The notes under the pieces: generated by a model
Databases searched by the model: none
Seen by the model: the letters and a program-made list of their open reading frames with translations, nothing else
What the model was told of the DNA's origin: nothing
Origin: [Lactobacillus] rogosae
GTDB lineage: Bacteria > Bacillota > Clostridia > Lachnospirales > Lachnospiraceae
Assembly (NCBI GenBank): GCA_900112995.1
Contig: FONU01000011.1
Location: forward strand, 62,001 to 126,000
Length of the DNA: 64,000 bases
Reading direction: 5' to 3'
Position numbers and translations under genes: made by a program
Shown: one piece after another, positions 1 through 64,000 of the stretch
Position numbering within the stretch: the stretch's first letter is position 1
Layout of the letters: each line of letters starts with the position of its first letter

Positions 1-991
1 CATTATAAGTTGTAGTGAATTCAATATGTGCAGTTTTATTTTTAACTGTTGAATATATGAGTTTATTTAGTTGGTTGACATTGCTTATTAAAGGTAGTTT
101 TTTGTATCTGCAGTAGGAATATTTTGCACCACATTTTTCATAAGCGGAGTAACGGCTTCTGTCCCAAGTATGGTCGAGTGCCATATCGTCAGCACTGATA
201 TTAAAATATGAGTGGTCGATATAATCAGATGATGAGCCAACAGGGTCATCCCACGTTACATCAACGTGATACCAGTGATTATCAAGGTTGACAACATTCC
301 ATATGTGCTGCTGTCCGCCAGCCTCTCCTGAAATCGTTGCATTTTCTATTCCAAGCATATCTAACAATGTCTTAAAACATTCAGTATAGCCGCTACATAC
401 AGCAATTCCGTTGATTAATGCACTGTAGGCGTTGTAGGAAGAGTCGCCGGTATCAACATAATTGATGTTATCAACGAGATAATCGTGTATGGCAATCTCC
501 TTTTCTATATCAGATTGATTTGGCGAAATAATTTCTTCAAGTATTTTGGTATATTTGTCATAAAGCACAAGCTGGCGTTCATTAAGATTATATGTTGACT
601 CACTTCTGTAAGCTTTAATAATAGCAGAATTGTCCCAACATTCATAAGTTATCCGCACATTGAAACCATTTTTAATGCGCCTGTATTCACATCTTAACTG
701 TTCTATGCCGTTAATTAATGAAAGCCATTTGTTGGCATCAATTAACTCCTCATCAGTAATGAATAATTCGCAGACATTATTATCACTATCCATACTTGCA
801 ATTATAGCCTGGACAATCTCCTCAGTTGTATCTGCGGACTGGGAAAATGCAGTCTTAGGTATTGTCATAGCTGAATTGGAAGGCATATTAAACGATATTG
901 GAATTGTACAGCCTGTCAATGCGACAGATAAAAGCACAAGTGTGAGTATAACGCAGACACGCTTATGGATAGGCTTATATAAATTTTTCAT
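1..991 (-). CDS. transglutaminase-like secreted lipoprotein (3' end beyond window)
   Basis: The minus strand is open without a stop from an ATG at 991 to the window edge (about 330 codons), so the C terminus is missing. The N terminus is a lipoprotein signal: basic start, hydrophobic stretch, lipobox ALTGC with Cys28. After a polar linker, residues about 165-250 hold a transglutaminase/protease-like core: Cys199 in AVCSGYTECF, His229 in QQHIWNVV and Asp244 in HVDVTWDDP, the family's Cys-His-Asp triad. It is probably anchored on the outer face of the membrane and acts on protein or wall peptide. Substrate unknown. It is divergent from the glycosylase gene across an AT-rich spacer with repeated ATTACATTAT-type motifs. 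Confidence 0.8.
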   Translation of the reverse strand, partial: MKNLYKPIHKRVCVILTLVLLSVALTGCTIPISFNMPSNSAMTIPKTAFSQSADTTEEIVQAIIASMDSDNNVCELFITDEELIDANKWLSLINGIEQLRCEYRRIKNGFNVRITYECWDNSAIIKAYRSESTYNLNERQLVLYDKYTKILEEIISPNQSDIEKEIAIHDYLVDNINYVDTGDSSYNAYSALINGIAVCSGYTECFKTLLDMLGIENATISGEAGGQQHIWNVVNLDNHWYHVDVTWDDPVGSSSDYIDHSYFNISADDMALDHTWDRSRYSAYEKCGAKYSYCRYKKLPLISNVNQLNKLIYSTVKNKTAHIEFTTTYN

Positions 992-1187
992 ATATGTTAA
1001 TAAATCTTTCTATAATAATTTAGGTTTATTACTTTGTTAAATTAAATGTAATTTGGTATTATTACATTATATATTATAATTATATTACATTATAAAATAA
1101 TACACAACTGCTAGATATATGGATATTTATGGCAGTCTGATGATAAATATACCGTGCATTTTATTTTGTACAGGGAGGAGAATTAAT

Positions 1188-2066
1188 ATGAGCGATTATA
1201 TTATTAACAAACCTGATGATTTTGAATTGAATGAAACACTTGAATGTGGACAGTGCTTCCATTTTAATAAGCTTGATGAAAATGATTATGTCCTTACAGC
1301 ATTTGGACATATGTTACATATAATACAGACTGAAAAAGAAATTGTATTTTATGATACTGATGAGAAGCTGTATATGGATTTGTGGAGAAATTATTTTGAT
1401 ATAGACAGGAATTATGGTCTTATAAAGGAAAGGCTTCTAAAGAAAGATGATAAGCTTAAGGAAGCAATTGAGGCAATGTCAGGTGTCAGAATTCTTAATC
1501 AGGAATTTTTTGAGACACTTATTTCATTTATTATATCGCAGAACAAACAGATACCACATATAAAGAAGATTGTTGCAGATATTTCTGCAAAGTATGGCGA
1601 TTATGCGGGTGAGGTGAAAGGTGTACCTATGTATACATTTCCTGATGTAAGGAAGTTAGCCAAAGCAGAAGTAGAGGATTTGAAGGAATTAAAGACAGGC
1701 TTTAGAGCACCTTACATATATGATGCCGTAAAATGTGTCGGCGAGGGAAAGATTAGTTATGATGAGCTTATTGCACTGGATAGTGAGCAGGGCATTGAGA
1801 AAATGTGTCAGATAAAAGGGGTTGGCAACAAGGTCGCAAGCTGTGTAAGCCTTTTTGCATTGGGTAAAAGGGACAGCTTTCCTATTGATGTGTGGATAAA
1901 AAGAATAATGGAATATCTGTATTTTGACGGAAATGATACTTCCAAAGATGTTATAGCTGCATTTGCTAAGGAAAGATTTGGCGAGCTTGGCGGATATGCA
2001 CAGCAGTATCTTTTCTATTATGGAAAGACTGTCAAGATGGGTGTCGCTAATAAGAATAAAAAATAA
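1188..2066 (+). CDS. OGG1-type 8-oxoguanine DNA glycosylase/AP lyase
   Basis: HhH-GPD superfamily base-excision enzyme, predicted to remove 8-oxoguanine and nick the abasic site; 292 residues. The N-terminal half matches the OGG_N-like fold (start of protein through about 110). The helix-hairpin-helix reads IKGVGNKVASC with the Schiff-base lysine at Lys215, followed by the catalytic aspartate Asp234 in FPIDVW, the arrangement seen in OGG1. I chose the ATG at 1188 because GGGAGGAG lies at 1173-1180; an in-frame ATG at 1119 lacks a ribosome site. Single gene upstream of the groE operon. It could also accept other damaged purines; substrate is by family only. Confidence 0.85.
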   Translation: MSDYIINKPDDFELNETLECGQCFHFNKLDENDYVLTAFGHMLHIIQTEKEIVFYDTDEKLYMDLWRNYFDIDRNYGLIKERLLKKDDKLKEAIEAMSGVRILNQEFFETLISFIISQNKQIPHIKKIVADISAKYGDYAGEVKGVPMYTFPDVRKLAKAEVEDLKELKTGFRAPYIYDAVKCVGEGKISYDELIALDSEQGIEKMCQIKGVGNKVASCVSLFALGKRDSFPIDVWIKRIMEYLYFDGNDTSKDVIAAFAKERFGELGGYAQQYLFYYGKTVKMGVANKNKK

Positions 2067-2115
2067 AAAAAGTATAATCAAAATGTTAAATCATTAATAT
2101 ATTTAGAAATAGCTG

Positions 2116-2144
2116 TTGACAAATTATTAGCCGGGTGCTATCTT
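2116..2144 (+). promoter_or_regulatory. sigma-A promoter of groES-groEL
   Basis: Consensus TTGACA at 2116-2121, a 17-bp spacer and TATCTT at 2139-2144. The start site would fall near 2151, just before the CIRCE operator. Confidence 0.85.
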
Positions 2145-2157
2145 AATTTTATTGAAA

Positions 2158-2184
2158 TTAGCACTCGGTTGAAATGAGTGCTAA
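2158..2184 (+). promoter_or_regulatory. CIRCE operator (HrcA binding site)
   Basis: Perfect inverted repeat TTAGCACTC, 9-bp spacer, GAGTGCTAA. This is the known HrcA heat-shock repressor site. It sits in the groES 5' leader just after the predicted start site, so groESL should be HrcA-repressed. A degenerate half-site pair (TTAGC then GTGCTA) lies at about 2128-2140. Confidence 0.97.
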
Positions 2185-2241
2185 CAAGCAAAAAACAAAT
2201 TGCTGCCATATACATTTCAGACAGCGGAATGGAGGATATAT

Positions 2242-2529
2242 ATGAAATTAGTACCATTAGGAGACAGAGTTGTAATTAAAGCATTAGTTGCAGAAGAAAC
2301 TACAAAGTCAGGTATCGTATTACCAGGACAGGCAAAGGAGAAACCATCTCAGGCAGAGGTAGTTGCAGTTGGACCTGGCGGGGTTGTTGATGGCAAGGAA
2401 GTTACAATGCAGGTTAAGCCTGGTGATAAGGTAATATATTCTAAGTATGCTGGAACAGAAGTTAAGCTTGATGATGAAGAATACATCGTTGTAAAGCAGA
2501 ATGATATTCTTGCGGTAATCGAGGATTAA
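2242..2529 (+). CDS. groES: co-chaperonin GroES
   Basis: 95-residue cytosolic 10-kDa chaperonin, the heptameric lid of GroEL. It starts MKLVPLGDRVVIK, has the mobile-loop region TTKSGIVLPG and ends with the typical KQNDILAVIED. The ATG at 2242 is preceded by GGAGG at 2231-2235; an in-frame upstream ATG at 2200 would add residues foreign to the family. First gene of the CIRCE-controlled groESL operon; groEL follows after 95 bp. Confidence 0.98.
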   Translation: MKLVPLGDRVVIKALVAEETTKSGIVLPGQAKEKPSQAEVVAVGPGGVVDGKEVTMQVKPGDKVIYSKYAGTEVKLDDEEYIVVKQNDILAVIED

Positions 2530-2575
2530 TCAGATACAGCCAGTTTATTGGCGGATATATGAAAAGTGATAGTTA

Positions 2576-4250
<1,675 letters not shown>

Positions 4251-4316
4251 TAAGTAATAATTTGCTATACATCAGCAAGTTGATAAAATAAATTTAACAC
4301 TTACATTATATTAAAA

Positions 4317-4362
4317 AAGTCCCTTTGTTTATGTTTTATATTCATAAACAAGGGGGCTTTTT
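4317..4362 (+). terminator. intrinsic terminator after groEL
   Basis: Stem CCCTTTGTTTATG (4321-4333) pairs with CATAAACAAGGGGG (from 4343), with one G-T pair, followed by CTTTTTG. Confidence 0.85.
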
Positions 4363-4458
4363 GTTGTGCAATATAAAAGGAATGTGTTATGCTATCAAGG
4401 TTATTAAGTGAATTGCAGCAGATTGAGCTGATTCATATATGTCAGGAGAGCTTGGTTT

Positions 4459-5811
4459 ATGTTTTTTAGTAGAAGAAAGAATGATGATTTGTCAGAAAAG
4501 CTGGTTAAACTGGTTGTTCCGATAGCAATACAGCAGTTTATGTTGGCACTTGTAAGTGCCACAGATGCGGTTATGTTGGGATTTGTGGACCAGACCTCGT
4601 TGTCTGCAGCTTCACTTGCCGGACAGATACAGTTTGTGCTTAATCTGTTTATAGCAGGGATAACAGCAGGCTCAGGAATAATGATTTCACAGTACTGGGG
4701 AAAGAAGGACATAAAAGCTATTGAAAAGGTCATGCCGGTGGCTTTATATGCTAATCTGCTGTCAGGCGGCATATTCACTATTCTTGCGCTTCTCATACCT
4801 GAGGGACTTATAAGGATATTCACTAACGAACCGGAGCTTATTGCAAGCGGTACACTATATATCAGGGCGGTAGCCTTATCTTATGTGCTGTGTGCAGTAT
4901 CGCAGGTATATCTGATTCTTCTTAAGAATACAGGAAGGGCGGCTCAAAGCTCTGTTATCAGCTCATCAGCAGTTGCTGTTAATATAGTCTGCAATGCTGT
5001 CCTTATATTTGGCTTGTTTGGTATGCCACGTCTTGGCATACGTGGAGCGGCTTATGCAACTGTAATATCGAGAGTGATAGAGCTTGTATGGGCATATATT
5101 GTAGTTAACAAAGACAGGATTGCCGCTTTGGAATGGAAAGGAATTATTCATACAGATAAAGCACTGACAAGAGATTTCTGGTATTACACAACACCTGTGC
5201 TATGTGCCTCCTTAGTGTGGGGCATTGCATTTGTATTATACTCAGTTATACTTGGACATATGGGAAGTGATGCTGTTGCAGCGAATTCCATAGCCAGTAT
5301 AGTAAAGAGCATGGTGCAGTGCGTTATAAGGGGTGTTAGTGCCGGGGCAGGAATTATTATAGGTAATCTTCTAGGAGCAGGTAAGCTTGATAAAGCCAGG
5401 AAATATGGTGGAAGAATTACAAGACTGTCAATAGCCATTGGGATAATAACAGGTCTGCTTCTTATCGTTGTAGCTCCGGTTGTATCGCGTGCAGCCCCTA
5501 TGTCAGATACAGCGAAGGGGTATCTTGGCTTTATGCTGATAGTCCTCGGCATTAATCTGATGGGGCAGTCGGTGAATACAACTGTTCTGGATGGGATATT
5601 CTGTGCCGGAGGTGATGCAAAGTTTGATATGAAGGGGAATATTGGTGCAATGTGGTGCTTTGCGGTTCCGCTTGGCTTTATAGCAGCATTTGTATTCAAT
5701 GCACCAGTCTGGCTTGTATATATCATAATAAGCCTGGATGAGCTGGTAAAGCTCCCGGCAGTATATATACATTATAAGAAGTATATCTGGGTAAGAAATA
5801 TTACAAGATAA
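4459..5811 (+). CDS. MATE-family multidrug/cation efflux transporter
   Basis: 450-residue polytopic membrane protein with about twelve hydrophobic segments in two similar halves, as in the MATE (NorM/DinF) family, which exports drugs or metabolites by Na+ or H+ antiport. Family signs are the early VVPIAIQQFMLALVSATDAVMLGF segment region and a second-half counterpart near residues 235-300. AGGAG at about 4443 precedes the ATG. It stands alone between the groE terminator and the TIR gene. A second MATE protein at 34844 is clearly divergent. Substrate cannot be told. Confidence 0.9.
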   Translation: MFFSRRKNDDLSEKLVKLVVPIAIQQFMLALVSATDAVMLGFVDQTSLSAASLAGQIQFVLNLFIAGITAGSGIMISQYWGKKDIKAIEKVMPVALYANLLSGGIFTILALLIPEGLIRIFTNEPELIASGTLYIRAVALSYVLCAVSQVYLILLKNTGRAAQSSVISSSAVAVNIVCNAVLIFGLFGMPRLGIRGAAYATVISRVIELVWAYIVVNKDRIAALEWKGIIHTDKALTRDFWYYTTPVLCASLVWGIAFVLYSVILGHMGSDAVAANSIASIVKSMVQCVIRGVSAGAGIIIGNLLGAGKLDKARKYGGRITRLSIAIGIITGLLLIVVAPVVSRAAPMSDTAKGYLGFMLIVLGINLMGQSVNTTVLDGIFCAGGDAKFDMKGNIGAMWCFAVPLGFIAAFVFNAPVWLVYIIISLDELVKLPAVYIHYKKYIWVRNITR

Positions 5812-5867
5812 AACATTAGTGAAAAATACCAGGGATAGTTGTTTCTATTTAAAAAAGTCAGTGGGTA

Positions 5868-5876
5868 TGTTATAAT
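5868..5876 (+). promoter_or_regulatory. extended -10 promoter of the TIR gene
   Basis: TGTTATAAT, a perfect TGn-TATAAT extended -10, sits 43 bp before the TIR start codon. The -35 region (TTTAAA at about 5848) is poor, as expected for an extended -10 promoter. Confidence 0.65.
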
Positions 5877-5918
5877 ACTTCCATATTGGATTTTAATTGT
5901 CACGCAGGAGGAATGGTG

Positions 5919-7745
5919 ATGGCTGATATTGATGAGCTTAAAAAGAAACTTGAAGATGGATGGATAAAGGGTGAACCTTATGTATTTGTAAGTTATGCAA
6001 GTAAGGATAAAGAGAAGGTTTATGAATTTGTATATGAACTTAGAAAACGTGGAATTAATGTATATATAGATATAGAACTTCAGGAGAATATTTCTAAGAA
6101 CTGGTTACAGAATATTAAGGAGCGTTTATATGATGTTGATTGTGTTGCTATGATTTCATTTCTTAGTCTTAACTATTTCCGTAGTTATGCCTGCCTTATA
6201 GAACAGCTTGTAACACGTTCAGAGGATTTAAAGATGGAAAAAGGCAAGTATCTTGAGAATTTTTATATTGCATTGGATGATAATATGTCTACAATACAAA
6301 AAATGGAAGATGCAGTGTATAATAATACAGTTGCAAAAGAAAGTCAGAGTATGGCAATAAAGATGGTTCCAGAGGAAGTAAATGTCCTTAAAGATGTCAT
6401 GGAAGATAATATTGCAGTAAAGAGCAAGTTAAAGAAAGATGTCAGGTCAACTATAGATGGTTTGAATACAGCACATAGAGTTGCGATAAGTATGCTTAGT
6501 TATATTTTTAAAGAGTCAAGCTATAGTATTCAGAAATATGGAACAGCTGGTGATTGTGCACAGTTAATGTATAACAATTTTACTAATGATAAGAATGACA
6601 AAATTAATATTGATGTATTGGAGGAACTTAAAGAAAAGTACATCAATGCTTCATCATCTGCCACAACTACATCATCTACAGCAAGTCAGAGCAGTGCTTC
6701 TGCACCAGCCGTTAAGAATAATACTACAGAAGCTGACATTGAGAATAATAGAACTTCTGATAATATTCAGAGTACAGAGAATAACAATGTGGCAAATAAT
6801 AATGATACAAATAGCGATGAAATAAACAGCAATGATATTATTGGCGATGAAAACAACACAGCAATAGACAGCGTTGCTACAGATGACCTTGCCACATCAA
6901 CAGACAACATCAACACAACTGATAACAGCAGGACAAGACAGGCTACAAGTACAGGTGATATCAGATTTACGCTTTATGGCAAGGAGTATGAGCTTAATCA
7001 GTCAGATATGATGCTTACATTTTTTGCACACGTTCTTAATAAACATCAGGATATTGTGGACGAACTTCCTTCGTATAATGGGATGAACTGCGTATCTGAT
7101 GTTGATTATAGTCTTTCTGAGAATCGTAAGGCAGATATGCCTACATATTTCAGAAGTTGTGAATTCTTTGAATTCGCTAATGGAAGCCATATATGCGTTG
7201 GAACATCATATTCAGTAGTAGACAAGTTAAAGAAAATGGCACTTCTGCTTAATATATGTGGTGAAAGCCCAGAGATATTCAGCTCAGAACAGGTTGAACT
7301 TCCAGCGGTAAAGGTCAGAGGTGGTTCTTCTGCTGGCGGCAAGGGAAGTGGAGCACTTGTGAAATTCAGCGTATATGGTAATGAATACGCGCAGAACCAG
7401 ACAGATATGCTTGGAACAATATGCAGTTCTGTTATAGCTAAGCACCCAGACAAGTTAGAGGAAGCAGCAGATGCTTTATTATGTATTGATGTTAAAGATT
7501 ATACAGATGTTGCTAAAGAAGACAGACCAGTATATTTCTCATTAATGAACAGATATGAAGTAAATGGTACAGCTTATAGTGTTGGTGGAAGCTTCGGAAT
7601 GAAAGAAAAGCTTAAAATGATTGCTAAATTACTTATAATGTGCGACGAAAGCAAGGATATAATTGATATAGAAGACTATGAGATACCAGATGTAAAGGTT
7701 AAGGCGGCTGCAGGCACTAAGAAGAAAATTAATTACTTTGATTAA
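5919..7745 (+). CDS. TIR-domain protein with tandem C-terminal domains
   Basis: 608 residues. The TIR domain (about residues 18-140) opens PYVFVSYASKDKEKV and contains INVYIDIELQENIS and ACLIEQLV. Glu95 in the last motif is the likely NADase glutamate by analogy with bacterial TIR enzymes. Residues about 240-345 form a Ser/Thr/Asn/Asp-rich linker. Two tandem domains of about 110 residues follow, beginning FTLYGKEY and FSVYGNEY, each with a conserved V(D/M)KLKKMA-like helix near its end; I do not recognise this domain. No signal peptide or membrane span. The ATG at 5919 is chosen since AGGAGG (5906-5911) is too close to the ATG at 5913. A small membrane-protein gene follows after 30 bp. Function may be phage defence or a signalling scaffold. 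Confidence 0.75.
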   Translation: MADIDELKKKLEDGWIKGEPYVFVSYASKDKEKVYEFVYELRKRGINVYIDIELQENISKNWLQNIKERLYDVDCVAMISFLSLNYFRSYACLIEQLVTRSEDLKMEKGKYLENFYIALDDNMSTIQKMEDAVYNNTVAKESQSMAIKMVPEEVNVLKDVMEDNIAVKSKLKKDVRSTIDGLNTAHRVAISMLSYIFKESSYSIQKYGTAGDCAQLMYNNFTNDKNDKINIDVLEELKEKYINASSSATTTSSTASQSSASAPAVKNNTTEADIENNRTSDNIQSTENNNVANNNDTNSDEINSNDIIGDENNTAIDSVATDDLATSTDNINTTDNSRTRQATSTGDIRFTLYGKEYELNQSDMMLTFFAHVLNKHQDIVDELPSYNGMNCVSDVDYSLSENRKADMPTYFRSCEFFEFANGSHICVGTSYSVVDKLKKMALLLNICGESPEIFSSEQVELPAVKVRGGSSAGGKGSGALVKFSVYGNEYAQNQTDMLGTICSSVIAKHPDKLEEAADALLCIDVKDYTDVAKEDRPVYFSLMNRYEVNGTAYSVGGSFGMKEKLKMIAKLLIMCDESKDIIDIEDYEIPDVKVKAAAGTKKKINYFD

Positions 7746-7775
7746 TTGGAAGTATTACAAGATAGGAGTAGTTTT

Positions 7776-8288
7776 ATGTTTGATGTAGCAGTAGAACAGA
7801 TAGTAAAGGTAAAACCGCCTAAGACAGCAGTTGTTTATAAGGCATTGCTTATAATAGGTTGTATTGTGGCGGCTACAACCATACCACAGACAAGAACATT
7901 TGGAATAATTGTGCTTGCATTATTTGCGGTGATGACATTTTTGGTATTCCAGTATTATAATGCAGAGCTTGAGTATTCGATAGTGGATGATACGCTTACG
8001 ATTGATAGGATTATGGCAAAATCAGCAAGAAAAAGATGTGGTGTGTATACACTTTCAAGAGCAAAGCTTGTGGCAAGAGCTGATTCGCAGGATGCACTCC
8101 GTATGAACCATATGGACGTTAAGACTTATGATTATTCAGTTGGTGCAAGCAACCACGATTCGGTTGTCATATATGCTTATAATGAACATAACGAACTGGT
8201 CAGGGTATTTGTATATCCTGATGAACGTATTCTTCACAGCATACAAAATGTTGTTGAAAAAGATGTGTTTAAAGTTATTGACTTTTAA
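7776..8288 (+). CDS. small membrane protein, DUF6106-like
   Basis: 170 residues. Two adjacent hydrophobic segments (about residues 20-65) are followed by a soluble, beta-rich domain of about 100 residues with charged strands. It resembles proteins of unknown function common in Lachnospiraceae (DUF6106 from memory, not verified). TAGGAG at 7763-7768 fixes the ATG at 7776; the frame is open upstream to a TTG at 7746. It lies 30 bp after the TIR gene and probably shares its transcript. It could be a partner of the TIR protein or an unrelated passenger located before guaB. Confidence 0.7.
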   Translation: MFDVAVEQIVKVKPPKTAVVYKALLIIGCIVAATTIPQTRTFGIIVLALFAVMTFLVFQYYNAELEYSIVDDTLTIDRIMAKSARKRCGVYTLSRAKLVARADSQDALRMNHMDVKTYDYSVGASNHDSVVIYAYNEHNELVRVFVYPDERILHSIQNVVEKDVFKVIDF

Positions 8289-8337
8289 AAAATGCTCTGA
8301 TACAATTCTAATATTATAAACAAAAGGAATATGATAG

Positions 8338-9927
<1,590 letters not shown>

Positions 9928-9973
9928 TATAAAGCTGTTATTATAAACAGATTAGAATAATAGATATTTAATC

Positions 9974-10012
9974 AACCCCGGCATTAATTAATTTTAATGC
10001 TGGGGTTGTTTG
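9974..10012 (+). terminator. intrinsic terminator after guaB
   Basis: AACCCCGGCATTAA pairs with TTAATGCTGGGGTT, followed by GTTTGTG. Confidence 0.85.
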
Positions 10013-10117
10013 TGCGTCAATTTTAGTGTATTATCTTTGGGATATTAAATGTGAAATATGCACAAGTTGTATATGATAAATGTGGCAAATTGAATAAACT
10101 GTCTAAACAATTAAACT

Positions 10118-10173
10118 GATAAGCGTTTATAAGTGAAAATAAAATCCGATAATAAGTGTTTATAAGTGAAAAT
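10118..10173 (+). repeat. direct repeat upstream of the CheX-like gene
   Basis: The motif GTTTATAAGTGAAAAT occurs twice (ends at 10140 and 10173), each preceded by GATAA, in the 344-bp gap after guaB. A TATAAT at 10203-10208 with TTGCTA 18 bp upstream is a plausible promoter. The repeats end a few bases before that -35 and could be an activator or repressor site. TAAA (10095) spaced 16 bp from ACTGATAA weakly resembles a motility-sigma promoter. Confidence 0.5.
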
Positions 10174-10271
10174 TGATGTTGCTAATATATGTTTTCTTGA
10201 TGTATAATAATCTTACAGTAAAATTGTATGAATAATGTATTTATAGAAGGTTATGCACAAGGAGAAGAGGT

Positions 10272-10856
10272 ATGCAGGATAAGATGATTAACAAGTATAT
10301 TGCTAAGAATCATTCTGGATCTGTATTTACTGACAATGAATTGCAGGTTATCAAGGATGGTAATATAGATGATATGGTTACAACATTTCTTGATATGAAT
10401 ACAGAATATTATAATAAGCAGATGCAGAGTGTTTTAAAGGTATTTACACAGTTTATGAGCACTGAGATTGAACTTGAGAGAATAATATATCAGAAGGAAT
10501 TTGATGGTAAATTTGTCGGCTGTCAGATTATGGATGGAGATATAGATGTATTCTTAGGGATAGCGGGTGAAGATGCTGACCTTCTTTGTGTTGCATCTAC
10601 ATTTTCCCAGGAAGATATGAATAAGTTTGATGCAGATGCTTATGATGCAATATGCGAACTTATTAATATTATTAATGGTGCATATGCGACTAAGCTCAGT
10701 TATGAAGAGATAGAGGTGTCTTTACACCCACCGGTATTTTATCAGGATACACAGATTAAAGCTGATAATGGAATGTATGTAGTTACATTTAATATGAAAG
10801 GACATAGATTTAATCTGCTTATGGTTGCGGATGATAAAGTTAAGCTTAATGTATAA
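10272..10856 (+). CDS. CheX-like chemotaxis phosphatase-family protein
   Basis: 194 residues. The C-terminal half (from about residue 60) resembles the CheX/CheC fold, with the helix CELINIINGAYAT followed by SLHPPVFYQ; the family helix supplies the acidic residue and Asn used to dephosphorylate CheY-P (here Glu then Asn). The N-terminal 60 residues are extra and unassigned. The start follows AAGGAGAAGAGG. A single-domain CheY gene follows 178 bp downstream, which supports a phosphatase/receiver pair. No other chemotaxis gene is nearby. The fold call rests on the motif only. Confidence 0.65.
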   Translation: MQDKMINKYIAKNHSGSVFTDNELQVIKDGNIDDMVTTFLDMNTEYYNKQMQSVLKVFTQFMSTEIELERIIYQKEFDGKFVGCQIMDGDIDVFLGIAGEDADLLCVASTFSQEDMNKFDADAYDAICELINIINGAYATKLSYEEIEVSLHPPVFYQDTQIKADNGMYVVTFNMKGHRFNLLMVADDKVKLNV

Positions 10857-11034
10857 AAATATATGTACATAATTAAGGCGTATTACAGAAGCTGAAGTTG
10901 TTAATAATTATCAGTCAATTATTGTTGGTTGTTGAATGATTATAGATATATTGTATTTGTAGTTGATTACAGATACTAAATGCTTCTGCACAAGCCGGGT
11001 GGTTAATTATAGACATATGGAACGGAGGAATATT

Positions 11035-11397
11035 ATGGCGAAGATTTTGATAGTAGATGATTCTAAGACTTCAAGAAAGTTCTTAAGAAATATGCTTGAA
11101 CAGGCTGGACACGAGATTGTTGCAGAGGCTGTTAACGGAGCAGAAGGCGTTGAAAAGTTCAGAATATACAGACCGGATATAACAACTATGGACATTACAA
11201 TGCCGGTTCTTGGCGGAATAGATGCAGTTAAGGATATTATAGAGATAGACCCTGATGCCAAGATTATTATGGTAACAGCGGCAGGACAGAAGGCTAATAT
11301 GATAGAGGCTCTTAAGAAAGGAGCGGCTGATTTTATACAGAAGCCTTTTGATATGGACGTGATTGTTAATACAATTGAAAAGGTTATGGAAGAATAG
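11035..11397 (+). CDS. single-domain response regulator (CheY-like)
   Basis: 120-residue receiver without output domain. It has the acidic pair Asp8-Asp9, phosphoacceptor Asp53 in TTMDITMPV, Thr81 in VTAAG and Lys103 in IQKPFD, all the residues of an active receiver. The sequence is close to the CheY of Gram-positive chemotaxis. ACGGAGGAA precedes the ATG at 11035; in-frame codons upstream to 10963 lack a ribosome site. Its TAG is immediately followed by the ATG of the TruA-like gene, so the two are cotranscribed. Confidence 0.9.
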   Translation: MAKILIVDDSKTSRKFLRNMLEQAGHEIVAEAVNGAEGVEKFRIYRPDITTMDITMPVLGGIDAVKDIIEIDPDAKIIMVTAAGQKANMIEALKKGAADFIQKPFDMDVIVNTIEKVMEE

Positions 11398-12135
11398 ATG
11401 TACAATTATAGATTACAACTTCAATATGATGGTGGGAGATATGACGGCTGGGTCAGAATGGGCAAGGACTCCAATTCTAACACTATAGAATGTAAGATTA
11501 AAGAGATAATTCAGAAGATGACAGGTGAAGATATTGATATATATGTTGGATGCAGGACAGAAAAAGGTGTTCATGCACTTAATCAGACAGCTAATTTCAA
11601 GCTTAATGATAAGTACCAGCCTGTAGAGGTTAAGAATTACCTTAACAGATATCTTCCAAGGGATATAGCTGTTAATCGCGTGGAATTAGTAGATGAAAGA
11701 TTTCATAGCCAGCTTAATGCGAGGGAGAAGACATATGTATACAAGATAGATATGGCTAATGTAGCGAATGTATTTACAAGAAAGTATGCTTATCATACAT
11801 TTGATATTCCGGATATTAAGGCTATGAAGCAGGCAGCTTTTTATATGATTGGAAAGCATGATTTTAAAGCATTTACTACTGCGAAGAAGAGCAAGTCTAC
11901 AGTAAGGGATATCAAAGATGTAGAGATAACTACAGATGGAGACAGTTGTGAGATAAGAATAACAGCAGATGATTTCCTTCATAATATGGCAAGATATATG
12001 ATTGGTATGCTTCTTGATGTAGGAAGCGGACTTAAGAAGGTGGAAGATGTAGAGAATATTATGGCTGGCAAGGATGTTGTTATGTCACTTCCAGCTGAGA
12101 GCTATGGACTTTTCCTTGAAAGTGTTTTATACTAA
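11398..12135 (+). CDS. TruA-family tRNA pseudouridine synthase with Glu at the catalytic Asp
   Basis: 245 residues with the TruA outline: QYDGGRYDGW near the start, FHSQLNAREKTYVY near residue 100, FLHNMARYMIG near residue 195. TruA converts U38-40 of tRNA anticodon stems. The catalytic motif, normally GRTDxGVHA, reads CRTEKGVHA here, so Glu55 replaces the essential Asp. I therefore leave the symbol blank: it may be a divergent paralogue with altered or lost catalysis, with the housekeeping truA elsewhere. It starts directly on the stop codon of the CheY-like gene and has no separate ribosome site beyond GGAAGA in the cheY end. Confidence 0.75.
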   Translation: MYNYRLQLQYDGGRYDGWVRMGKDSNSNTIECKIKEIIQKMTGEDIDIYVGCRTEKGVHALNQTANFKLNDKYQPVEVKNYLNRYLPRDIAVNRVELVDERFHSQLNAREKTYVYKIDMANVANVFTRKYAYHTFDIPDIKAMKQAAFYMIGKHDFKAFTTAKKSKSTVRDIKDVEITTDGDSCEIRITADDFLHNMARYMIGMLLDVGSGLKKVEDVENIMAGKDVVMSLPAESYGLFLESVLY

Positions 12136-12151
12136 ATAGATGATTTTATTA

Positions 12152-12184
12152 AAGAATCTCGGATTTCGGGATTCTTTTCTTGTT
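12152..12184 (+). terminator. intrinsic terminator after the TruA-like gene
   Basis: AAGAATCTCG, loop GATTT, CGGGATTCTT, then TTCTTG. One G-T pair in a 10-bp stem. Confidence 0.8.
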
Positions 12185-12237
12185 ACTTTATAATAATACA
12201 TTTTATGAAGCAGAATTTAACAGGAATGGAGAATATA

Positions 12238-14004
12238 ATGAAGACCATAATTGAACTTATGACAGATGAATTTAAGAAAGCATTTGCAGAATGTGGATAT
12301 TCAGAAGAATACGCAAGAATTACTATATCTAACAGACCTGACTTATGCGAATTCCAGTGCAATGGCGCGATGGCAGCAGCTAAGACTTATAAAAAAGCTC
12401 CATTTGTTATTGCAGATGAGATAGTTGCAAAGCTTACATCTAATGGTATGTTTGACACAATTGAAAGTGTTAAGCCAGGATTTATCAATATAAAGGTAAG
12501 TGCTGGATATCTTTCAGATTATCTTAATAAGATGTCAGAAGATGATAAGTACGGATATGAGAACAGCGAGGAAGCTAAGACTGTAATAGTGGATTATGGT
12601 GGAGCTAATGCAGCTAAGCCATTACATGTAGGACATTTAAGATCTGCTGTAATTGGTGAGAGTGTTAAGAGAATTAACAGATACGCAGGCAACAATACAA
12701 TAGGTGATGTACACCTTGGAGACTGGGGACTTCAGATGGGTCTTATTATAGAGGAGTTAAGGGACAGAAAGCCTGAACTTCCATATTTTGATGAGGCGTA
12801 TACAGGAGAGTATCCAAGTGAACCCCCATTTACGATATCAGAGCTTGAACAGATATATCCGGCGGCAAGTGCTAAGTCTAAGGAAGATGAAGAATTCGCT
12901 AAGAGAGCACACGAATCCACACTTAAGCTTCAGAGCGGGGACAGAGCATGCACAGCAATATGGAAGCATATTATGAATGTTTCCAAGAAGGATTTAAAGA
13001 AGAATTATGATAATCTTAATGTATCATTTGACTTATGGAAGGGTGAAAGTGATGCACAGCCATATATTAAAGATATGGTTGATAAGATGGTTGAAGATGG
13101 AATTGCCTATGAAAGCCAGGGAGCTACAGTAGTAGATATTGCAGAGCCAACAGATACTAAGGAACTTCCTCCTTGCATAGTAAGAAAGTCAGACGGTGCG
13201 GCACTTTATGCTACATCAGATCTTGCAACTATTGTTGAGAGAGAGAAGTTATATAAGCCGGATACATACATTTATCTCGCTGATAAAAGACAGGAGCTTC
13301 ATTTTACTCAGGTATTCAGAACAGCTAAGAAGGCTGGAATTGTAAGACCAGATGCAGATATGAGATTTGTTGGTTTTGGTACTATGAATGGAAAGGATGG
13401 CAAGCCATTTAAGACACGTTCAGGTGGTGTTATGCGTCTTGAACATCTTATATCTGATATTAATGAAGTTATTCTTAATAAGATTAAAGAGAACCGTTCA
13501 ATGACGGATGAAGAAGCTGATAATATATCTAAGATTGTGGGTCTTGCTGCACTTAAGTATGGTGATTTATCTAATCAGGCATCTAAAGATTATGTATTTG
13601 ATGTAGATAGATTTGCTTCATTTGAAGGTAATACAGGTCCTTATATTTTGTATACAATAGTAAGAATAAAGTCTATTCTTGCAAAGTATAAGGAAACAGG
13701 CGTAAGTGTTGGTGATCTTACAATACTGCCTTCAAAAGAACAGTCAGAGAAGGCTTTATCACTTGCACTTATTAAGTTCTCAGATGTTATAGATGGAGCA
13801 TACAAGGATAATGCACCTCACAAGATATGCCAGTATATATATGAGGTTTCTAACTCATTTAACGGATTTTATCATAACACAAAGATTCTTGCAGAAGAGG
13901 ATAAGAAACAGCAGGAAAGCTATATTGCATTAATCACACTTACTAAAGAGATACTTGAAACTTGTATTGATTTATTAGGTATACAGTGTCCTGACAGAAT
14001 GTAG
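12238..14004 (+). CDS. argS: arginyl-tRNA synthetase
   Basis: 588-residue class I synthetase charging tRNA-Arg. N-terminal Add1-like tRNA-binding domain (about residues 1-95), Rossmann core with the HIGH-type motif KPLHVGHLR near residue 130, and a C-terminal helical DALR anticodon domain (FEGNTGPYILYTIVR onward). GGAATGGAG sets the ATG at 12238; an ATG at 12205 has no ribosome site. It follows a terminator. The glycosyltransferase gene begins 16 bp downstream. Confidence 0.96.
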   Translation: MKTIIELMTDEFKKAFAECGYSEEYARITISNRPDLCEFQCNGAMAAAKTYKKAPFVIADEIVAKLTSNGMFDTIESVKPGFINIKVSAGYLSDYLNKMSEDDKYGYENSEEAKTVIVDYGGANAAKPLHVGHLRSAVIGESVKRINRYAGNNTIGDVHLGDWGLQMGLIIEELRDRKPELPYFDEAYTGEYPSEPPFTISELEQIYPAASAKSKEDEEFAKRAHESTLKLQSGDRACTAIWKHIMNVSKKDLKKNYDNLNVSFDLWKGESDAQPYIKDMVDKMVEDGIAYESQGATVVDIAEPTDTKELPPCIVRKSDGAALYATSDLATIVEREKLYKPDTYIYLADKRQELHFTQVFRTAKKAGIVRPDADMRFVGFGTMNGKDGKPFKTRSGGVMRLEHLISDINEVILNKIKENRSMTDEEADNISKIVGLAALKYGDLSNQASKDYVFDVDRFASFEGNTGPYILYTIVRIKSILAKYKETGVSVGDLTILPSKEQSEKALSLALIKFSDVIDGAYKDNAPHKICQYIYEVSNSFNGFYHNTKILAEEDKKQQESYIALITLTKEILETCIDLLGIQCPDRM

Positions 14005-14020
14005 AGATTGGAGATATTAT

Positions 14021-15040
14021 ATGAAGTTATTATCATTTGCAATTCCATGTTATAATTCAGCAGCATATATGGAAAAATGTATCAAATCATGCCTTGCAGG
14101 TGGTGACGATGTAGAGATAATAATTGTTGATGATGGTTCAACAAAAGATGATACATTAAAGATTGCCAAGGAATATGAAGCAAAATATCCTAACATAGTC
14201 AAGGCTGTACATCAGGAGAATGGTGGACATGGGCAGGCTGTTAATACAGGTCTTGCCAATGCCACAGGGATGTTCTTTAAGGTTGTAGACAGCGATGACT
14301 GGGTTGATGTTAAAAGCTATAAGAAGATATTAACTAAGCTTAAGAGCTTTGTTGAGGAAGATGACCTACCAGATATGCTTATTGCGAATTATGTATATGA
14401 AAAGGTTGGTGCTAAGAGAAAGAAAGTCATTCACTATGAGAATGCACTTCCAGTTGACAGAATGTTTGGATGGGATGAGATGGGACACTTCAAGGTAGAC
14501 CAGTATATTCTTATGCACTCAGTAATATACAGAACACAGCTTATAAAGGAATTCGGTCTGAAGCTTCCTGAGCATACATTTTATGTAGATAATATATTTG
14601 TATTTGAGCCATTGCCGGTTGTTCAGAAAATGTACTATATGAATGTTAATTTCTACAGATATTTTATTGGAAGGGAAGACCAGTCAGTTAATGAAACAGT
14701 TATGATTTCAAGAATTGACCAGCAGTTAAGAGTTACAAGACGTCTTATAGATTCATATCTTGGCAATAAGCCTGTCAATGAAAGATGCAGAAAGTATATG
14801 GTGACATATCTTAGAATTATGATGGAAGTATCATCAATATTCCTGATTATATCAGGCACAGATGAGAACCTTGTTAAGAAAAAGGAACTTTGGAAGTATG
14901 TTAAGGATTCAGATTCCAAGCTCTATAAAGAGTTAAGATACAGCATACTTGGCAATACAGTTAATCTTCCGGGCAAAGTCGGCAGAGGAATATCTAAGAC
15001 TGGTTATAAAGTAATGAATAAGCTTATTGGATTTAATTAA
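14021..15040 (+). CDS. family 2 glycosyltransferase
   Basis: 339 residues. The GT-A domain starts at the N terminus (SFAIPCYNSAAYMEKC), with DVEIIIVDDGSTKDD for nucleotide binding and VVDSDDWVD as the metal-binding DxD region. The C-terminal half is helical and has no clear membrane span, so it is probably a peripheral enzyme adding sugars to lipid, teichoic or exopolysaccharide precursors. Donor and acceptor unknown. TTGGAGATATT precedes the ATG. It is 16 bp after argS and 29 bp before kduD; no sugar-polymer cluster surrounds it. Confidence 0.88.
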   Translation: MKLLSFAIPCYNSAAYMEKCIKSCLAGGDDVEIIIVDDGSTKDDTLKIAKEYEAKYPNIVKAVHQENGGHGQAVNTGLANATGMFFKVVDSDDWVDVKSYKKILTKLKSFVEEDDLPDMLIANYVYEKVGAKRKKVIHYENALPVDRMFGWDEMGHFKVDQYILMHSVIYRTQLIKEFGLKLPEHTFYVDNIFVFEPLPVVQKMYYMNVNFYRYFIGREDQSVNETVMISRIDQQLRVTRRLIDSYLGNKPVNERCRKYMVTYLRIMMEVSSIFLIISGTDENLVKKKELWKYVKDSDSKLYKELRYSILGNTVNLPGKVGRGISKTGYKVMNKLIGFN

Positions 15041-15069
15041 AATGGCGTGTGCAGAAATGAGGGAATACT

Positions 15070-15831
15070 ATGATATTAGATTTGTTTAAACTTGACGGAA
15101 AAGTAGCAGTTGTCACAGGTGCTAACACAGGTCTAGGACAGGGAATGGCAGTAGCTTTAGCTCAGGCAGGAGCTAAGGTTCTTGGCGTTGCAAGACGTTC
15201 CTGCGAAGATACTAAGAATAAGATAGAAGCAGATGGCGGCGTGTTCGCAGAGGTTATAGCTGACCTTTCAGATATGGCTTCAATAGATGTAGTTATGAAA
15301 GCAGCGATTGATACATATGGCAGAGTGGATATTCTTGTTAATAATGCGGGAATTATTAAAAGACAGGATGCAATTGAATTCACAGAGGAGAATTGGGATT
15401 CGGTAATTCAGGTTAATCAGAAAATGGTATTCTTCTTAAGTCAGGCATTTGCCAAGCAGCTTATGAAGCAGGGAGAAGGCGGAAAGATAATTAATGTATG
15501 CTCTATGCTTTCATATCAGGGTGGAATAAGAGTTCCGTCATACACAGCAAGCAAGAGTGCAATTATAGGCTTAACAAGAGCGTTAGCCAATGAATGGGCA
15601 AAGTATAACATTAATGTAAATGGAATTGCACCAGGATATATGGCAACTAATAACACAGCACAGTTAAGAGATGATGCCGACAGAAGCGAAGCTATTCTTG
15701 ACAGAATTCCAGCAGGCAGATGGGGCACACCACAAGATATGGAAGGTGCAGTAATATACCTTGCATCTAAAGCCTCAGACTACGTCAACGGCTTTACCCT
15801 GGCAGTAGACGGCGGCTGGTTGGCAAGATAA
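15070..15831 (+). CDS. kduD: 2-dehydro-3-deoxy-D-gluconate 5-dehydrogenase (KduD)
   Basis: 253-residue SDR oxidoreductase. The NAD site TGANTGLGQG, the NNAG motif and the catalytic Ser-Tyr-Lys set (SYTASKS) are present. It opens MILDLFKLDGKVAVVTG and carries NVNGIAPGYMATNN and DRIPAGRWG, with the terminal VDGGWLAR, all hallmarks of KduD. KduD interconverts 2,5-diketo-3-deoxygluconate and 2-keto-3-deoxygluconate in pectin and uronate breakdown, which fits a pectin-using gut organism. Other pectin genes are not adjacent. It ends at a strong terminator. Confidence 0.92.
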   Translation: MILDLFKLDGKVAVVTGANTGLGQGMAVALAQAGAKVLGVARRSCEDTKNKIEADGGVFAEVIADLSDMASIDVVMKAAIDTYGRVDILVNNAGIIKRQDAIEFTEENWDSVIQVNQKMVFFLSQAFAKQLMKQGEGGKIINVCSMLSYQGGIRVPSYTASKSAIIGLTRALANEWAKYNINVNGIAPGYMATNNTAQLRDDADRSEAILDRIPAGRWGTPQDMEGAVIYLASKASDYVNGFTLAVDGGWLAR

Positions 15832-15856
15832 AACAAAAAATTATGAAATAGCTATT

Positions 15857-15892
15857 AAAAGAGCTTTCCAATTAAAGGAAAGCTCTTTTTTG
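15857..15892 (+). terminator. intrinsic terminator after kduD
   Basis: AAAAGAGCTTTCC, 7-nt loop, GGAAAGCTCTTTT and more T. Thirteen paired bases. Confidence 0.92.
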
Positions 15893-15964
15893 CTTATAGA
15901 CTTAGACTTATATACCAAAATGGGACTTATAGGACAAAATGTGTTGATAAAAACCGCAACTAAA

Positions 15965-16011
15965 AAACAGGCAGACTTTAACGAAGTTTAGATGTTAAAG
16001 TCTGCCTGTTT
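15965..16011 (-). terminator. strong terminator facing the minus strand
   Basis: An 18-bp perfect stem (15965-15982 with 15994-16011) around an 11-nt loop. Read on the minus strand it ends GCCTG followed by six T, a canonical terminator for the YcxB-like gene. The structured repeat at 16157 would then lie in that gene's 3' untranslated region. Confidence 0.75.
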
Positions 16012-16156
16012 CCTCATAATTAAACATATTTAATCCGTGTCGATATCTCCCTTTATTTGGTAAGCACATTTTTAAAATATTTTAACATAAACATTTTACG
16101 ATAATTATTTAGTATTCGCATAATTTCGCTAATTACATTTTACATTCTGCCATACT

Positions 16157-16296
16157 CAGTTGTGTAGCTTTACTATATTGCAAGCTGGGTGCTTTTGCAG
16201 CCGTCGACACTTAGCGGCTGTATTTTAGCCGCTTACGTGTTACAAGCAGCGAGAGCGTGCCCAGCGGTAATATAGTAAAACTACACAACGTCCGTA
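16157..16296. repeat. structured intergenic repeat, copy 1
   Basis: 140-bp nested palindrome. The outer stem is 16159-16179 with 16269-16289 (20 of 21 pairs). Next is GCTGGG (16184-16189) with CCCAGC (16260-16265), then AGCGGCT (16213-16219) with AGCCGCT (16227-16233), and a small hairpin GC-GAGA-GC (16249-16256). It ends ACGTCCGTA. Copy 2 at 25955-26100 has the same plan and conserved blocks. No ORF of note. It stops 5 bp short of the YcxB-like stop codon. The rest of the 470-bp gap after kduD holds only the two terminators and AT-rich sequence. Confidence 0.85.
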
Positions 16297-16301
16297 TGAG
16301 C

Positions 16302-16826
16302 CTAGTACACTATCCTGCACTTATTTCTATCTACATGCTCCATAATAAATCCGCCCACATTCTTCTTGATATTCTCAGGCATATCATTACTATTAAGCAT
16401 TACAACCATTTGCTTCCCGTTAAACAACATATAATATCCATATTTGAAATATACAGTTGTGAATTGTTCCCATTCGTAAGTATATATTAAATTATGGTCT
16501 GGGATATCAGCAAGTATCGCGTTATCCATTAATGTTATTGTGCAGGGAGCATCTTCTGATGAATCTCTGTGCTTCAAGTGGTAATTAACGCTTGATTTGA
16601 ACTGGAATGCAAATATGTATATAGGATAGAACCAGCATATTGCATATATAATTAATAAAAATGTGTTGTATCTGCCAGAGGCAAGCATAATTATTGAGAT
16701 AACGGCAGGAACCCACGAAAGTATAAGTTCGACAGGGTTTCTTAAAAATCTGTTCCAGAATACAATCTTTTTGTAATCATTGCCTGAAGCTTTCAGGGTA
16801 GTATTATATTTGTAAATATTATCCAT
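16302..16826 (-). CDS. YcxB-like membrane protein
   Basis: 174 residues. Two hydrophobic segments near residues 33-75 (ELILSWVPAVISIIM and LLIIYAICWFYPIYIF) are followed by a soluble region containing YTYEWEQFTTVYFKYGYYMLF, which resembles the C-terminal domain of the YcxB family. Function unknown; such proteins are membrane-bound with a small beta-rich cytoplasmic domain. AGGAGA precedes the ATG on the minus strand. It is a single gene divergent from the GGDEF-EAL gene across 261 bp. Confidence 0.65.
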   Translation of the reverse strand: MDNIYKYNTTLKASGNDYKKIVFWNRFLRNPVELILSWVPAVISIIMLASGRYNTFLLIIYAICWFYPIYIFAFQFKSSVNYHLKHRDSSEDAPCTITLMDNAILADIPDHNLIYTYEWEQFTTVYFKYGYYMLFNGKQMVVMLNSNDMPENIKKNVGGFIMEHVDRNKCRIVY

Positions 16827-17087
16827 AAATTCTCCTGTTCTTACATAGTAATGTGCTGCAATATTTTAATTAAGTGTTCTGCATATACCAGTTGGAAAAC
16901 ACTTGCAGAATGAGTTTATAAAATCTGCATAAAAACATAATATTCATAATATCACGCATAGTTTAATAAAACAATTAAAAATTGCATTTCATTTCGTATG
17001 TAATTTAAAAAATATATAAAAACAGTTCCCAAACTGGTATAAATATTATATAATTAGTCTATGTAAAACATTCTGGAGGCAGGAGTT

Positions 17088-19214
17088 TTGGGAGAGACTA
17101 ATAAGAAGTTTGAAGTGTTGTCAGAATTGATAGAAAGCCTTGAGTCAAGAGATACATTTCAGCATACAGTAGAACTAATATTACATAAGACTATAGCATA
17201 CATTAATGCTGATTGTATTGCATTGCTTCAGAAGGGTTCAGATGATGAATGGACAGTAATTGCATCTGAGGGTGAATGTATAGAGGAAGCTAAGAAATGC
17301 GATGTTATGGCACTGAATGGTGAGAACAGCATAAGCGTTCCTATTAGGATTAATGACATAGATGCTATGCATTTTGTCATATATGATAAGAACAATATAA
17401 AGCTATGGTCCGATAATGAGGACAATATGCATTTTATATATGATGTTACAGGTATTATTCAGAGTATTGCCCAGATGAGAGTAACTAATAATTCACTGCT
17501 TTCATCATATGAAGTCTTAAAGGATATTCTTAATAACATAGGTTCAGGTATTATTGTATGTGATACTGCTACAGGCAATATTCTGTTTGAGAATAAGGTG
17601 GCGGCTGAGTCGAAGGAGATTAAAGATACAATAAAAGAATGTATGCAGGATATTCTTGTACCGACAGAAGAAGATGTAGAGAAGACACTTGAAGAATATA
17701 TTAATAATGCTGAGGGCAATAATATTGATGGATATTATGATTTTTCTGATTATACAAGAGAATACATAAGACCTGTGGAGAAGTATAATGCTGAGTCAGG
17801 TCTGTGGTTTGAAGTAAGATTTACCAAGCTTATATGGATAGATGCAAGTGAGGTGATTGTATGTACAGCTTCTGATATAACACAGAAGAAAAAGAATCAG
17901 CAGAAGATTGAATTTCAGGCACATAACGATTTCCTTACCGGTCTTTATAATCGTATGAAGTGTGAGTCAGACTTAAAGACTATAATTAACGAAGCTGTAA
18001 GAGATGGTGTTAAGGGGGCGGTTTTGTTTATCGACCTTGATGATTTCAAGCACATTAATGATGGTCTTGGACACCAGTATGGAGATATTCTTTTACAGCA
18101 GATTGCGGCAGGACTTCAGAGTATAGTAGGTCTTAGAGGCAGATGTTACAGAATGGGTGGTGACGAATTTGTTGCCATAGTAATGCCTGATATGTTCCTT
18201 GAATTAGAGAGAATTGCCAATAAGGTTAAAGAGATATTTAACAAACCGTGGTATCTTATGGAGACAGAATATTTCTGTACTATGAGTATGGGTATTGCGG
18301 TATTTCCAGATGACAGCAAAGATGTACACGAGATTATCAGAATGGCTGATATAGCAATGTATGAGTCTAAGAAGAATGGTAAGAATGGATATTCTTTTTA
18401 TGATGTGTGCAACAAACAGAATTCTGTAAGACGCCTTGATATTGAAAATAATATGCGGCAGGCTGTTGCGACAGGAATTGATGAATTTGTTGTATTCTAC
18501 CAGCCTGTAGTTGATATTAACACAGAGGAATGTGCATCGTGTGAAGCACTGGTAAGATGGGACAGTAAGTCGCTTGGATTTATGGGTCCGGGTGATTTTA
18601 TTCCGCTTGCTGAATATCTTGGACTTATAACTTCAATTGGTGATTATGTTCTTGAGGAAGCCTGCAGACAGTGCAGATACTGGAATGAACATGGTATGCC
18701 GGATTTCCATATCAATGTTAATCTGTCGGTTGTCCAGCTTCTTCAGAAAGATATAGTAGATACAGTAGCTAAAGTGCTTAAGAAGACAGGAGTTAATCCT
18801 AGGAATATCGTGCTGGAGATTACAGAGAGCTTTGCTATTAATGATATGGACAGGGTTCTTAATATAATTAATGGCATAAGGGAATTAGGACCAAAGATAG
18901 CTCTTGATGATTTCGGTACAGGATATTCATCACTTAACTACATTAAACAGCTTCCTTTTGATATTATTAAAGTTGACAAGACATTTATTGATGATATAAC
19001 GGAAGATGAGTATGCACAGGCATTCATTAAGCTTATAGTTGAATTGTCTGCTACTATAGGAACTAAGATAGTTGTAGAAGGTGTTGAGGATAAGAGCCAG
19101 TTGGATATATTAAGAGAGCTGGGTGTTGACTTCATACAGGGATACTATTATGGTAAACCTGAACCTGCTTACGAGTTTGAAAGATTAAATTTTAAGGGGA
19201 GGATTAATATATGA
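17088..19214 (+). CDS. GGDEF-EAL cyclic-di-GMP protein with N-terminal sensor domains
   Basis: 708 residues, no membrane span. Residues 1-140 look like a GAF-type sensor, about 145-265 like PAS (it ends with a DITQKKK linker), about 270-440 GGDEF, and 455-705 EAL. The cyclase motif GGDEF (357-361) is intact. The phosphodiesterase signature CEALVRW (Glu486) is also intact, as are DDFGTGYSSLNY and the late EGVED and QGYYYGKP motifs. It could make or break c-di-GMP. The start is a TTG after GGAGG (17075-17079). Its TGA overlaps the pyrC ATG in ATGA, so translation is probably coupled to the pyrimidine operon. Confidence 0.9.
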   Translation: MGETNKKFEVLSELIESLESRDTFQHTVELILHKTIAYINADCIALLQKGSDDEWTVIASEGECIEEAKKCDVMALNGENSISVPIRINDIDAMHFVIYDKNNIKLWSDNEDNMHFIYDVTGIIQSIAQMRVTNNSLLSSYEVLKDILNNIGSGIIVCDTATGNILFENKVAAESKEIKDTIKECMQDILVPTEEDVEKTLEEYINNAEGNNIDGYYDFSDYTREYIRPVEKYNAESGLWFEVRFTKLIWIDASEVIVCTASDITQKKKNQQKIEFQAHNDFLTGLYNRMKCESDLKTIINEAVRDGVKGAVLFIDLDDFKHINDGLGHQYGDILLQQIAAGLQSIVGLRGRCYRMGGDEFVAIVMPDMFLELERIANKVKEIFNKPWYLMETEYFCTMSMGIAVFPDDSKDVHEIIRMADIAMYESKKNGKNGYSFYDVCNKQNSVRRLDIENNMRQAVATGIDEFVVFYQPVVDINTEECASCEALVRWDSKSLGFMGPGDFIPLAEYLGLITSIGDYVLEEACRQCRYWNEHGMPDFHINVNLSVVQLLQKDIVDTVAKVLKKTGVNPRNIVLEITESFAINDMDRVLNIINGIRELGPKIALDDFGTGYSSLNYIKQLPFDIIKVDKTFIDDITEDEYAQAFIKLIVELSATIGTKIVVEGVEDKSQLDILRELGVDFIQGYYYGKPEPAYEFERLNFKGRINI

Positions 19215-20530
19215 GAATGTTGATTAAGAACGGAAGAGTTATTGACCCTGCAAGTAACACTGATGACATTAGGGATATTCTTGTTGAAGATGGGGTTATA
19301 GCAGAAGTGGCAAAGGATATTGACAAGGCAGCAGATACAGTTATTGATGCTAAGGGCTGTATGGTTATGCCAGGACTTGTGGATTTACATGTACATTTCA
19401 GAGAACCAGGCTTTGAACATAAGGAAACAATAAGAACTGGTGCAAGAGCTGCGGCAAGAGGTGGATTTACAACAGTGTGTCCAATGCCTAATACTAAGCC
19501 TGCAATTGACAGCGTTGAGATGGTTGAATACATAAAGAATAAGTCAGAAGAAGTAACAGATATTAATATTCTTCCTATAGCAGCTATGACAGCAGGTCAG
19601 GACGGAGAGTATATAACTGATTATGAGAGGCTTTATGAGGAAGGAGCTGTAGCAGTAAGCGAGGATGGGAAGTCTGTTATGAATGCTAGAGTAGCAAGAC
19701 AGGCTATGAGGCTTGCGGCAGAAGTAGGAATACCGGTATTTGCACATTGTGAAGATAAGGATCTTGCAGCAAGGGGAGTTATGAATGCCGGCAATAAAGC
19801 AAGAGAACTTGGATTTTACGGAATTATGAATTCTGTAGAAGATATTATGGTGGCAAGAGATTTACTCCTTGCTAAGAATACGGGTGCCAAGCTTCATATA
19901 TGCCATGTTTCAACAGAGGACAGCGTAAGAATGATAGCGGCAGCCAAGAAAGAAGGTCTTGATGTTACAGCAGAGGTAACGCCACACCATTTAACACTTA
20001 CAGAAGATGATATTAATGAAGATGATGCTAACTACAAGGTTAATCCGCCATTAAGAACTAATAAGGATAAAGATATGCTTATTAAGGGCCTTAAGGACGG
20101 AACAATAGACATAATTGCAACAGACCACGCACCACATCATCTTACAGAGAAAGACAGAGGTTTTGTAGAAGCACCATTTGGAATATCAGGTCTTGAAACA
20201 GCTGTTGCTATTATAATGACAGATCTTGTTAAGAAAAATGTTATTACACCTCTTGAGATGGCAGATAAGATGAGTTATACACCTGCTAAGATTATCGGTA
20301 TAGACAAGGGAACACTTCTTGTTGGCAAGACTGCTGATATTACTATAATTGATCCGGATGCAGAGTATGTTATAGACAGTAAGACATTTGCTTCAAGAGG
20401 CAAGAACACTCCATTTAACGGCAAGAAGGTAAGTGGTGAGATTAAGTATACAATAGCTGGTGGTAAGATTGTATATTCTAATATCAACGGAACAGAAGTT
20501 ATTATTGATAAAGATGTTCCAAAGTTGTAA
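19211..20530 (+). CDS. pyrC: dihydroorotase (first of two)
   Basis: Class I dihydroorotase closing carbamoyl-aspartate to dihydroorotate; 439 residues. Metal-ligand motifs are DLHVHFREPG, SEDGKSV, FAHCED, HICHVST and ATDHAPHH, all intact; PMPNTKPAID is the substrate loop. It overlaps the upstream GGDEF-EAL gene by 4 bp (ATGA) and has AGGGGAGG as ribosome site within that gene. First biosynthetic gene of the run pyrC-pyrF-pyrC2-pyrK-pyrD. Confidence 0.93.
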   Translation: MRMLIKNGRVIDPASNTDDIRDILVEDGVIAEVAKDIDKAADTVIDAKGCMVMPGLVDLHVHFREPGFEHKETIRTGARAAARGGFTTVCPMPNTKPAIDSVEMVEYIKNKSEEVTDINILPIAAMTAGQDGEYITDYERLYEEGAVAVSEDGKSVMNARVARQAMRLAAEVGIPVFAHCEDKDLAARGVMNAGNKARELGFYGIMNSVEDIMVARDLLLAKNTGAKLHICHVSTEDSVRMIAAAKKEGLDVTAEVTPHHLTLTEDDINEDDANYKVNPPLRTNKDKDMLIKGLKDGTIDIIATDHAPHHLTEKDRGFVEAPFGISGLETAVAIIMTDLVKKNVITPLEMADKMSYTPAKIIGIDKGTLLVGKTADITIIDPDAEYVIDSKTFASRGKNTPFNGKKVSGEIKYTIAGGKIVYSNINGTEVIIDKDVPKL

Positions 20531-20567
20531 TATAAGATAGATTAATTGATATGTAAGGAGAATATAG

Positions 20568-21491
20568 ATGATTAACAAATTAGTTGACAAAATCGTTAAG
20601 ACAAATGCACCTGTAGTTGTAGGCTTAGATCCTATGATGAAGTATATTCCAGAGCATGTTCAAAAGGAAGCTTTTGAGCAGTATGGAGAAACTCTTGAAG
20701 GTGCGGCAGAAGCTATCTGGCAGTATAATAAGGCAATCATTGATAATATATATGATATTGTACCAGCAGTTAAGCCACAGATTGCTATGTATGAGCAGTT
20801 CGGTATTGAAGGACTTAAGGTGTTTAAGAAGACTGTTGATTATTGTCACGAGAAGGATATGGTTGTAATCGGTGATGTTAAGAGAGGCGATATAGGTTCA
20901 ACATCTGAGGCTTATGCAGTAGCACATCTTGGAAAGGTTAAAGTTGGTTCTAAGCTTTTAACACCATTTGATGAAGATTTTGCAACAGTTAATCCATATC
21001 TTGGTTCTGACGGAATTAATCCATTTATTAAGGTATGCAATGAAGAAGACAAAGGTATATTTATCCTTGTAAAGACTTCTAATCCTTCAAGTGGAGAATT
21101 TCAGGATCAGCTTATAGACGGCAAGCCATTATATGAGCATGTAGGTGCTAAGGTTAATGAATGGGGAAGCCAGTGTATGGGCGATACTTATAGTAATGTA
21201 GGTGCGGTAGTTGGTGCTACATATCCAGAGATGGGTAAGGTATTAAGAAAGGTTATGCCAAAGGCTTATATCCTTGTTCCTGGTTATGGGGCACAGGGTG
21301 GCAAGGCTGAAGACCTTACAGCATTCTTTAACCCAGACGGACTTGGCGCGATAGTTAATAGTTCAAGAGGAATTATAGCTGCATATGCTAAAGATGAGTA
21401 TGCTAAGTTTGGAGCTAAGAATTTCGGTGAAGCTTCAAGACAGGCAGCTCTTGATATGATTGCAGATATTAATGGAGCACTTGGAAAGTAA
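20568..21491 (+). CDS. pyrF: orotidine-5'-phosphate decarboxylase
   Basis: 307 residues, the longer PyrF subfamily (E. coli-type enzymes are about 240). It converts OMP to UMP. VVGLDPMMKY opens the barrel, and the catalytic Asp-Lys set is in IGDVKRGDIGSTSEAYA. The phosphate loop VPGYGAQGGK is near the C terminus. AAGGAGAATATAG precedes the ATG. It is 37 bp after pyrC. A hairpin with a weak T tract follows. Confidence 0.95.
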   Translation: MINKLVDKIVKTNAPVVVGLDPMMKYIPEHVQKEAFEQYGETLEGAAEAIWQYNKAIIDNIYDIVPAVKPQIAMYEQFGIEGLKVFKKTVDYCHEKDMVVIGDVKRGDIGSTSEAYAVAHLGKVKVGSKLLTPFDEDFATVNPYLGSDGINPFIKVCNEEDKGIFILVKTSNPSSGEFQDQLIDGKPLYEHVGAKVNEWGSQCMGDTYSNVGAVVGATYPEMGKVLRKVMPKAYILVPGYGAQGGKAEDLTAFFNPDGLGAIVNSSRGIIAAYAKDEYAKFGAKNFGEASRQAALDMIADINGALGK

Positions 21492-21505
21492 ATAATTATT
21501 ATAAT

Positions 21506-21552
21506 AAGCGGCAGTACCACTCAGCAACAGACTGGTAATGCCGCTTTTATAA
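21506..21552 (+). terminator. hairpin between pyrF and the second dihydroorotase
   Basis: AAGCGGCA pairs with TGCCGCTT, with an inner ACC/GGT helix, followed by TTAT. It may terminate or attenuate between the two operon halves; the T tract is short. Confidence 0.55.
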
Positions 21553-21567
21553 AGAATGGAGATAATA

Positions 21568-22863
21568 TTGAGAACTTTAATTAAGAATGGACATATAATA
21601 GATCCGGCAAGACATATGTCATATAAGGCAGATATTCTTGTGGAAAATGGAATAATAAGCGGTATAATACAGGTAAAAGCATTTGATGTGCCTGTATCCG
21701 ACATAGCTGTAGATGAAGTAATTGATGCAGAAGGTCTTGTGGTAGCACCTGGTCTTATAGATACACACGTTCATTTCAGGGATCCAGGTTTTACTTATAA
21801 AGAAGATATTAATACAGGAGCTGCGGCAGCTGCGGCAGGAGGTTTTACAACAGTTCTTTGTATGGCTAATACTAATCCTATAGTAGATAATAAAGAAACG
21901 CTGCAGTATGTAATAGATAAGGGAAGAACTACGCCGATAAATGTATATTCAGCTGCGGCAGTATCTAAAGGCTTTAAGGGAGAAGAACTTACTGACTTTA
22001 CGGAACTTAAGAATGGCGGGGCACTTGTATTTACAGATGATGGTATTCCACTTAAGAGTGAAATGCTTGTAAAGGAAGCTATGCAGAAAGCTAAAGAGCT
22101 GGATATGCCGTTAAGTTTTCACGAGGAAAATCCTGCATATATAGAACAACAGGGAATTAATAAAGGCGTTGTATCAGACAAGCTTAATATAGGTGGAGCA
22201 CCAGCCTGCTCAGAGTATATGATGGTAGCACGGGATTGTATGCTTGCACTTGAAACCAAGGCAACAATATGTATACAGCACATAAGCTCAGCGGTATCAG
22301 TAGAGCTTGTAAGGACAGCTAAGAAGCTGGGAGCAGATGTACATGCAGAGTCTACTCCACAGCATTTTTCGCTTACAGAAGACATTGTGCTTGAGAAAGG
22401 CACACTTGCAAGAGTTAATCCACCAATAAGAACAGAAGCTGACAGGCTTGCTGTAATTGAAGGCCTTAAGGACGGAACAATAGACATAATTGCAACAGAT
22501 CACGCACCACATAGCAAGGATGAGAAAGCTAAGGAGTTCAAGGCAGCACCGAGCGGAATGATAGGGCTTGAAACATCACTTGCACTTGGAATTACTAATC
22601 TTGTAAAGAAAGGCTATTTAACACTTGAGGAACTGCTCACTAAGATGACAGTTAATCCAGCAAAGCTTTACAAAATGGACAAAGGCTGTATTGAGGCTGG
22701 AAAGATAGCTGATTTGGTTATATTTAATCCAGATGAGGAGTGGGAGGTTACAGAGAATTTCGTATCGAAAGCTAGTAATTCACCATTTATCGGACAGAAG
22801 CTTTATGGTAAAATAAAATATACTATATGCAATGGAAATGTTGTATACAAGGATTTGAAATAA
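21568..22863 (+). CDS. second dihydroorotase-family amidohydrolase
   Basis: 431 residues, same architecture as the gene at 19211: DTHVHFRDPG, MANTNPIVD, FTDDG, FHEEN, CIQHISS and ATDHAPHS. All metal ligands are kept, so it should be active. It opens RTLIKNGHIIDPA, parallel to the first copy's RMLIKNGRVIDPA. I place the start at TTG 21568, because AATGGAGA (21555-21562) then acts as the ribosome site; the ATG at 21556 is part of that site. Having two dihydroorotase-like genes around pyrF is odd: it may be an ancient duplication, or one copy may act on another cyclic amide. Confidence 0.85.
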   Translation: MRTLIKNGHIIDPARHMSYKADILVENGIISGIIQVKAFDVPVSDIAVDEVIDAEGLVVAPGLIDTHVHFRDPGFTYKEDINTGAAAAAAGGFTTVLCMANTNPIVDNKETLQYVIDKGRTTPINVYSAAAVSKGFKGEELTDFTELKNGGALVFTDDGIPLKSEMLVKEAMQKAKELDMPLSFHEENPAYIEQQGINKGVVSDKLNIGGAPACSEYMMVARDCMLALETKATICIQHISSAVSVELVRTAKKLGADVHAESTPQHFSLTEDIVLEKGTLARVNPPIRTEADRLAVIEGLKDGTIDIIATDHAPHSKDEKAKEFKAAPSGMIGLETSLALGITNLVKKGYLTLEELLTKMTVNPAKLYKMDKGCIEAGKIADLVIFNPDEEWEVTENFVSKASNSPFIGQKLYGKIKYTICNGNVVYKDLK

Positions 22864-22886
22864 TTAATTAAGAATGGAGAATACAT

Positions 22887-23696
22887 ATGTCATACAGAGA
22901 AAATGCATTAATAATTAAGACTTCGTGTTTAGCCGAAGGCATATATGAAATGTGGTTAAAGACAGATAATATGGCAGGAGAGGCTGTACCGGGACAGTTC
23001 ATATCGGTATATTCTAACGATGGAGCAAGACTTCTTCCAAGACCAATAAGCATATGCAGAATAGATAAAGATAATTTAAGGATTGTATACAGGGTTGCTG
23101 GAAAGGGGACAGAGGAGTTCTCTAAGATGAAGGAGGGGGAATATGTTAATATTCAAGGACCTCTTGGCAATGGATATGATATTAAGTCTATTATGGAATA
23201 TGTAAAGAATGTCACAGGAAATGATTGTGCTGACACAGAGTTAAAGGCAATTCTTTTTGGTGGTGGAATTGGTGTTCCTCCAATGCTTGAGCTTGCTAAG
23301 CAGCTCGAATGTAAGAAGCAGGCTGTACTTGGTTACAGAAACTCACAGATGTTTTTAAAAGATGAATTTGAGCAGTTTGCTGATGTATATGTTGCAACAG
23401 AGGACGGAAGTGCTGGAACTAAAGGTAATGTATTAGATGCAGTAAGAGAGAATAACTTAACAGCAGATGTAATATTTGCCTGCGGCCCTACACCAATGTT
23501 AAGAGCAATAAAGGAATATGCGGTAAGCAATAATATCGCCTGTTTCGTATCCTTAGAGGAAAAAATGGCTTGCGGAATAGGAGCGTGCCTTGCCTGCGTA
23601 TGTCAGTCAACAGATATTGATGACCATTCAAAGGTTAAGAATAAGAGAGTATGTAAAGAAGGCCCTGTATTCAATGTTAAGGAGGTAGAGTTATAA
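22887..23696 (+). CDS. pyrK: dihydroorotate dehydrogenase B, electron-transfer subunit
   Basis: 269-residue FAD and [2Fe-2S] protein that passes electrons from PyrD to NAD+. FAD-binding RPISICRID and GKGTEEFS lie in the first third; GGGIGVPPMLELAKQL is the nucleotide fold. The C-terminal cysteine cluster MACGIGACLACVCQS plus a later Cys binds the iron-sulfur centre. AATGGAG precedes the ATG. The stop overlaps the pyrD start by one base (TAATG), the usual pairing for this heterotetramer. Confidence 0.95.
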   Translation: MSYRENALIIKTSCLAEGIYEMWLKTDNMAGEAVPGQFISVYSNDGARLLPRPISICRIDKDNLRIVYRVAGKGTEEFSKMKEGEYVNIQGPLGNGYDIKSIMEYVKNVTGNDCADTELKAILFGGGIGVPPMLELAKQLECKKQAVLGYRNSQMFLKDEFEQFADVYVATEDGSAGTKGNVLDAVRENNLTADVIFACGPTPMLRAIKEYAVSNNIACFVSLEEKMACGIGACLACVCQSTDIDDHSKVKNKRVCKEGPVFNVKEVEL

Positions 23697-24634
23697 TGGC
23701 TAATAGAGTAAATCCAATTAATCCGGCAGACGTTAATATGAAAGTAAATATTGCGGGAGTTGAATTTAATAATCCTGTTACTGTTGCCTCAGGAACATTT
23801 GGTTCAGGTATGGAATATTGTGAATATGTAGACCTTAATAAATTAGGTGCGGTCACAACTAAGGGTGTGGCAAATGTACCTTGGCCGGGCAATCCAACAC
23901 CTAGAATAGCAGAGACTTACGGTGGAATGATTAATGCAATCGGACTTCAAAATCCGGGGCTTGATACATTTGTAAAGAGAGATATTCCATTTCTTAAGCA
24001 GTATGATACTAAGATAATAGTAAATGTGTGTGGAAAGACAGAAGAAGATTATGTTGATGCTGTGGAAAAGCTAGGCGAACAGCCAGTTGATATGCTTGAG
24101 ATTAACATATCCTGCCCTAATGTAAAAGAGGGTGGTATTGCTTTCGGACAGGTTCCAGCTTCAGCAGAGCGTATTACAAAGGCGGTAAAAAAGGTTGCCA
24201 GGCAGCCTGTAATTATGAAGTTAAGCCCTAATGTGACAGATATTACAGAGATGGCTAAAGCTGTTGAGGCAGGTGGTGCTGATGCGGTATCCCTTATTAA
24301 TACATTAACAGGAATGAAGATTGATATTAATAGAAGAACATTTGCTGTTGCCAATAAGACAGGCGGTCTTTCAGGTCCAGCTATAAAGCCTGTTGCAGTA
24401 AGAATGGTATATCAGGTTGCCAATGCTGTAGCACTTCCTATTATTGGAATGGGCGGAATTGCCAATGCAGATGATGCACTTGAGTTTATTATGGCAGGTG
24501 CAACGATGGTATCAGTTGGTACAGCTAATTTTAATGACCCTCTTACAACAATTAAGGTTGTGGACGGAATAAGAGATTATTGTGCTAAAAATGGAGTAGC
24601 AGACATTAACGAGCTTATTGGCTGCGTTAAGTAA
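23696..24634 (+). CDS. pyrD: dihydroorotate dehydrogenase B, catalytic subunit
   Basis: 312-residue class 1B enzyme oxidising dihydroorotate to orotate with FMN. The active-site cysteine lies in NISCPNVKEGG, and FMN-binding IGMGGIANADDALEFIMAGA is near the C terminus. GGAGGTAGAG sits inside the pyrK end. It overlaps pyrK by one base, supporting a PyrD-PyrK complex. It closes the operon at a strong terminator; pyrE is apart at 42458. Confidence 0.96.
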   Translation: MANRVNPINPADVNMKVNIAGVEFNNPVTVASGTFGSGMEYCEYVDLNKLGAVTTKGVANVPWPGNPTPRIAETYGGMINAIGLQNPGLDTFVKRDIPFLKQYDTKIIVNVCGKTEEDYVDAVEKLGEQPVDMLEINISCPNVKEGGIAFGQVPASAERITKAVKKVARQPVIMKLSPNVTDITEMAKAVEAGGADAVSLINTLTGMKIDINRRTFAVANKTGGLSGPAIKPVAVRMVYQVANAVALPIIGMGGIANADDALEFIMAGATMVSVGTANFNDPLTTIKVVDGIRDYCAKNGVADINELIGCVK

Positions 24635-24671
24635 AATTATAATTTAACAAAGACTTTACATAGATTTCTCG

Positions 24672-24713
24672 TAGCAGTGGTATTGCATTTTACATACCAC
24701 TGCTATTCTTTTA
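24672..24713 (+). terminator. intrinsic terminator after pyrD
   Basis: TAGCAGTGGTAT and ATACCACTGCTA, a perfect 12-bp stem with a 10-nt loop, then TTCTTTT. Confidence 0.9.
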
Positions 24714-24761
24714 TCTGTCGATAAGACATAGACCTTTAAAAGAAAAGTGAGGAAAAAATTT

Positions 24762-25661
24762 ATGAGAAAGATGAATTTTAAGAAAAGCGCAGCTGTAATT
24801 CTTAGTACAGTATGTATGGTAACAGCACTTGTTGGCTGTGGAAGCAGCAGTGCAGATAATGGAGCAGATGCAGACTCTAACCTTAGCGGAAGCATAACAG
24901 CAGCAGGTTCATCAGCATTAAAGCCACTTGTTGATGATGCGGCAGACCTTTTTAATGAAAAATATCCAGATGTTAACATAACAATCGATGCAGGTGGTTC
25001 TGGTGAAGGACTTAAGCAGGTATCAGAGGGAACAGTTAACATTGGTAACTCTGATGTGGAGGCAGCAGAAAAGCTTGATGCAGCTAAGGCAGCAGAACTT
25101 GTAGACCATAAGGTATGTGTAGTAACAATGGCACCTATCGTAAACAAGGACGTAACAGCAGGTGGTGTTAAGAACCTTACAAAGGCACAGCTTACAGATA
25201 TTTTTACAGGAAAGATTACTAACTGGAAAGAAGTTGGTGGTGCTGATGAAGCAATCGTGCTTATCACTCGTCCAGAATCTTCTGGTACAAGAGCAACATT
25301 TAAGAAATACGCATTAGATGGTGCAAGCGAAGCTTCTAACAAGTCAATGGAAACAGATGACTCAGGCGTACTTTTACAGAATGTTAAGACAACAAAGGGT
25401 GCTATCGGATATGTAGCGTTATCTTACCTTGTAAGCAACCCAGGCGTTGATACAGTATCAATTGATGGTGTTGAACCAACACTTGAGAATACATATGCTG
25501 GCAAATACCCAGTATGGACATACGAGCATATGTACACAAAGGGCAACGCAGATGAAGTATCCCAGAAGTTCCTCGACTACATCACATCAGATGAATACGG
25601 CAAGAAAATGGAATCATTAGGCTACGGCGTATCATCAAAGATGACAGTAAAAGAACACTAA
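24762..25661 (+). CDS. pstS: phosphate ABC transporter substrate-binding lipoprotein
   Basis: 299 residues. Lipoprotein signal with lipobox LVGC, then a Ser/Asp/Asn-rich spacer and a periplasmic-binding fold opening GSITAAGSSALKPLV. The phosphate-binding loops are ITIDAGGSGEGLKQ, IGNSDVE and TRPESSGTRATF. It binds phosphate outside the membrane for PstCAB. The ATG at 24762 follows GAGGAAAAA; an in-frame GTG at 24747 is less likely. A 504-bp gap with a structured repeat separates it from pstC, unusual for this operon. Confidence 0.95.
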   Translation: MRKMNFKKSAAVILSTVCMVTALVGCGSSSADNGADADSNLSGSITAAGSSALKPLVDDAADLFNEKYPDVNITIDAGGSGEGLKQVSEGTVNIGNSDVEAAEKLDAAKAAELVDHKVCVVTMAPIVNKDVTAGGVKNLTKAQLTDIFTGKITNWKEVGGADEAIVLITRPESSGTRATFKKYALDGASEASNKSMETDDSGVLLQNVKTTKGAIGYVALSYLVSNPGVDTVSIDGVEPTLENTYAGKYPVWTYEHMYTKGNADEVSQKFLDYITSDEYGKKMESLGYGVSSKMTVKEH

Positions 25662-25954
25662 AAAATAGTTGTTAAAAAAGTAACCCCCCCCTTAATTAAA
25701 AAGTAAGACTCAATCTTACACAATCACCAGCAGACAAAATTAAAAGATTGAAAGAAAATCAATCAAAAACACAAAGAAATAGGTTATCAAATAAGTAACC
25801 AGTTTAGGCGAGCAGATTTCCTGCCCGCCTAAACGCATAGAAATTAATAACATATAAAATGAAAATGTAAAAAAGAAATAACAAAGAGCAAATAACAAAG
25901 AGTAAAGAAGATACATAAAGCTGATAAACAATTCAACGCAGATTAATCGCAACC
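25662..25954 (+). other. non-coding gap after pstS with hairpins and a C8 tract
   Basis: No gene seen. It holds eight C at 25684-25691, a small hairpin GTAAGA/TCTTAC (25703-25719), GGTTA/TAACC (about 25783-25801), and a strong imperfect hairpin GTTTAGGCG with inner GCAG/CTGC (25802-25834). The last lacks a T run on either strand, so it is not a standard terminator. It may protect the pstS message 3' end. Confidence 0.5.
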
Positions 25955-26100
25955 CAGTTGTGCGGAGTGTTATATTGCAAGCTGGGTACTGTTGAAACCG
26001 TCGGCACTTAGCGGCTGTCCTTTAGCCGCTTAGTACCGCTACGGTTTCAAGTAGCGTAAGCGTGCCCAGCGGTAATATAACACTCCGCACAACGTCCGTA
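25955..26100. repeat. structured intergenic repeat, copy 2
   Basis: 146 bp. The outer stem is 25957-25976 with 26074-26093, 20 perfect pairs. Inside are GCTGGG (25981-25986) with CCCAGC (26065-26070), TTGAAACCGT (25992-26001) with ACGGTTTCAA (26041-26050), AGCGGCT (26010-26016) with AGCCGCT (26024-26030), and GC-GTAA-GC (26054-26061). It ends ACGTCCGTA like copy 1. Compared with copy 1 the middle of the outer stem differs on both sides yet still pairs. It lies between pstS and pstC, in the operon direction. Confidence 0.88.
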
Positions 26101-26165
26101 GTTATTAATCCTCCTTCCGTTGAATATATAACAGCGAAATTTTATATGTTAAGAATGGAGAAAGT

Positions 26166-27098
26166 ATGAATATTAAAAGAGGTATGTTTACCAAAGAGTA
26201 CCTGTGGCGTACAATCGTCACCCTGTGTGGTCTTTTCGTTATAGTGCTTACTCTTGGAATAGGTGGATTTCTTGTATACAAGGGTTCAGGAACATTCTTA
26301 AAATTCAATCATTCAATCGGTGAGTTCCTGTTTTCACCTGACTGGGCACCTATAGACAATATGGAAGGCGGCGGTTCAGTAGGTACACTTATATTTATAG
26401 TAGGTTCATTAAGCACCTGTGGTCTTGCACTGTTTATTGCGACACCATTTGCACTTGGTTCAGCTATATTTATGACAGAGATTTCACCTAAATTTGGTGA
26501 AAAATTTTACCGCCCTGTAATCCAGATATTTGCAGGAATTCCTTCAGTAGTATATGGCTGGGTCGGACTTACCGTGCTTGTGCCATTTATAAGAGATATG
26601 TTTCACAGACAGGTAGGACATTCAATATTAGCGGCAGGTATTGTGCTTGCAATAATGATATTCCCTACAATAACAAGTGTGTCAGCAGATGCAATCAGAT
26701 CAGTTCCTAAAGATTACAGAATGGGTGCTTATGGAATGGGCTCAACACGCTGGCAGACAATATATAAAATAGTGCTTCCAGCTTCAGCTTCTGGAATATT
26801 CTCAGGCATAATACTTGGTCTTGCAAGAGCGTTTGGTGAGGCATTAGCAGTTGCGATGGTAATAGGACAGACAACCGCACTTCCAGACAGCATATTCTCA
26901 ACAACCAAATCACTTACAACAGAGATAACAGCCCAGATGGGAAATGCGATGGAAGGTGGAGAAACTAAGACAGCGTTGTGGACACTTGCATTGCTTTTGT
27001 TCCTTATATCACTTTTGTTCATATTTTTAATACATTTTCTGTCTGCTAAGCAGTCAGAGGAATCTGGAAATAAAAAGAAGAGTGCAAAGACTAATTAA
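26166..27098 (+). CDS. pstC: phosphate ABC transporter permease PstC
   Basis: 310-residue inner-membrane permease with about six spans. The binding-protein-dependent transport signature lies in MGAYGMGSTRWQTIYKIVLP (EAA-type loop) near residue 190. It pairs with PstA to form the phosphate channel. AAGAATGGAGAAAGT precedes the ATG. It begins 65 bp after structured repeat copy 2, so its link to pstS depends on readthrough or a promoter in the gap; a clear promoter was not found there. Confidence 0.95.
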   Translation: MNIKRGMFTKEYLWRTIVTLCGLFVIVLTLGIGGFLVYKGSGTFLKFNHSIGEFLFSPDWAPIDNMEGGGSVGTLIFIVGSLSTCGLALFIATPFALGSAIFMTEISPKFGEKFYRPVIQIFAGIPSVVYGWVGLTVLVPFIRDMFHRQVGHSILAAGIVLAIMIFPTITSVSADAIRSVPKDYRMGAYGMGSTRWQTIYKIVLPASASGIFSGIILGLARAFGEALAVAMVIGQTTALPDSIFSTTKSLTTEITAQMGNAMEGGETKTALWTLALLLFLISLLFIFLIHFLSAKQSEESGNKKKSAKTN

Positions 27099-27172
27099 AA
27101 TCGCCCGTTAAAGTTAATAAAGGGTGAAAATGGATATTAGTGCGCAGAAGCGTGCACAGAAATGGAGATTAT

Positions 27173-28048
27173 ATGAATAGGATAAAACGTGCCAAGGCAC
27201 AGGATAAAGTAATGACAGTTATATTTTACTGCATAGCCGTATTCTTCTTTGTGCTTCTTGCGGCATTTGCCGGATATGTAATTATTAAGGGCTTTGCTGG
27301 TGCAAAACCTTCAATGTTCGGCTTTACAAGGCGTGGTGCTATAGGCAACCAGCTTTTTAATACGATATATCTTGTATTCTTGTCATTGCTTATAACAGTA
27401 CCGATTGGAACATTTGCAGGAATATATCTTGCAAAATATGCCAAGGGAGGACTTATTACAAAGTTCATAAGAATATGTATAGAAACACTTTCGTCACTTC
27501 CATCTATTGTTGTTGGTTTATTTGGCTACCTCATCTTTCTTGTTATTATAGGACTGGATAAAAGCCTTATGGCTGGAGCATTGTCCGTATCAATCATAAC
27601 ACTGCCACTTATAACAACAACAACAGAGGATGCCATAAAAGGACTTCCTAGGGGATATTTTGAAGCGGGTATGGGACTTGGTTCAACACGCTGGCAGGCA
27701 ATATTCCACATATTACTGCCAGCCTGCCTTCCAAGAATTATGACAGGTGTAATACTTGCAGCAGGACGAGGCTTTGGTGAAGCGGCAGTTCTTTTGTATA
27801 CAACAGGTTCAGGAACTAACATAAGATGGGGCAACTGGAATCTTGCATCATCAACCTGTCCACTTAACCCATTTCGTTCAGCAGAGACATTATCATTGCA
27901 GATATGGGATTTACAGGTTAATGGACAAAATCAGGACCTGGCTAACCTTGCATCAGCGGTACTTCTTATACTTGTGCTTGCATTCAGCATAGGAGCTAAT
28001 GTGTTAAGTAATAAGATAAATAAGAAGAACTCTGGTGAGAAAGCGTAG
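27173..28048 (+). CDS. pstA: phosphate ABC transporter permease PstA
   Basis: 291-residue permease, partner of PstC, with about six hydrophobic segments. The EAA loop reads [21 protein letters not shown] near residue 165. AATGGAGATTAT fixes the ATG at 27173; the frame is open upstream to a GTG at 27140 without a proper ribosome site. It is 74 bp after pstC and 14 bp before pstB. Confidence 0.95.
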
Positions 28049-28062
28049 AAATGAGGATAAGT

Positions 28063-28869
28063 ATGAGTAATATAGATATGAATAAGAATTCTGAAAATGG
28101 AAGCAGTAATTATACAGGTGATGATAAATTTGTAATCAAAAATCTTAATCTTCATTATGGAGATTTTCACGCATTAAAAAATATTAATATGAATATTCCT
28201 AAAAATCAGATTACAGCATTTATCGGACCATCTGGATGTGGTAAATCTACATTTTTAAAGACACTTAACAGAATGAATGACTTAATTGAGGGTGTTAAGA
28301 TTGATGGTGAAGTATACCTTGACGGAGCCAATATATTTACAGAGATGGACGACATAACATTAAGACACAGGGTTGGAATGGTATTCCAGCAGCCTAATCC
28401 ATTTCCTAAAAGCATATATGACAATATAGCTTACGGACCAAGGTTATTTGGAGTGTACAAGAAAGCAGAACTTGATATTATAGTAGAAAAAGCTTTAAAA
28501 CAGGCTGCTATATGGGACGAGGTGAAGGACAGACTTAAAAAGTCAGCTCTTGGACTTTCAGGTGGACAGCAGCAGAGATTATGTATTGCAAGAACTCTTG
28601 CAGTTGAACCAGAGGTTATTCTTATGGATGAGCCGACATCAGCCCTTGACCCAATATCAACTTCAAGAATTGAAGACCTTGCGATTGAGTTAAAGAATGA
28701 TTATACAATAATAATGGTAACACACAATATGCAGCAGGCGACAAGAATATCAGATAATACAGCCTTCTTCCTGTTAGGAGAGATGATTGAATACGATAAG
28801 ACAGAACAGTTATTCTCTATGCCTAAGAACAAGAAGACAGAAGATTATATCACAGGACGTTTTGGCTGA
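28063..28869 (+). CDS. pstB: phosphate ABC transporter ATPase PstB
   Basis: 268 residues. Walker [11 protein letters not shown] loop in VFQQPNPFP, signature LSGGQQQR, Walker B VILMDEP, and the switch His in MVTHNMQ. It powers PstCA. I start at the ATG at 28063, because ATGAGGAT at 28051 is this organism's ribosome-site motif rather than the start. A short Asn/Ser/Asp-rich N-terminal extension precedes the ATPase fold. Confidence 0.96.
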
Positions 28870-28980
28870 TAATTACATATTTTAGTACCTTGTTATTAAA
28901 ATCTTTAAGAAGTATAATGAAGTTAATTAGTTGTAATGTGATTAATTAATATAGATATATAAATGCGAGGTATTTATTAT

Positions 28981-29811
28981 ATGGGATATGTAAAATTCGA
29001 TATGCACTGTCATACAGCCGAGGGTTCAGTAGATGCCAAGGTTGGGATAGATGACTATATCAAGATACTTAAGAGCAAAGGTTTTAACGGAATGGTTGTA
29101 ACAGACCATGACTCATATGATGGATATGATGCGTATCTTTCATATGGTAAGAAATATGATGATTTCGTGGTATTAAGAGGCATAGAATATGATAGTCTGG
29201 AGTTCGGACATTTTATAGTTATTCTTCCACAGGATACACCTAAAGAGGTGTATGAGCTTATGAGATATAAGGGCCTTACTTTAGATAAGCTTATATATAT
29301 TGTCCATTGTTGTGATGGAATATTAGGACCTGCACATCCTTATGGAGAACCATTTATGAGCTTTGCATCTACTATGTACTGGAATCAGTCAAAGCAGATT
29401 GCACATATGGTTCATTTTGATTTCGTAGAAGGTTATAATGCCTGCGAGAGTGAGAAAAGCAATAAGTATGCAAGAAAGTTCGCCAAGGGGTGCAGGGTAG
29501 CACTTACAGGCGGAAGTGATGCCCATAACAGTAATTGTGTTGGTATGGGATATGCACTTATTCCAGATACAATAAAGACAGAGGACGACCTTATAAAATA
29601 TTATAAAGATGGCAATCATCCTAAGGTTGGTGGAACAAGATATATATATACAACCAAGGACAAGATAGGAAAGCTTAACAAAGTGCTCGTATATTCTTTT
29701 TATATGTATAACAAGATTGGAGCGATGTTTAAGTATCCTAAGAGAGCGAAAGCGTTCAGAAGTGCGTTAAGGGCATTAAACAGACGTTTTATAATATATA
29801 GAAAAAGATAA
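28981..29811 (+). CDS. PHP-domain metal-dependent phosphoesterase
   Basis: 276 residues. The PHP metal motifs are FDMHCHTAEGS at the start, VVTDHDSYDG near residue 40, HPYGEP near residue 120 and GGSDAHN near residue 180. The family hydrolyses phosphoesters (for example nucleotide 3'-phosphates or histidinol phosphate); the substrate here is unknown. The ATG at 28981 follows CGAGG; an in-frame ATG at 28963 is possible. Its place between pstB and phoU suggests coexpression with phosphate uptake. Confidence 0.8.
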   Translation: MGYVKFDMHCHTAEGSVDAKVGIDDYIKILKSKGFNGMVVTDHDSYDGYDAYLSYGKKYDDFVVLRGIEYDSLEFGHFIVILPQDTPKEVYELMRYKGLTLDKLIYIVHCCDGILGPAHPYGEPFMSFASTMYWNQSKQIAHMVHFDFVEGYNACESEKSNKYARKFAKGCRVALTGGSDAHNSNCVGMGYALIPDTIKTEDDLIKYYKDGNHPKVGGTRYIYTTKDKIGKLNKVLVYSFYMYNKIGAMFKYPKRAKAFRSALRALNRRFIIYRKR

Positions 29812-29922
29812 TCTGTAATGACCAGAGAATTCATCATATTAACTTAATAGAACCTGTCAGCAATATTGAAATAATTGAGTGTTAGACCGTGTGCCAATAG
29901 AAGCACAGGAAAAGAGGTTAAT

Positions 29923-30573
29923 ATGAGAAATAGATTTGACAGACAGTTAGTACAACTTAATAATGAATTAATTGAAATGGGTGGCATGATTGAGAAGGCT
30001 ATATCTGATACAGTAAAGGCACTTGTTAATCAGGATATTGAGCTTGCTTCAAATGTAATAGAATATGACGAGGAGATTGATCATCAGGAACGTGAGATTG
30101 AACAGTTATGTCTTAAGTTATTATTACAGCAGCAGCCGGTTGCAAAGGATTTACGACTTATATCAGCAGCATTAAAGATGATTACAGATATGGAAAGAAT
30201 AGGGGATCATGCAACTGATATTTCAGAGATTACAATAGAACTTTCTAAAGAATCATATATTAAGAAGCTTGATCATATACAGCAGATGGCTAAAGAAACT
30301 ATGGTAATGCTAGTCCAGAGTGTTGAAGCATTTGTTAACAAGGATATGGATAAGGCAAGGACGGTTATCGTACACGATGATGTTGTTGATGATTTATTCA
30401 ACAAGGTAAAGGCTGAGCTTATAGCTATGATTCACGAAGATGTTAATGCAGGTGAGCAGGCATCAGATCTGCTTATGGCTGCTAAATATTTTGAGAGAAT
30501 AGGGGATCATGCGACTAACATATCAGAATGGGTTATATTCTCTATAACAGGTCAGCACCCAGATGATAAATAA
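29923..30573 (+). CDS. phoU: phosphate signalling regulator PhoU
   Basis: 216 residues, two PhoU three-helix repeats, each with the metal-binding helix seen as MERIGDHATDIS (about residue 90) and YFERIGDHATNIS (about residue 190). PhoU links Pst transport to the PhoR kinase and holds the regulon off when phosphate is ample. AAAGAGGT precedes the ATG at 29923; in-frame codons before it (to 29875) are not conserved-looking. Lies between the PHP gene and the Na/Pi transporter gene. Confidence 0.95.
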   Translation: MRNRFDRQLVQLNNELIEMGGMIEKAISDTVKALVNQDIELASNVIEYDEEIDHQEREIEQLCLKLLLQQQPVAKDLRLISAALKMITDMERIGDHATDISEITIELSKESYIKKLDHIQQMAKETMVMLVQSVEAFVNKDMDKARTVIVHDDVVDDLFNKVKAELIAMIHEDVNAGEQASDLLMAAKYFERIGDHATNISEWVIFSITGQHPDDK

Positions 30574-30617
30574 TAATCAATAATTGTTATTTAACATTAA
30601 TTTTACATTTTACATTG

Positions 30618-30661
30618 AATTTACATAAGGTTCATATAAGCTTCATATAACTGTTTTACAC
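30618..30661 (+). promoter_or_regulatory. Pho-box-like tandem 11-bp repeats
   Basis: Four consecutive 11-bp units: AATTTACATAA, GGTTCATATAA, GCTTCATATAA, CTGTTTTACAC. The spacing and TTCATA core fit PhoB/PhoP-family direct repeats. It lies 50 bp before the Na/Pi cotransporter gene, next to the PhoB-like regulator genes. Confidence 0.7.
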
Positions 30662-30710
30662 TCCAAAATGTAAACAAAAAGTAAAGTCTATAAGAAATTT
30701 TGGAGGAAAA

Positions 30711-32504
30711 ATGGATATATTTGGTGTATTAGCATTACTTGGAGGATTGGCGATATTCCTCTATGGAATGGATTTATTAGGTGAAGGCTTAACGGGAGCA
30801 TCAGGAGGAAAGTTAGAGAATATACTTGAAAAGCTTACTTCTAACCCGATAAAGGCTGTTCTTTTAGGAGCTGGTGTTACAGCAGTTATACAGTCATCAT
30901 CAGCGACGACCGTTATGGTTGTAGGTTTTGTTAATTCAGGTATTATGAAGTTAAGACAGGCAATTGGCATTATAATGGGTGCTAACATAGGTACTACCAT
31001 AACTTCATGGATATTAAGCCTTACTGGTATTGAGAGTGATAATTTTTTTATAAGAATGTTGAAACCAACATCATTTTCACCAATCCTTGCAGTTATTGGT
31101 GTTGTGATGCTTGTATTCCTAAAGAAAGACAAATTTAAAAATCCGGCTAAGATATTTATTGGATTTGCACTTCTTATGTATGGTATGGAAGCTATGAGTT
31201 CATCTGTAGAGCCGCTTGCCGAAGTTCCACAGTTTCAGGCTTTATTAACAACATTTAAAAACCCAATACTTGGTATGATTGCAGGACTTGTATTTACAGC
31301 AATAATACAGAGTTCATCAGCTTCAGTTGGTATATTACAGGCATTATGTTCTACAGGAATATTAAGCTATGCAACTGTTCTTCCTATAATAATGGGACAG
31401 AATATCGGTACTTGTGCAACAGCTATGTTATCAAGTATTGGTGCAAGCAAGAATGGTAAAAGAGCAGCTATAGTTCATCTGTACTTTAATGTTATAGGTA
31501 CAGTTGTATTTATGACGGTTTTCTATACAGTTAATATGTTTGTACATTTTTCATTTCTGAATGATACAGCTAATGAGATGGGAATTGCGGTAATACATAC
31601 AACCTTTAATATTATTACAACTGCACTTCTTATTCCGTTAAGAAATGTGCTTGAGAAGCTCGCATATATGACTATAAGGGTTGATGATGAGGAAAAGGCA
31701 CTTATGGAAAGACAGAGTGTTAATGAATTTGCGCTTTTAGATGACAGATTTCTTGAGTCACCAAGCCTTGCAGTTGAACATTGTAAGACAGTTATAGGCA
31801 ATATGGCTGATATATCAAGGGAGTCATTATTTACAGCACTTGGACTTATCGGTAATTATGATGAGAATAAGGCATTGTATGTTGGTGAGCTTGAGAGCAG
31901 GGTTGATAAATATGAAGATGAGCTTGGTACATATATTATGAAGATAAGTACCAAGATACTTAATAAAGATGACTCAGAGACACTTAATATGATGCTTCAC
32001 AGCATAGGCGATTTTGAAAGAATATCAGACCACGCCTGTAATCTGTGCGACTCTGCAAGAGAATTGCATAATAAGCAGATGGAATTCTCACCTAAAGCTA
32101 AGACGGAGTTAGATATATTATGTTCGGCAGTAAGAGAGGTTGTAGATATATCCTTTGATTCCTTTAAGACTAATAATATTAAAGAAGCAGATAAAGTTGA
32201 ACCATTAGAAGAACTTATTGATACATTAACAGTTGAGCTTAAAGCTAGACATATAAGAAGATTAAGAGAAGGAAAATGTACTATTGAACTGGGATTTGCA
32301 CATTCAGATATTCTTAATAATCTTGAGAGAGTGTCAGACCATTGTTCTAATATAGCAGTAGATGTTATCCAGTCAGATAAGGAAAATTTTGATACACACG
32401 AATATCTTGATGCAATGAAGAACAGGGATAACCAGCAGTTTGCAAGAGAATATAAAGAATACAAGGAAAAATACAGACTTCCAGAAACTAGAAAATTTGT
32501 GTAA
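30711..32504 (+). CDS. Na/Pi cotransporter family protein with C-terminal PhoU-like domain
   Basis: 597 residues. The N-terminal half (about 1-320) has about nine spans and two inverted Na_Pi_cotrans repeats, each with a QSSSA motif (AVIQSSSATTVMV near residue 65, AIIQSSSASVGIL near 200). Residues about 350-560 are a helical PhoU-like domain with DFERISDHACNL and NLERVSDHCSNIA metal motifs. It probably imports phosphate with sodium, or exports excess phosphate. TTTTGGAGG precedes the ATG. Preceded by Pho-box-like repeats and followed by a PhoB/PhoR-like pair. Confidence 0.9.
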   Translation: MDIFGVLALLGGLAIFLYGMDLLGEGLTGASGGKLENILEKLTSNPIKAVLLGAGVTAVIQSSSATTVMVVGFVNSGIMKLRQAIGIIMGANIGTTITSWILSLTGIESDNFFIRMLKPTSFSPILAVIGVVMLVFLKKDKFKNPAKIFIGFALLMYGMEAMSSSVEPLAEVPQFQALLTTFKNPILGMIAGLVFTAIIQSSSASVGILQALCSTGILSYATVLPIIMGQNIGTCATAMLSSIGASKNGKRAAIVHLYFNVIGTVVFMTVFYTVNMFVHFSFLNDTANEMGIAVIHTTFNIITTALLIPLRNVLEKLAYMTIRVDDEEKALMERQSVNEFALLDDRFLESPSLAVEHCKTVIGNMADISRESLFTALGLIGNYDENKALYVGELESRVDKYEDELGTYIMKISTKILNKDDSETLNMMLHSIGDFERISDHACNLCDSARELHNKQMEFSPKAKTELDILCSAVREVVDISFDSFKTNNIKEADKVEPLEELIDTLTVELKARHIRRLREGKCTIELGFAHSDILNNLERVSDHCSNIAVDVIQSDKENFDTHEYLDAMKNRDNQQFAREYKEYKEKYRLPETRKFV

Positions 32505-32594
32505 AGCGTAGATATCAGCGGATACATTTTGTATAATTTTTTAAAGATAAAATGTATTAATATGCTGAAATCTGTCGCAGAAATCGAGGATATT

Positions 32595-33278
32595 ATGGCA
32601 TATGTATATGTTGTTGAAGATGATAAAAATATAAGCGAGATTGAAAGCTTTGCTTTAAAGAATGCAGGGCATACAGTTGTTGAGTGTGCAAGCGGCAAAG
32701 AATTCCATAAGCTTATGAGAGACAGAATACCAGATATGATACTTCTTGATGTTATGCTTCCAGATGAAGATGGATTAGAGATATTAAGAAAGATAAGACA
32801 GACTCCAGAGACAAGAAGAGTTCCTGTTATAATGGTTACAGCTAAGACAACAGAGCTTGATAAAGTTAAAGGACTTGACCTTGGAGCAGATGATTATATA
32901 ACCAAACCATTTGGAATTATGGAATTAATATCAAGAGTTAAAGCACTTCTTAGAAGGACAGGAAGTTCTGATGAAGAGAAGCTTATAGGAATTGGAAGTC
33001 TTTTTATTGATGATGAAAAACGAGTTGCATATGTCGATGATAAACCTGTTGAGCTTACTTATAAAGAGTATGAATTATTAAAATATCTTGCACTTAACCG
33101 TGGAATTGTCTTGACAAGGGATAATATAATGGACAGAATATGGAGTACAGATTACGAGGGCGAGTCAAGAACTCTTGATGTTCATATCAAGACATTAAGA
33201 CATAAGCTTGGTGCGGCTGGTAATTATATAAAGACTGTCCGTAATGTAGGATATTTTATGGATGATGAGGCCAGATAA
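32595..33278 (+). CDS. OmpR/PhoB-family response regulator
   Basis: 227 residues. Receiver (1-120) with acidic pair at 9-10, phosphoacceptor Asp52 in LLDVMLP, VTAKT, and Lys in ITKPFG. A winged-helix DNA-binding domain follows (about 130-227: LTYKEYELLKYL, SRTLDVHIKTLRHK). GAGGATATT sets the ATG at 32595. Overlaps the kinase gene by one base (TAATG). From location it is probably the PhoB/PhoP-type controller of the pst-phoU genes. Confidence 0.9.
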   Translation: MAYVYVVEDDKNISEIESFALKNAGHTVVECASGKEFHKLMRDRIPDMILLDVMLPDEDGLEILRKIRQTPETRRVPVIMVTAKTTELDKVKGLDLGADDYITKPFGIMELISRVKALLRRTGSSDEEKLIGIGSLFIDDEKRVAYVDDKPVELTYKEYELLKYLALNRGIVLTRDNIMDRIWSTDYEGESRTLDVHIKTLRHKLGAAGNYIKTVRNVGYFMDDEAR

Positions 33279-34645
33279 TGAAAAAAAGAATTAATCTTTT
33301 GTATATGATAATGGCACTTGTTACTATTGTGGCATCTGTATCTATAGCGTGTACTGTGTTCTACAATGTACTAAAGCATGAAGTGCTTGAAGATATGCAC
33401 AATTACATAGATGTGTTTATTGGTGCAGATGCCTGGGGAATGGTAACAGACCCTGACAATATAGTTGAACAGAAGGTAATTGATAATTACGATGGAAATC
33501 TTAGAATAACATTTATTAATTCACAGGGTTATGCGGTAGTCGATACACTTGTTGATATTGATAAAATGGAAAATCATAACGAACGTCCTGAGGTTGTTGC
33601 GGCTAGACGGAATGGTTATGGATGTGACATAAGAAGGTCCGTAACACTTAATAAGAATTCTTATTATTATGCAGTTGCACTTGATAATGGATATGTGCTA
33701 AGAGTTTCAAGGGAAGTAAGCAGTATGACGAGTATTATGACAAGTATGCTCCCTGTTATAATTGTGTTATGTGTAATTCTCTTTATAATCTGTATGATAA
33801 GTTCACATTTTCTGACAAAAAGCATTGTTGAGCCGATTGAGTATCTTGCCAATAATATGGATGCTTCGGAGTCGGTTAAAGTATATAAGGAGCTTGTTCC
33901 ATTTGTTACAACTATTAAAAGGCAACACGAGGATATTATGCGCAATGCCAATATGAGGCAGGAATTCACGGCAAATGTTTCGCACGAATTAAAGACACCG
34001 CTGACATCAATATCAGGCTATTCTGAGCTTATTGAAAGTGGTATGGCGGCAGGTGATGATGCCAAGAGATTTGCAGGTGAAATACATAAAAGCTCACAAA
34101 GACTTCTCTCGCTTATCAATGATATTATAAGGATATCAGAGCTTGATGCCATATCGACAGAAGAAATATTCGAGACAGTTAATCTGTATGAAACAGCCAG
34201 GTCAACGGTGCAGATGCTTGAGATAAGTGCACAGAAGCACAGCATTATTATTGATGTTACAGGAAGTGATGTTAATATTACTGCTGATAAGCAGATGCTT
34301 GAGGAGCTTATATATAACCTGTGTGATAATGCGATACGTTACAATAATCCGGGTGGAAAGGTTAAGGTATCTGTGTATACAAGACAGAATAATGGTGTGA
34401 CTGAAAATGTTCTTGAAGTAGCGGATAACGGTATAGGAATACCTAAGGAACATCAGGACAGGATATTTGAAAGATTTTACAGAGTTGATAAGAGCAGGTC
34501 AAAATCTACTGGTGGTACAGGACTTGGGCTTGCGATTGTAAAGCATATAGTAGCCAAACACCATAATGCACATATAGAGCTTGAAAGTGAATTAGGAAAG
34601 GGAACTACTATAAGAGTTGTATTTGCTGATAATATGACAGTATAG
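33278..34645 (+). CDS. PhoR-like sensor histidine kinase
   Basis: 455 residues. A first membrane span at about 8-29, an extracellular sensor of about 115 residues, a second span at about 150-172, then HisKA with the phosphoaccepting His236 in VSHELKTPLTS. The HATPase part holds NLCDNAIRYN (N box), VADNGIGIP (G1) and GTGLGLAIVKHIV (G2). It pairs with the upstream regulator by overlap and should sense phosphate status through PhoU/Pst. Confidence 0.9.
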   Translation: MKKRINLLYMIMALVTIVASVSIACTVFYNVLKHEVLEDMHNYIDVFIGADAWGMVTDPDNIVEQKVIDNYDGNLRITFINSQGYAVVDTLVDIDKMENHNERPEVVAARRNGYGCDIRRSVTLNKNSYYYAVALDNGYVLRVSREVSSMTSIMTSMLPVIIVLCVILFIICMISSHFLTKSIVEPIEYLANNMDASESVKVYKELVPFVTTIKRQHEDIMRNANMRQEFTANVSHELKTPLTSISGYSELIESGMAAGDDAKRFAGEIHKSSQRLLSLINDIIRISELDAISTEEIFETVNLYETARSTVQMLEISAQKHSIIIDVTGSDVNITADKQMLEELIYNLCDNAIRYNNPGGKVKVSVYTRQNNGVTENVLEVADNGIGIPKEHQDRIFERFYRVDKSRSKSTGGTGLGLAIVKHIVAKHHNAHIELESELGKGTTIRVVFADNMTV

Positions 34646-34678
34646 GCAGTATACTGATTTGATATTAGTAGGTATCAA

Positions 34679-34701
34679 AGTCGGGGCTTTTGACCCCGGC
34701 A
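34679..34701 (+). terminator. hairpin after the kinase gene, weak terminator
   Basis: GTCGGGG and CCCCGGC around a 7-nt loop. The following ATCATTATAT lacks a T run, so termination would be weak. Confidence 0.5.
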
Positions 34702-34722
34702 TCATTATATAATTAAATATAC

Positions 34723-34765
34723 AAATATTGTAGTTAAAGTATGTAAATATTGCAGTTAAATATGT
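34723..34765 (+). repeat. tandem 22/21-bp repeat upstream of the second MATE promoter
   Basis: Two consecutive copies of AAATATTGYAGTTAAA plus TATGT, one base apart in length, ending 9 bp before the -35 box. Likely a regulator site. Confidence 0.6.
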
Positions 34766-34774
34766 AAATAAAGG

Positions 34775-34803
34775 TTGACGTTCGCTTATTAATTGATTAT
34801 CTT
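34775..34803 (+). promoter_or_regulatory. sigma-A promoter of the second MATE gene
   Basis: TTGACG, 17-bp spacer, TATCTT. The -35 (TTGACGTTC) and the ribosome-site region (GAGCGTCAA at about 34831) form an inverted pair. Confidence 0.75.
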
Positions 34804-34843
34804 ATACGAGGTAAGTTAGTTAAGAAATGGAGCGTCAATTTTT

Positions 34844-36223
34844 ATGAGTAAATTATTAGCAGATAAAAAGAAATTATTTGATATTGATAAGGATAATCTG
34901 ATGTTTCACAATAAAGCACTGTTTGCACTTCTTATACCAATAGTTGTCGAACAGCTGCTTAACTCATTTATGGGTATGGTGGATACTATGATGGTAAGTA
35001 ACCTTGGAAGCCAGGCAATATCGGGTGTATCGCTTGTTGACTCGGTTAATAACCTTATCGTACAGTTATTTTCTGCTATGGCTACAGGTGCGGCAATTAT
35101 ATGTTCACATTATATAGGAATGAAAGACCGTGAGGGTGCTAATAAGGCGGCAAGACAGGTTGTGCTTACAGTTGCCACAATAGCAGTTGTCATAACAATA
35201 GCAGGACTTATATTAAGAAGACCTCTTTTAAGTTTTATATTTGGTAAGGTAGAACCTGAGGTTATGAGCAATGCAGTAACATACTTTCTGTATACAGCGT
35301 TAAGTTATCCATTTCTTGCGTTGTTTAGTGCAGGCTCAGCGATATTCAGATCGTGTGGTAATTCAAGATATCCTATGATGGTATCAGTAATCTCTAACGT
35401 AATAAATGTATGTGGAAATGCACTTCTTATGTTCGTATTTAATATGGGAGTTGCAGGTGCAGCTATATCAACACTTGTATCAAGAGTGTTCTGTATGGTT
35501 GTTATATTTATTGCATTATCCAAGCCAAAGATAGATATAGTAGTATCAGAATATCATAAGATAAGACCTGATTATAAGCTTATAGGCTCGATACTTGCGA
35601 TAGGTGTTCCGTCAGGAATTGAGAACAGTATGTTCCAGTTCGGTAAGCTTGCAATCCAGTCAACAGTATCAACTATGGGAACAGCGGCTATTGCGGCACA
35701 GGCTATGACTAATATATTAGAAAATGTTAATGGTGTCTTTGGAATAGGTGTTGGTATATGCCTTATGACTGTTGTAGGACAGTGTCTTGGAGCAGGAAGA
35801 AAAGAAGAAGCCAAGTATTACATAGTCAAATTGTGCGGAATAGCAGAGATAGGAATTATTGTATCTTGTATTATCGTGTATGCACTTGTACGTCCTATAA
35901 CGGTTCTTGGTGGAATGGAGACAGACAGTGCAAGAATGTGTATAGAGATGGTTGGTGCGATAACAATATATAAGCCAATTGCGTGGGTATTCTCATTCGT
36001 TCCAGCATACGGAATGAGAGCGGCAGGAGATGTAAAGTTCTCAATGATAACATCAATGACAACTATGTGGTGTTGCAGGGTTGCATTGTGTATTGGTCTT
36101 GTTAAGGTATTCAATATGGGACCAATGGCAGTGTGGTATGGTATGTTCGCAGACTGGACAGTAAGAGGAATAGTCTTTGTAAGCAGATACTTTAGCGGTA
36201 AGTGGATTAAGAAGGTTATATAG
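34844..36223 (+). CDS. MATE-family efflux transporter (second)
   Basis: 459 residues with about twelve spans in two halves. The N-terminal half carries ALLIPIVVEQLLNSFMGMVDTMMVS; the Asn/Asp-poor pore residues differ from the copy at 4459. Drug or metabolite antiporter by family. It starts 14 bp after ATGGAGCG, a longer spacing than usual here. It has its own promoter preceded by tandem repeats, which suggests specific regulation. Confidence 0.9.
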   Translation: MSKLLADKKKLFDIDKDNLMFHNKALFALLIPIVVEQLLNSFMGMVDTMMVSNLGSQAISGVSLVDSVNNLIVQLFSAMATGAAIICSHYIGMKDREGANKAARQVVLTVATIAVVITIAGLILRRPLLSFIFGKVEPEVMSNAVTYFLYTALSYPFLALFSAGSAIFRSCGNSRYPMMVSVISNVINVCGNALLMFVFNMGVAGAAISTLVSRVFCMVVIFIALSKPKIDIVVSEYHKIRPDYKLIGSILAIGVPSGIENSMFQFGKLAIQSTVSTMGTAAIAAQAMTNILENVNGVFGIGVGICLMTVVGQCLGAGRKEEAKYYIVKLCGIAEIGIIVSCIIVYALVRPITVLGGMETDSARMCIEMVGAITIYKPIAWVFSFVPAYGMRAAGDVKFSMITSMTTMWCCRVALCIGLVKVFNMGPMAVWYGMFADWTVRGIVFVSRYFSGKWIKKVI

Positions 36224-36300
36224 TATATAGCATATGGAATGGGCATTTAATACAATGATAAAATTGTTAAAAGATTAAATGGTAAATTAATAAAGATAAA

Positions 36301-36396
36301 CGGTTAAAAAATGGAAATTTTATTATATTAACGGTTAAAATTATATATAATACCGGTTGACAAATGGAAATTCACCTCCTATACTTTAATTAAAGT
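36301..36396 (+). promoter_or_regulatory. promoter and repeated operator-like sites of the HTH-Uma2 gene
   Basis: TTGACA (36357-36362), 17-bp spacer, TATACT (36380-36385). The -35 lies inside CGGTTGACAAATGGAAATT; nearly the same 19 bp occurs at 36301-36319, and CGGTTAAAA is seen again at 36332. A 14-bp palindrome, ACTTTAATTAAAGT, covers the probable start site. Confidence 0.7.
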
Positions 36397-36436
36397 AACT
36401 TATAGACATTAGACCTATTATACGGAGGTGCTGTAT

Positions 36437-37204
36437 ATGACTATTCAGGAGATGAGGGATAAGAAGAAAGAAAAAGGCTACACATATGCACAGATGGCTG
36501 AGTTATCGGGAGTGCCATTAGGGACAATACAGAAGATATTTTCTGGAGAAACAGAAAGTCCACGCTATGATACGCTTCTGGCACTTGAACAGATTTTTAC
36601 AGAGCAATCTGTAGTGTGCGAGGCTGCTGCTTCTTATAAGACTGACAGGAATGGAAGTTATACGCTTGATGATTATTATGCCTTACCAGAGGATCAGAGA
36701 GTTGAGTTAATTGATGGATATTTCTATACAATGCTGTCGCCTACATTTGGACATCAGTCAATTGCAGGAGAAATACACCGTCAGATTGCTAATTATATTA
36801 TGGAGCATAACGGAAGCTGCCGTCCATTTATTGCACCGGTAGATGTACAGCTTGACTGCGATAATAAGACAATGGTTGAGCCAGATGTTGGCATAATATG
36901 TGACACTTCCAAGATTAAGAGATTTGGAATATATGGAGCACCGGATTTTGTTCTTGAAGTAATATCTCCATCTACTAAGAAAAGGGACTATGCCCTTAAG
37001 CTGTCAAAGTATATGGAAGCTGGTGTCCGTGAATATTGGATAGTGGATTTCGTGCAGGCGAAGATACTTGTATATTATTTTGAAGGTGACAACTATCCTG
37101 TTATATATGGATTTGACAAGCCGGTTCCAGTGAATATCTATGGTGGTGACCTTGCTATAGACTTTTCTAATATTGCTAAGTGGCTTGAGGAAGGGATGGA
37201 ATAA
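36437..37204 (+). CDS. HTH-Uma2 (PD-(D/E)XK nuclease-like) fusion
   Basis: 255 residues. Residues about 1-55 are an XRE-type helix-turn-helix (YTYAQMAELSGVPLGTIQKIFSG). Residues about 75-245 are a Uma2/DUF820 domain, with ELIDGYFY, the acidic EPDVGII and the core PDFVLEVISPSTKKRD that supply the PD-(D/E)XK-like residues. Uma2 proteins are common but poorly understood. GGAGG (36424-36428) sets the ATG at 36437. The HTH may bind the repeats in its own promoter; it could also be part of a toxin-like or mobile module. Confidence 0.8.
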   Translation: MTIQEMRDKKKEKGYTYAQMAELSGVPLGTIQKIFSGETESPRYDTLLALEQIFTEQSVVCEAAASYKTDRNGSYTLDDYYALPEDQRVELIDGYFYTMLSPTFGHQSIAGEIHRQIANYIMEHNGSCRPFIAPVDVQLDCDNKTMVEPDVGIICDTSKIKRFGIYGAPDFVLEVISPSTKKRDYALKLSKYMEAGVREYWIVDFVQAKILVYYFEGDNYPVIYGFDKPVPVNIYGGDLAIDFSNIAKWLEEGME

Positions 37205-37252
37205 GGAAAGTGCCGATAAAAAAGTGCCGATAGAATTCGAGAGAAATAAAAA

Positions 37253-37295
37253 TATAAGCTGTAAGTGCCAATCCTCTTAGCACTTACAGCTTATT
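37253..37295. terminator. bidirectional terminator between the Uma2 gene and the enolase pseudogene
   Basis: AAGCTGTAAGTGC pairs with GCACTTACAGCTT, 13 perfect pairs. The minus strand continues ATATTTTTATTT, the plus strand ATTGTTATG. Confidence 0.75.
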
Positions 37296-37312
37296 GTTAT
37301 GTATACATTTAA

Positions 37313-37849
<537 letters not shown>

Positions 37850-37882
37850 TCATATGGGTGTTTAGATACAGAATTTATTCTG

Positions 37883-37913
37883 AATAGCACTGATTAAATA
37901 CCAAATAACACAT
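37883..37913 (+). promoter_or_regulatory. 21-bp-spaced direct repeat before the AgrA-like gene
   Basis: AATAGCAC at 37883 and AATAACAC at 37904, 21 bp apart, linked by TTAAATACCA. This matches the pair before the pheromone gene and fits LytTR dimer sites. A TATAGT follows at 37928. Confidence 0.75.
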
Positions 37914-37977
37914 CTCAATTGAAAGTGTATAGTCATTGTGATACATTTTATTTATAAATAAAGAAATGAGGATTAGT

Positions 37978-38736
37978 ATGAAAACAGTAGAGATAGCAGT
38001 ATGCGATGATGAACAAGTGCATATAGACAGAATTGTTAAATATATAGAGGTATATTCGGAAGAATCTGAAATAAATATTAATATAACATCATATAATTCA
38101 GGAATGGCATTGTTGAAGGATATAGAAAATGATGATTTAAAGTATGATATTATATTTCTTGATGTTGAAATGCCAGAAATTAATGGAGTAGATATAGCAA
38201 GGCAGATACGTAAAATTACACAAGATGTAATAATATGTTTTGTGACGAGTTTTGATAAATACGCAATACAAGCTTATGGTGTTGAAGCATTAGCATATGT
38301 TGTAAAACCAGTTGCATATGCTGAATTGAAAAGAGTGCTGTCAAGAGCTGTTGTATTGGTGCAATATACATTTGATTATAAGGAAGCAGAGGAACGATAC
38401 ATAGAGGTTCCTGTTTCGAGAAATACCCGAATAGTAGACGTAAGGACTATACAGTATATTGAAAAACGAAGAAATCAATGCGTTTTACATTGTACAGATG
38501 CAGAGATAACGTGTTATGAAACATTAAAGAAGATTTGTAGTAAGTTAGATCAAAATATATTTATATATGTGCATCAAGGGTATATAGTCAATTTTGATGC
38601 AATAAAAGAAGTTAAAGAAAATGTGGTATGTCTTGGGGATGGCGTTGAAGTGCCACTAAGCAGAAGTCATTATAAAGAAGTGAAGAATAGGCATATGAGT
38701 AAAATAAGAAAGCTGCTTGAAGAAAGAAAAATGTAG
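37978..38736 (+). CDS. AgrA/LytTR-family response regulator
   Basis: 252 residues. Receiver with acidic residues Asp10-Asp11, phosphoacceptor Asp62 in FLDVEMPEING, a Thr-Ser in VTSFDKY, and Lys in VVKPVAY. A LytTR DNA-binding domain follows (about 145-245: VDVRTIQYIEKRRNQCVLH, HQGYIVNFDAIKEV, VPLSRSHYKEV). Typical of peptide quorum sensing. ATGAGGATTAGT gives the ATG at 37978. Convergent with the AgrC-like kinase; a 21-bp-spaced repeat upstream suggests autoregulation. Codons are more AT-rich than in neighbouring housekeeping genes. Confidence 0.88.
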   Translation: MKTVEIAVCDDEQVHIDRIVKYIEVYSEESEININITSYNSGMALLKDIENDDLKYDIIFLDVEMPEINGVDIARQIRKITQDVIICFVTSFDKYAIQAYGVEALAYVVKPVAYAELKRVLSRAVVLVQYTFDYKEAEERYIEVPVSRNTRIVDVRTIQYIEKRRNQCVLHCTDAEITCYETLKKICSKLDQNIFIYVHQGYIVNFDAIKEVKENVVCLGDGVEVPLSRSHYKEVKNRHMSKIRKLLEERKM

Positions 38737-38751
38737 AGATAACACTATTGT

Positions 38752-38790
38752 TAATTACAGATAATAATTAAATACTATTATCTGTAATTA
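38752..38790. terminator. bidirectional terminator between convergent AgrA-like and AgrC-like genes
   Basis: TAATTACAGATAATA and TATTATCTGTAATTA, a 15-bp perfect stem. It includes the AgrC-like stop codon. AT-rich, no long T run. Confidence 0.6.
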
Positions 38791-40067
38791 GGAATAAGTA
38801 TATCAACAATGAAGGTAGTATCATTGTAGTTAATATCAATTGTGCCACCGTATTTATTAACATTATTCGTAACACTAATAAGACCTAATCCGTGCAAAGG
38901 ATTAGCCTTAGAGACAGAAGAAGGTTTGCTTGAGATAAAGCGACCTTCTCTTTTTTTGATTTTTTCGTGGTGATTATTTTCACAATGTATTGCCAGATAT
39001 GTATCTGCCTGTTTAATAGCAAGATTAATATATCCGTTATCGAGTTTTGAAGCGGCAGTTATAGCATTATCTAATATATTTCCAAGCACTGTTATGAGAG
39101 TAAAGTCATTTATATAGATGTTGTTAAAATCTAACTGTGTATCAAATGCTATTTTATTATCATCACATATGAGCTTTTTAGAGTTAAGAAGTGCTGATAT
39201 GGTAGATGAAGTGGAAGATATAGTCTGAGTCTGGTTAAGTTCATCAGTTATCTTATGTATGTAATCGTGAATTTGTTTATTTTTACCATCAGCAGACAAA
39301 CTGTCAATAATAAGAAGGTGATTTTTCATATCGTGTCTTAATGTGTGGAGCTGTTGTAATTTATCGTCAATCTGAGAATTATATTCAGATTCCATAGCAG
39401 CTTTTTCAATTTGAATTTTATTCATAGCATTTTCTTCAAGAGTAATTGCGATTCTACTATAAGTAGTAAGACAAAATATGATTATTAGTGCGATTAATAT
39501 AAAAAACATAGGAATAAGCATCTGTGAATTAAGTATTGTTGGTTCAGTGAGAATAGGTGCTATTGATAAAGTGATGATAGTTGCAATTGATATAAAATCA
39601 TATAGAAATATGTAGGGTTTTGCTGTGTTTAATGATTTGATTTTTTTAGTATTAAAATATATACAGGCTATGATATAAGAAATGATAATACCAGAAGTCG
39701 AATTATAATGTGTGTAAAGTTGATTTGAAGCAATTTGCAATAAATCTCTAAAAAATAATGCATGCAGTAATATAATTATAAATGTGGAAATATAATCATA
39801 CATAAAATATTTAATGGCAGTAATGAGGCGTTTGATAAGTGCTCCGTTGCAGCTTACTAAAATATAGGCAAGTATAATAATATTTAATATATATACGAAC
39901 CAGTTAGGAAAAGTTATTATTGCATAGAATATTCTAAATGTTAAAAAAATAGGTCTGAGTATGTGTTTATAATATGATTTATAACCGTGATTTTTAATAA
40001 ACAAATCAATAATTAGAAAATCAAAGAAATTCTCAATTGTGTCAAAAAATATATTGTAAAAATTCAT
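38778..40067 (-). CDS. AgrC-like GHKL sensor histidine kinase
   Basis: 429 residues. The N-terminal 190 or so are hydrophobic with about six spans, the peptide-sensing part in this family. A coiled helical region then carries the phosphoacceptor motif TLRHDMKNHLL. The GHKL ATPase shows LDNAITAAS (N box) and HGLGLISVTNNV (G box). The ATG at 40067 follows a GGGGGG ribosome site on the minus strand; the frame is open to 40235 but the added part lacks one. Predicted to sense the peptide at 40218 and phosphorylate the AgrA-like protein. The kinase and regulator genes are convergent rather than cotranscribed. Confidence 0.85.
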   Translation of the reverse strand: MNFYNIFFDTIENFFDFLIIDLFIKNHGYKSYYKHILRPIFLTFRIFYAIITFPNWFVYILNIIILAYILVSCNGALIKRLITAIKYFMYDYISTFIIILLHALFFRDLLQIASNQLYTHYNSTSGIIISYIIACIYFNTKKIKSLNTAKPYIFLYDFISIATIITLSIAPILTEPTILNSQMLIPMFFILIALIIIFCLTTYSRIAITLEENAMNKIQIEKAAMESEYNSQIDDKLQQLHTLRHDMKNHLLIIDSLSADGKNKQIHDYIHKITDELNQTQTISSTSSTISALLNSKKLICDDNKIAFDTQLDFNNIYINDFTLITVLGNILDNAITAASKLDNGYINLAIKQADTYLAIHCENNHHEKIKKREGRFISSKPSSVSKANPLHGLGLISVTNNVNKYGGTIDINYNDTTFIVDILIPNYR

Positions 40068-40124
40068 AAATCCCCCCTGTAGTAACAATATTATTATACA
40101 GAATATAAAAATTAAGTCAATTTT

Positions 40125-40160
40125 TACCAAATAGCACAGTTTAAATACCAAATAGCACAT
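40125..40160. promoter_or_regulatory. 21-bp-spaced direct repeat between the kinase and pheromone genes
   Basis: TACCAAATAGCACA occurs at 40125 and 40146, exactly 21 bp apart. The 27-bp block running from AATAGCAC through the second site is nearly the same as at 37883. TATAGA at 40178 could be the -10 for the peptide gene. It may serve the divergent kinase as well. Confidence 0.8.
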
Positions 40161-40217
40161 GTTTATTGCATTAGAAATATAGAAGTGATATGTTTGCTGA
40201 GAAAGGAGATGATATAT

Positions 40218-40352
40218 ATGAATTATAAAAAACAATTAAAAGAAATGTCAGAATTGGAACAAATAAACATAGTTGGTGGAAGTTCAAAAGGAAAAGTAAC
40301 ATATTGGAAAAATGTTTATGATGTATTGTTAGATTTGTTTGGAATGAAGTAA
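40218..40352 (+). CDS. double-glycine leader peptide, candidate quorum-sensing pheromone
   Basis: 44 residues. The leader MNYKKQLKEMSELEQINIVGG has the hydrophobic/acidic spacing of C39-processed leaders and ends in Gly-Gly at 20-21. The mature part would be 23 residues, SSKGKVTYWKNV then YDVLLDLFGMK, cationic at first and amphipathic after. AAAGGAGA precedes the ATG. No paired Cys, so not a lanthipeptide. Location downstream of the paired repeat and divergent from the kinase makes it the likely inducer; a small bacteriocin is the alternative. Confidence 0.8.
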   Translation: MNYKKQLKEMSELEQINIVGGSSKGKVTYWKNVYDVLLDLFGMK

Positions 40353-40476
40353 AAATAGTTCTTAAAAATTATAATCCCATTTATAGATACATATAGGGGT
40401 ATAAGTCTAAAGAATTTGTAAGATAGTTATAAATCAGATTTGCAAAAAGCAAACTGTTTTATATATAAAGGGAAAT

Positions 40477-40508
40477 TTTGATAAATTGCGCAAAATATCA
40501 AATTTTTT
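40477..40508 (+). terminator. intrinsic terminator after the pheromone gene
   Basis: TTTGATA (40477-40483) and TATCAAA (40496-40502), then six T. The remaining 245-bp gap up to the bacteriocin gene has a TTTGC/GCAAA hairpin and a larger one around CCTAGG (ATAAAAAGT/ACTTTTTAT, about 40523-40557), possibly an operator. Confidence 0.75.
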
Positions 40509-40597
40509 AATGGTTAATGCTTATAAAAAGTACCTAGGTAGAGATTATCACTTTTTATATAAGTGTAAAAAATATATAACAAAGGAGATTTATTAAA

Positions 40598-40864
40598 ATG
40601 GAATTAACAATGAGCAATGGGTTATGTGAAATGAGTGTAAATGAAATTCTGTTACTTGATGGAGGAGAATGGAGTTGGAGTTGGAGTGATTTTGGAGCTT
40701 CAACAGCAGGTAATTGTGTAGGAGGTGCAGCGGCAGGAGGAGTCACAGCGGTATGCACAGGAGGAACATTTTGGCCTGCTGTAGGAGTTGGAGCTCTTGG
40801 AGGAGCTGTATGGGGAGCAGGAAGCTATTCAGTAGGACAGCTTTGGAAAGGATTATTTGGATAA
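40598..40864 (+). CDS. class II bacteriocin precursor with double-glycine leader
   Basis: 88 residues. The leader ends LLLDGG (22-23). The mature 65 residues begin EWSWSWSDFG and are rich in Gly and Ala, with GAAAGG, GALGGAVWGAG and other small-residue helix-packing motifs, two Cys (NCVGG and AVCTGG) that could form a disulfide, and C-terminal GQLWKGLFG. This fits a Blp/lactacin-F-like membrane-permeabilising bacteriocin. ACAAAGGAGATT precedes the ATG. No second bacteriocin peptide is nearby, so if it is one half of a two-peptide bacteriocin the partner is missing. Confidence 0.85.
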   Translation: MELTMSNGLCEMSVNEILLLDGGEWSWSWSDFGASTAGNCVGGAAAGGVTAVCTGGTFWPAVGVGALGGAVWGAGSYSVGQLWKGLFG

Positions 40865-40900
40865 TATTAAGTTATATCTAATTAGTTATTAAATTTTTTG

Positions 40901-40966
40901 CAATACTGTGGATTGTAAAAATTGTTATTTGATTAATTATCAAAACAACCCACAGTATTGTATTTT
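40901..40966 (+). terminator. terminator after the bacteriocin gene
   Basis: CAATACTGTGG and CCACAGTATTG, 11 bp, extended inward by about nine more pairs with one mismatch, followed by TATTTTAAATTT. Confidence 0.65.
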
Positions 40967-41012
40967 AAATTTATTGCATATATATAAAGTAATTATATGG
41001 AGGATACTTTAA

Positions 41013-41207
41013 ATGAGATGTACAAACTGTCAAAGTCAACAAATGGTTAAAATGGCTCTTATAGCAAATCAGATTTGGAAGATAAAAGTTGTTAATGAGA
41101 TTAAGAAAAATAAGTATGATAAAAAATCTGAAAAAGGAATAAATGCATATTTATGTGAAGAATGTGGACATATAGATTTATGGTTAGAGGATAATAAAAA
41201 TGAATAA
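41013..41207 (+). CDS. small zinc-ribbon-like protein
   Basis: 64 residues with CTNC near the start and CEEC near the end, two CxxC knuckles separated by about 45 mostly basic residues. They look like a small zinc ribbon. TATGGAGGATACTT precedes the ATG. Its last 8 bp overlap the next small gene. Function unknown; its place right after the bacteriocin makes immunity or regulation possible, but zinc ribbons are not typical immunity proteins. Confidence 0.6.
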   Translation: MRCTNCQSQQMVKMALIANQIWKIKVVNEIKKNKYDKKSEKGINAYLCEECGHIDLWLEDNKNE

Positions 41208-41349
41208 AAGATACAAATATTGCTTGAGTAGTATAAATGCATTTTGTGGCGTGCTTAGTATTATGTTGTTAGTAGATTATAATAGAATTCTTATAATATT
41301 AATTATATTAGTATTATTTGTGGTTAATGTTTATTTATTAAAAAAATAA
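41200..41349 (+). CDS. small two-span membrane protein, candidate immunity protein
   Basis: 49 residues. Two hydrophobic stretches (about 10-25 and 29-47, very Ile/Leu/Val-rich) with a basic N terminus and terminal Lys-Lys. It overlaps the previous gene by 8 bp in another frame, which suggests translational coupling. No own ribosome site is clear. Tiny two-span proteins next to class II bacteriocins are often immunity proteins; that is inference from position. Confidence 0.5.
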   Translation: MNKRYKYCLSSINAFCGVLSIMLLVDYNRILIILIILVLFVVNVYLLKK

Positions 41350-41472
41350 AAACTTGAATTTGATTAAATAGTTGCATATATATTTATAGAAAAATAGGTT
41401 TTGATAAAATGTTTACTGATGAATATTACCAATTAAGGTTTAAATTGTATCAGCGATTGGAGTGCTAGACAA

Positions 41473-42282
41473 ATGAGATATTATTGTGTAAAACAACACG
41501 ACATAACAGACTGTGGGGCAGCCTGTCTTGCAACAATTTGCAAGCAAAATGATTATAAAATTGGAATTACCAGAATTCGTGAAGTTGCCGGAACAGATAA
41601 GCAAGGAACGAATGTCTATGGAATAATAAAAGCCGCAGAAACATTAGGTTTTAGTGCTAAAGGTGTAAAAGGAGATAAAGAAGCATTTTTTTCAGAGTTT
41701 CCATTACCTTGCATTGCACATGTAATAATGGATGGCAATTTATTGCACTATGTAGTTATACATAAAATAACAAAAAAACAAGTTGTTATTGCTGATCCAG
41801 GAGCAGGCATTGTAAGACTTACACCAGAGGAGTTCTTTGGAGATGTTCATAAGGAGGGAAAACCACCAAAATATCAGTGGAGTGGAGTACTAATACTTCT
41901 TGTGAAATCAGAAAGTTTTCAAACAGGAGATGAAACTAAAGGTTTATTTCAGAGATTTATACATTTATTATTACCACAGAAAAAATTGATAATTCATATA
42001 TTTATAGCTTCACTTATATATACAATATTAGGCATATTAGCAGCATTTTATTTTAAAGTTTTAGTAGATGATATTTTACCAGACAGCTTGATGAAAACAC
42101 TCACAACATTGTCAATTGGAATAATTGTATTGAATATTTTTAAAGTTATTTTAAATGCTTTTAGAACACACCTTCTATTATATTTAAGTCAGAAACTTGA
42201 TATAGCATTATTATTAGGATATTACAGACACGTTTTGGAACTTCCGATGAATTTTTTTGGAACAAGAAAAGTAGGAGAATAA
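41473..42282 (+). pseudogene. C39-peptidase ABC bacteriocin exporter, truncated
   Basis: 269 residues versus about 700 for the family. The N-terminal C39 peptidase is complete: DITDCGAACLA (Cys14), LLHYVVIHK (His92) and VIADPGAG (Asp108), which would cut double-glycine leaders. The membrane domain begins near residue 160 but stops after FFGTRKVGE, in the region where family members normally run on to the remaining spans and the ATPase. The next 90 bp show no continuation in another frame. So export ability is lost, though the peptidase might still fold. Ribosome site TTGGAG, 10 bp from the ATG. Just upstream, a 19-codon ORF (41409-41468) has no recognisable role. Confidence 0.85.
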
Positions 42283-42372
42283 CACAAAACAAACAAATGG
42301 TCTGTAATATTTTACAGATTTAAAATAATTTTCACCAAGCAACGCAGAGCCTGTTGATAATGCAAATACACA

Positions 42373-42401
42373 TTGAAACCAATAAAGTTTTATGTTAGAA
42401 T
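42373..42401 (+). promoter_or_regulatory. sigma-A promoter of pyrE
   Basis: TTGAAA, 17-bp spacer, TAGAAT, with an extended TGT before the -10. pyrE therefore has its own promoter outside the truncated island. Confidence 0.8.
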
Positions 42402-42457
42402 AGACCCAATATAACAATAACAGTGCGAAGCCGCATATACAGGAGGTTTTAGATACA

Positions 42458-43141
42458 ATGGAAGCATACAAGCAGGAATTTATAGATTTTATGGTTGAGA
42501 GTGATGTGTTAAAGTTTGGAGATTTCACATTAAAGAGTGGAAGAAAGTCCCCATTTTTTATGAATGCAGGTGCATATGTAACAGGTACACAGCTTATGCG
42601 TCTTGGCGAGTATTATGCTAAGGCAATTCACGAGACATATGGTGATGATTTTGATGTTCTTTTTGGACCAGCATATAAGGGAATTCCAATCAGCGTAGTT
42701 ACAGCCGTTGCTTATGCTAAGCTTTATGGTAAGGAAGTGCGTTATTGTTCAGACCGTAAGGAAGAGAAGGACCATGGTGCAGATAAGGGAAGTTTCCTTG
42801 GAAGCAAGTTAAAAGATGGCGACAGAGTTATTATGATAGAAGATGTTACAACATCAGGTAAGTCAATGGAAGAGACAGTTCCTAAGGTAAGAGGAGCAGC
42901 TGATGTTACAATTATCGGTCTTATGGTATCACTTAACCGTATGGAAGTAGGTCTTGGCGGCAAGGTGAGCGCGTTAGATGAGATTAAGGAAAGATATGGC
43001 TTTGAGACAAGTGCAATTGTTTCAATGGCAGACGTTGTAGAACATCTTTATAATAAAGAATGTGAAGGCAGAGTTGTCATTGACGATAAGTTAAAGGCAG
43101 CCATAGATACTTATTATGAACAGTATGGGGTGCGTAATTAA
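42458..43141 (+). CDS. pyrE: orotate phosphoribosyltransferase
   Basis: 227 residues. It joins orotate and PRPP to OMP. FTLKSGRKSPFFMN is the orotate-binding N terminus, and the PRPP loop reads MIEDVTTSGKSMEE near residue 127. CAGGAGG precedes the ATG. It is separate from the other pyr genes at 19-25 kb and has its own promoter; a run of small membrane-protein genes follows. Confidence 0.96.
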   Translation: MEAYKQEFIDFMVESDVLKFGDFTLKSGRKSPFFMNAGAYVTGTQLMRLGEYYAKAIHETYGDDFDVLFGPAYKGIPISVVTAVAYAKLYGKEVRYCSDRKEEKDHGADKGSFLGSKLKDGDRVIMIEDVTTSGKSMEETVPKVRGAADVTIIGLMVSLNRMEVGLGGKVSALDEIKERYGFETSAIVSMADVVEHLYNKECEGRVVIDDKLKAAIDTYYEQYGVRN

Positions 43142-43185
43142 TTAGTCAGTTTGGTTTATCAAGCCAGCAGGAATGGAGGATTGTT

Positions 43186-43338
43186 GTGGAAGAAAAATTA
43201 TATAAAAAAATGAAGTCAGTTGGCGTATCAAATCTTGTGTTTGGAATTGTAACAATCGCTTTTGGTATCGGCGCTGGTGTTATGATGATAGTTAATGGAG
43301 CAAGACTTCTTGCACATAAATCAGATATATTATTTTAA
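43186..43338 (+). CDS. small single-span membrane protein
   Basis: 50 residues from a GTG start preceded by AATGGAGG. A basic N terminus (MEEKLYKKMK) leads to one long hydrophobic segment (about 14-37: LVFGIVTIAFGIGAGVMMIV), with polar ends. 44 bp after pyrE. It is not recognised. The ribosome site and composition favour a real gene. A hairpin at about 43348-43406 (TGCCTGATATA with TATGTCAGGCA) follows. Confidence 0.6.
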   Translation: MEEKLYKKMKSVGVSNLVFGIVTIAFGIGAGVMMIVNGARLLAHKSDILF

Positions 43339-43427
43339 ATGTATATACTGCCTGATATATTATTGCAATGCTTTAACAGAGTGTTGCAATGGTATGTCAG
43401 GCATATTATATTGTGTGGAGAGAGATT

Positions 43428-43883
43428 ATGAATAAGCAGAAGTTTCATAATGTTATGAAATGGATAATTTTTGTTATATATATGTGTCTGCTTATATACG
43501 TTGTATTCTTTGCTGAGTCAATGGGAAGGACATCGCAGACAAGACATATATACAATCTGGAACCTTTTAAAGAAATAAAAAGGTTCTGGAAATATATATT
43601 AGATAATGATTCACTTGGAAGAATAGCAAGACTTAATATTATAGGAAATGTTGTTGCGTTTATTCCTTTTGGAATATTTCTTCCAGTGCTATCTCACAGA
43701 AGAATTAAATTAATAGCAACAACTTTATATTCATTTAGTCTTTCTTTGGCAATAGAGCTTACACAGCTTATAACTATGGTTGGAAGTTGCGATGTAGATG
43801 ATTTGATATTAAATTGTCTGGGAGGACTGACAGGATACATCATATATGCAGTCTGGTACAAAATTATTAGAAGAGAGGATTAA
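43428..43883 (+). CDS. VanZ-like membrane protein
   Basis: 151 residues with about four spans. The motifs NLEPFKEIKRFW, RLNIIGNVVAFIPFGIFLP and LAIELTQLIT..CDVDDLILNCLGG are those of the VanZ family, some members of which give low teicoplanin resistance; most have no known role. GGAGAGAGA precedes the ATG at 43428. Followed after 2 bp by another small membrane protein gene. Confidence 0.88.
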   Translation: MNKQKFHNVMKWIIFVIYMCLLIYVVFFAESMGRTSQTRHIYNLEPFKEIKRFWKYILDNDSLGRIARLNIIGNVVAFIPFGIFLPVLSHRRIKLIATTLYSFSLSLAIELTQLITMVGSCDVDDLILNCLGGLTGYIIYAVWYKIIRRED

Positions 43884-43885
43884 GC

Positions 43886-44203
43886 GTGAAATTATTTAAT
43901 AAATACAAGTTTTCGGATAAAAGGCAGTCGCTTGGTGGAATAATATCTACCATAATGGGTCTGCTTGCATTGGCTTCCTTAATATATGGCGTGTATTTAT
44001 CCTACAAAGCTGAAGGATATGCAGGTTTAAAGGTAGGAAGTCTTGGACTGTTAAGTCTGTTATTTTCAATAATAGGTTCAGTAATCGGGCTTCTTAGCTT
44101 TAAGGAAGATGATAAATTCTATACTTTATCAAAGGTGGGCTCACTGTTATGTGGAATACTCGCAGTATTTATGGCAGCGGTATTCCTTATGGGTATAGTG
44201 TAA
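43886..44203 (+). CDS. small membrane protein, DUF6142-like
   Basis: 105 residues from GTG, ribosome site GAGAGGAT overlapping the VanZ gene end. Basic N terminus (KLFNKYKFSDKRQSLGG), then three hydrophobic segments (about 18-38, 50-70, 84-104). It resembles a Lachnospiraceae family of unknown function (DUF6142 from memory, not verified). Probably cotranscribed with the VanZ gene. Confidence 0.65.
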   Translation: MKLFNKYKFSDKRQSLGGIISTIMGLLALASLIYGVYLSYKAEGYAGLKVGSLGLLSLLFSIIGSVIGLLSFKEDDKFYTLSKVGSLLCGILAVFMAAVFLMGIV

Positions 44204-44363
44204 TTGCTAATATATTTTTGTGTAACAATAAAGAATAATATAATAGTTGTGCAGTATTAGAGATTAGTACATTTGTTGTGTGACAATGTAAAATAATAGG
44301 ATTGTTATATATATAGTAATGGATATTAATATATATATATTTATTATAGAAATGGAGATTAAT

Positions 44364-46439
44364 ATGTTTGATGATAATATAGAAGAAAGATATTCGCTTG
44401 CAATAGAAAGAATATCAGAGATTAATAAAGATGATGAGCTGTCAGATTATGGTGCTGGCAGTTATGCTGATTATTTTAAAAATGTATCGGCGTTTATACT
44501 GCTTATGGATAAGCTCAAGAATGATATAGCTGGCAAAGTATTTGATAACGCTTCATTAGAGGAGCTTGGCGAATATAACAGGGCTTTATATAAAGATGTG
44601 ACAGGAGAAGCCTATAATACAAGTTATGCTAATCCAAGAGTTAGTGTTAGGTGCTTTGGAGAGCAGTGCGGAAGATTATTCTCAATGGTATATATGGAAA
44701 TCAGGGGTCTGATTGTATATATGTATGAGCGAAGATTAGCAGATGCAACAGCACTTATTGAGCTGTTTATTGAGCTTTACTGCATAGTTAAGGACTGTGC
44801 GGCTGATAATACAGAGGCTGATTATAAGCATCTTAAGGAAGCAGTCTACTGGTATGTAAGTGATTACAGTGATGACCATATTGAATACAGGATAAGGGAA
44901 CTTATAGACCCATCACTGGATTTTGCTGTAAGAATTATTATGGACAGCGATTTGAATGATTTAAGATATCTGTACAGATATGGGGAATATATTACTGATA
45001 ATGAAATTAAAATGGCACAGCATTTGAACTCATTATCTGAACAGCAGATAAAAGATATGGCGGCAACATTTACAGAAGGATACCGAAAGGGATTTATTCT
45101 TGGCAATAAGCCGTTAGAGAAGAAGCAGACTGTCAATATCAGATACTGCGTAGGCTTTGAAAGACTTGTAAGAGAGGAGATAAAGCAGTTTGAGGCAATG
45201 GGGCTTAAGCCTACTATATACAGGGCGGCAGTTAATTCAATTAACAAGCGTATGCATATTAAGATAGGCTATTATGGCGCAAGTCCTAATAAACAGATGG
45301 AATTTGACCATAGATTTGATAATGCACTATATCTTGACGGAGATTTTGTTGAGAGAAAGCTTGGTGCATTAAAAAATGCGTATGAAAAGCATAAAGAGCT
45401 TGCCGATGTACACGGCGGTCCTGCTGTTATGGAAGTATTTGGTGAGAAGCCATTTGAGCCAGATGATGCTAAAGAATGTTATCATCTTGATGATAAACAG
45501 CAGAAGCTTATAGTCAAATATAATAATGAATCAGGAGCTATAGTTAATTCATATATTAAAGGCGAGGAGAGAAGCTTTACTATAATAGCTTATCCATCAC
45601 CAGAGGCAGGCGACAAGTTCACTGAGATTTTTGATGAGATTGTCAAGATAAATACTCTTGATTATGACAAGTACAAGGTTGTCCAGCAGAGAATTATAGA
45701 TGTGCTTGATACAGCAGAGTATGTCAGGGTCAAAGGCTGTAACGGCAATGAAACGGATATGAAAGTATCTATAATGAAGGTTAATGATGGCAGTAAGCAG
45801 ACAGTATTTGAGAACTGCCTTGCAGATGTTAATATACCGCTTGGTGAAGTATTTACATCGCCAGTCCTTAAGGGAACAGAGGGCGTGCTTAATGTAAGCA
45901 AGGTATATCTTAACGACATTAATTTCAAGAACCTTAAGGTGCATTTTAAAGATGGTTTTGTCACGGATTATATGTGTGATAATTATGAGGATGAGAAGCG
46001 TTGCAAGGATTTATTTAAAGAAAATGTCCTGTTTAACCACGATACACTTCCAATCGGTGAATTTGCAATAGGAACTAATACTACAGCATATGTGTCAGCG
46101 AACAGATATGATATTGTGTATCTACTTCCAATTCTTATTGTTGAGAAAATGGGACCACATTTTGCACTTGGTGATACGTGCTATTCAAGGTCAGAGGATG
46201 TTGCAGTGTTCAATCCTGATGGCAAGGAGATAATCTCAAGGGATAATGAGGTGTCTTTATTAAGAAAGAGTGAGCCTGACAAGGCATATTACAATTGTCA
46301 TACAGATATTACAATTCCATATGATGAAATTGGAAGAATATCAGTTGTAGACTATTCAGGAAAAGAAACAAGCATAATACAAAATGGAAGATTTGTGCTT
46401 TCAGGAACTGATATGCTTAACGAACCGTTTGAAGATTAA
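44364..46439 (+). CDS. M29-family aminopeptidase with large N-terminal extension
   Basis: 691 residues. The C-terminal part (about 440-690) has the M29 (AmpS/AmpT) metal ligands: Glu in PLGEVFTSP, Glu in IGEFAIGTN, His in GPHFALGDT with Tyr in the following CYS, and His/Asp in NCHTDITIP. M29 enzymes usually have about 370-410 residues, so about 280 helical residues at the N terminus are extra and unassigned. Cytosolic, no signal peptide; it should trim peptides. AATGGAGATT places the ATG at 44364 rather than 44319. Single gene. Confidence 0.82.
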   Translation: MFDDNIEERYSLAIERISEINKDDELSDYGAGSYADYFKNVSAFILLMDKLKNDIAGKVFDNASLEELGEYNRALYKDVTGEAYNTSYANPRVSVRCFGEQCGRLFSMVYMEIRGLIVYMYERRLADATALIELFIELYCIVKDCAADNTEADYKHLKEAVYWYVSDYSDDHIEYRIRELIDPSLDFAVRIIMDSDLNDLRYLYRYGEYITDNEIKMAQHLNSLSEQQIKDMAATFTEGYRKGFILGNKPLEKKQTVNIRYCVGFERLVREEIKQFEAMGLKPTIYRAAVNSINKRMHIKIGYYGASPNKQMEFDHRFDNALYLDGDFVERKLGALKNAYEKHKELADVHGGPAVMEVFGEKPFEPDDAKECYHLDDKQQKLIVKYNNESGAIVNSYIKGEERSFTIIAYPSPEAGDKFTEIFDEIVKINTLDYDKYKVVQQRIIDVLDTAEYVRVKGCNGNETDMKVSIMKVNDGSKQTVFENCLADVNIPLGEVFTSPVLKGTEGVLNVSKVYLNDINFKNLKVHFKDGFVTDYMCDNYEDEKRCKDLFKENVLFNHDTLPIGEFAIGTNTTAYVSANRYDIVYLLPILIVEKMGPHFALGDTCYSRSEDVAVFNPDGKEIISRDNEVSLLRKSEPDKAYYNCHTDITIPYDEIGRISVVDYSGKETSIIQNGRFVLSGTDMLNEPFED

Positions 46440-46479
46440 AACAGACATTGGTTCAATAACACGGTTTATGTTAAATTCC

Positions 46480-46508
46480 TTGACGATATATCTAAAACAA
46501 AGTAAAAT
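46480..46508 (+). promoter_or_regulatory. sigma-A promoter of the purE operon
   Basis: TTGACG, 17-bp spacer, TAAAAT. The leader to purE is about 125 bp and includes a hairpin ATATTATCTG/CAGATAATAT. No purine-riboswitch core was seen. Confidence 0.65.
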
Positions 46509-46641
46509 ATTATAGGTATTGTATTATATTATCTGTTTAATTATCCAGATGGATGATTTATCAGATAATATGAAATTATAAGTGATTTAATATTATTTTA
46601 AGATGATAGTTGTATTTCTATCAGAATGGAGGAAGTTAAAC

Positions 46642-47148
46642 ATGGCTTTAGTAGGAATAGTTATGGGTAGTGATTCTGATATGCCTGTTATGGCAAAGGC
46701 AGCAGACATATTAGACAAGTTAGGTATCTCATATGAGATGACAATTATCTCTGCTCACAGAGAACCAGATGTATTCTTTGAATATGCGAAGACAGCAGAA
46801 CAGAAAGGATTCAAGGTTATCATTGCAGGAGCAGGAATGGCAGCACATCTGCCAGGAATGTGTGCGGCAATATTCCCTATGCCAGTTATTGGTATTCCAA
46901 TGCACACAACTTCTTTAGGTGGTAGAGATTCGTTATATTCAATAGTACAGATGCCAACAGGAATTCCTGTTGCAACAGTTGCTATTAATGGTGGTGCTAA
47001 TGCAGGTATTCTTGCAGCTAAGATTCTTGCGACATCAGATGAACAGCTTCTTGAAAGGCTTAAGAATTATACTAAGGAATTAAAGGAAAGTGTTCAGGCT
47101 AAAGATGCAAGACTTCAGGAAGTTGGATACAAGAATTACGCAAAGTAA
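46642..47148 (+). CDS. purE: N5-carboxyaminoimidazole ribonucleotide mutase
   Basis: 168 residues. It moves the carboxyl group of N5-CAIR to give CAIR in purine synthesis. GIVMGSDSDMPVM and ISAHREPD are the substrate-binding motifs, and AGAGMAAHLPGM follows. AATGGAGG sets the ATG at 46642, not the one at 46603. First gene of the purE-purM-purN-purD run; no purK is beside it. Confidence 0.96.
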   Translation: MALVGIVMGSDSDMPVMAKAADILDKLGISYEMTIISAHREPDVFFEYAKTAEQKGFKVIIAGAGMAAHLPGMCAAIFPMPVIGIPMHTTSLGGRDSLYSIVQMPTGIPVATVAINGGANAGILAAKILATSDEQLLERLKNYTKELKESVQAKDARLQEVGYKNYAK

Positions 47149-47241
47149 TTAAAATATCAGATTGTCGTTAAATTATAAAATGGTGCTTATAAAGCATACA
47201 TAGTTATTCGCAGATAAGCTGCGTAAGAATGGAGGATTACA

Positions 47242-48267
47242 ATGGATTACAAGAATGCTGGTGTTGATATCGAAGCAGGTTACAAGTCAGTTGAATTAAT
47301 GAAAGATGCGGTCAAGTCTACATTCAGACCGGAAGTGTTAGGTGGTATCGGTGGATTTTCAGGTGCATTTTCACTTGAGAAGATTAAGCAGATGGAAGAC
47401 CCGGTTCTTCTTTCAGGAACAGATGGCTGTGGAACAAAGGTTAAGCTTGCTTTTATTATGGATAAGCACGATACAATCGGTATTGATGCAGTTGCAATGT
47501 GTGTTAATGATGTTGTATGTGCAGGTGGAGAACCTCTTTTCTTCCTTGACTATATTGCATGTGGAAAGAACTATCCAGAAAAGATTGCAACAATCGTAGG
47601 TGGTGTAGCAGAGGGCTGCCGTCAGTCAGAATGTGCACTTATCGGAGGTGAAACAGCAGAACACCCAGGACTTATGCCAGTAGATGAATATGATGTTGCT
47701 GGATTTGCTGTAGGTGTTGTTGATAGAAAAGACCTTATAACAGGTGAGAATATTAAGCCGGGCGATACACTTATCGGTATTGCTTCAAGTGGTGTTCATT
47801 CTAATGGATTTTCACTTGTAAGAAGTGTATTCACAATAACAGAAGAGTCACTTAATACATATTATGATTCACTTGGCAAGACACTTGGAGAGGCTTTACT
47901 TGCTCCAACTAAGATATATGTTAAGACTATGAAGTCTATTAAGAACGCAGGAGTTCGTGTTAAGGGATGCAGCCATATCACAGGTGGCGGTTTCTATGAG
48001 AACATTCCAAGAATGTTACCAGATGGTGTAAGAGCTGTTGTAAAGAAAGACAGCTATGAAGTTCCCCCAATCTTTAAGATGTTACAGACAGATGGCGAGA
48101 TTGAAGAAGATATGATGTATAACACATTTAATATGGGTATTGGTCTTGTACTTGCAGTAGCCCCTGAGGACGTAGATACAACTATGGAAGCTATTAAAGC
48201 TGCTGGTGAGACACCTTATGTTATCGGTAATATTGAAGCAGGTGAGAAGGGAGTAACTTTATGCTAA
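47242..48267 (+). CDS. purM: phosphoribosylformylglycinamidine cyclo-ligase
   Basis: 341 residues. It converts FGAM and ATP to [23 protein letters not shown] opens the protein region, [12 protein letters not shown] and GGETAEHPG are nucleotide- and substrate-binding loops, and [11 protein letters not shown] is near the C-terminal domain. AATGGAGG precedes the ATG. It overlaps purN by 7 bp. Confidence 0.97.
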
Positions 48268-48857
48268 GAATAGCTGTTATGGTATCTGGAGGTGGAACTA
48301 ATCTTCAGGCTATAATTGATGGTGTAAAGGACAAGACAATTACTAATACACAGATTGCTGCTGTTATAAGTAATAATGCTAATGCTTATGCTCTTACAAG
48401 AGCTAAAGAGAACGGAATACCAGCTTATTGTGTATCACCTAAGGATTATGCTACAAGAGATGAATTTAATAAAGCACTTCTTGAAAAGGTTAATTCGCTT
48501 AATGTAGACCTTGTTGTGCTTGCGGGCTTCCTTGTTAAAATTCCAGAAGAAATGGTACACGAATACAGCCATAGAATTATTAATATCCACCCATCACTCA
48601 TCCCATCTTTTTGCGGTGTAGGCTTTTACGGACTTCACGTTCACGAAGCTGCACTTGCCAAAGGTGTTAAGGTTACAGGTGCAACAGTGCATTATGTAGA
48701 TGAAGGAATGGATACAGGAGAGATTATATTCCAGAAAGCTGTTGAAGTTAAAGATGGTGACACGCCAGAAATTCTTCAAAAGAGAGTTATGGAACAGGCA
48801 GAATGGAAGTTACTGCCTGCCGCTATTAACAAGATAGCTAATGAACATGATAACTAG
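48261..48857 (+). CDS. purN: phosphoribosylglycinamide formyltransferase
   Basis: 198 residues. It transfers formyl from 10-formyl-THF to [16 protein letters not shown] is the phosphate loop; the catalytic Asn-His-Asp set shows as [10 protein letters not shown] and DEGMDTG. The start lies inside the end of purM (7-bp overlap), with GAGAAGGGAG as ribosome site. Confidence 0.97.
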
Positions 48858-48887
48858 AAAGACTAGATTATATTGGAGGAAGAACAG

Positions 48888-50162
48888 ATGAAGGTTTTAG
48901 TTGTAGGCAGCGGTGGACGTGAGCACGCCATATGCTGGAAGATAAGCCAGAGCCCTAAGGTTGATAAGATATATTGTGCACCTGGTAATGCAGGTATTGC
49001 TGAGGTTGCGGAATGTGTTGATATTAAAGCTATGGAATTTGATAAGCTTGTTGCATTTGCTAAGGAAAATGCAATCGACCTTACTGTAATTGGTATGGAT
49101 GATCCACTTGTTGGCGGTATTGTTGATGCATTTGAGGCAGAAGGTTTAAGGGTATTCGGACCTAGAAAGAACGCAGCTATACTTGAAGGTTCAAAGGCAT
49201 TTTCTAAGGACCTTATGAAGAAATACAATATACCAACAGCAGCATATGAGACATTCACATCTGCTGATGAAGCTAAGAAGTATCTTGAAACAGCTAAGTA
49301 TCCTATCGTTCTTAAGGCTGACGGTCTTGCACTTGGAAAGGGCGTTCTTATATGTGAAGACAAGCAGATGGCACTTGATGGTGTAGATGAGCTTATGCTT
49401 GACAAGAAGTTCGGTTCAGCAGGTAATACAATTGTAGTAGAAGAATTTATGACAGGACGTGAAGTTTCAGTTCTTTCATTTGTTGATGGTAATACTATAA
49501 AGATAATGTCTTCTGCACAGGATCATAAGAGAGCCAAGGACGGAGATCAGGGGCTTAATACAGGTGGTATGGGTAACTTCTCACCATCACCATTTTATAC
49601 TAAGGAAGTTGATGATTTCTGCAAGGCACACATATATCAGGCAACAGTTGATGCGATGAAGGCAGAGGGAAGACCATTTAAGGGTGTTATATTCTTTGGA
49701 CTTATGCTTACACCAGAAGGTCCTAAGGTACTTGAATATAATGCAAGATTTGGTGATCCTGAAGCACAGGTTGTTCTTCCAAGAATGGAGAATGATATAA
49801 TTGATGTATTTGAAGCGTGCATAGACGGAACATTAGATAAGATAGATCTTAAGTTTACTGATAATGCGTGTGTATGCGTAGTTCTTGCATCAGACGGTTA
49901 CCCACTTGAGTACAAGAAGGGCTTTGAGATAACAGGTATGGAGAATTTCAAGGGTAAAGATTCATACTTTTTATTCCACGCTGGTACTAAGTTCAACGAA
50001 GAAGGCAAGGTTGTTACTAATGGTGGACGAGTTCTTGGCGTAACAGCATTAGGTGAGGATTTAAAGAAAGCCCGTGCTAATGCTTATGAAGCGACAGAAT
50101 GGGTTAATTTTGATAATAAATATATGCGTCACGATATAGGTAAAGCTATAGACGAAGCATAA
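48888..50162 (+). CDS. purD: phosphoribosylamine-glycine ligase
   Basis: 424 residues, ATP-grasp ligase making GAR. MKVLVVGSGGREHAI is the N-terminal motif; KADGLALGKGV binds ATP, and VLEYNARFGDPE is the metal-binding core. TTGGAGGAAGAAC precedes the ATG at 48888. It ends the purine run at a strong terminator. Confidence 0.97.
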   Translation: MKVLVVGSGGREHAICWKISQSPKVDKIYCAPGNAGIAEVAECVDIKAMEFDKLVAFAKENAIDLTVIGMDDPLVGGIVDAFEAEGLRVFGPRKNAAILEGSKAFSKDLMKKYNIPTAAYETFTSADEAKKYLETAKYPIVLKADGLALGKGVLICEDKQMALDGVDELMLDKKFGSAGNTIVVEEFMTGREVSVLSFVDGNTIKIMSSAQDHKRAKDGDQGLNTGGMGNFSPSPFYTKEVDDFCKAHIYQATVDAMKAEGRPFKGVIFFGLMLTPEGPKVLEYNARFGDPEAQVVLPRMENDIIDVFEACIDGTLDKIDLKFTDNACVCVVLASDGYPLEYKKGFEITGMENFKGKDSYFLFHAGTKFNEEGKVVTNGGRVLGVTALGEDLKKARANAYEATEWVNFDNKYMRHDIGKAIDEA

Positions 50163-50184
50163 TTGTTAATTGAATGTGTTTAAG

Positions 50185-50220
50185 TAACTCCCGCCACATA
50201 TAATGGTGGGAGTTATTGTG
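50185..50220 (+). terminator. intrinsic terminator after purD
   Basis: TAACTCCCGCCA and TGGTGGGAGTTA, 12 bp with one G-T pair possible, then TTGTG. Confidence 0.85.
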
Positions 50221-50249
50221 TAATAATTGTAATAATGGAGGACAATGGA

Positions 50250-51515
50250 ATGAAGATTACATCTGTAAAAGGTACTAATGATTATCTTCCTAATGAAGTA
50301 GAGATAAGAGATTATCTCCAGAATGAAATATTAAAAGTATATGTAGAGAATGGTTTTGAACATATAACAACTCCGGTTATTGAAGATATTGAAAATCTTG
50401 ATAAGAGTGATGGTGGAGAAAACCTTAATCTTATATTTAAGATTATGAAGAGAGGCGACAAGCTTGACAAGGCACTTGCAAGCGGAGTTACTTCACAGAA
50501 TGAAAATGTTCTTGCAGATATGGGCTTAAGATATGACCTTACACTTCCTTTAAGCAGATATTTTGCTAATAATAAGGATAAGCTTACACTTCCAATGAAG
50601 TGTATACAGATGGACAGAGTGTACAGGGCAGAACGTCCACAGAAGGGCAGATTAAGAGAATTCGTACAGTGTGATATAGATATTATAGGTTCTGACTCAA
50701 GAGATTCAGAGGTTGAGCTTATACTTATAACAACTAAGGCACTTAAAGCTATAGGAATGAAGAACTTTAAGGTTAAAGTTAATGACAGACGACTTTTAAG
50801 AGCATTTCTTATGGACTGCGGATTTGAAGAAAGCCAGCTTGACAGTGTATGTATAACATTTGATAAGATGGATAAAGTTGGTCTTGAGGGCGTTAAGAAG
50901 GAACTTGAGGAGAAGGAATTCGCAGAAGCAGCTATAGCCAAGTTTACAGGATTTCTTGCAAATGTAAGCAATCCACAGGAGATTTCTTTAGAGTCAGTTA
51001 AAGATATTCTTGTAGATAAAGCACCAGCAGAAAGCCTCGAATATATTATGAAGTCAGTTAATGAGCTTTGTAATGGTGAGTTCGATGTTGTATTCGACCT
51101 TTCATTAGTAAGAGGACAGGGATACTACACAGGAACAGTATTTGAAGTTGAAAGCATTGACTTTAAGGGTGCTATTGCAGGTGGTGGAAGATATGATAAC
51201 CTTATTGGCAAGTTCTTAGGACAGCAGGTAAGTGCAGTAGGATTTTCTATCGGATTTGAGAGAATATTCTCTATACTTATGGAACACGGAATTGACCTTC
51301 CTAATAAGGGCAATAAGATAGCAGTAATGTATGATGAGGGCGAGCTTACAGCAGCTTATAAGCTTGCAGAAAAGTACAGGGCAGAAGGCAAGATATGTTC
51401 GCTTTATGTTAAGCCAAAGAAGATGGGCAAGTTCTTAGGAAAGCTTGAAGAAAGAGGTTATGCAGGCTTTATTAATGTGAGTAATGATGACGGGATAAGT
51501 TATTTTGAGAACTAA
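50250..51515 (+). CDS. hisS: histidyl-tRNA synthetase
   Basis: 421-residue class II synthetase. Motif 2 lies in MDRVYRAERPQKGRLREF, RYDLTLPLSRY precedes it, the histidine-specific motif reads LVRGQGYYTGTVFEV, and motif 3 is near VGFSIGFERIF. The anticodon domain is about 90 residues. The ATG at 50250 is 7 bp after GGAGGA; an ATG at 50235 is part of the ribosome site. The RNA-binding motifs and normal length favour HisS over the paralogue HisZ. Confidence 0.93.
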   Translation: MKITSVKGTNDYLPNEVEIRDYLQNEILKVYVENGFEHITTPVIEDIENLDKSDGGENLNLIFKIMKRGDKLDKALASGVTSQNENVLADMGLRYDLTLPLSRYFANNKDKLTLPMKCIQMDRVYRAERPQKGRLREFVQCDIDIIGSDSRDSEVELILITTKALKAIGMKNFKVKVNDRRLLRAFLMDCGFEESQLDSVCITFDKMDKVGLEGVKKELEEKEFAEAAIAKFTGFLANVSNPQEISLESVKDILVDKAPAESLEYIMKSVNELCNGEFDVVFDLSLVRGQGYYTGTVFEVESIDFKGAIAGGGRYDNLIGKFLGQQVSAVGFSIGFERIFSILMEHGIDLPNKGNKIAVMYDEGELTAAYKLAEKYRAEGKICSLYVKPKKMGKFLGKLEERGYAGFINVSNDDGISYFEN

Positions 51516-51527
51516 TAATTAAAATAG

Positions 51528-51577
51528 AACTTCGGGTAATCTATGAACAAACTGGATATAGATTACCCGAAGTTTTT
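51528..51577 (+). terminator. intrinsic terminator after hisS
   Basis: A 17-bp perfect stem: AACTTCGGGTAATCTAT with ATAGATTACCCGAAGTT, then TTT. A second hairpin (ACGTCTGTA/TACAGACG, 51582-51610) follows and may serve the convergent gene. Confidence 0.93.
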
Positions 51578-51661
51578 ACATACGTCTGTATAGAAAGAGT
51601 GTTACAGACGGCTGTGTCTGATGTAAAAAGTTTATCTGAAAGACTTAAATGCCTTACGCAG

Positions 51662-52135
51662 TTAGTTCCTTGCCTTGGCAAGTGCACTGTCTATAGCTGA
51701 TAACAGCATAGTTGCTGTATATTTACTGCTTGCATTGTAGGTGATATTATCTGTTGAGCCGTTGTTGATAACGGCGGTCTTTATCTCATCAAATGAAGAA
51801 TTAAGCATAGGATACATAGTCTGCACGGACTCTGAAAGATTAACCATTTCGATATTGTTGATATTGTCGGAGTCAACTGTAACCTGAATATCTATAGGAG
51901 TACCATTAAGAAGTATTGAGGAAGTGTATACACCTGGTGAATATGTAGGACAAGATGTATTCTTTTTTACTGTGTCAGTGCTGGTGCTTATATTAACACC
52001 TGTACTTTTGGCAGCATCTGAACTGCTTCCGCCAAATATAAATATTGCCGCTAATATAATAAGAGCAGCAATTACGCATACCATAATTATCAGTTTCTTA
52101 AGTGGAATTACCACAATCCTGGTTGAACCGCTCAT
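51662..52135 (-). CDS. membrane-anchored secreted protein, FMN-binding-like domain
   Basis: 157 residues. A single span at about 14-34 with basic residues before it, a Ser/Thr-rich stretch, then a domain of about 90 residues starting SPGVYTSSILLNGTPIDIQVTV, whose layout resembles FMN-binding domains of RnfG/NqrC type (PGxY start). The flavin-linking Thr motif is not clear, so the assignment is tentative. GAGGGGG precedes the ATG. Single gene, divergent from addB. Confidence 0.55.
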   Translation of the reverse strand: MSGSTRIVVIPLKKLIIMVCVIAALIILAAIFIFGGSSSDAAKSTGVNISTSTDTVKKNTSCPTYSPGVYTSSILLNGTPIDIQVTVDSDNINNIEMVNLSESVQTMYPMLNSSFDEIKTAVINNGSTDNITYNASSKYTATMLLSAIDSALAKARN

Positions 52136-52264
52136 ATATCCCCCTCATATAACACACATTTATTTTGATAAAATATATGAGCATTCATATATAAATAGAA
52201 CTTATATATGGTATACTTAAATGAGTTTCATTGAATAAAAATGTGCACGGAAATGAGGATTATT

Positions 52265-55200
52265 ATGTCATTACAACTTATACTTGGAGGATCGGGTGCT
52301 GGCAAGTCAACATATTTATATAGTTCAATAATAGAGGAGTCGATTAACAATCCAGACACAGATTATATAATTATCGTGCCAGAGCAGTACACTATGGCAA
52401 CACAGAAGCGTGTAGTTGAGCTTCACCCACGAAAGGGAATTCTTAATATAGATGTCATAAGCTTTGAAAGGCTTGCTTATAGAGTATTTGAGGAGGTCGG
52501 GGCTTCTGACTATCCGGTTCTTGATGATACAGGAAAGAATCTTATAGTAAGAAGAATATTAGAACAGCACAAGAAAGAACTTCGATTCTTTAGTGGTAAT
52601 ATATCCAATACCGGATTTGTGGCTGAGATGAAATCAGTCATATCAGAGATGTTACAGTATGATATAACTGTTGATAAGATAGATGAAATTAATAAAACTG
52701 TTGATAATAACAGTCTGCTTGGAATGAAATTAAGTGACATTAATGTTGTTTATAGTGGATTTAGGAATTTTATAAAAGATAATTACATTACATCAGAGGA
52801 GATACTTGATCTTCTGTGCAGGAAAGTGCAGGAGTCAGAAAAGCTTAAAGACAGTGTGATAGCACTTGATGGCTTTACTGGTTTTACGCCTGTACAGTAC
52901 AGGCTTATTGGTCTGCTTCTTGATATATGCACGGATATTAAGGTGGTACTGACTATAGATACAAGTGAGAAGGTTAATGTCAATGAGGGCATTGAGAACC
53001 TTTTCTATATGACTAAGGATACAGTGGCACATTTGTATAAGATATGTGATGAACAGCATATTAATATAGAAAATGCTGTGATGATTGATGATGATAATAT
53101 ATCACGTTTTAAGTCGTCAAAGGAGCTTGCATTTCTTGAAAAGAATATATTCAGGGCTGGAAGCAGGCATTATAATGGTGAAGTAAATGATATAGCTTTG
53201 TATGCAGGGACAACGCCGAAGGACGAATTGCAGTATATAACAGGAAAGATACTTGAGCTTACACGTCTGTCAGGCTACAGATACAGTGATATAGCGGTTG
53301 TTACAGGTGATATTGGTGTGTATGGAAAGCTTGCCGCTAATATATTTTCCCAGAATGAAATACCATTTTTCTTAGACCAGAAACGTCATATAACAGATAA
53401 CTGCTTAGTGGAAATGATTACCGCAGTACTTGATATTATCGAGAAGAATTATGCCTATGACAGTATGTTCAGATATCTAAGAACAGGATTTACCCAACTT
53501 ACAAGAGATGAGATAGATATTCTTGATAATTATTGTCTTGCGGTTGGCATAAAGGGCAGGAAGCAGTGGAACAATGAATGGATAAGAAAGTTCAGGACAG
53601 GAAGGGAAGATACAGACCTTGGACTTCTTAACAGATTAAGACGCGAAGTCATTACTCCAATAGATGTTCTTCACAAAGATATTAAGGAGGCAGATGGAAA
53701 TGTAGCTGCCATTACCAGGGCTTTATATGAATTCATAGCAGGACTTGATTGTGAAAGAAAGCTGTCATCTATAGATGTGGATAGTGAAGAATATGGACAG
53801 ATATATAAGAAGATAATAGAACTATTAGATAAGATAGTTGAATTATTAGGCAGTGAGAAGGTTACATTAAAAGAATACAATCATATTATAGCATCTGGAT
53901 TGGAGGAGATTAAGATAGGACTTATACCTCCGGCTAACGACTGCGTTGTAATAGGTGATATTGAGAGAACAAGACTTGATAATATAAAGGTAATGTTCTT
54001 TGCGGGCGTTAATGATGGGTATGTTCCAAAAAAAAGCGACAACAGAAGCGTTCTTTCAGAAACAGACAGGGACAGGCTTAAGGGTATGGACGTATCATTA
54101 TCAATGTCAGTCAGGGAAAAAGCGTTTATTCAGAGATTTTATTTATACCTTATTATGACAAAGACATCAGAAAAGCTTTATATAACTTATGCACGCAATG
54201 GCATGGATATGAAAGCGGTTCTTCCTTCTTACATAATAAGAATGATTAAGAAAATGTTTCCGCTTGTTAAAGAGTACGCAAGAGAGGATACATTTGCAGA
54301 ACACGCATATATACGAATTCCAAAAGCAGACATTGTATGGAGCGAGGTCAATCTTAATAAAGTGCTTGCAGAGGGAATTGCACTTGAATTATATGGAAGG
54401 GAGCTTACAGGAAGCGTAACATCATTTGAACAGTTCGCTTCGTGCCAGTTCGCATATTTCTGCCAGTATGGACTTGGGCTTAAAGAGAGGGAAGAATATC
54501 AGTTTGCGGTTAATGACTTTGGTACAATTCTTCACGCTGTAATTGAAGATGTGTCAAAAAATATAAAGCAGAACAATAAATCCTTCGTGCTTTTAAGTGA
54601 TGAGGAAAGAAGCCAGATGGTATCAGAGAGTATCAATGCAATAGCTGAGAATTATGGCAATACGATACTTAAGGACTCAAGCCGTAATGAGTATCTTATA
54701 CAGAGAATGAAGAATTACGCTGACAGGACACTGTGGGCAATTGGAAAGCAGCTTGCTGACGGAATATTCAGGCCAGATGCATTTGAGAAGGGATTTCTTA
54801 CACAGATAGAAGAACTTCCGCACGATGTACTATTTTATATGAAGGGCAAGATAGACCGGATAGATGTGTGCGAGGATGACGAAAATTTATATGTCAAAGT
54901 CGTGGATTACAAGACAGGACAGTCAGATTTTAATCTTTTAAAGACATATTATGGCTTGAAAATCCAGCTCCTTACATATATGAGGGAAGCAATGATATAT
55001 GAAAAGAAGAAATATGGTGACAAGAATATAATTCCAGCAGGGCTTTTATATTATAATATTCAGGACCCGATAGTTGAGGCGAAGAAAGATGATGACGAGG
55101 TCGAGGCACTTATAAGAAAAGAATTAAGAATGAAGGGCGTTGTTAATTCTAATAAGAATATTATAAGTATGATGGATTCAACAGAGGGTTCATCTGTTAA

Positions 55201-55600
55201 TATTCCTGTCAGTTACAATAAATCTGGTGAACTTGATATGCGATACAGCAGGGTTATGACAACTGATGAGTTCGATAAGCTTGGTGAATATGTTGATAAA
55301 GAAAATGTCAATAACGCAGGAAAGATACTTAATGGAAGCATTAATATCAATCCGTATATTAAGGGTAATGAGAACAGTTGTACTTATTGTCAGTATAACA
55401 GTGTGTGTGGATTTAGCACAGATATGCCGGGTACAAGTTATCGAAGACTTTCCAATTTAAGCAAAGAAGATATATGGAAATTAATAGATGAGAATAACAG
55501 CGGTGAAGCGTACAGCAGTAGTAAAGAGCATAACAGTACAGAAAAGTATAACGATAGTGAAGAATATAACAAAGAAACTGACAGTAATTCAGAGGTGTAA
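52265..55600 (+). CDS. addB: AddB subunit of the AddAB helicase-nuclease
   Basis: 1111 residues. It acts with AddA to resect double-strand breaks for RecA loading. Walker A is LGGSGAGKSTYLY at the N terminus. The nuclease motif VVDYKTGQSDF lies near residue 880, and the Fe-S cysteines are one in EQFASCQFAYF and three in CTYCQYNSVCGF near residue 1045. The tail (about 40 residues, Ser/Asn/Glu/Tyr-rich) is low-complexity. ATGAGGATTATT sets the ATG at 52265. The stop overlaps the addA start. Confidence 0.95.
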   Translation: MSLQLILGGSGAGKSTYLYSSIIEESINNPDTDYIIIVPEQYTMATQKRVVELHPRKGILNIDVISFERLAYRVFEEVGASDYPVLDDTGKNLIVRRILEQHKKELRFFSGNISNTGFVAEMKSVISEMLQYDITVDKIDEINKTVDNNSLLGMKLSDINVVYSGFRNFIKDNYITSEEILDLLCRKVQESEKLKDSVIALDGFTGFTPVQYRLIGLLLDICTDIKVVLTIDTSEKVNVNEGIENLFYMTKDTVAHLYKICDEQHINIENAVMIDDDNISRFKSSKELAFLEKNIFRAGSRHYNGEVNDIALYAGTTPKDELQYITGKILELTRLSGYRYSDIAVVTGDIGVYGKLAANIFSQNEIPFFLDQKRHITDNCLVEMITAVLDIIEKNYAYDSMFRYLRTGFTQLTRDEIDILDNYCLAVGIKGRKQWNNEWIRKFRTGREDTDLGLLNRLRREVITPIDVLHKDIKEADGNVAAITRALYEFIAGLDCERKLSSIDVDSEEYGQIYKKIIELLDKIVELLGSEKVTLKEYNHIIASGLEEIKIGLIPPANDCVVIGDIERTRLDNIKVMFFAGVNDGYVPKKSDNRSVLSETDRDRLKGMDVSLSMSVREKAFIQRFYLYLIMTKTSEKLYITYARNGMDMKAVLPSYIIRMIKKMFPLVKEYAREDTFAEHAYIRIPKADIVWSEVNLNKVLAEGIALELYGRELTGSVTSFEQFASCQFAYFCQYGLGLKEREEYQFAVNDFGTILHAVIEDVSKNIKQNNKSFVLLSDEERSQMVSESINAIAENYGNTILKDSSRNEYLIQRMKNYADRTLWAIGKQLADGIFRPDAFEKGFLTQIEELPHDVLFYMKGKIDRIDVCEDDENLYVKVVDYKTGQSDFNLLKTYYGLKIQLLTYMREAMIYEKKKYGDKNIIPAGLLYYNIQDPIVEAKKDDDEVEALIRKELRMKGVVNSNKNIISMMDSTEGSSVNIPVSYNKSGELDMRYSRVMTTDEFDKLGEYVDKENVNNAGKILNGSININPYIKGNENSCTYCQYNSVCGFSTDMPGTSYRRLSNLSKEDIWKLIDENNSGEAYSSSKEHNSTEKYNDSEEYNKETDSNSEV

Positions 55601-58600
55601 TGATGGCAAAGAAATGGACTGATGAACAGCTTAAGGCAATAGATACTAAGAACAGGAATATACTTGTGTCAGCCGCCGCAGGTTCAGGAAAGACAGCGGT
55701 TCTTGTTGAACGAATTATCAATATGATTACAGGTGAGAACAGCACGGATATAGACAGACTTGTTGTTGTTACATTTACCAAGGCCGCCGCGGCAGAGATG
55801 AAAGCAAGAATAAGAAACAGGCTTGATGATATGCTTGACAATAATGAGGCAGATACCAATCTTTTAAAGCAGATTGCACTTATTAACAATGCACATATAA
55901 CAACAATAGATAGTTTCTGTCTGTGGATAATAAAAAATCATTTTTCAGAGATTGAATTAGACCCCGGTTTCAGGGCGGCAGATAATGGAGAGATTACACT
56001 TCTTGAGAATGATGTAATGCAGGAGCTTCTTGAGGACTATTATACAGAGGCAGATGAGGATTTTATTAATCTTGTAGAGGCTTATGGAACAGGACGTAAT
56101 GACCAGAATATAGAAGAACTTATTAAGAAAATATATAATCTTGCACGAAGCAATCCATGGCCTTCTGAATGGTATAAGGAAACGCTTGATATGTATGAAG
56201 CACCAGATAATTCTAACAACAGGGCGATAGCTGACCTGTATGAAAGCATTATCAATTCGCTGAGTGATTACTGCCGCAAATATGAATATATGATTGAACT
56301 TTGCCAGCACGTAGACGGTCCGGTGTCATATCTTGATGCAATCAATTCAGATTATATGAATATCAAAAGAATACTTGAAGCACCAGACTTTGATGACCTT
56401 TCGGTAAGAATAAGAAAGACGGTATTTGACAGATTAAGCAATAAGAAAATGCCTGATGCGAGGGAAGATTTAAAAGAATATGTCAAGAATGAAAGAAATA
56501 ATTTCAAGAAATATATTAATTCCCTTATCAGTGGTGTGTTCACAGCAGATATTGATACATTAATTGAAGATGTGAAAGCTAATGCACCAATGATTGCTAT
56601 GATGGTAAAGCTTGCTAATGATTTTGCACAAAGAATGTCAGAACAGAAAAAAGACCGTGGAATAATAGATTTTAATGATATGGAACATCTTGCACTTGAT
56701 ATTCTTGTAAAGAATAATGCTGGTATTATTGAGTATACCAGGACAGCAGATGAACTTGCAGAGAGCTTTGATGAGATATTAATAGACGAGTATCAGGATT
56801 CCAACCAGTTACAGGAAGAAATACTTACTGCTGTATCAAGGCAGAGAATGTCCGATTATTTCAATAATGTATATATGGTTGGAGATGTTAAGCAGAGTAT
56901 ATATAAGTTCAGACTTGCGTGTCCTGAGTTATTTATGAGCAAGTATGATAATTATTCATCGCAGAATGATAACTGCAAAGATAAAGCACAATATAATGAC
57001 TGCGAAGATACATCATTTGGCGGTGGTGAGCAGAATATAAGTTCTTGTAAGATAGAATTACAGAAGAATTTCCGAAGCAGAAGTAATGTTCTTGATAGTA
57101 CCAATGATGTGTTCTTCCGTGTTATGAATAAGAATTTCTGCGGCATACAGTATGATGATAGGCAGCAGCTTAACTGTGGGTTAGATTATCCAGCGTGTGA
57201 GGATAAAAGAAACTTCGGGCAGGACAGTGAGAAAAGCACAGATATTGTGCTTGTTGATATGTCGGGTGATGAGGACGGCGATGGAATAAGGGCAGAGGCA
57301 AGATATGCCGCATTAAGAATAAGAGAACTTATGTCAGAAGATAATGCTTATTACGTGTATGATGCTGACCTTGAAGATTACAGGAGAATAAAATATGGTG
57401 ATATTGTTATTCTCACAAGAACGCTTACAGGCTGGGCAGATGTGCTTGTCAATGAACTGCTTGACTGCGGAGTGCCGGCTATGGCAGATACTGCACAGCA
57501 GTATTTTAAATTAAGGGAGATAAAGGTCCTTATAAGCCTGCTTACCTGCATAGACAATCCATTGCAGGATATACCTATGGCTTCTGTGCTTTTGTCATAC
57601 TTTGGAGGTTTTACGGAAGATGAATTATGCAAGATAAGAATATCAGGAAAGAAATATTCACAGAAGTTTCTTATCAGGCAGATGAAGAGCATAGCAGAGA
57701 ATGAGGACGAGGATTGCGATTATAAGAAATGCAGTGCATTTATTGATAAGCTTAATGTCTTAAGAGATAAATCCAGAATAATGACTATCTATGATTTGCT
57801 GTGGGAGATTGTATACAACACAGGTTATTATGATTACGCAGGAACTATGCCGGCAGGAGCTAAAAGACAATCTAATATAGATGTGCTTCTGGACAGGGCA
57901 TCTTCATTTGAGGGAACAAGCTACAGCGGACTTTTTAATTTCTTAAGATATATAGAAAGATTGCAGAAATACGACATAGATATAACCGACTCACAGGGTA
58001 TGGGAGATAACGGCGACTCTGTAAGGGTAATGAGCATACATAAGAGCAAAGGTCTTGAGTTTCCGGTTGTAATTGTAGCCGGACTTAACAAGCAGATTAA
58101 TAAAATGGATGCAAGAAGCAGGATTGTTATTGATAAAGAGCTGGGCATAGGTGCTGATTATGTTAATCTTGACCGCAAGACCAAGACATCTACTATTATA
58201 AAAGGGGCGATTGCAAGAAAGATTGTAAGAGATGGAATATCCGAGGAAGAAAGAGTTCTGTATGTTGCAATGACACGAGCAAGGGAAAAGCTTATTATGA
58301 TGGGAAATGTCACTGACACAGACAAGGCAATGACAGGCTGGAATTCAATTGCTGATGAGATTAGAATGTCTGGAATATATTCTTATGCTGACTGCGAGAA
58401 GATAGACAAGTTCGCAGATATGGTAATTCCAGTTGTACTTACTGGAAAGGAATACAATAAAGGAGAATTCAATATAAAGCTTATTGGTGTGGAAGAAATT
58501 AATTCTTTATTGAACAAATCGGACATTGACCAGACCGGAAGCCAAGCAACAGATGAAAGTCAGGTAGGCGAAAAAACAGCCTATGGAACTTCGCCTTTAA

Positions 58601-59364
58601 AGGAGCTTCCGCCATATATTAAAGACCCTGATGCAGACAGAAAAGTAAAAGTAACTGTCAGTGAGTTAAAGAAAATGCAGAATGAAGCAGATTACGAGCA
58701 AAATGCTTTTGCGGCAGACAGTATCAAAAAGGCTGCGGGCATTATGGAGGCAGAAAGAATTAAAGAAGCGGCTGGCGGTGTTAAAGAAGCAGACGGCGGG
58801 GCAGAATCTGAAGCTGCAGACGAATATATTCCAACAGTTCCTAAGTTTATAAGCAGTGAAGAAAAAGAGCTTGTAAGTAATGAACGTGGAACGGCATACC
58901 ACAGGGTTATGGAATGTCTGAATTATTCAAAAGCTGGAAGCACTGAGGATATAAAGAATGAAATTGACAGAATGGTAAGAGAAGAAAAGCTGTCATTAAA
59001 ACAAGCTGAATGCATAAAGCTTAAGGATATAGATACATTTGCAGGATCATCAATAGGTGAAAGAATTAAGCGTGCATATGCTTACGGCGGGGTGAAAAGG
59101 GAACAGCCATTTGTATTTGAATATGACAGACAGCTTGTACAGGGGGTCATTGACCTGTATTTTATTGAGGACGGACAGCTTGTTATAGTTGATTATAAGA
59201 CTGACCGGGTGTTAAGAGGCAGGGCAGGAGAGGACGAGCTTAGAAGAAGATATTCTATCCAGCTTGATTACTATGCTATGGCACTGTCACAGATAACAGG
59301 CTTAAAGGTTAAAGAAAAAGTAATATATTCCTTTGCACTGGGAAGAAGCTTAACTGTAGAGTAA
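55600..59364 (+). CDS. addA: AddA subunit of the AddAB helicase-nuclease
   Basis: 1254 residues, UvrD-type helicase with a C-terminal nuclease. SAAAGSGKTAVLVERI (Walker A), DEYQDSNQ (Walker B), KQSIYKFR, and VMSIHKSKGLEFP and VAMTRAREKL are helicase motifs; IVDYKTDRV near residue 1200 is the RecB-type nuclease core. Between about 980 and 1075 there is a long Glu/Ala/Lys-rich insertion not expected in the family. It overlaps addB by one base (TAATG); a second ATG at 55603 is equally usable. Confidence 0.95.
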   Translation: MMAKKWTDEQLKAIDTKNRNILVSAAAGSGKTAVLVERIINMITGENSTDIDRLVVVTFTKAAAAEMKARIRNRLDDMLDNNEADTNLLKQIALINNAHITTIDSFCLWIIKNHFSEIELDPGFRAADNGEITLLENDVMQELLEDYYTEADEDFINLVEAYGTGRNDQNIEELIKKIYNLARSNPWPSEWYKETLDMYEAPDNSNNRAIADLYESIINSLSDYCRKYEYMIELCQHVDGPVSYLDAINSDYMNIKRILEAPDFDDLSVRIRKTVFDRLSNKKMPDAREDLKEYVKNERNNFKKYINSLISGVFTADIDTLIEDVKANAPMIAMMVKLANDFAQRMSEQKKDRGIIDFNDMEHLALDILVKNNAGIIEYTRTADELAESFDEILIDEYQDSNQLQEEILTAVSRQRMSDYFNNVYMVGDVKQSIYKFRLACPELFMSKYDNYSSQNDNCKDKAQYNDCEDTSFGGGEQNISSCKIELQKNFRSRSNVLDSTNDVFFRVMNKNFCGIQYDDRQQLNCGLDYPACEDKRNFGQDSEKSTDIVLVDMSGDEDGDGIRAEARYAALRIRELMSEDNAYYVYDADLEDYRRIKYGDIVILTRTLTGWADVLVNELLDCGVPAMADTAQQYFKLREIKVLISLLTCIDNPLQDIPMASVLLSYFGGFTEDELCKIRISGKKYSQKFLIRQMKSIAENEDEDCDYKKCSAFIDKLNVLRDKSRIMTIYDLLWEIVYNTGYYDYAGTMPAGAKRQSNIDVLLDRASSFEGTSYSGLFNFLRYIERLQKYDIDITDSQGMGDNGDSVRVMSIHKSKGLEFPVVIVAGLNKQINKMDARSRIVIDKELGIGADYVNLDRKTKTSTIIKGAIARKIVRDGISEEERVLYVAMTRAREKLIMMGNVTDTDKAMTGWNSIADEIRMSGIYSYADCEKIDKFADMVIPVVLTGKEYNKGEFNIKLIGVEEINSLLNKSDIDQTGSQATDESQVGEKTAYGTSPLKELPPYIKDPDADRKVKVTVSELKKMQNEADYEQNAFAADSIKKAAGIMEAERIKEAAGGVKEADGGAESEAADEYIPTVPKFISSEEKELVSNERGTAYHRVMECLNYSKAGSTEDIKNEIDRMVREEKLSLKQAECIKLKDIDTFAGSSIGERIKRAYAYGGVKREQPFVFEYDRQLVQGVIDLYFIEDGQLVIVDYKTDRVLRGRAGEDELRRRYSIQLDYYAMALSQITGLKVKEKVIYSFALGRSLTVE

Positions 59365-59496
59365 TTATCTGGAATAGGTAATAGAATAAACTGAGTAGTT
59401 TATAAAATAGTCCGGCACTAAGTAGTTGAATTAAATTGATGGATACTATATACTAGATTAGTTAAAGTGTAAAATGATTTAAGAAATGGAGAAATT

Positions 59497-61092
59497 ATGT
59501 CAGATATTACAAGTGAAATTAAGAAAAGAAGGACATTTGCAATCATATCCCACCCGGATGCTGGTAAGACAACACTTACTGAGAAGTTCTTGTTATATGG
59601 TGGTGCTATTAATCTTGCTGGTTCTGTAAAGGGTAAGAAGACAGCGAAACACGCAGTATCAGACTGGATGGAGATTGAGAAGGAAAGAGGTATCTCTGTA
59701 ACATCTTCAGTACTTCAGTTTAATTATGATGGATATTGCATTAATATTCTTGATACACCTGGACACGAAGATTTCTCAGAGGATACTTATAGAACTCTTA
59801 TGGCTGCTGACTCAGCCGTAATGGTTATAGATGCTTCAAAGGGTGTTGAGAAACAGACTATTAAGCTTTTTAAAGTATGTGTTATGAGACATATTCCGAT
59901 CTTTACATTTATTAATAAAATGGATAGAGAAGCCAACGACCCATTCGAGCTTCTTGATGAGATAGAAAATGTACTTGGAATTGCTACTTGTCCTATCAAC
60001 TGGCCTATAGGCTGTGGTAAGGCATTTAAGGGTGTATATGACAGAAAGCAGAAAGAGGTATCACTCTTTAAGGCGGCAATGAATGGACAGAAGGAAGTAG
60101 ATACTAAGAATATATCAATAGATGATGATGAGCTTAAGGCAGAGATTGGTGATGATTACTGGGCTAAGCTTGAAGAAGATGTAGAACTCTTAGATGGTGC
60201 AAGTGCAGAATTTGATCTTGCCAAGGTTCAGGCAGGAGATTTAACACCTGTATTCTTTGGTTCAGCACTTACTAACTTTGGTGTAGAGACATTTTTACAG
60301 CATTTCCTTGATATGACTACATCACCACTTCCACGTAATTCGTCAGTAGGTCTTATAGACCCATTTAAGGAAGATTTCTCTGCTTTTGTATTTAAGATAC
60401 AGGCTAATATGAATAAGGCACATAGAGATAGAATTGCATTTATGCGTATATGTTCAGGAAAGTTCACTGCCGGTATGGAAGCTAACCACGTTCAGGGTGG
60501 CAAGAAGATAAGGCTTTCACAGCCACAGCAGATGATGGCACAGGAAAGACACATTGTAGAAGAAGCTTATGCAGGAGATATAATAGGTGTATTCGATCCG
60601 GGTATATTCTCAATAGGTGATACTATATGTACTTCTAATAAGAAGTTCCAGTTTGATGGAATTCCTACATTCGCACCGGAACATTTTGCAAGAGTAAGGC
60701 AGATTGATACAATGAAGCGTAAGCAGTTCATTAAGGGAATAAGCCAGATTGCACAGGAAGGTGCTATTCAGATATTTCAGGAATATAACACTGGAATGGA
60801 AGAAATTATTGTCGGCGTTGTCGGTGTACTTCAGTTTGAAGTTCTTGAATACAGACTTAAGAATGAGTACAATGTAGATATAAAGTTAGAGCCGCTTCCA
60901 TATGAACATATCAGATGGATTGAAAATCCAGAAGAAGTTGATGTGAACAGAATTGTCGGTACTTCTGATATGAAAAAGATTAAAGACCTTAAGGGCAATC
61001 CGTTATTGGTATTTGCTAACAGCTGGTCAGTTAATATGGTGCTTGAACGTAATGAGGGACTTAAGTTATCTGAGTTTGGAAAGAACAACTAA
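59497..61092 (+). CDS. prfC: peptide chain release factor 3
   Basis: 531-residue translational GTPase that recycles RF1/RF2. G1 is SHPDAGKTTLTE, the switch region is near ERGISVTSS, G3 is ILDTPGHEDF and G4 FINKMDR. The length and the C-terminal domain match RF3 and not EF-G. AATGGAG precedes the ATG. Single gene with a 132-bp spacer after addA. Confidence 0.96.
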   Translation: MSDITSEIKKRRTFAIISHPDAGKTTLTEKFLLYGGAINLAGSVKGKKTAKHAVSDWMEIEKERGISVTSSVLQFNYDGYCINILDTPGHEDFSEDTYRTLMAADSAVMVIDASKGVEKQTIKLFKVCVMRHIPIFTFINKMDREANDPFELLDEIENVLGIATCPINWPIGCGKAFKGVYDRKQKEVSLFKAAMNGQKEVDTKNISIDDDELKAEIGDDYWAKLEEDVELLDGASAEFDLAKVQAGDLTPVFFGSALTNFGVETFLQHFLDMTTSPLPRNSSVGLIDPFKEDFSAFVFKIQANMNKAHRDRIAFMRICSGKFTAGMEANHVQGGKKIRLSQPQQMMAQERHIVEEAYAGDIIGVFDPGIFSIGDTICTSNKKFQFDGIPTFAPEHFARVRQIDTMKRKQFIKGISQIAQEGAIQIFQEYNTGMEEIIVGVVGVLQFEVLEYRLKNEYNVDIKLEPLPYEHIRWIENPEEVDVNRIVGTSDMKKIKDLKGNPLLVFANSWSVNMVLERNEGLKLSEFGKNN

Positions 61093-61124
61093 ATTGCAGA
61101 TTTAATAAGGAACAAGGTGATTAG

Positions 61125-63155
61125 ATGAACGTAAGCTACAGAGAGATTATAAAAAAAGCAGTAGCCATAGTACTTATGGCAGTCATTCTTGTATGTATGG
61201 TGACAGGATTTTCGTATACATTTACCGCTAAAGCAGATGATACAATTATTGCTACAGGTTATGTTAATTATGATGTAACAAGCCTTAGAATAAGGACAGC
61301 ACCTGTTAATGGAAGTGTAATTACTAAAGTAGATGGTGGATTTAAGTTCGATATATACGAAGAAGTGAATACGAGTGCGACATATAAGTGGTACAGCATA
61401 GGTTTTTATCTCAATGGTGAATACACAAGAGGATATATAACATCAGAGTATACTACCAGGGAAGCAAAGTCAGATTATACACCAGATAATAATTTTGAAG
61501 ATTATCTTGAGGCACAGAATTTCCCGGCTTCCTACAGGGAAAGCTTAAGGCAGCTTCACAGTGCATATCCATTATGGGTATTTGTAGCAGACCATAATGG
61601 AAGGGACTGGGATACTATGGTTAATGCCCAGAATGTATTAGGACGAAGCCTTATATACAGTTCGGCAGATGCTTCGTGGAAGTCTACGGCTGATGGCTGT
61701 TATGACTGGAATACAGGTGAGTATACAGAGCTTGACAGTGGTGGCTGGGTTCAGGCATCTGAGGGACTTGTGAAATATGCACTTGACCCAAGAAACTTTC
61801 TTGATGATACATACATATTTATGTTTGAAAGTCTTTCTTATGACTCATCAGTACATAATATAGACGGTGTGCGCAATATTATAAGCGGAACATTTATGGA
61901 GAATTCAAGCCACAATCTTGACGGCTATGACTATGCTTCACTGCTTATGTATGCAGGTGAAGTATCCAAGGTAAGCCCATATCACCTTGCAACAAGAATT
62001 ATTCAGGAACAGGGTGCAGACGGACGAGGCAACCAGATATCTGGAAATGTAAGCGGATACGAGGGCTATTATAATTATTACAGCCAGAACGCATATGCAA
62101 GCGGCGGTCTGTCAGCAGTCCAGAATGGTTTGAAATATGCCAGACAGACCGACAGCTCTAATATGAGGCCTTGGAATTCGCGTTACAGGGCTGTTGTAGG
62201 TGGTGCTGTCAATCTTGGAAAATGGTACATTAACAAGGGTCAGGATACTATATATTATGAGAAGTTTGATGTTAAGAACTTCTCACACCAGTATATGACT
62301 AATGTGCTTGCACCAAGGTCAGAAGCGACAAGGGCTAAGAAGGCATATAGTTCATACACGCTTAATAATACAACATTTAAGTTTAACATTCCGGTATATG
62401 ATAATATGCCATCGTCAAGATGTATAATACCAGATGGCAACCAGAGTGCGAATAACAGGCTTAGTTCATTATCAGTAGATGGTTATACATTAACTCCTAC
62501 ATTTTCATCTGATAATACTGATTACAGTCTCATTGTAGAAAATGATATTACAAGTGTTAATGTATCGGCAGGACTTATAGATGGCAATGCAACAGTAAGC
62601 GGACGTGGAAGCCACAGCTTAAGCGTTGGCAATAATGTAATCAATATTACTGTAACGGCTGAAAATGGTGACATAAAGACATATGTAATAAATATAACAA
62701 GAAAGTCTGCACAATCTGGTGGTAATACAGATGGTTTTAAGACAGATTATAATGTCGATTCATCAAAGAAGATAATGACTAAGATAGGTGTCGGAAGTCA
62801 GGCATCAAGTGTTCTTGATAATGTATCATACAGCAATGGCTGTTATGGAAAAATATTAAAGAATGACGGAAGCGAGAGAGGCGACACAGTAGTTACTGGT
62901 GATAAGTTAGTTGTATACAAGGCAGACGGAAGTGTATATGATGAATATTCTATAGTTATATATGGAGATGTTAATGGTGACGGAGTTATAGATTTATATG
63001 ATTTCGTTGCTATTAAGAGAGCAGTTCTTGGAATTGGACAGCCACAGGGCAGTTATAAAGAGGCTGCGGATATTAACAGGGACGGAGTTATAGATTTGTA
63101 TGATTTCGTTGCTATTAAAAGACACATATTAAATATAGGATATATCCAGCAGTAG
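61125..63155 (+). CDS. secreted glucosaminidase-like protein with C-terminal dockerin
   Basis: 676 residues. A signal peptide (about 1-38) is followed by an SH3-like domain (about 45-110), a glucosaminidase-like region (about 120-410, with HLATRIIQEQGADGRG and NYYSQNAYASGG, as in wall-degrading LytG-type enzymes), a cadherin-like beta sandwich (about 440-530), and a type I dockerin with two calcium loops at the end (DVNGDGVIDLYDF and DINRDGVIDLYDF). It probably cuts peptidoglycan or binds the surface and attaches to a cohesin. AAGGTG precedes the ATG. The next gene encodes a cohesin-like domain. Confidence 0.82.
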   Translation: MNVSYREIIKKAVAIVLMAVILVCMVTGFSYTFTAKADDTIIATGYVNYDVTSLRIRTAPVNGSVITKVDGGFKFDIYEEVNTSATYKWYSIGFYLNGEYTRGYITSEYTTREAKSDYTPDNNFEDYLEAQNFPASYRESLRQLHSAYPLWVFVADHNGRDWDTMVNAQNVLGRSLIYSSADASWKSTADGCYDWNTGEYTELDSGGWVQASEGLVKYALDPRNFLDDTYIFMFESLSYDSSVHNIDGVRNIISGTFMENSSHNLDGYDYASLLMYAGEVSKVSPYHLATRIIQEQGADGRGNQISGNVSGYEGYYNYYSQNAYASGGLSAVQNGLKYARQTDSSNMRPWNSRYRAVVGGAVNLGKWYINKGQDTIYYEKFDVKNFSHQYMTNVLAPRSEATRAKKAYSSYTLNNTTFKFNIPVYDNMPSSRCIIPDGNQSANNRLSSLSVDGYTLTPTFSSDNTDYSLIVENDITSVNVSAGLIDGNATVSGRGSHSLSVGNNVINITVTAENGDIKTYVINITRKSAQSGGNTDGFKTDYNVDSSKKIMTKIGVGSQASSVLDNVSYSNGCYGKILKNDGSERGDTVVTGDKLVVYKADGSVYDEYSIVIYGDVNGDGVIDLYDFVAIKRAVLGIGQPQGSYKEAADINRDGVIDLYDFVAIKRHILNIGYIQQ

Positions 63156-63179
63156 TGACTGCAAGAAGAGAGGACATAT

Positions 63180-64000
63180 ATGAATAAGGTTAAAAAGATA
63201 ATTTCAGCACTGCTTATTATATGTATGTGTGCTGTAATGGCTTTTGTGAATAAGACAGATATATTAGCGGCAGGAACAGCAAGAGTATCAATTGGTTCAG
63301 CAAGTGGTACGGTAGGCGATACAGTATCCATAGATGTGTCAATCAGTGCATCGAGCGGAATAGGCGGAGCTACAATATATGTATCCTATGACCCATCAAT
63401 ATTAGCATTAAGCGGAAGCTCAAGTAATTCGGGAACTGCGATGGTCAGCTTTATGGACGAAAGTACAGCAAGCAGCCAGTCAAAGACAATAACATTTAGG
63501 ATTATCGGAGCTGGTACTTCAAGCCTTAATGTTATAGGTGATTCCAAGGTTATTGATATAGATATGCAGGCGTGCAGTATATCCAAATCGTCAGGTTCAG
63601 TTACAGCTTCTGCACCAGCTTCATATTCATCAGATAATACATTAAGTTCATTACAGATAAGTCCTGGTGTGTTATCTCCAGCATTTTCACCAGATGTAAC
63701 TACTTATACAACATCTGTTGGTGCTGACTGTGCAAGCCTTACAGTAAGTGCAGTTCCTAATGATTCAAAGGCAACTGTAAGCGTATCTGGCAAGAGAATG
63801 GATCCAGGATTTAACACAACAACAATTACTGTAACAGCAGAAAATGGCAGTAAAAGAACTTATACAATAAAGACAACCAAGGAAACTAATTCAGCTTCTA
63901 ATGAAAATAATCAGGCAACAGGTTCGGACTCATCTAATGGATCAACAGACAATAATAATGATATTCCTGATGTGCAGGATCCTAACAGTGAAGCAATACA
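63180..64000 (+). CDS. secreted cohesin-like protein (3' end beyond window)
   Basis: About 273 codons are visible and the frame runs off the window. A signal peptide (about 1-31) is followed by a cohesin-like module (about 34-145: VSIGSASGTVGDTVSIDVSI and YVSYDPSILALSG), a cadherin-like sandwich (about 150-230) and a Ser/Asn/Asp-rich linker. GAGAGGACAT precedes the ATG. 24 bp after the dockerin gene; the same cadherin-like motif (TVTAENG) occurs in both. A cohesin next to a dockerin suggests a small surface complex. The cohesin call rests on fold signature only. Confidence 0.75.
   Translation, partial: MNKVKKIISALLIICMCAVMAFVNKTDILAAGTARVSIGSASGTVGDTVSIDVSISASSGIGGATIYVSYDPSILALSGSSSNSGTAMVSFMDESTASSQSKTITFRIIGAGTSSLNVIGDSKVIDIDMQACSISKSSGSVTASAPASYSSDNTLSSLQISPGVLSPAFSPDVTTYTTSVGADCASLTVSAVPNDSKATVSVSGKRMDPGFNTTTITVTAENGSKRTYTIKTTKETNSASNENNQATGSDSSNGSTDNNNDIPDVQDPNSEAI

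Follow-up and report, generated by a model that had tools for sequence, protein, structure and literature searches.

What kind of element stands twice in the window, the whole 64,000-nucleotide stretch of the [Lactobacillus] rogosae genome analyzed here, with the same shape and partly different letters? The initial annotation had offered two answers: either a family of structured RNAs, or a mobile element that is palindromic and non-autonomous. Both copies lie where it had placed them, on the + strand. Read directly, both start with CAGTTGTG, continue with ATATTGCAAGCTGGGT, have AGCGGCT/AGCCGCT and GTGCCCAGCGGTAATAT in common, and finish with CACAACGTCCGTA. The small loops are of the GNRA type as claimed (GAGA in copy 1 and GTAA in copy 2), and the middle of the outer stem differs in letters between the copies and stays complementary in each. 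The features are as follows.

16157..16296, + strand: copy 1, whole element, damaged (sequence, sister comparison, RNAfold; 77.7 bits with covariance model R1)
16159..16181, + strand: copy 1, outer stem P1, 5' arm (RNAfold fold)
16213..16233, + strand: copy 1, apical hairpin AGCGGCT..AGCCGCT (sequence and fold)
16249..16256, + strand: copy 1, GNRA mini-hairpin GC-GAGA-GC (sequence and sister copies)
16267..16289, + strand: copy 1, outer stem P1, 3' arm (RNAfold fold)
16290..16296, + strand: copy 1, conserved 3' foot GTCCGTA (sequence)
25955..26100, + strand: copy 2, whole element, intact (sequence, RNAfold; 121.8 bits with model R1)
25957..25978, + strand: copy 2, outer stem P1, 5' arm (RNAfold fold)
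25981..25989, + strand: copy 2, P1 inner end GCTGGGTAC, partner strand GTGCCCAGC (fold, pair counts)
25992..26050, + strand: copy 2, inner hairpin P2 with a 2-nt CT bulge and a U.U mismatch (fold, pair counts)
26010..26030, + strand: copy 2, apical hairpin around GTCCTTT (sequence and fold)
26054..26061, + strand: copy 2, GNRA mini-hairpin P3, GC-GTAA-GC (sequence and fold)
26072..26093, + strand: copy 2, outer stem P1, 3' arm (RNAfold fold)
26094..26100, + strand: copy 2, conserved 3' foot GTCCGTA (sequence)

RNAfold returned the fold as first described, at -75.1 kcal/mol for copy 1 and -90.6 kcal/mol for copy 2, and paired the GNRA mini-hairpin region (16249..16256) of the damaged copy 1 otherwise. 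By eye against sister copies, about 12 nt of the 3' strand of inner hairpin P2 are replaced by 2 in copy 1, which marks it as a damaged member, apparently a relic of the folded core. Copy 1 has an SDR-type dehydrogenase ORF on one side and, on the other, a convergent ORF (16302-16826, - strand) whose stop codon follows the foot after 5 bases, and copy 2 lies between presumed pstS and pstC (all these names were read from ORF translations alone). After the SDR ORF, upstream of copy 1, there is also a long hairpin at 15965-16011 (AAACAGGCAGACTTTAAC .. GTTAAAGTCTGCCTGTTT), perhaps a terminator. Outside the foot of copy 2, a further inverted repeat (ATTCAACG/CGTTGAAT) occurs at 25931-25938 and 26118-26125, and the palindrome may extend farther. 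A 7-bp direct repeat beside copy 2 was set aside, since by eye it lies itself within a palindrome.

Covariance model R1 (35 pairs) was built on an alignment of 12 diverse members, with copy 2 in the seed and copy 1 outside it. Because R1 finds copy 2 in the window with an E of 2e-32 and copy 1 with 8e-20, the resemblance of the two copies is, by this model, not due to chance. In its own genome the element has 13 places with BLAST E below 1e-10 and 24 matches to the model. Matches were found in 17 of 22 genomes of the genus and in 119 of 299 genomes of the family (118 of 298 genera). A sample of the class gave matches in 12 of 392 genomes, all 12 in the family of the window (the family's share of the 392 is not shown), and at least 6 genomes of that family are listed there without a match. 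A strict DNA pattern recovered at least 117 stretches in named genomes; among the 80 listed, 62 are labeled Lachnospiraceae, 3 Blautia, 14 carry Clostridium, Eubacterium, higher Clostridia or Bacillota names, and 1, which we take for a mis-binned contig, is labeled Muribaculaceae.

Neither the window nor the 10 family-level loci scanned had a match above the Rfam 15 gathering threshold, and the two matches at E<=1 in the 10 other loci were both far under threshold. The view that no known family fits this element therefore stands as far as Rfam is concerned, and the further copies with paired substitutions that the initial annotation had looked to proved abundant. A literature search, with supplementary tables outside its reach, found no paper naming the element. 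G035, a genome of another genus of the family in which R1 has no match, holds a related shorter repeat (GAGCACTTAGCGGCTGTCCTTTAGCCGCTTACGTGCG and variants; L026, L034, L042, L044 and L050), which adjoins a second hairpin, partly as direct repeats.

The architecture combines a long outer stem P1 of free sequence, a bulged hairpin P2 with conserved letters and the GNRA mini-hairpin P3. In the seed alignment, 20 of 35 pairs changed on both sides vs 9.6 in shuffles, and 90.9% of cells pair vs 80.2%, figures that lean towards the proposed structure since it was drawn from those same 12 sequences. Among 10 hand-picked full-length copies out of the 24 own-genome matches, identity between copies is 53% in the variable stem block (shuffled, 47%) and 88% in the core; one arm agrees with the opposite arm of the same copy at 82%, a slightly low figure (the 3' block is one base longer). 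Relatives have copies with wholly different stems. In 28 family-level members, folded and read by eye, neither the outer stems nor the longer apical ones seem related between lineages, yet they are paired all along. Most of these 28 have in their core CGG/CCG with a bulge of the CT type on the 3' side, ACT/AGT containing a mismatch, an AGC-GNRA-GCG mini-hairpin and, where the form is short, an apical loop resembling TGTCCTTT; L190, L192 and L202 deviate from parts of the conserved core (by eye). For 6 elements at sites shared by 3-4 species, 766 pair comparisons (non-independent) were unchanged and 32 were double changes keeping the pairing, all 32 from 2 of the 6 elements; a further 10 were single changes to or from G.U, 2 gave A.C and 18 were otherwise unpaired.

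Placement was followed in a genus set (89 elements, holding the same site from several species and leaving out five low-scoring or partial matches), a family set and a contig set; for the contig set, the neighbor-protein, wobble and orientation/foot counts draw on the 80 listed loci (84 elements) of the at least 117. L209 was excluded from the ORF-overlap, neighbor-protein and outer-stem wobble counts, and identical stems or flanks were counted once for strand stability, outer-stem wobble, foot/orientation and direct repeats. With ORFs called mechanically, 1 of 89 elements in the genus set overlaps an ORF of more than 200 aa, and the contig set has 3 overlaps among at most 84 elements. No fixed orientation upstream of a gene class was found overall: elements between co-directional genes are sense or antisense at 61:56, and 32 others lie between convergent and 30 between divergent genes. 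By set, the sense to antisense ratio is 21:30 (genus), 7:10 (family) and 33:16 (contig), the last alone leaning to sense, with 20 of its 84 elements unoriented because they lie near contig ends or have no neighbor.

The same junctions were compared between relatives. At aspS-gatC, a divergent pair stands in G002, G012, G017 and G019, but the gap of the own genome, 129 bp long, has no match; after gatB, the own genome has an element and G017 a short gap. In G001, the model marks elements at both the aspS-gatC and the gatC-gatA junction. The pst locus of 4 relatives has no model match, nor has the SDR locus in 10 of 11 relatives (one locus incomplete); five relatives' SDR loci share the convergent neighbor of copy 1, and the exact empty sites of the window copies are too diverged to align. 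Some units occupy one and the same site in four species; this agrees more with long residence or a role in the host than with ongoing movement.

Evidence of movement comes from a class of units with terminal inverted repeats (TIRs). In G013 and in other genera, the core lies inside units of about 210 bp with ends YAGGYRWTTGCGAAAC, and the own genome has one copy of this class at C28:36151-36359. Direct repeats of 7 bp or more flank 36 of 74 TIR-bounded units (in 28 of the 36 they are 9-12 bp long), and re-paired flanks, used as a control, gave direct repeats in 1.4%. Such repeats at 28 of 55 core-bearing units indicate, from the sequence, that core-bearing units have transposed; 8 of 19 coreless units also have direct repeats. 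Two loci (L211 and L213) hold units of about 80 bp with YAGGYRWTTGCGAAAC-type ends and no core, and the one in the own genome (L213) is flanked by the direct repeat ATGTAATTAA. The window copies have neither TIR ends nor, by eye, a clear target-site duplication, and how they arrived is something we infer.

We think it likely that both window copies belong to a family-wide, non-autonomous mobile repeat of Lachnospiraceae with a conserved folded core and an outer stem of arbitrary sequence. Of the two answers offered at the start, the mobile one is well supported by the number of copies, the intergenic placement, an orientation without overall bias, the absences and the inverted pairs, and for the class of MITE-like units also by the direct repeats. 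The choice between the two was itself only partly right, since the core is RNA-like and the behavior is that of a mobile element. A transposase encoded elsewhere would move the units in trans, in cut-and-paste style for the MITE class, and the solitary and paired units with a GTCCGT foot, the window copies among them, would be related to these or derived from them and mobilized by that enzyme or a different one. The core would be retained since its fold is recognized, either by the moving enzyme or by a host factor that acts on transcripts running through the core. Selection for the hairpin, copying from arm to arm during replication, or the two together would keep the outer stem complementary.

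A partner enzyme or carrier was sought in several places. When the 695 proteins encoded around 201 elements were clustered and the 25 largest clusters read by eye, these contained no mobile gene and no recurrent specific neighbor; the top clusters are ABC ATPase, sensor-kinase-like and response-regulator-like proteins, and others include same-site orthologues. Twenty loci around seemingly unpaired or widely spaced TIRs were re-scanned for TIRs, and the ORF lists of five (L241, L243, L254, L256 and L259) hold no transposase, no parent transposon with YAGGYRWTTGCGAAAC ends and, by eye, contain housekeeping-type genes. The exact pattern has 0 matches in a viral contig set. Four unannotated records deposited as unverified bacteriophage (MT838426, MT836394, MT837545 and MT839508; L378-L381) match by blastn, with two strong, one weak and one absent match to the model; they are probably bacterial DNA, because the neighboring genes look chromosomal in translations read by eye. 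Among plasmids, the element had no match and the MITE a single one, of 22 bases. These results do not point to a phage or a plasmid as carrier.

It is possible, if doubtful, that the element is instead a structured RNA class, in which a functional core RNA, bound by protein or cleaving, is transcribed from many loci and the MITEs merely spread the core. The recurrence of the bulge, the U.U mismatch, the GNRA loop and the apical loop across genera, with exceptions such as the three named above, would suit such an RNA, as would the greater stability of the top, GTCCGT-ending strand in 66 of 87 elements (358 G.U pairs vs 250). The same strand is better in 62 elements vs 24 with DNA parameters, and much of the bias can stem from a few conserved core pairs. 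At the inner end of P1, pairs switch between C-G and U.G and between A-U and G.U on one side, giving 113 G.U vs 9 A.C, and P2 and P3 together give 25:20, both counts coming from an alignment fitted to the structure. We conclude that the core structure is genuine and bears marks of selection acting on a single strand, and we read the core as folding as a single strand, RNA or DNA. An RNA class is opposed by an orientation to genes that is not fixed overall, even though the contig set leans to sense, by the lack of a recurring partner gene in the 25 largest clusters and by the lack of an Rfam relative. A tentative and rather unlikely variant is that a family-wide functional RNA spreads as cargo of transposable hairpins: its core would be recognized as RNA, and its outer stem would be rebuilt, self-complementary but with different letters, in every lineage or copy, the shape being kept and the sequence not.

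We regard as unlikely a DNA hairpin of the REP/REPIN type, whose foot (ACGGAC on the bottom strand) and hairpin would be read by a structure-specific single-strand transposase. Such a hairpin would account for the intergenic scatter, for the foot and for the inverted pairs with feet outward. CGTCCG or GTCCGT stands on the 3' side in 38 of 87 distinct elements and on the 5' side in 1; as controls, the complement occurs on the 5' side in 3 of 87 and the reversed motif in 1 of 87 (the 5' CA of the element is a reading by eye). Of 30 pairs of neighboring elements no more than 1 kb from each other, 23 are divergent, 114-848 bp apart; this count takes in some identical sites from several species. 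Outside eight loci chosen for holding pairs, 12 of 15 are divergent (own genome 3/4, G002 6/8, elsewhere 3/3). The clearest paired units read ACGGACG-hairpin-spacer-hairpin-CGTCC, and the spacer of the aspS-gatC unit (L127, L133, L130 and L116) has a hairpin-like part of its own, CGACGAGCAAAGCGATGTCG and close variants. However, three genomes rich in the element (G012, G007 and G008, with 23, 19 and 15 element matches; one of the three is 87% complete) have no match to Y1_Tnp (PF01797), and a Y1/RAYT partner was rejected; Y1_Tnp matches occur in 13 of 22 genus genomes, including the own genome (fragments), and do not follow the distribution of the element. REP hairpins are also much shorter than the hairpin of this element, and the MITE class has TIRs and direct repeats, neither of which HUH transposition is known to make.

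The element could also be an old, functionless intergenic palindrome whose arms are complementary only via template switching in replication, which we consider quite unlikely. This bears on the claim of the initial annotation that compensatory change across the long stem is what selection for pairing leaves: the pairing is indeed kept, but the inference is weaker than stated, because G.U barely exceeds A.C in the outer stem (282:258 by a loose count, 120:80 and 61:38 by strict ones) and because arm-to-arm copying in DNA replication can make the same pattern without selection. Homogenization of arms by template switching is reported in E. coli and yeast (PMC7202029 and PMC8604942), and the pairing of the outer stem may owe something to it. 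A stem block that is near random between own-genome copies beside an 88% identical core is what such a palindrome would show. However, terminator-like hairpins, an RNA control, have a G.U:A.C ratio of 44:20, which is not significantly different from 120:80 (with 64 informative cells only), and a palindrome without function leaves the conservation of the core across 118 genera and the high copy number unexplained.

Finally, intrinsic terminators or cis-regulatory leaders, which hairpins near gene ends and the place of copy 2 between presumed pstS and pstC might suggest, are highly improbable, as neither copy has a U-tract directly after its hairpin (GTCCGTATGAG and GTCCGTAGTTA come next instead) and the orientation is not fixed overall.

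A non-autonomous mobile repeat with a folded core, our preferred reading, matters in several ways. Within a major gut family, 119 of the 299 genomes sampled have matches to this repeat, which nevertheless has no Rfam entry. Both the search for regulatory RNAs and genome assembly in this family can be confounded by it, and transcripts of the operons it has entered (pst, aspS-gatCAB) may be affected. How inverted repeats remain complementary as their letters are replaced is a further question for which it provides a natural test.

Among known systems, the element shares with MITEs that it is short, free of ORFs, multicopy and palindromic, and one of its classes is bounded by the TIR YAGGYRWTTGCGAAAC and flanked by direct repeats, most of them 9-12 bp long. 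It differs in carrying a complex conserved folded core common to many genera, in the lack of TIRs at the window copies and in having no parent transposon among the loci searched. With REP, REPIN and BIME sequences, which are associated with RAYT transposases, it shares intergenic hairpins that often form inverted pairs and in some cases lie within operons; in contrast, its hairpin is about 150 nt with a branched core, and the three element-rich genomes have no Y1 transposase. The mobile or repeat sequence candidates of PMC11109978 are the nearest idea in the literature searched. One of them, MRSC-65-2, likewise has a covarying stem and many copies per genome and is thought to be selfish, but its shape is that of one long stem containing a UYCCGG repeat, whereas the window copies lack CCGG and the element branches and has a GNRA hairpin. 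PMC8040213 reports 250 palindromic candidate structured RNAs from human microbiomes, which like this element are palindromic, structured and intergenic, some being suspected of a REP-like nature; the four examples described there are mostly or entirely from Bacteroidetes. Compared by description, the element may be among those 250. Set beside these systems, it is a real, widespread and uncatalogued folded repeat with mobile behavior, of the MITE/REPIN kind.
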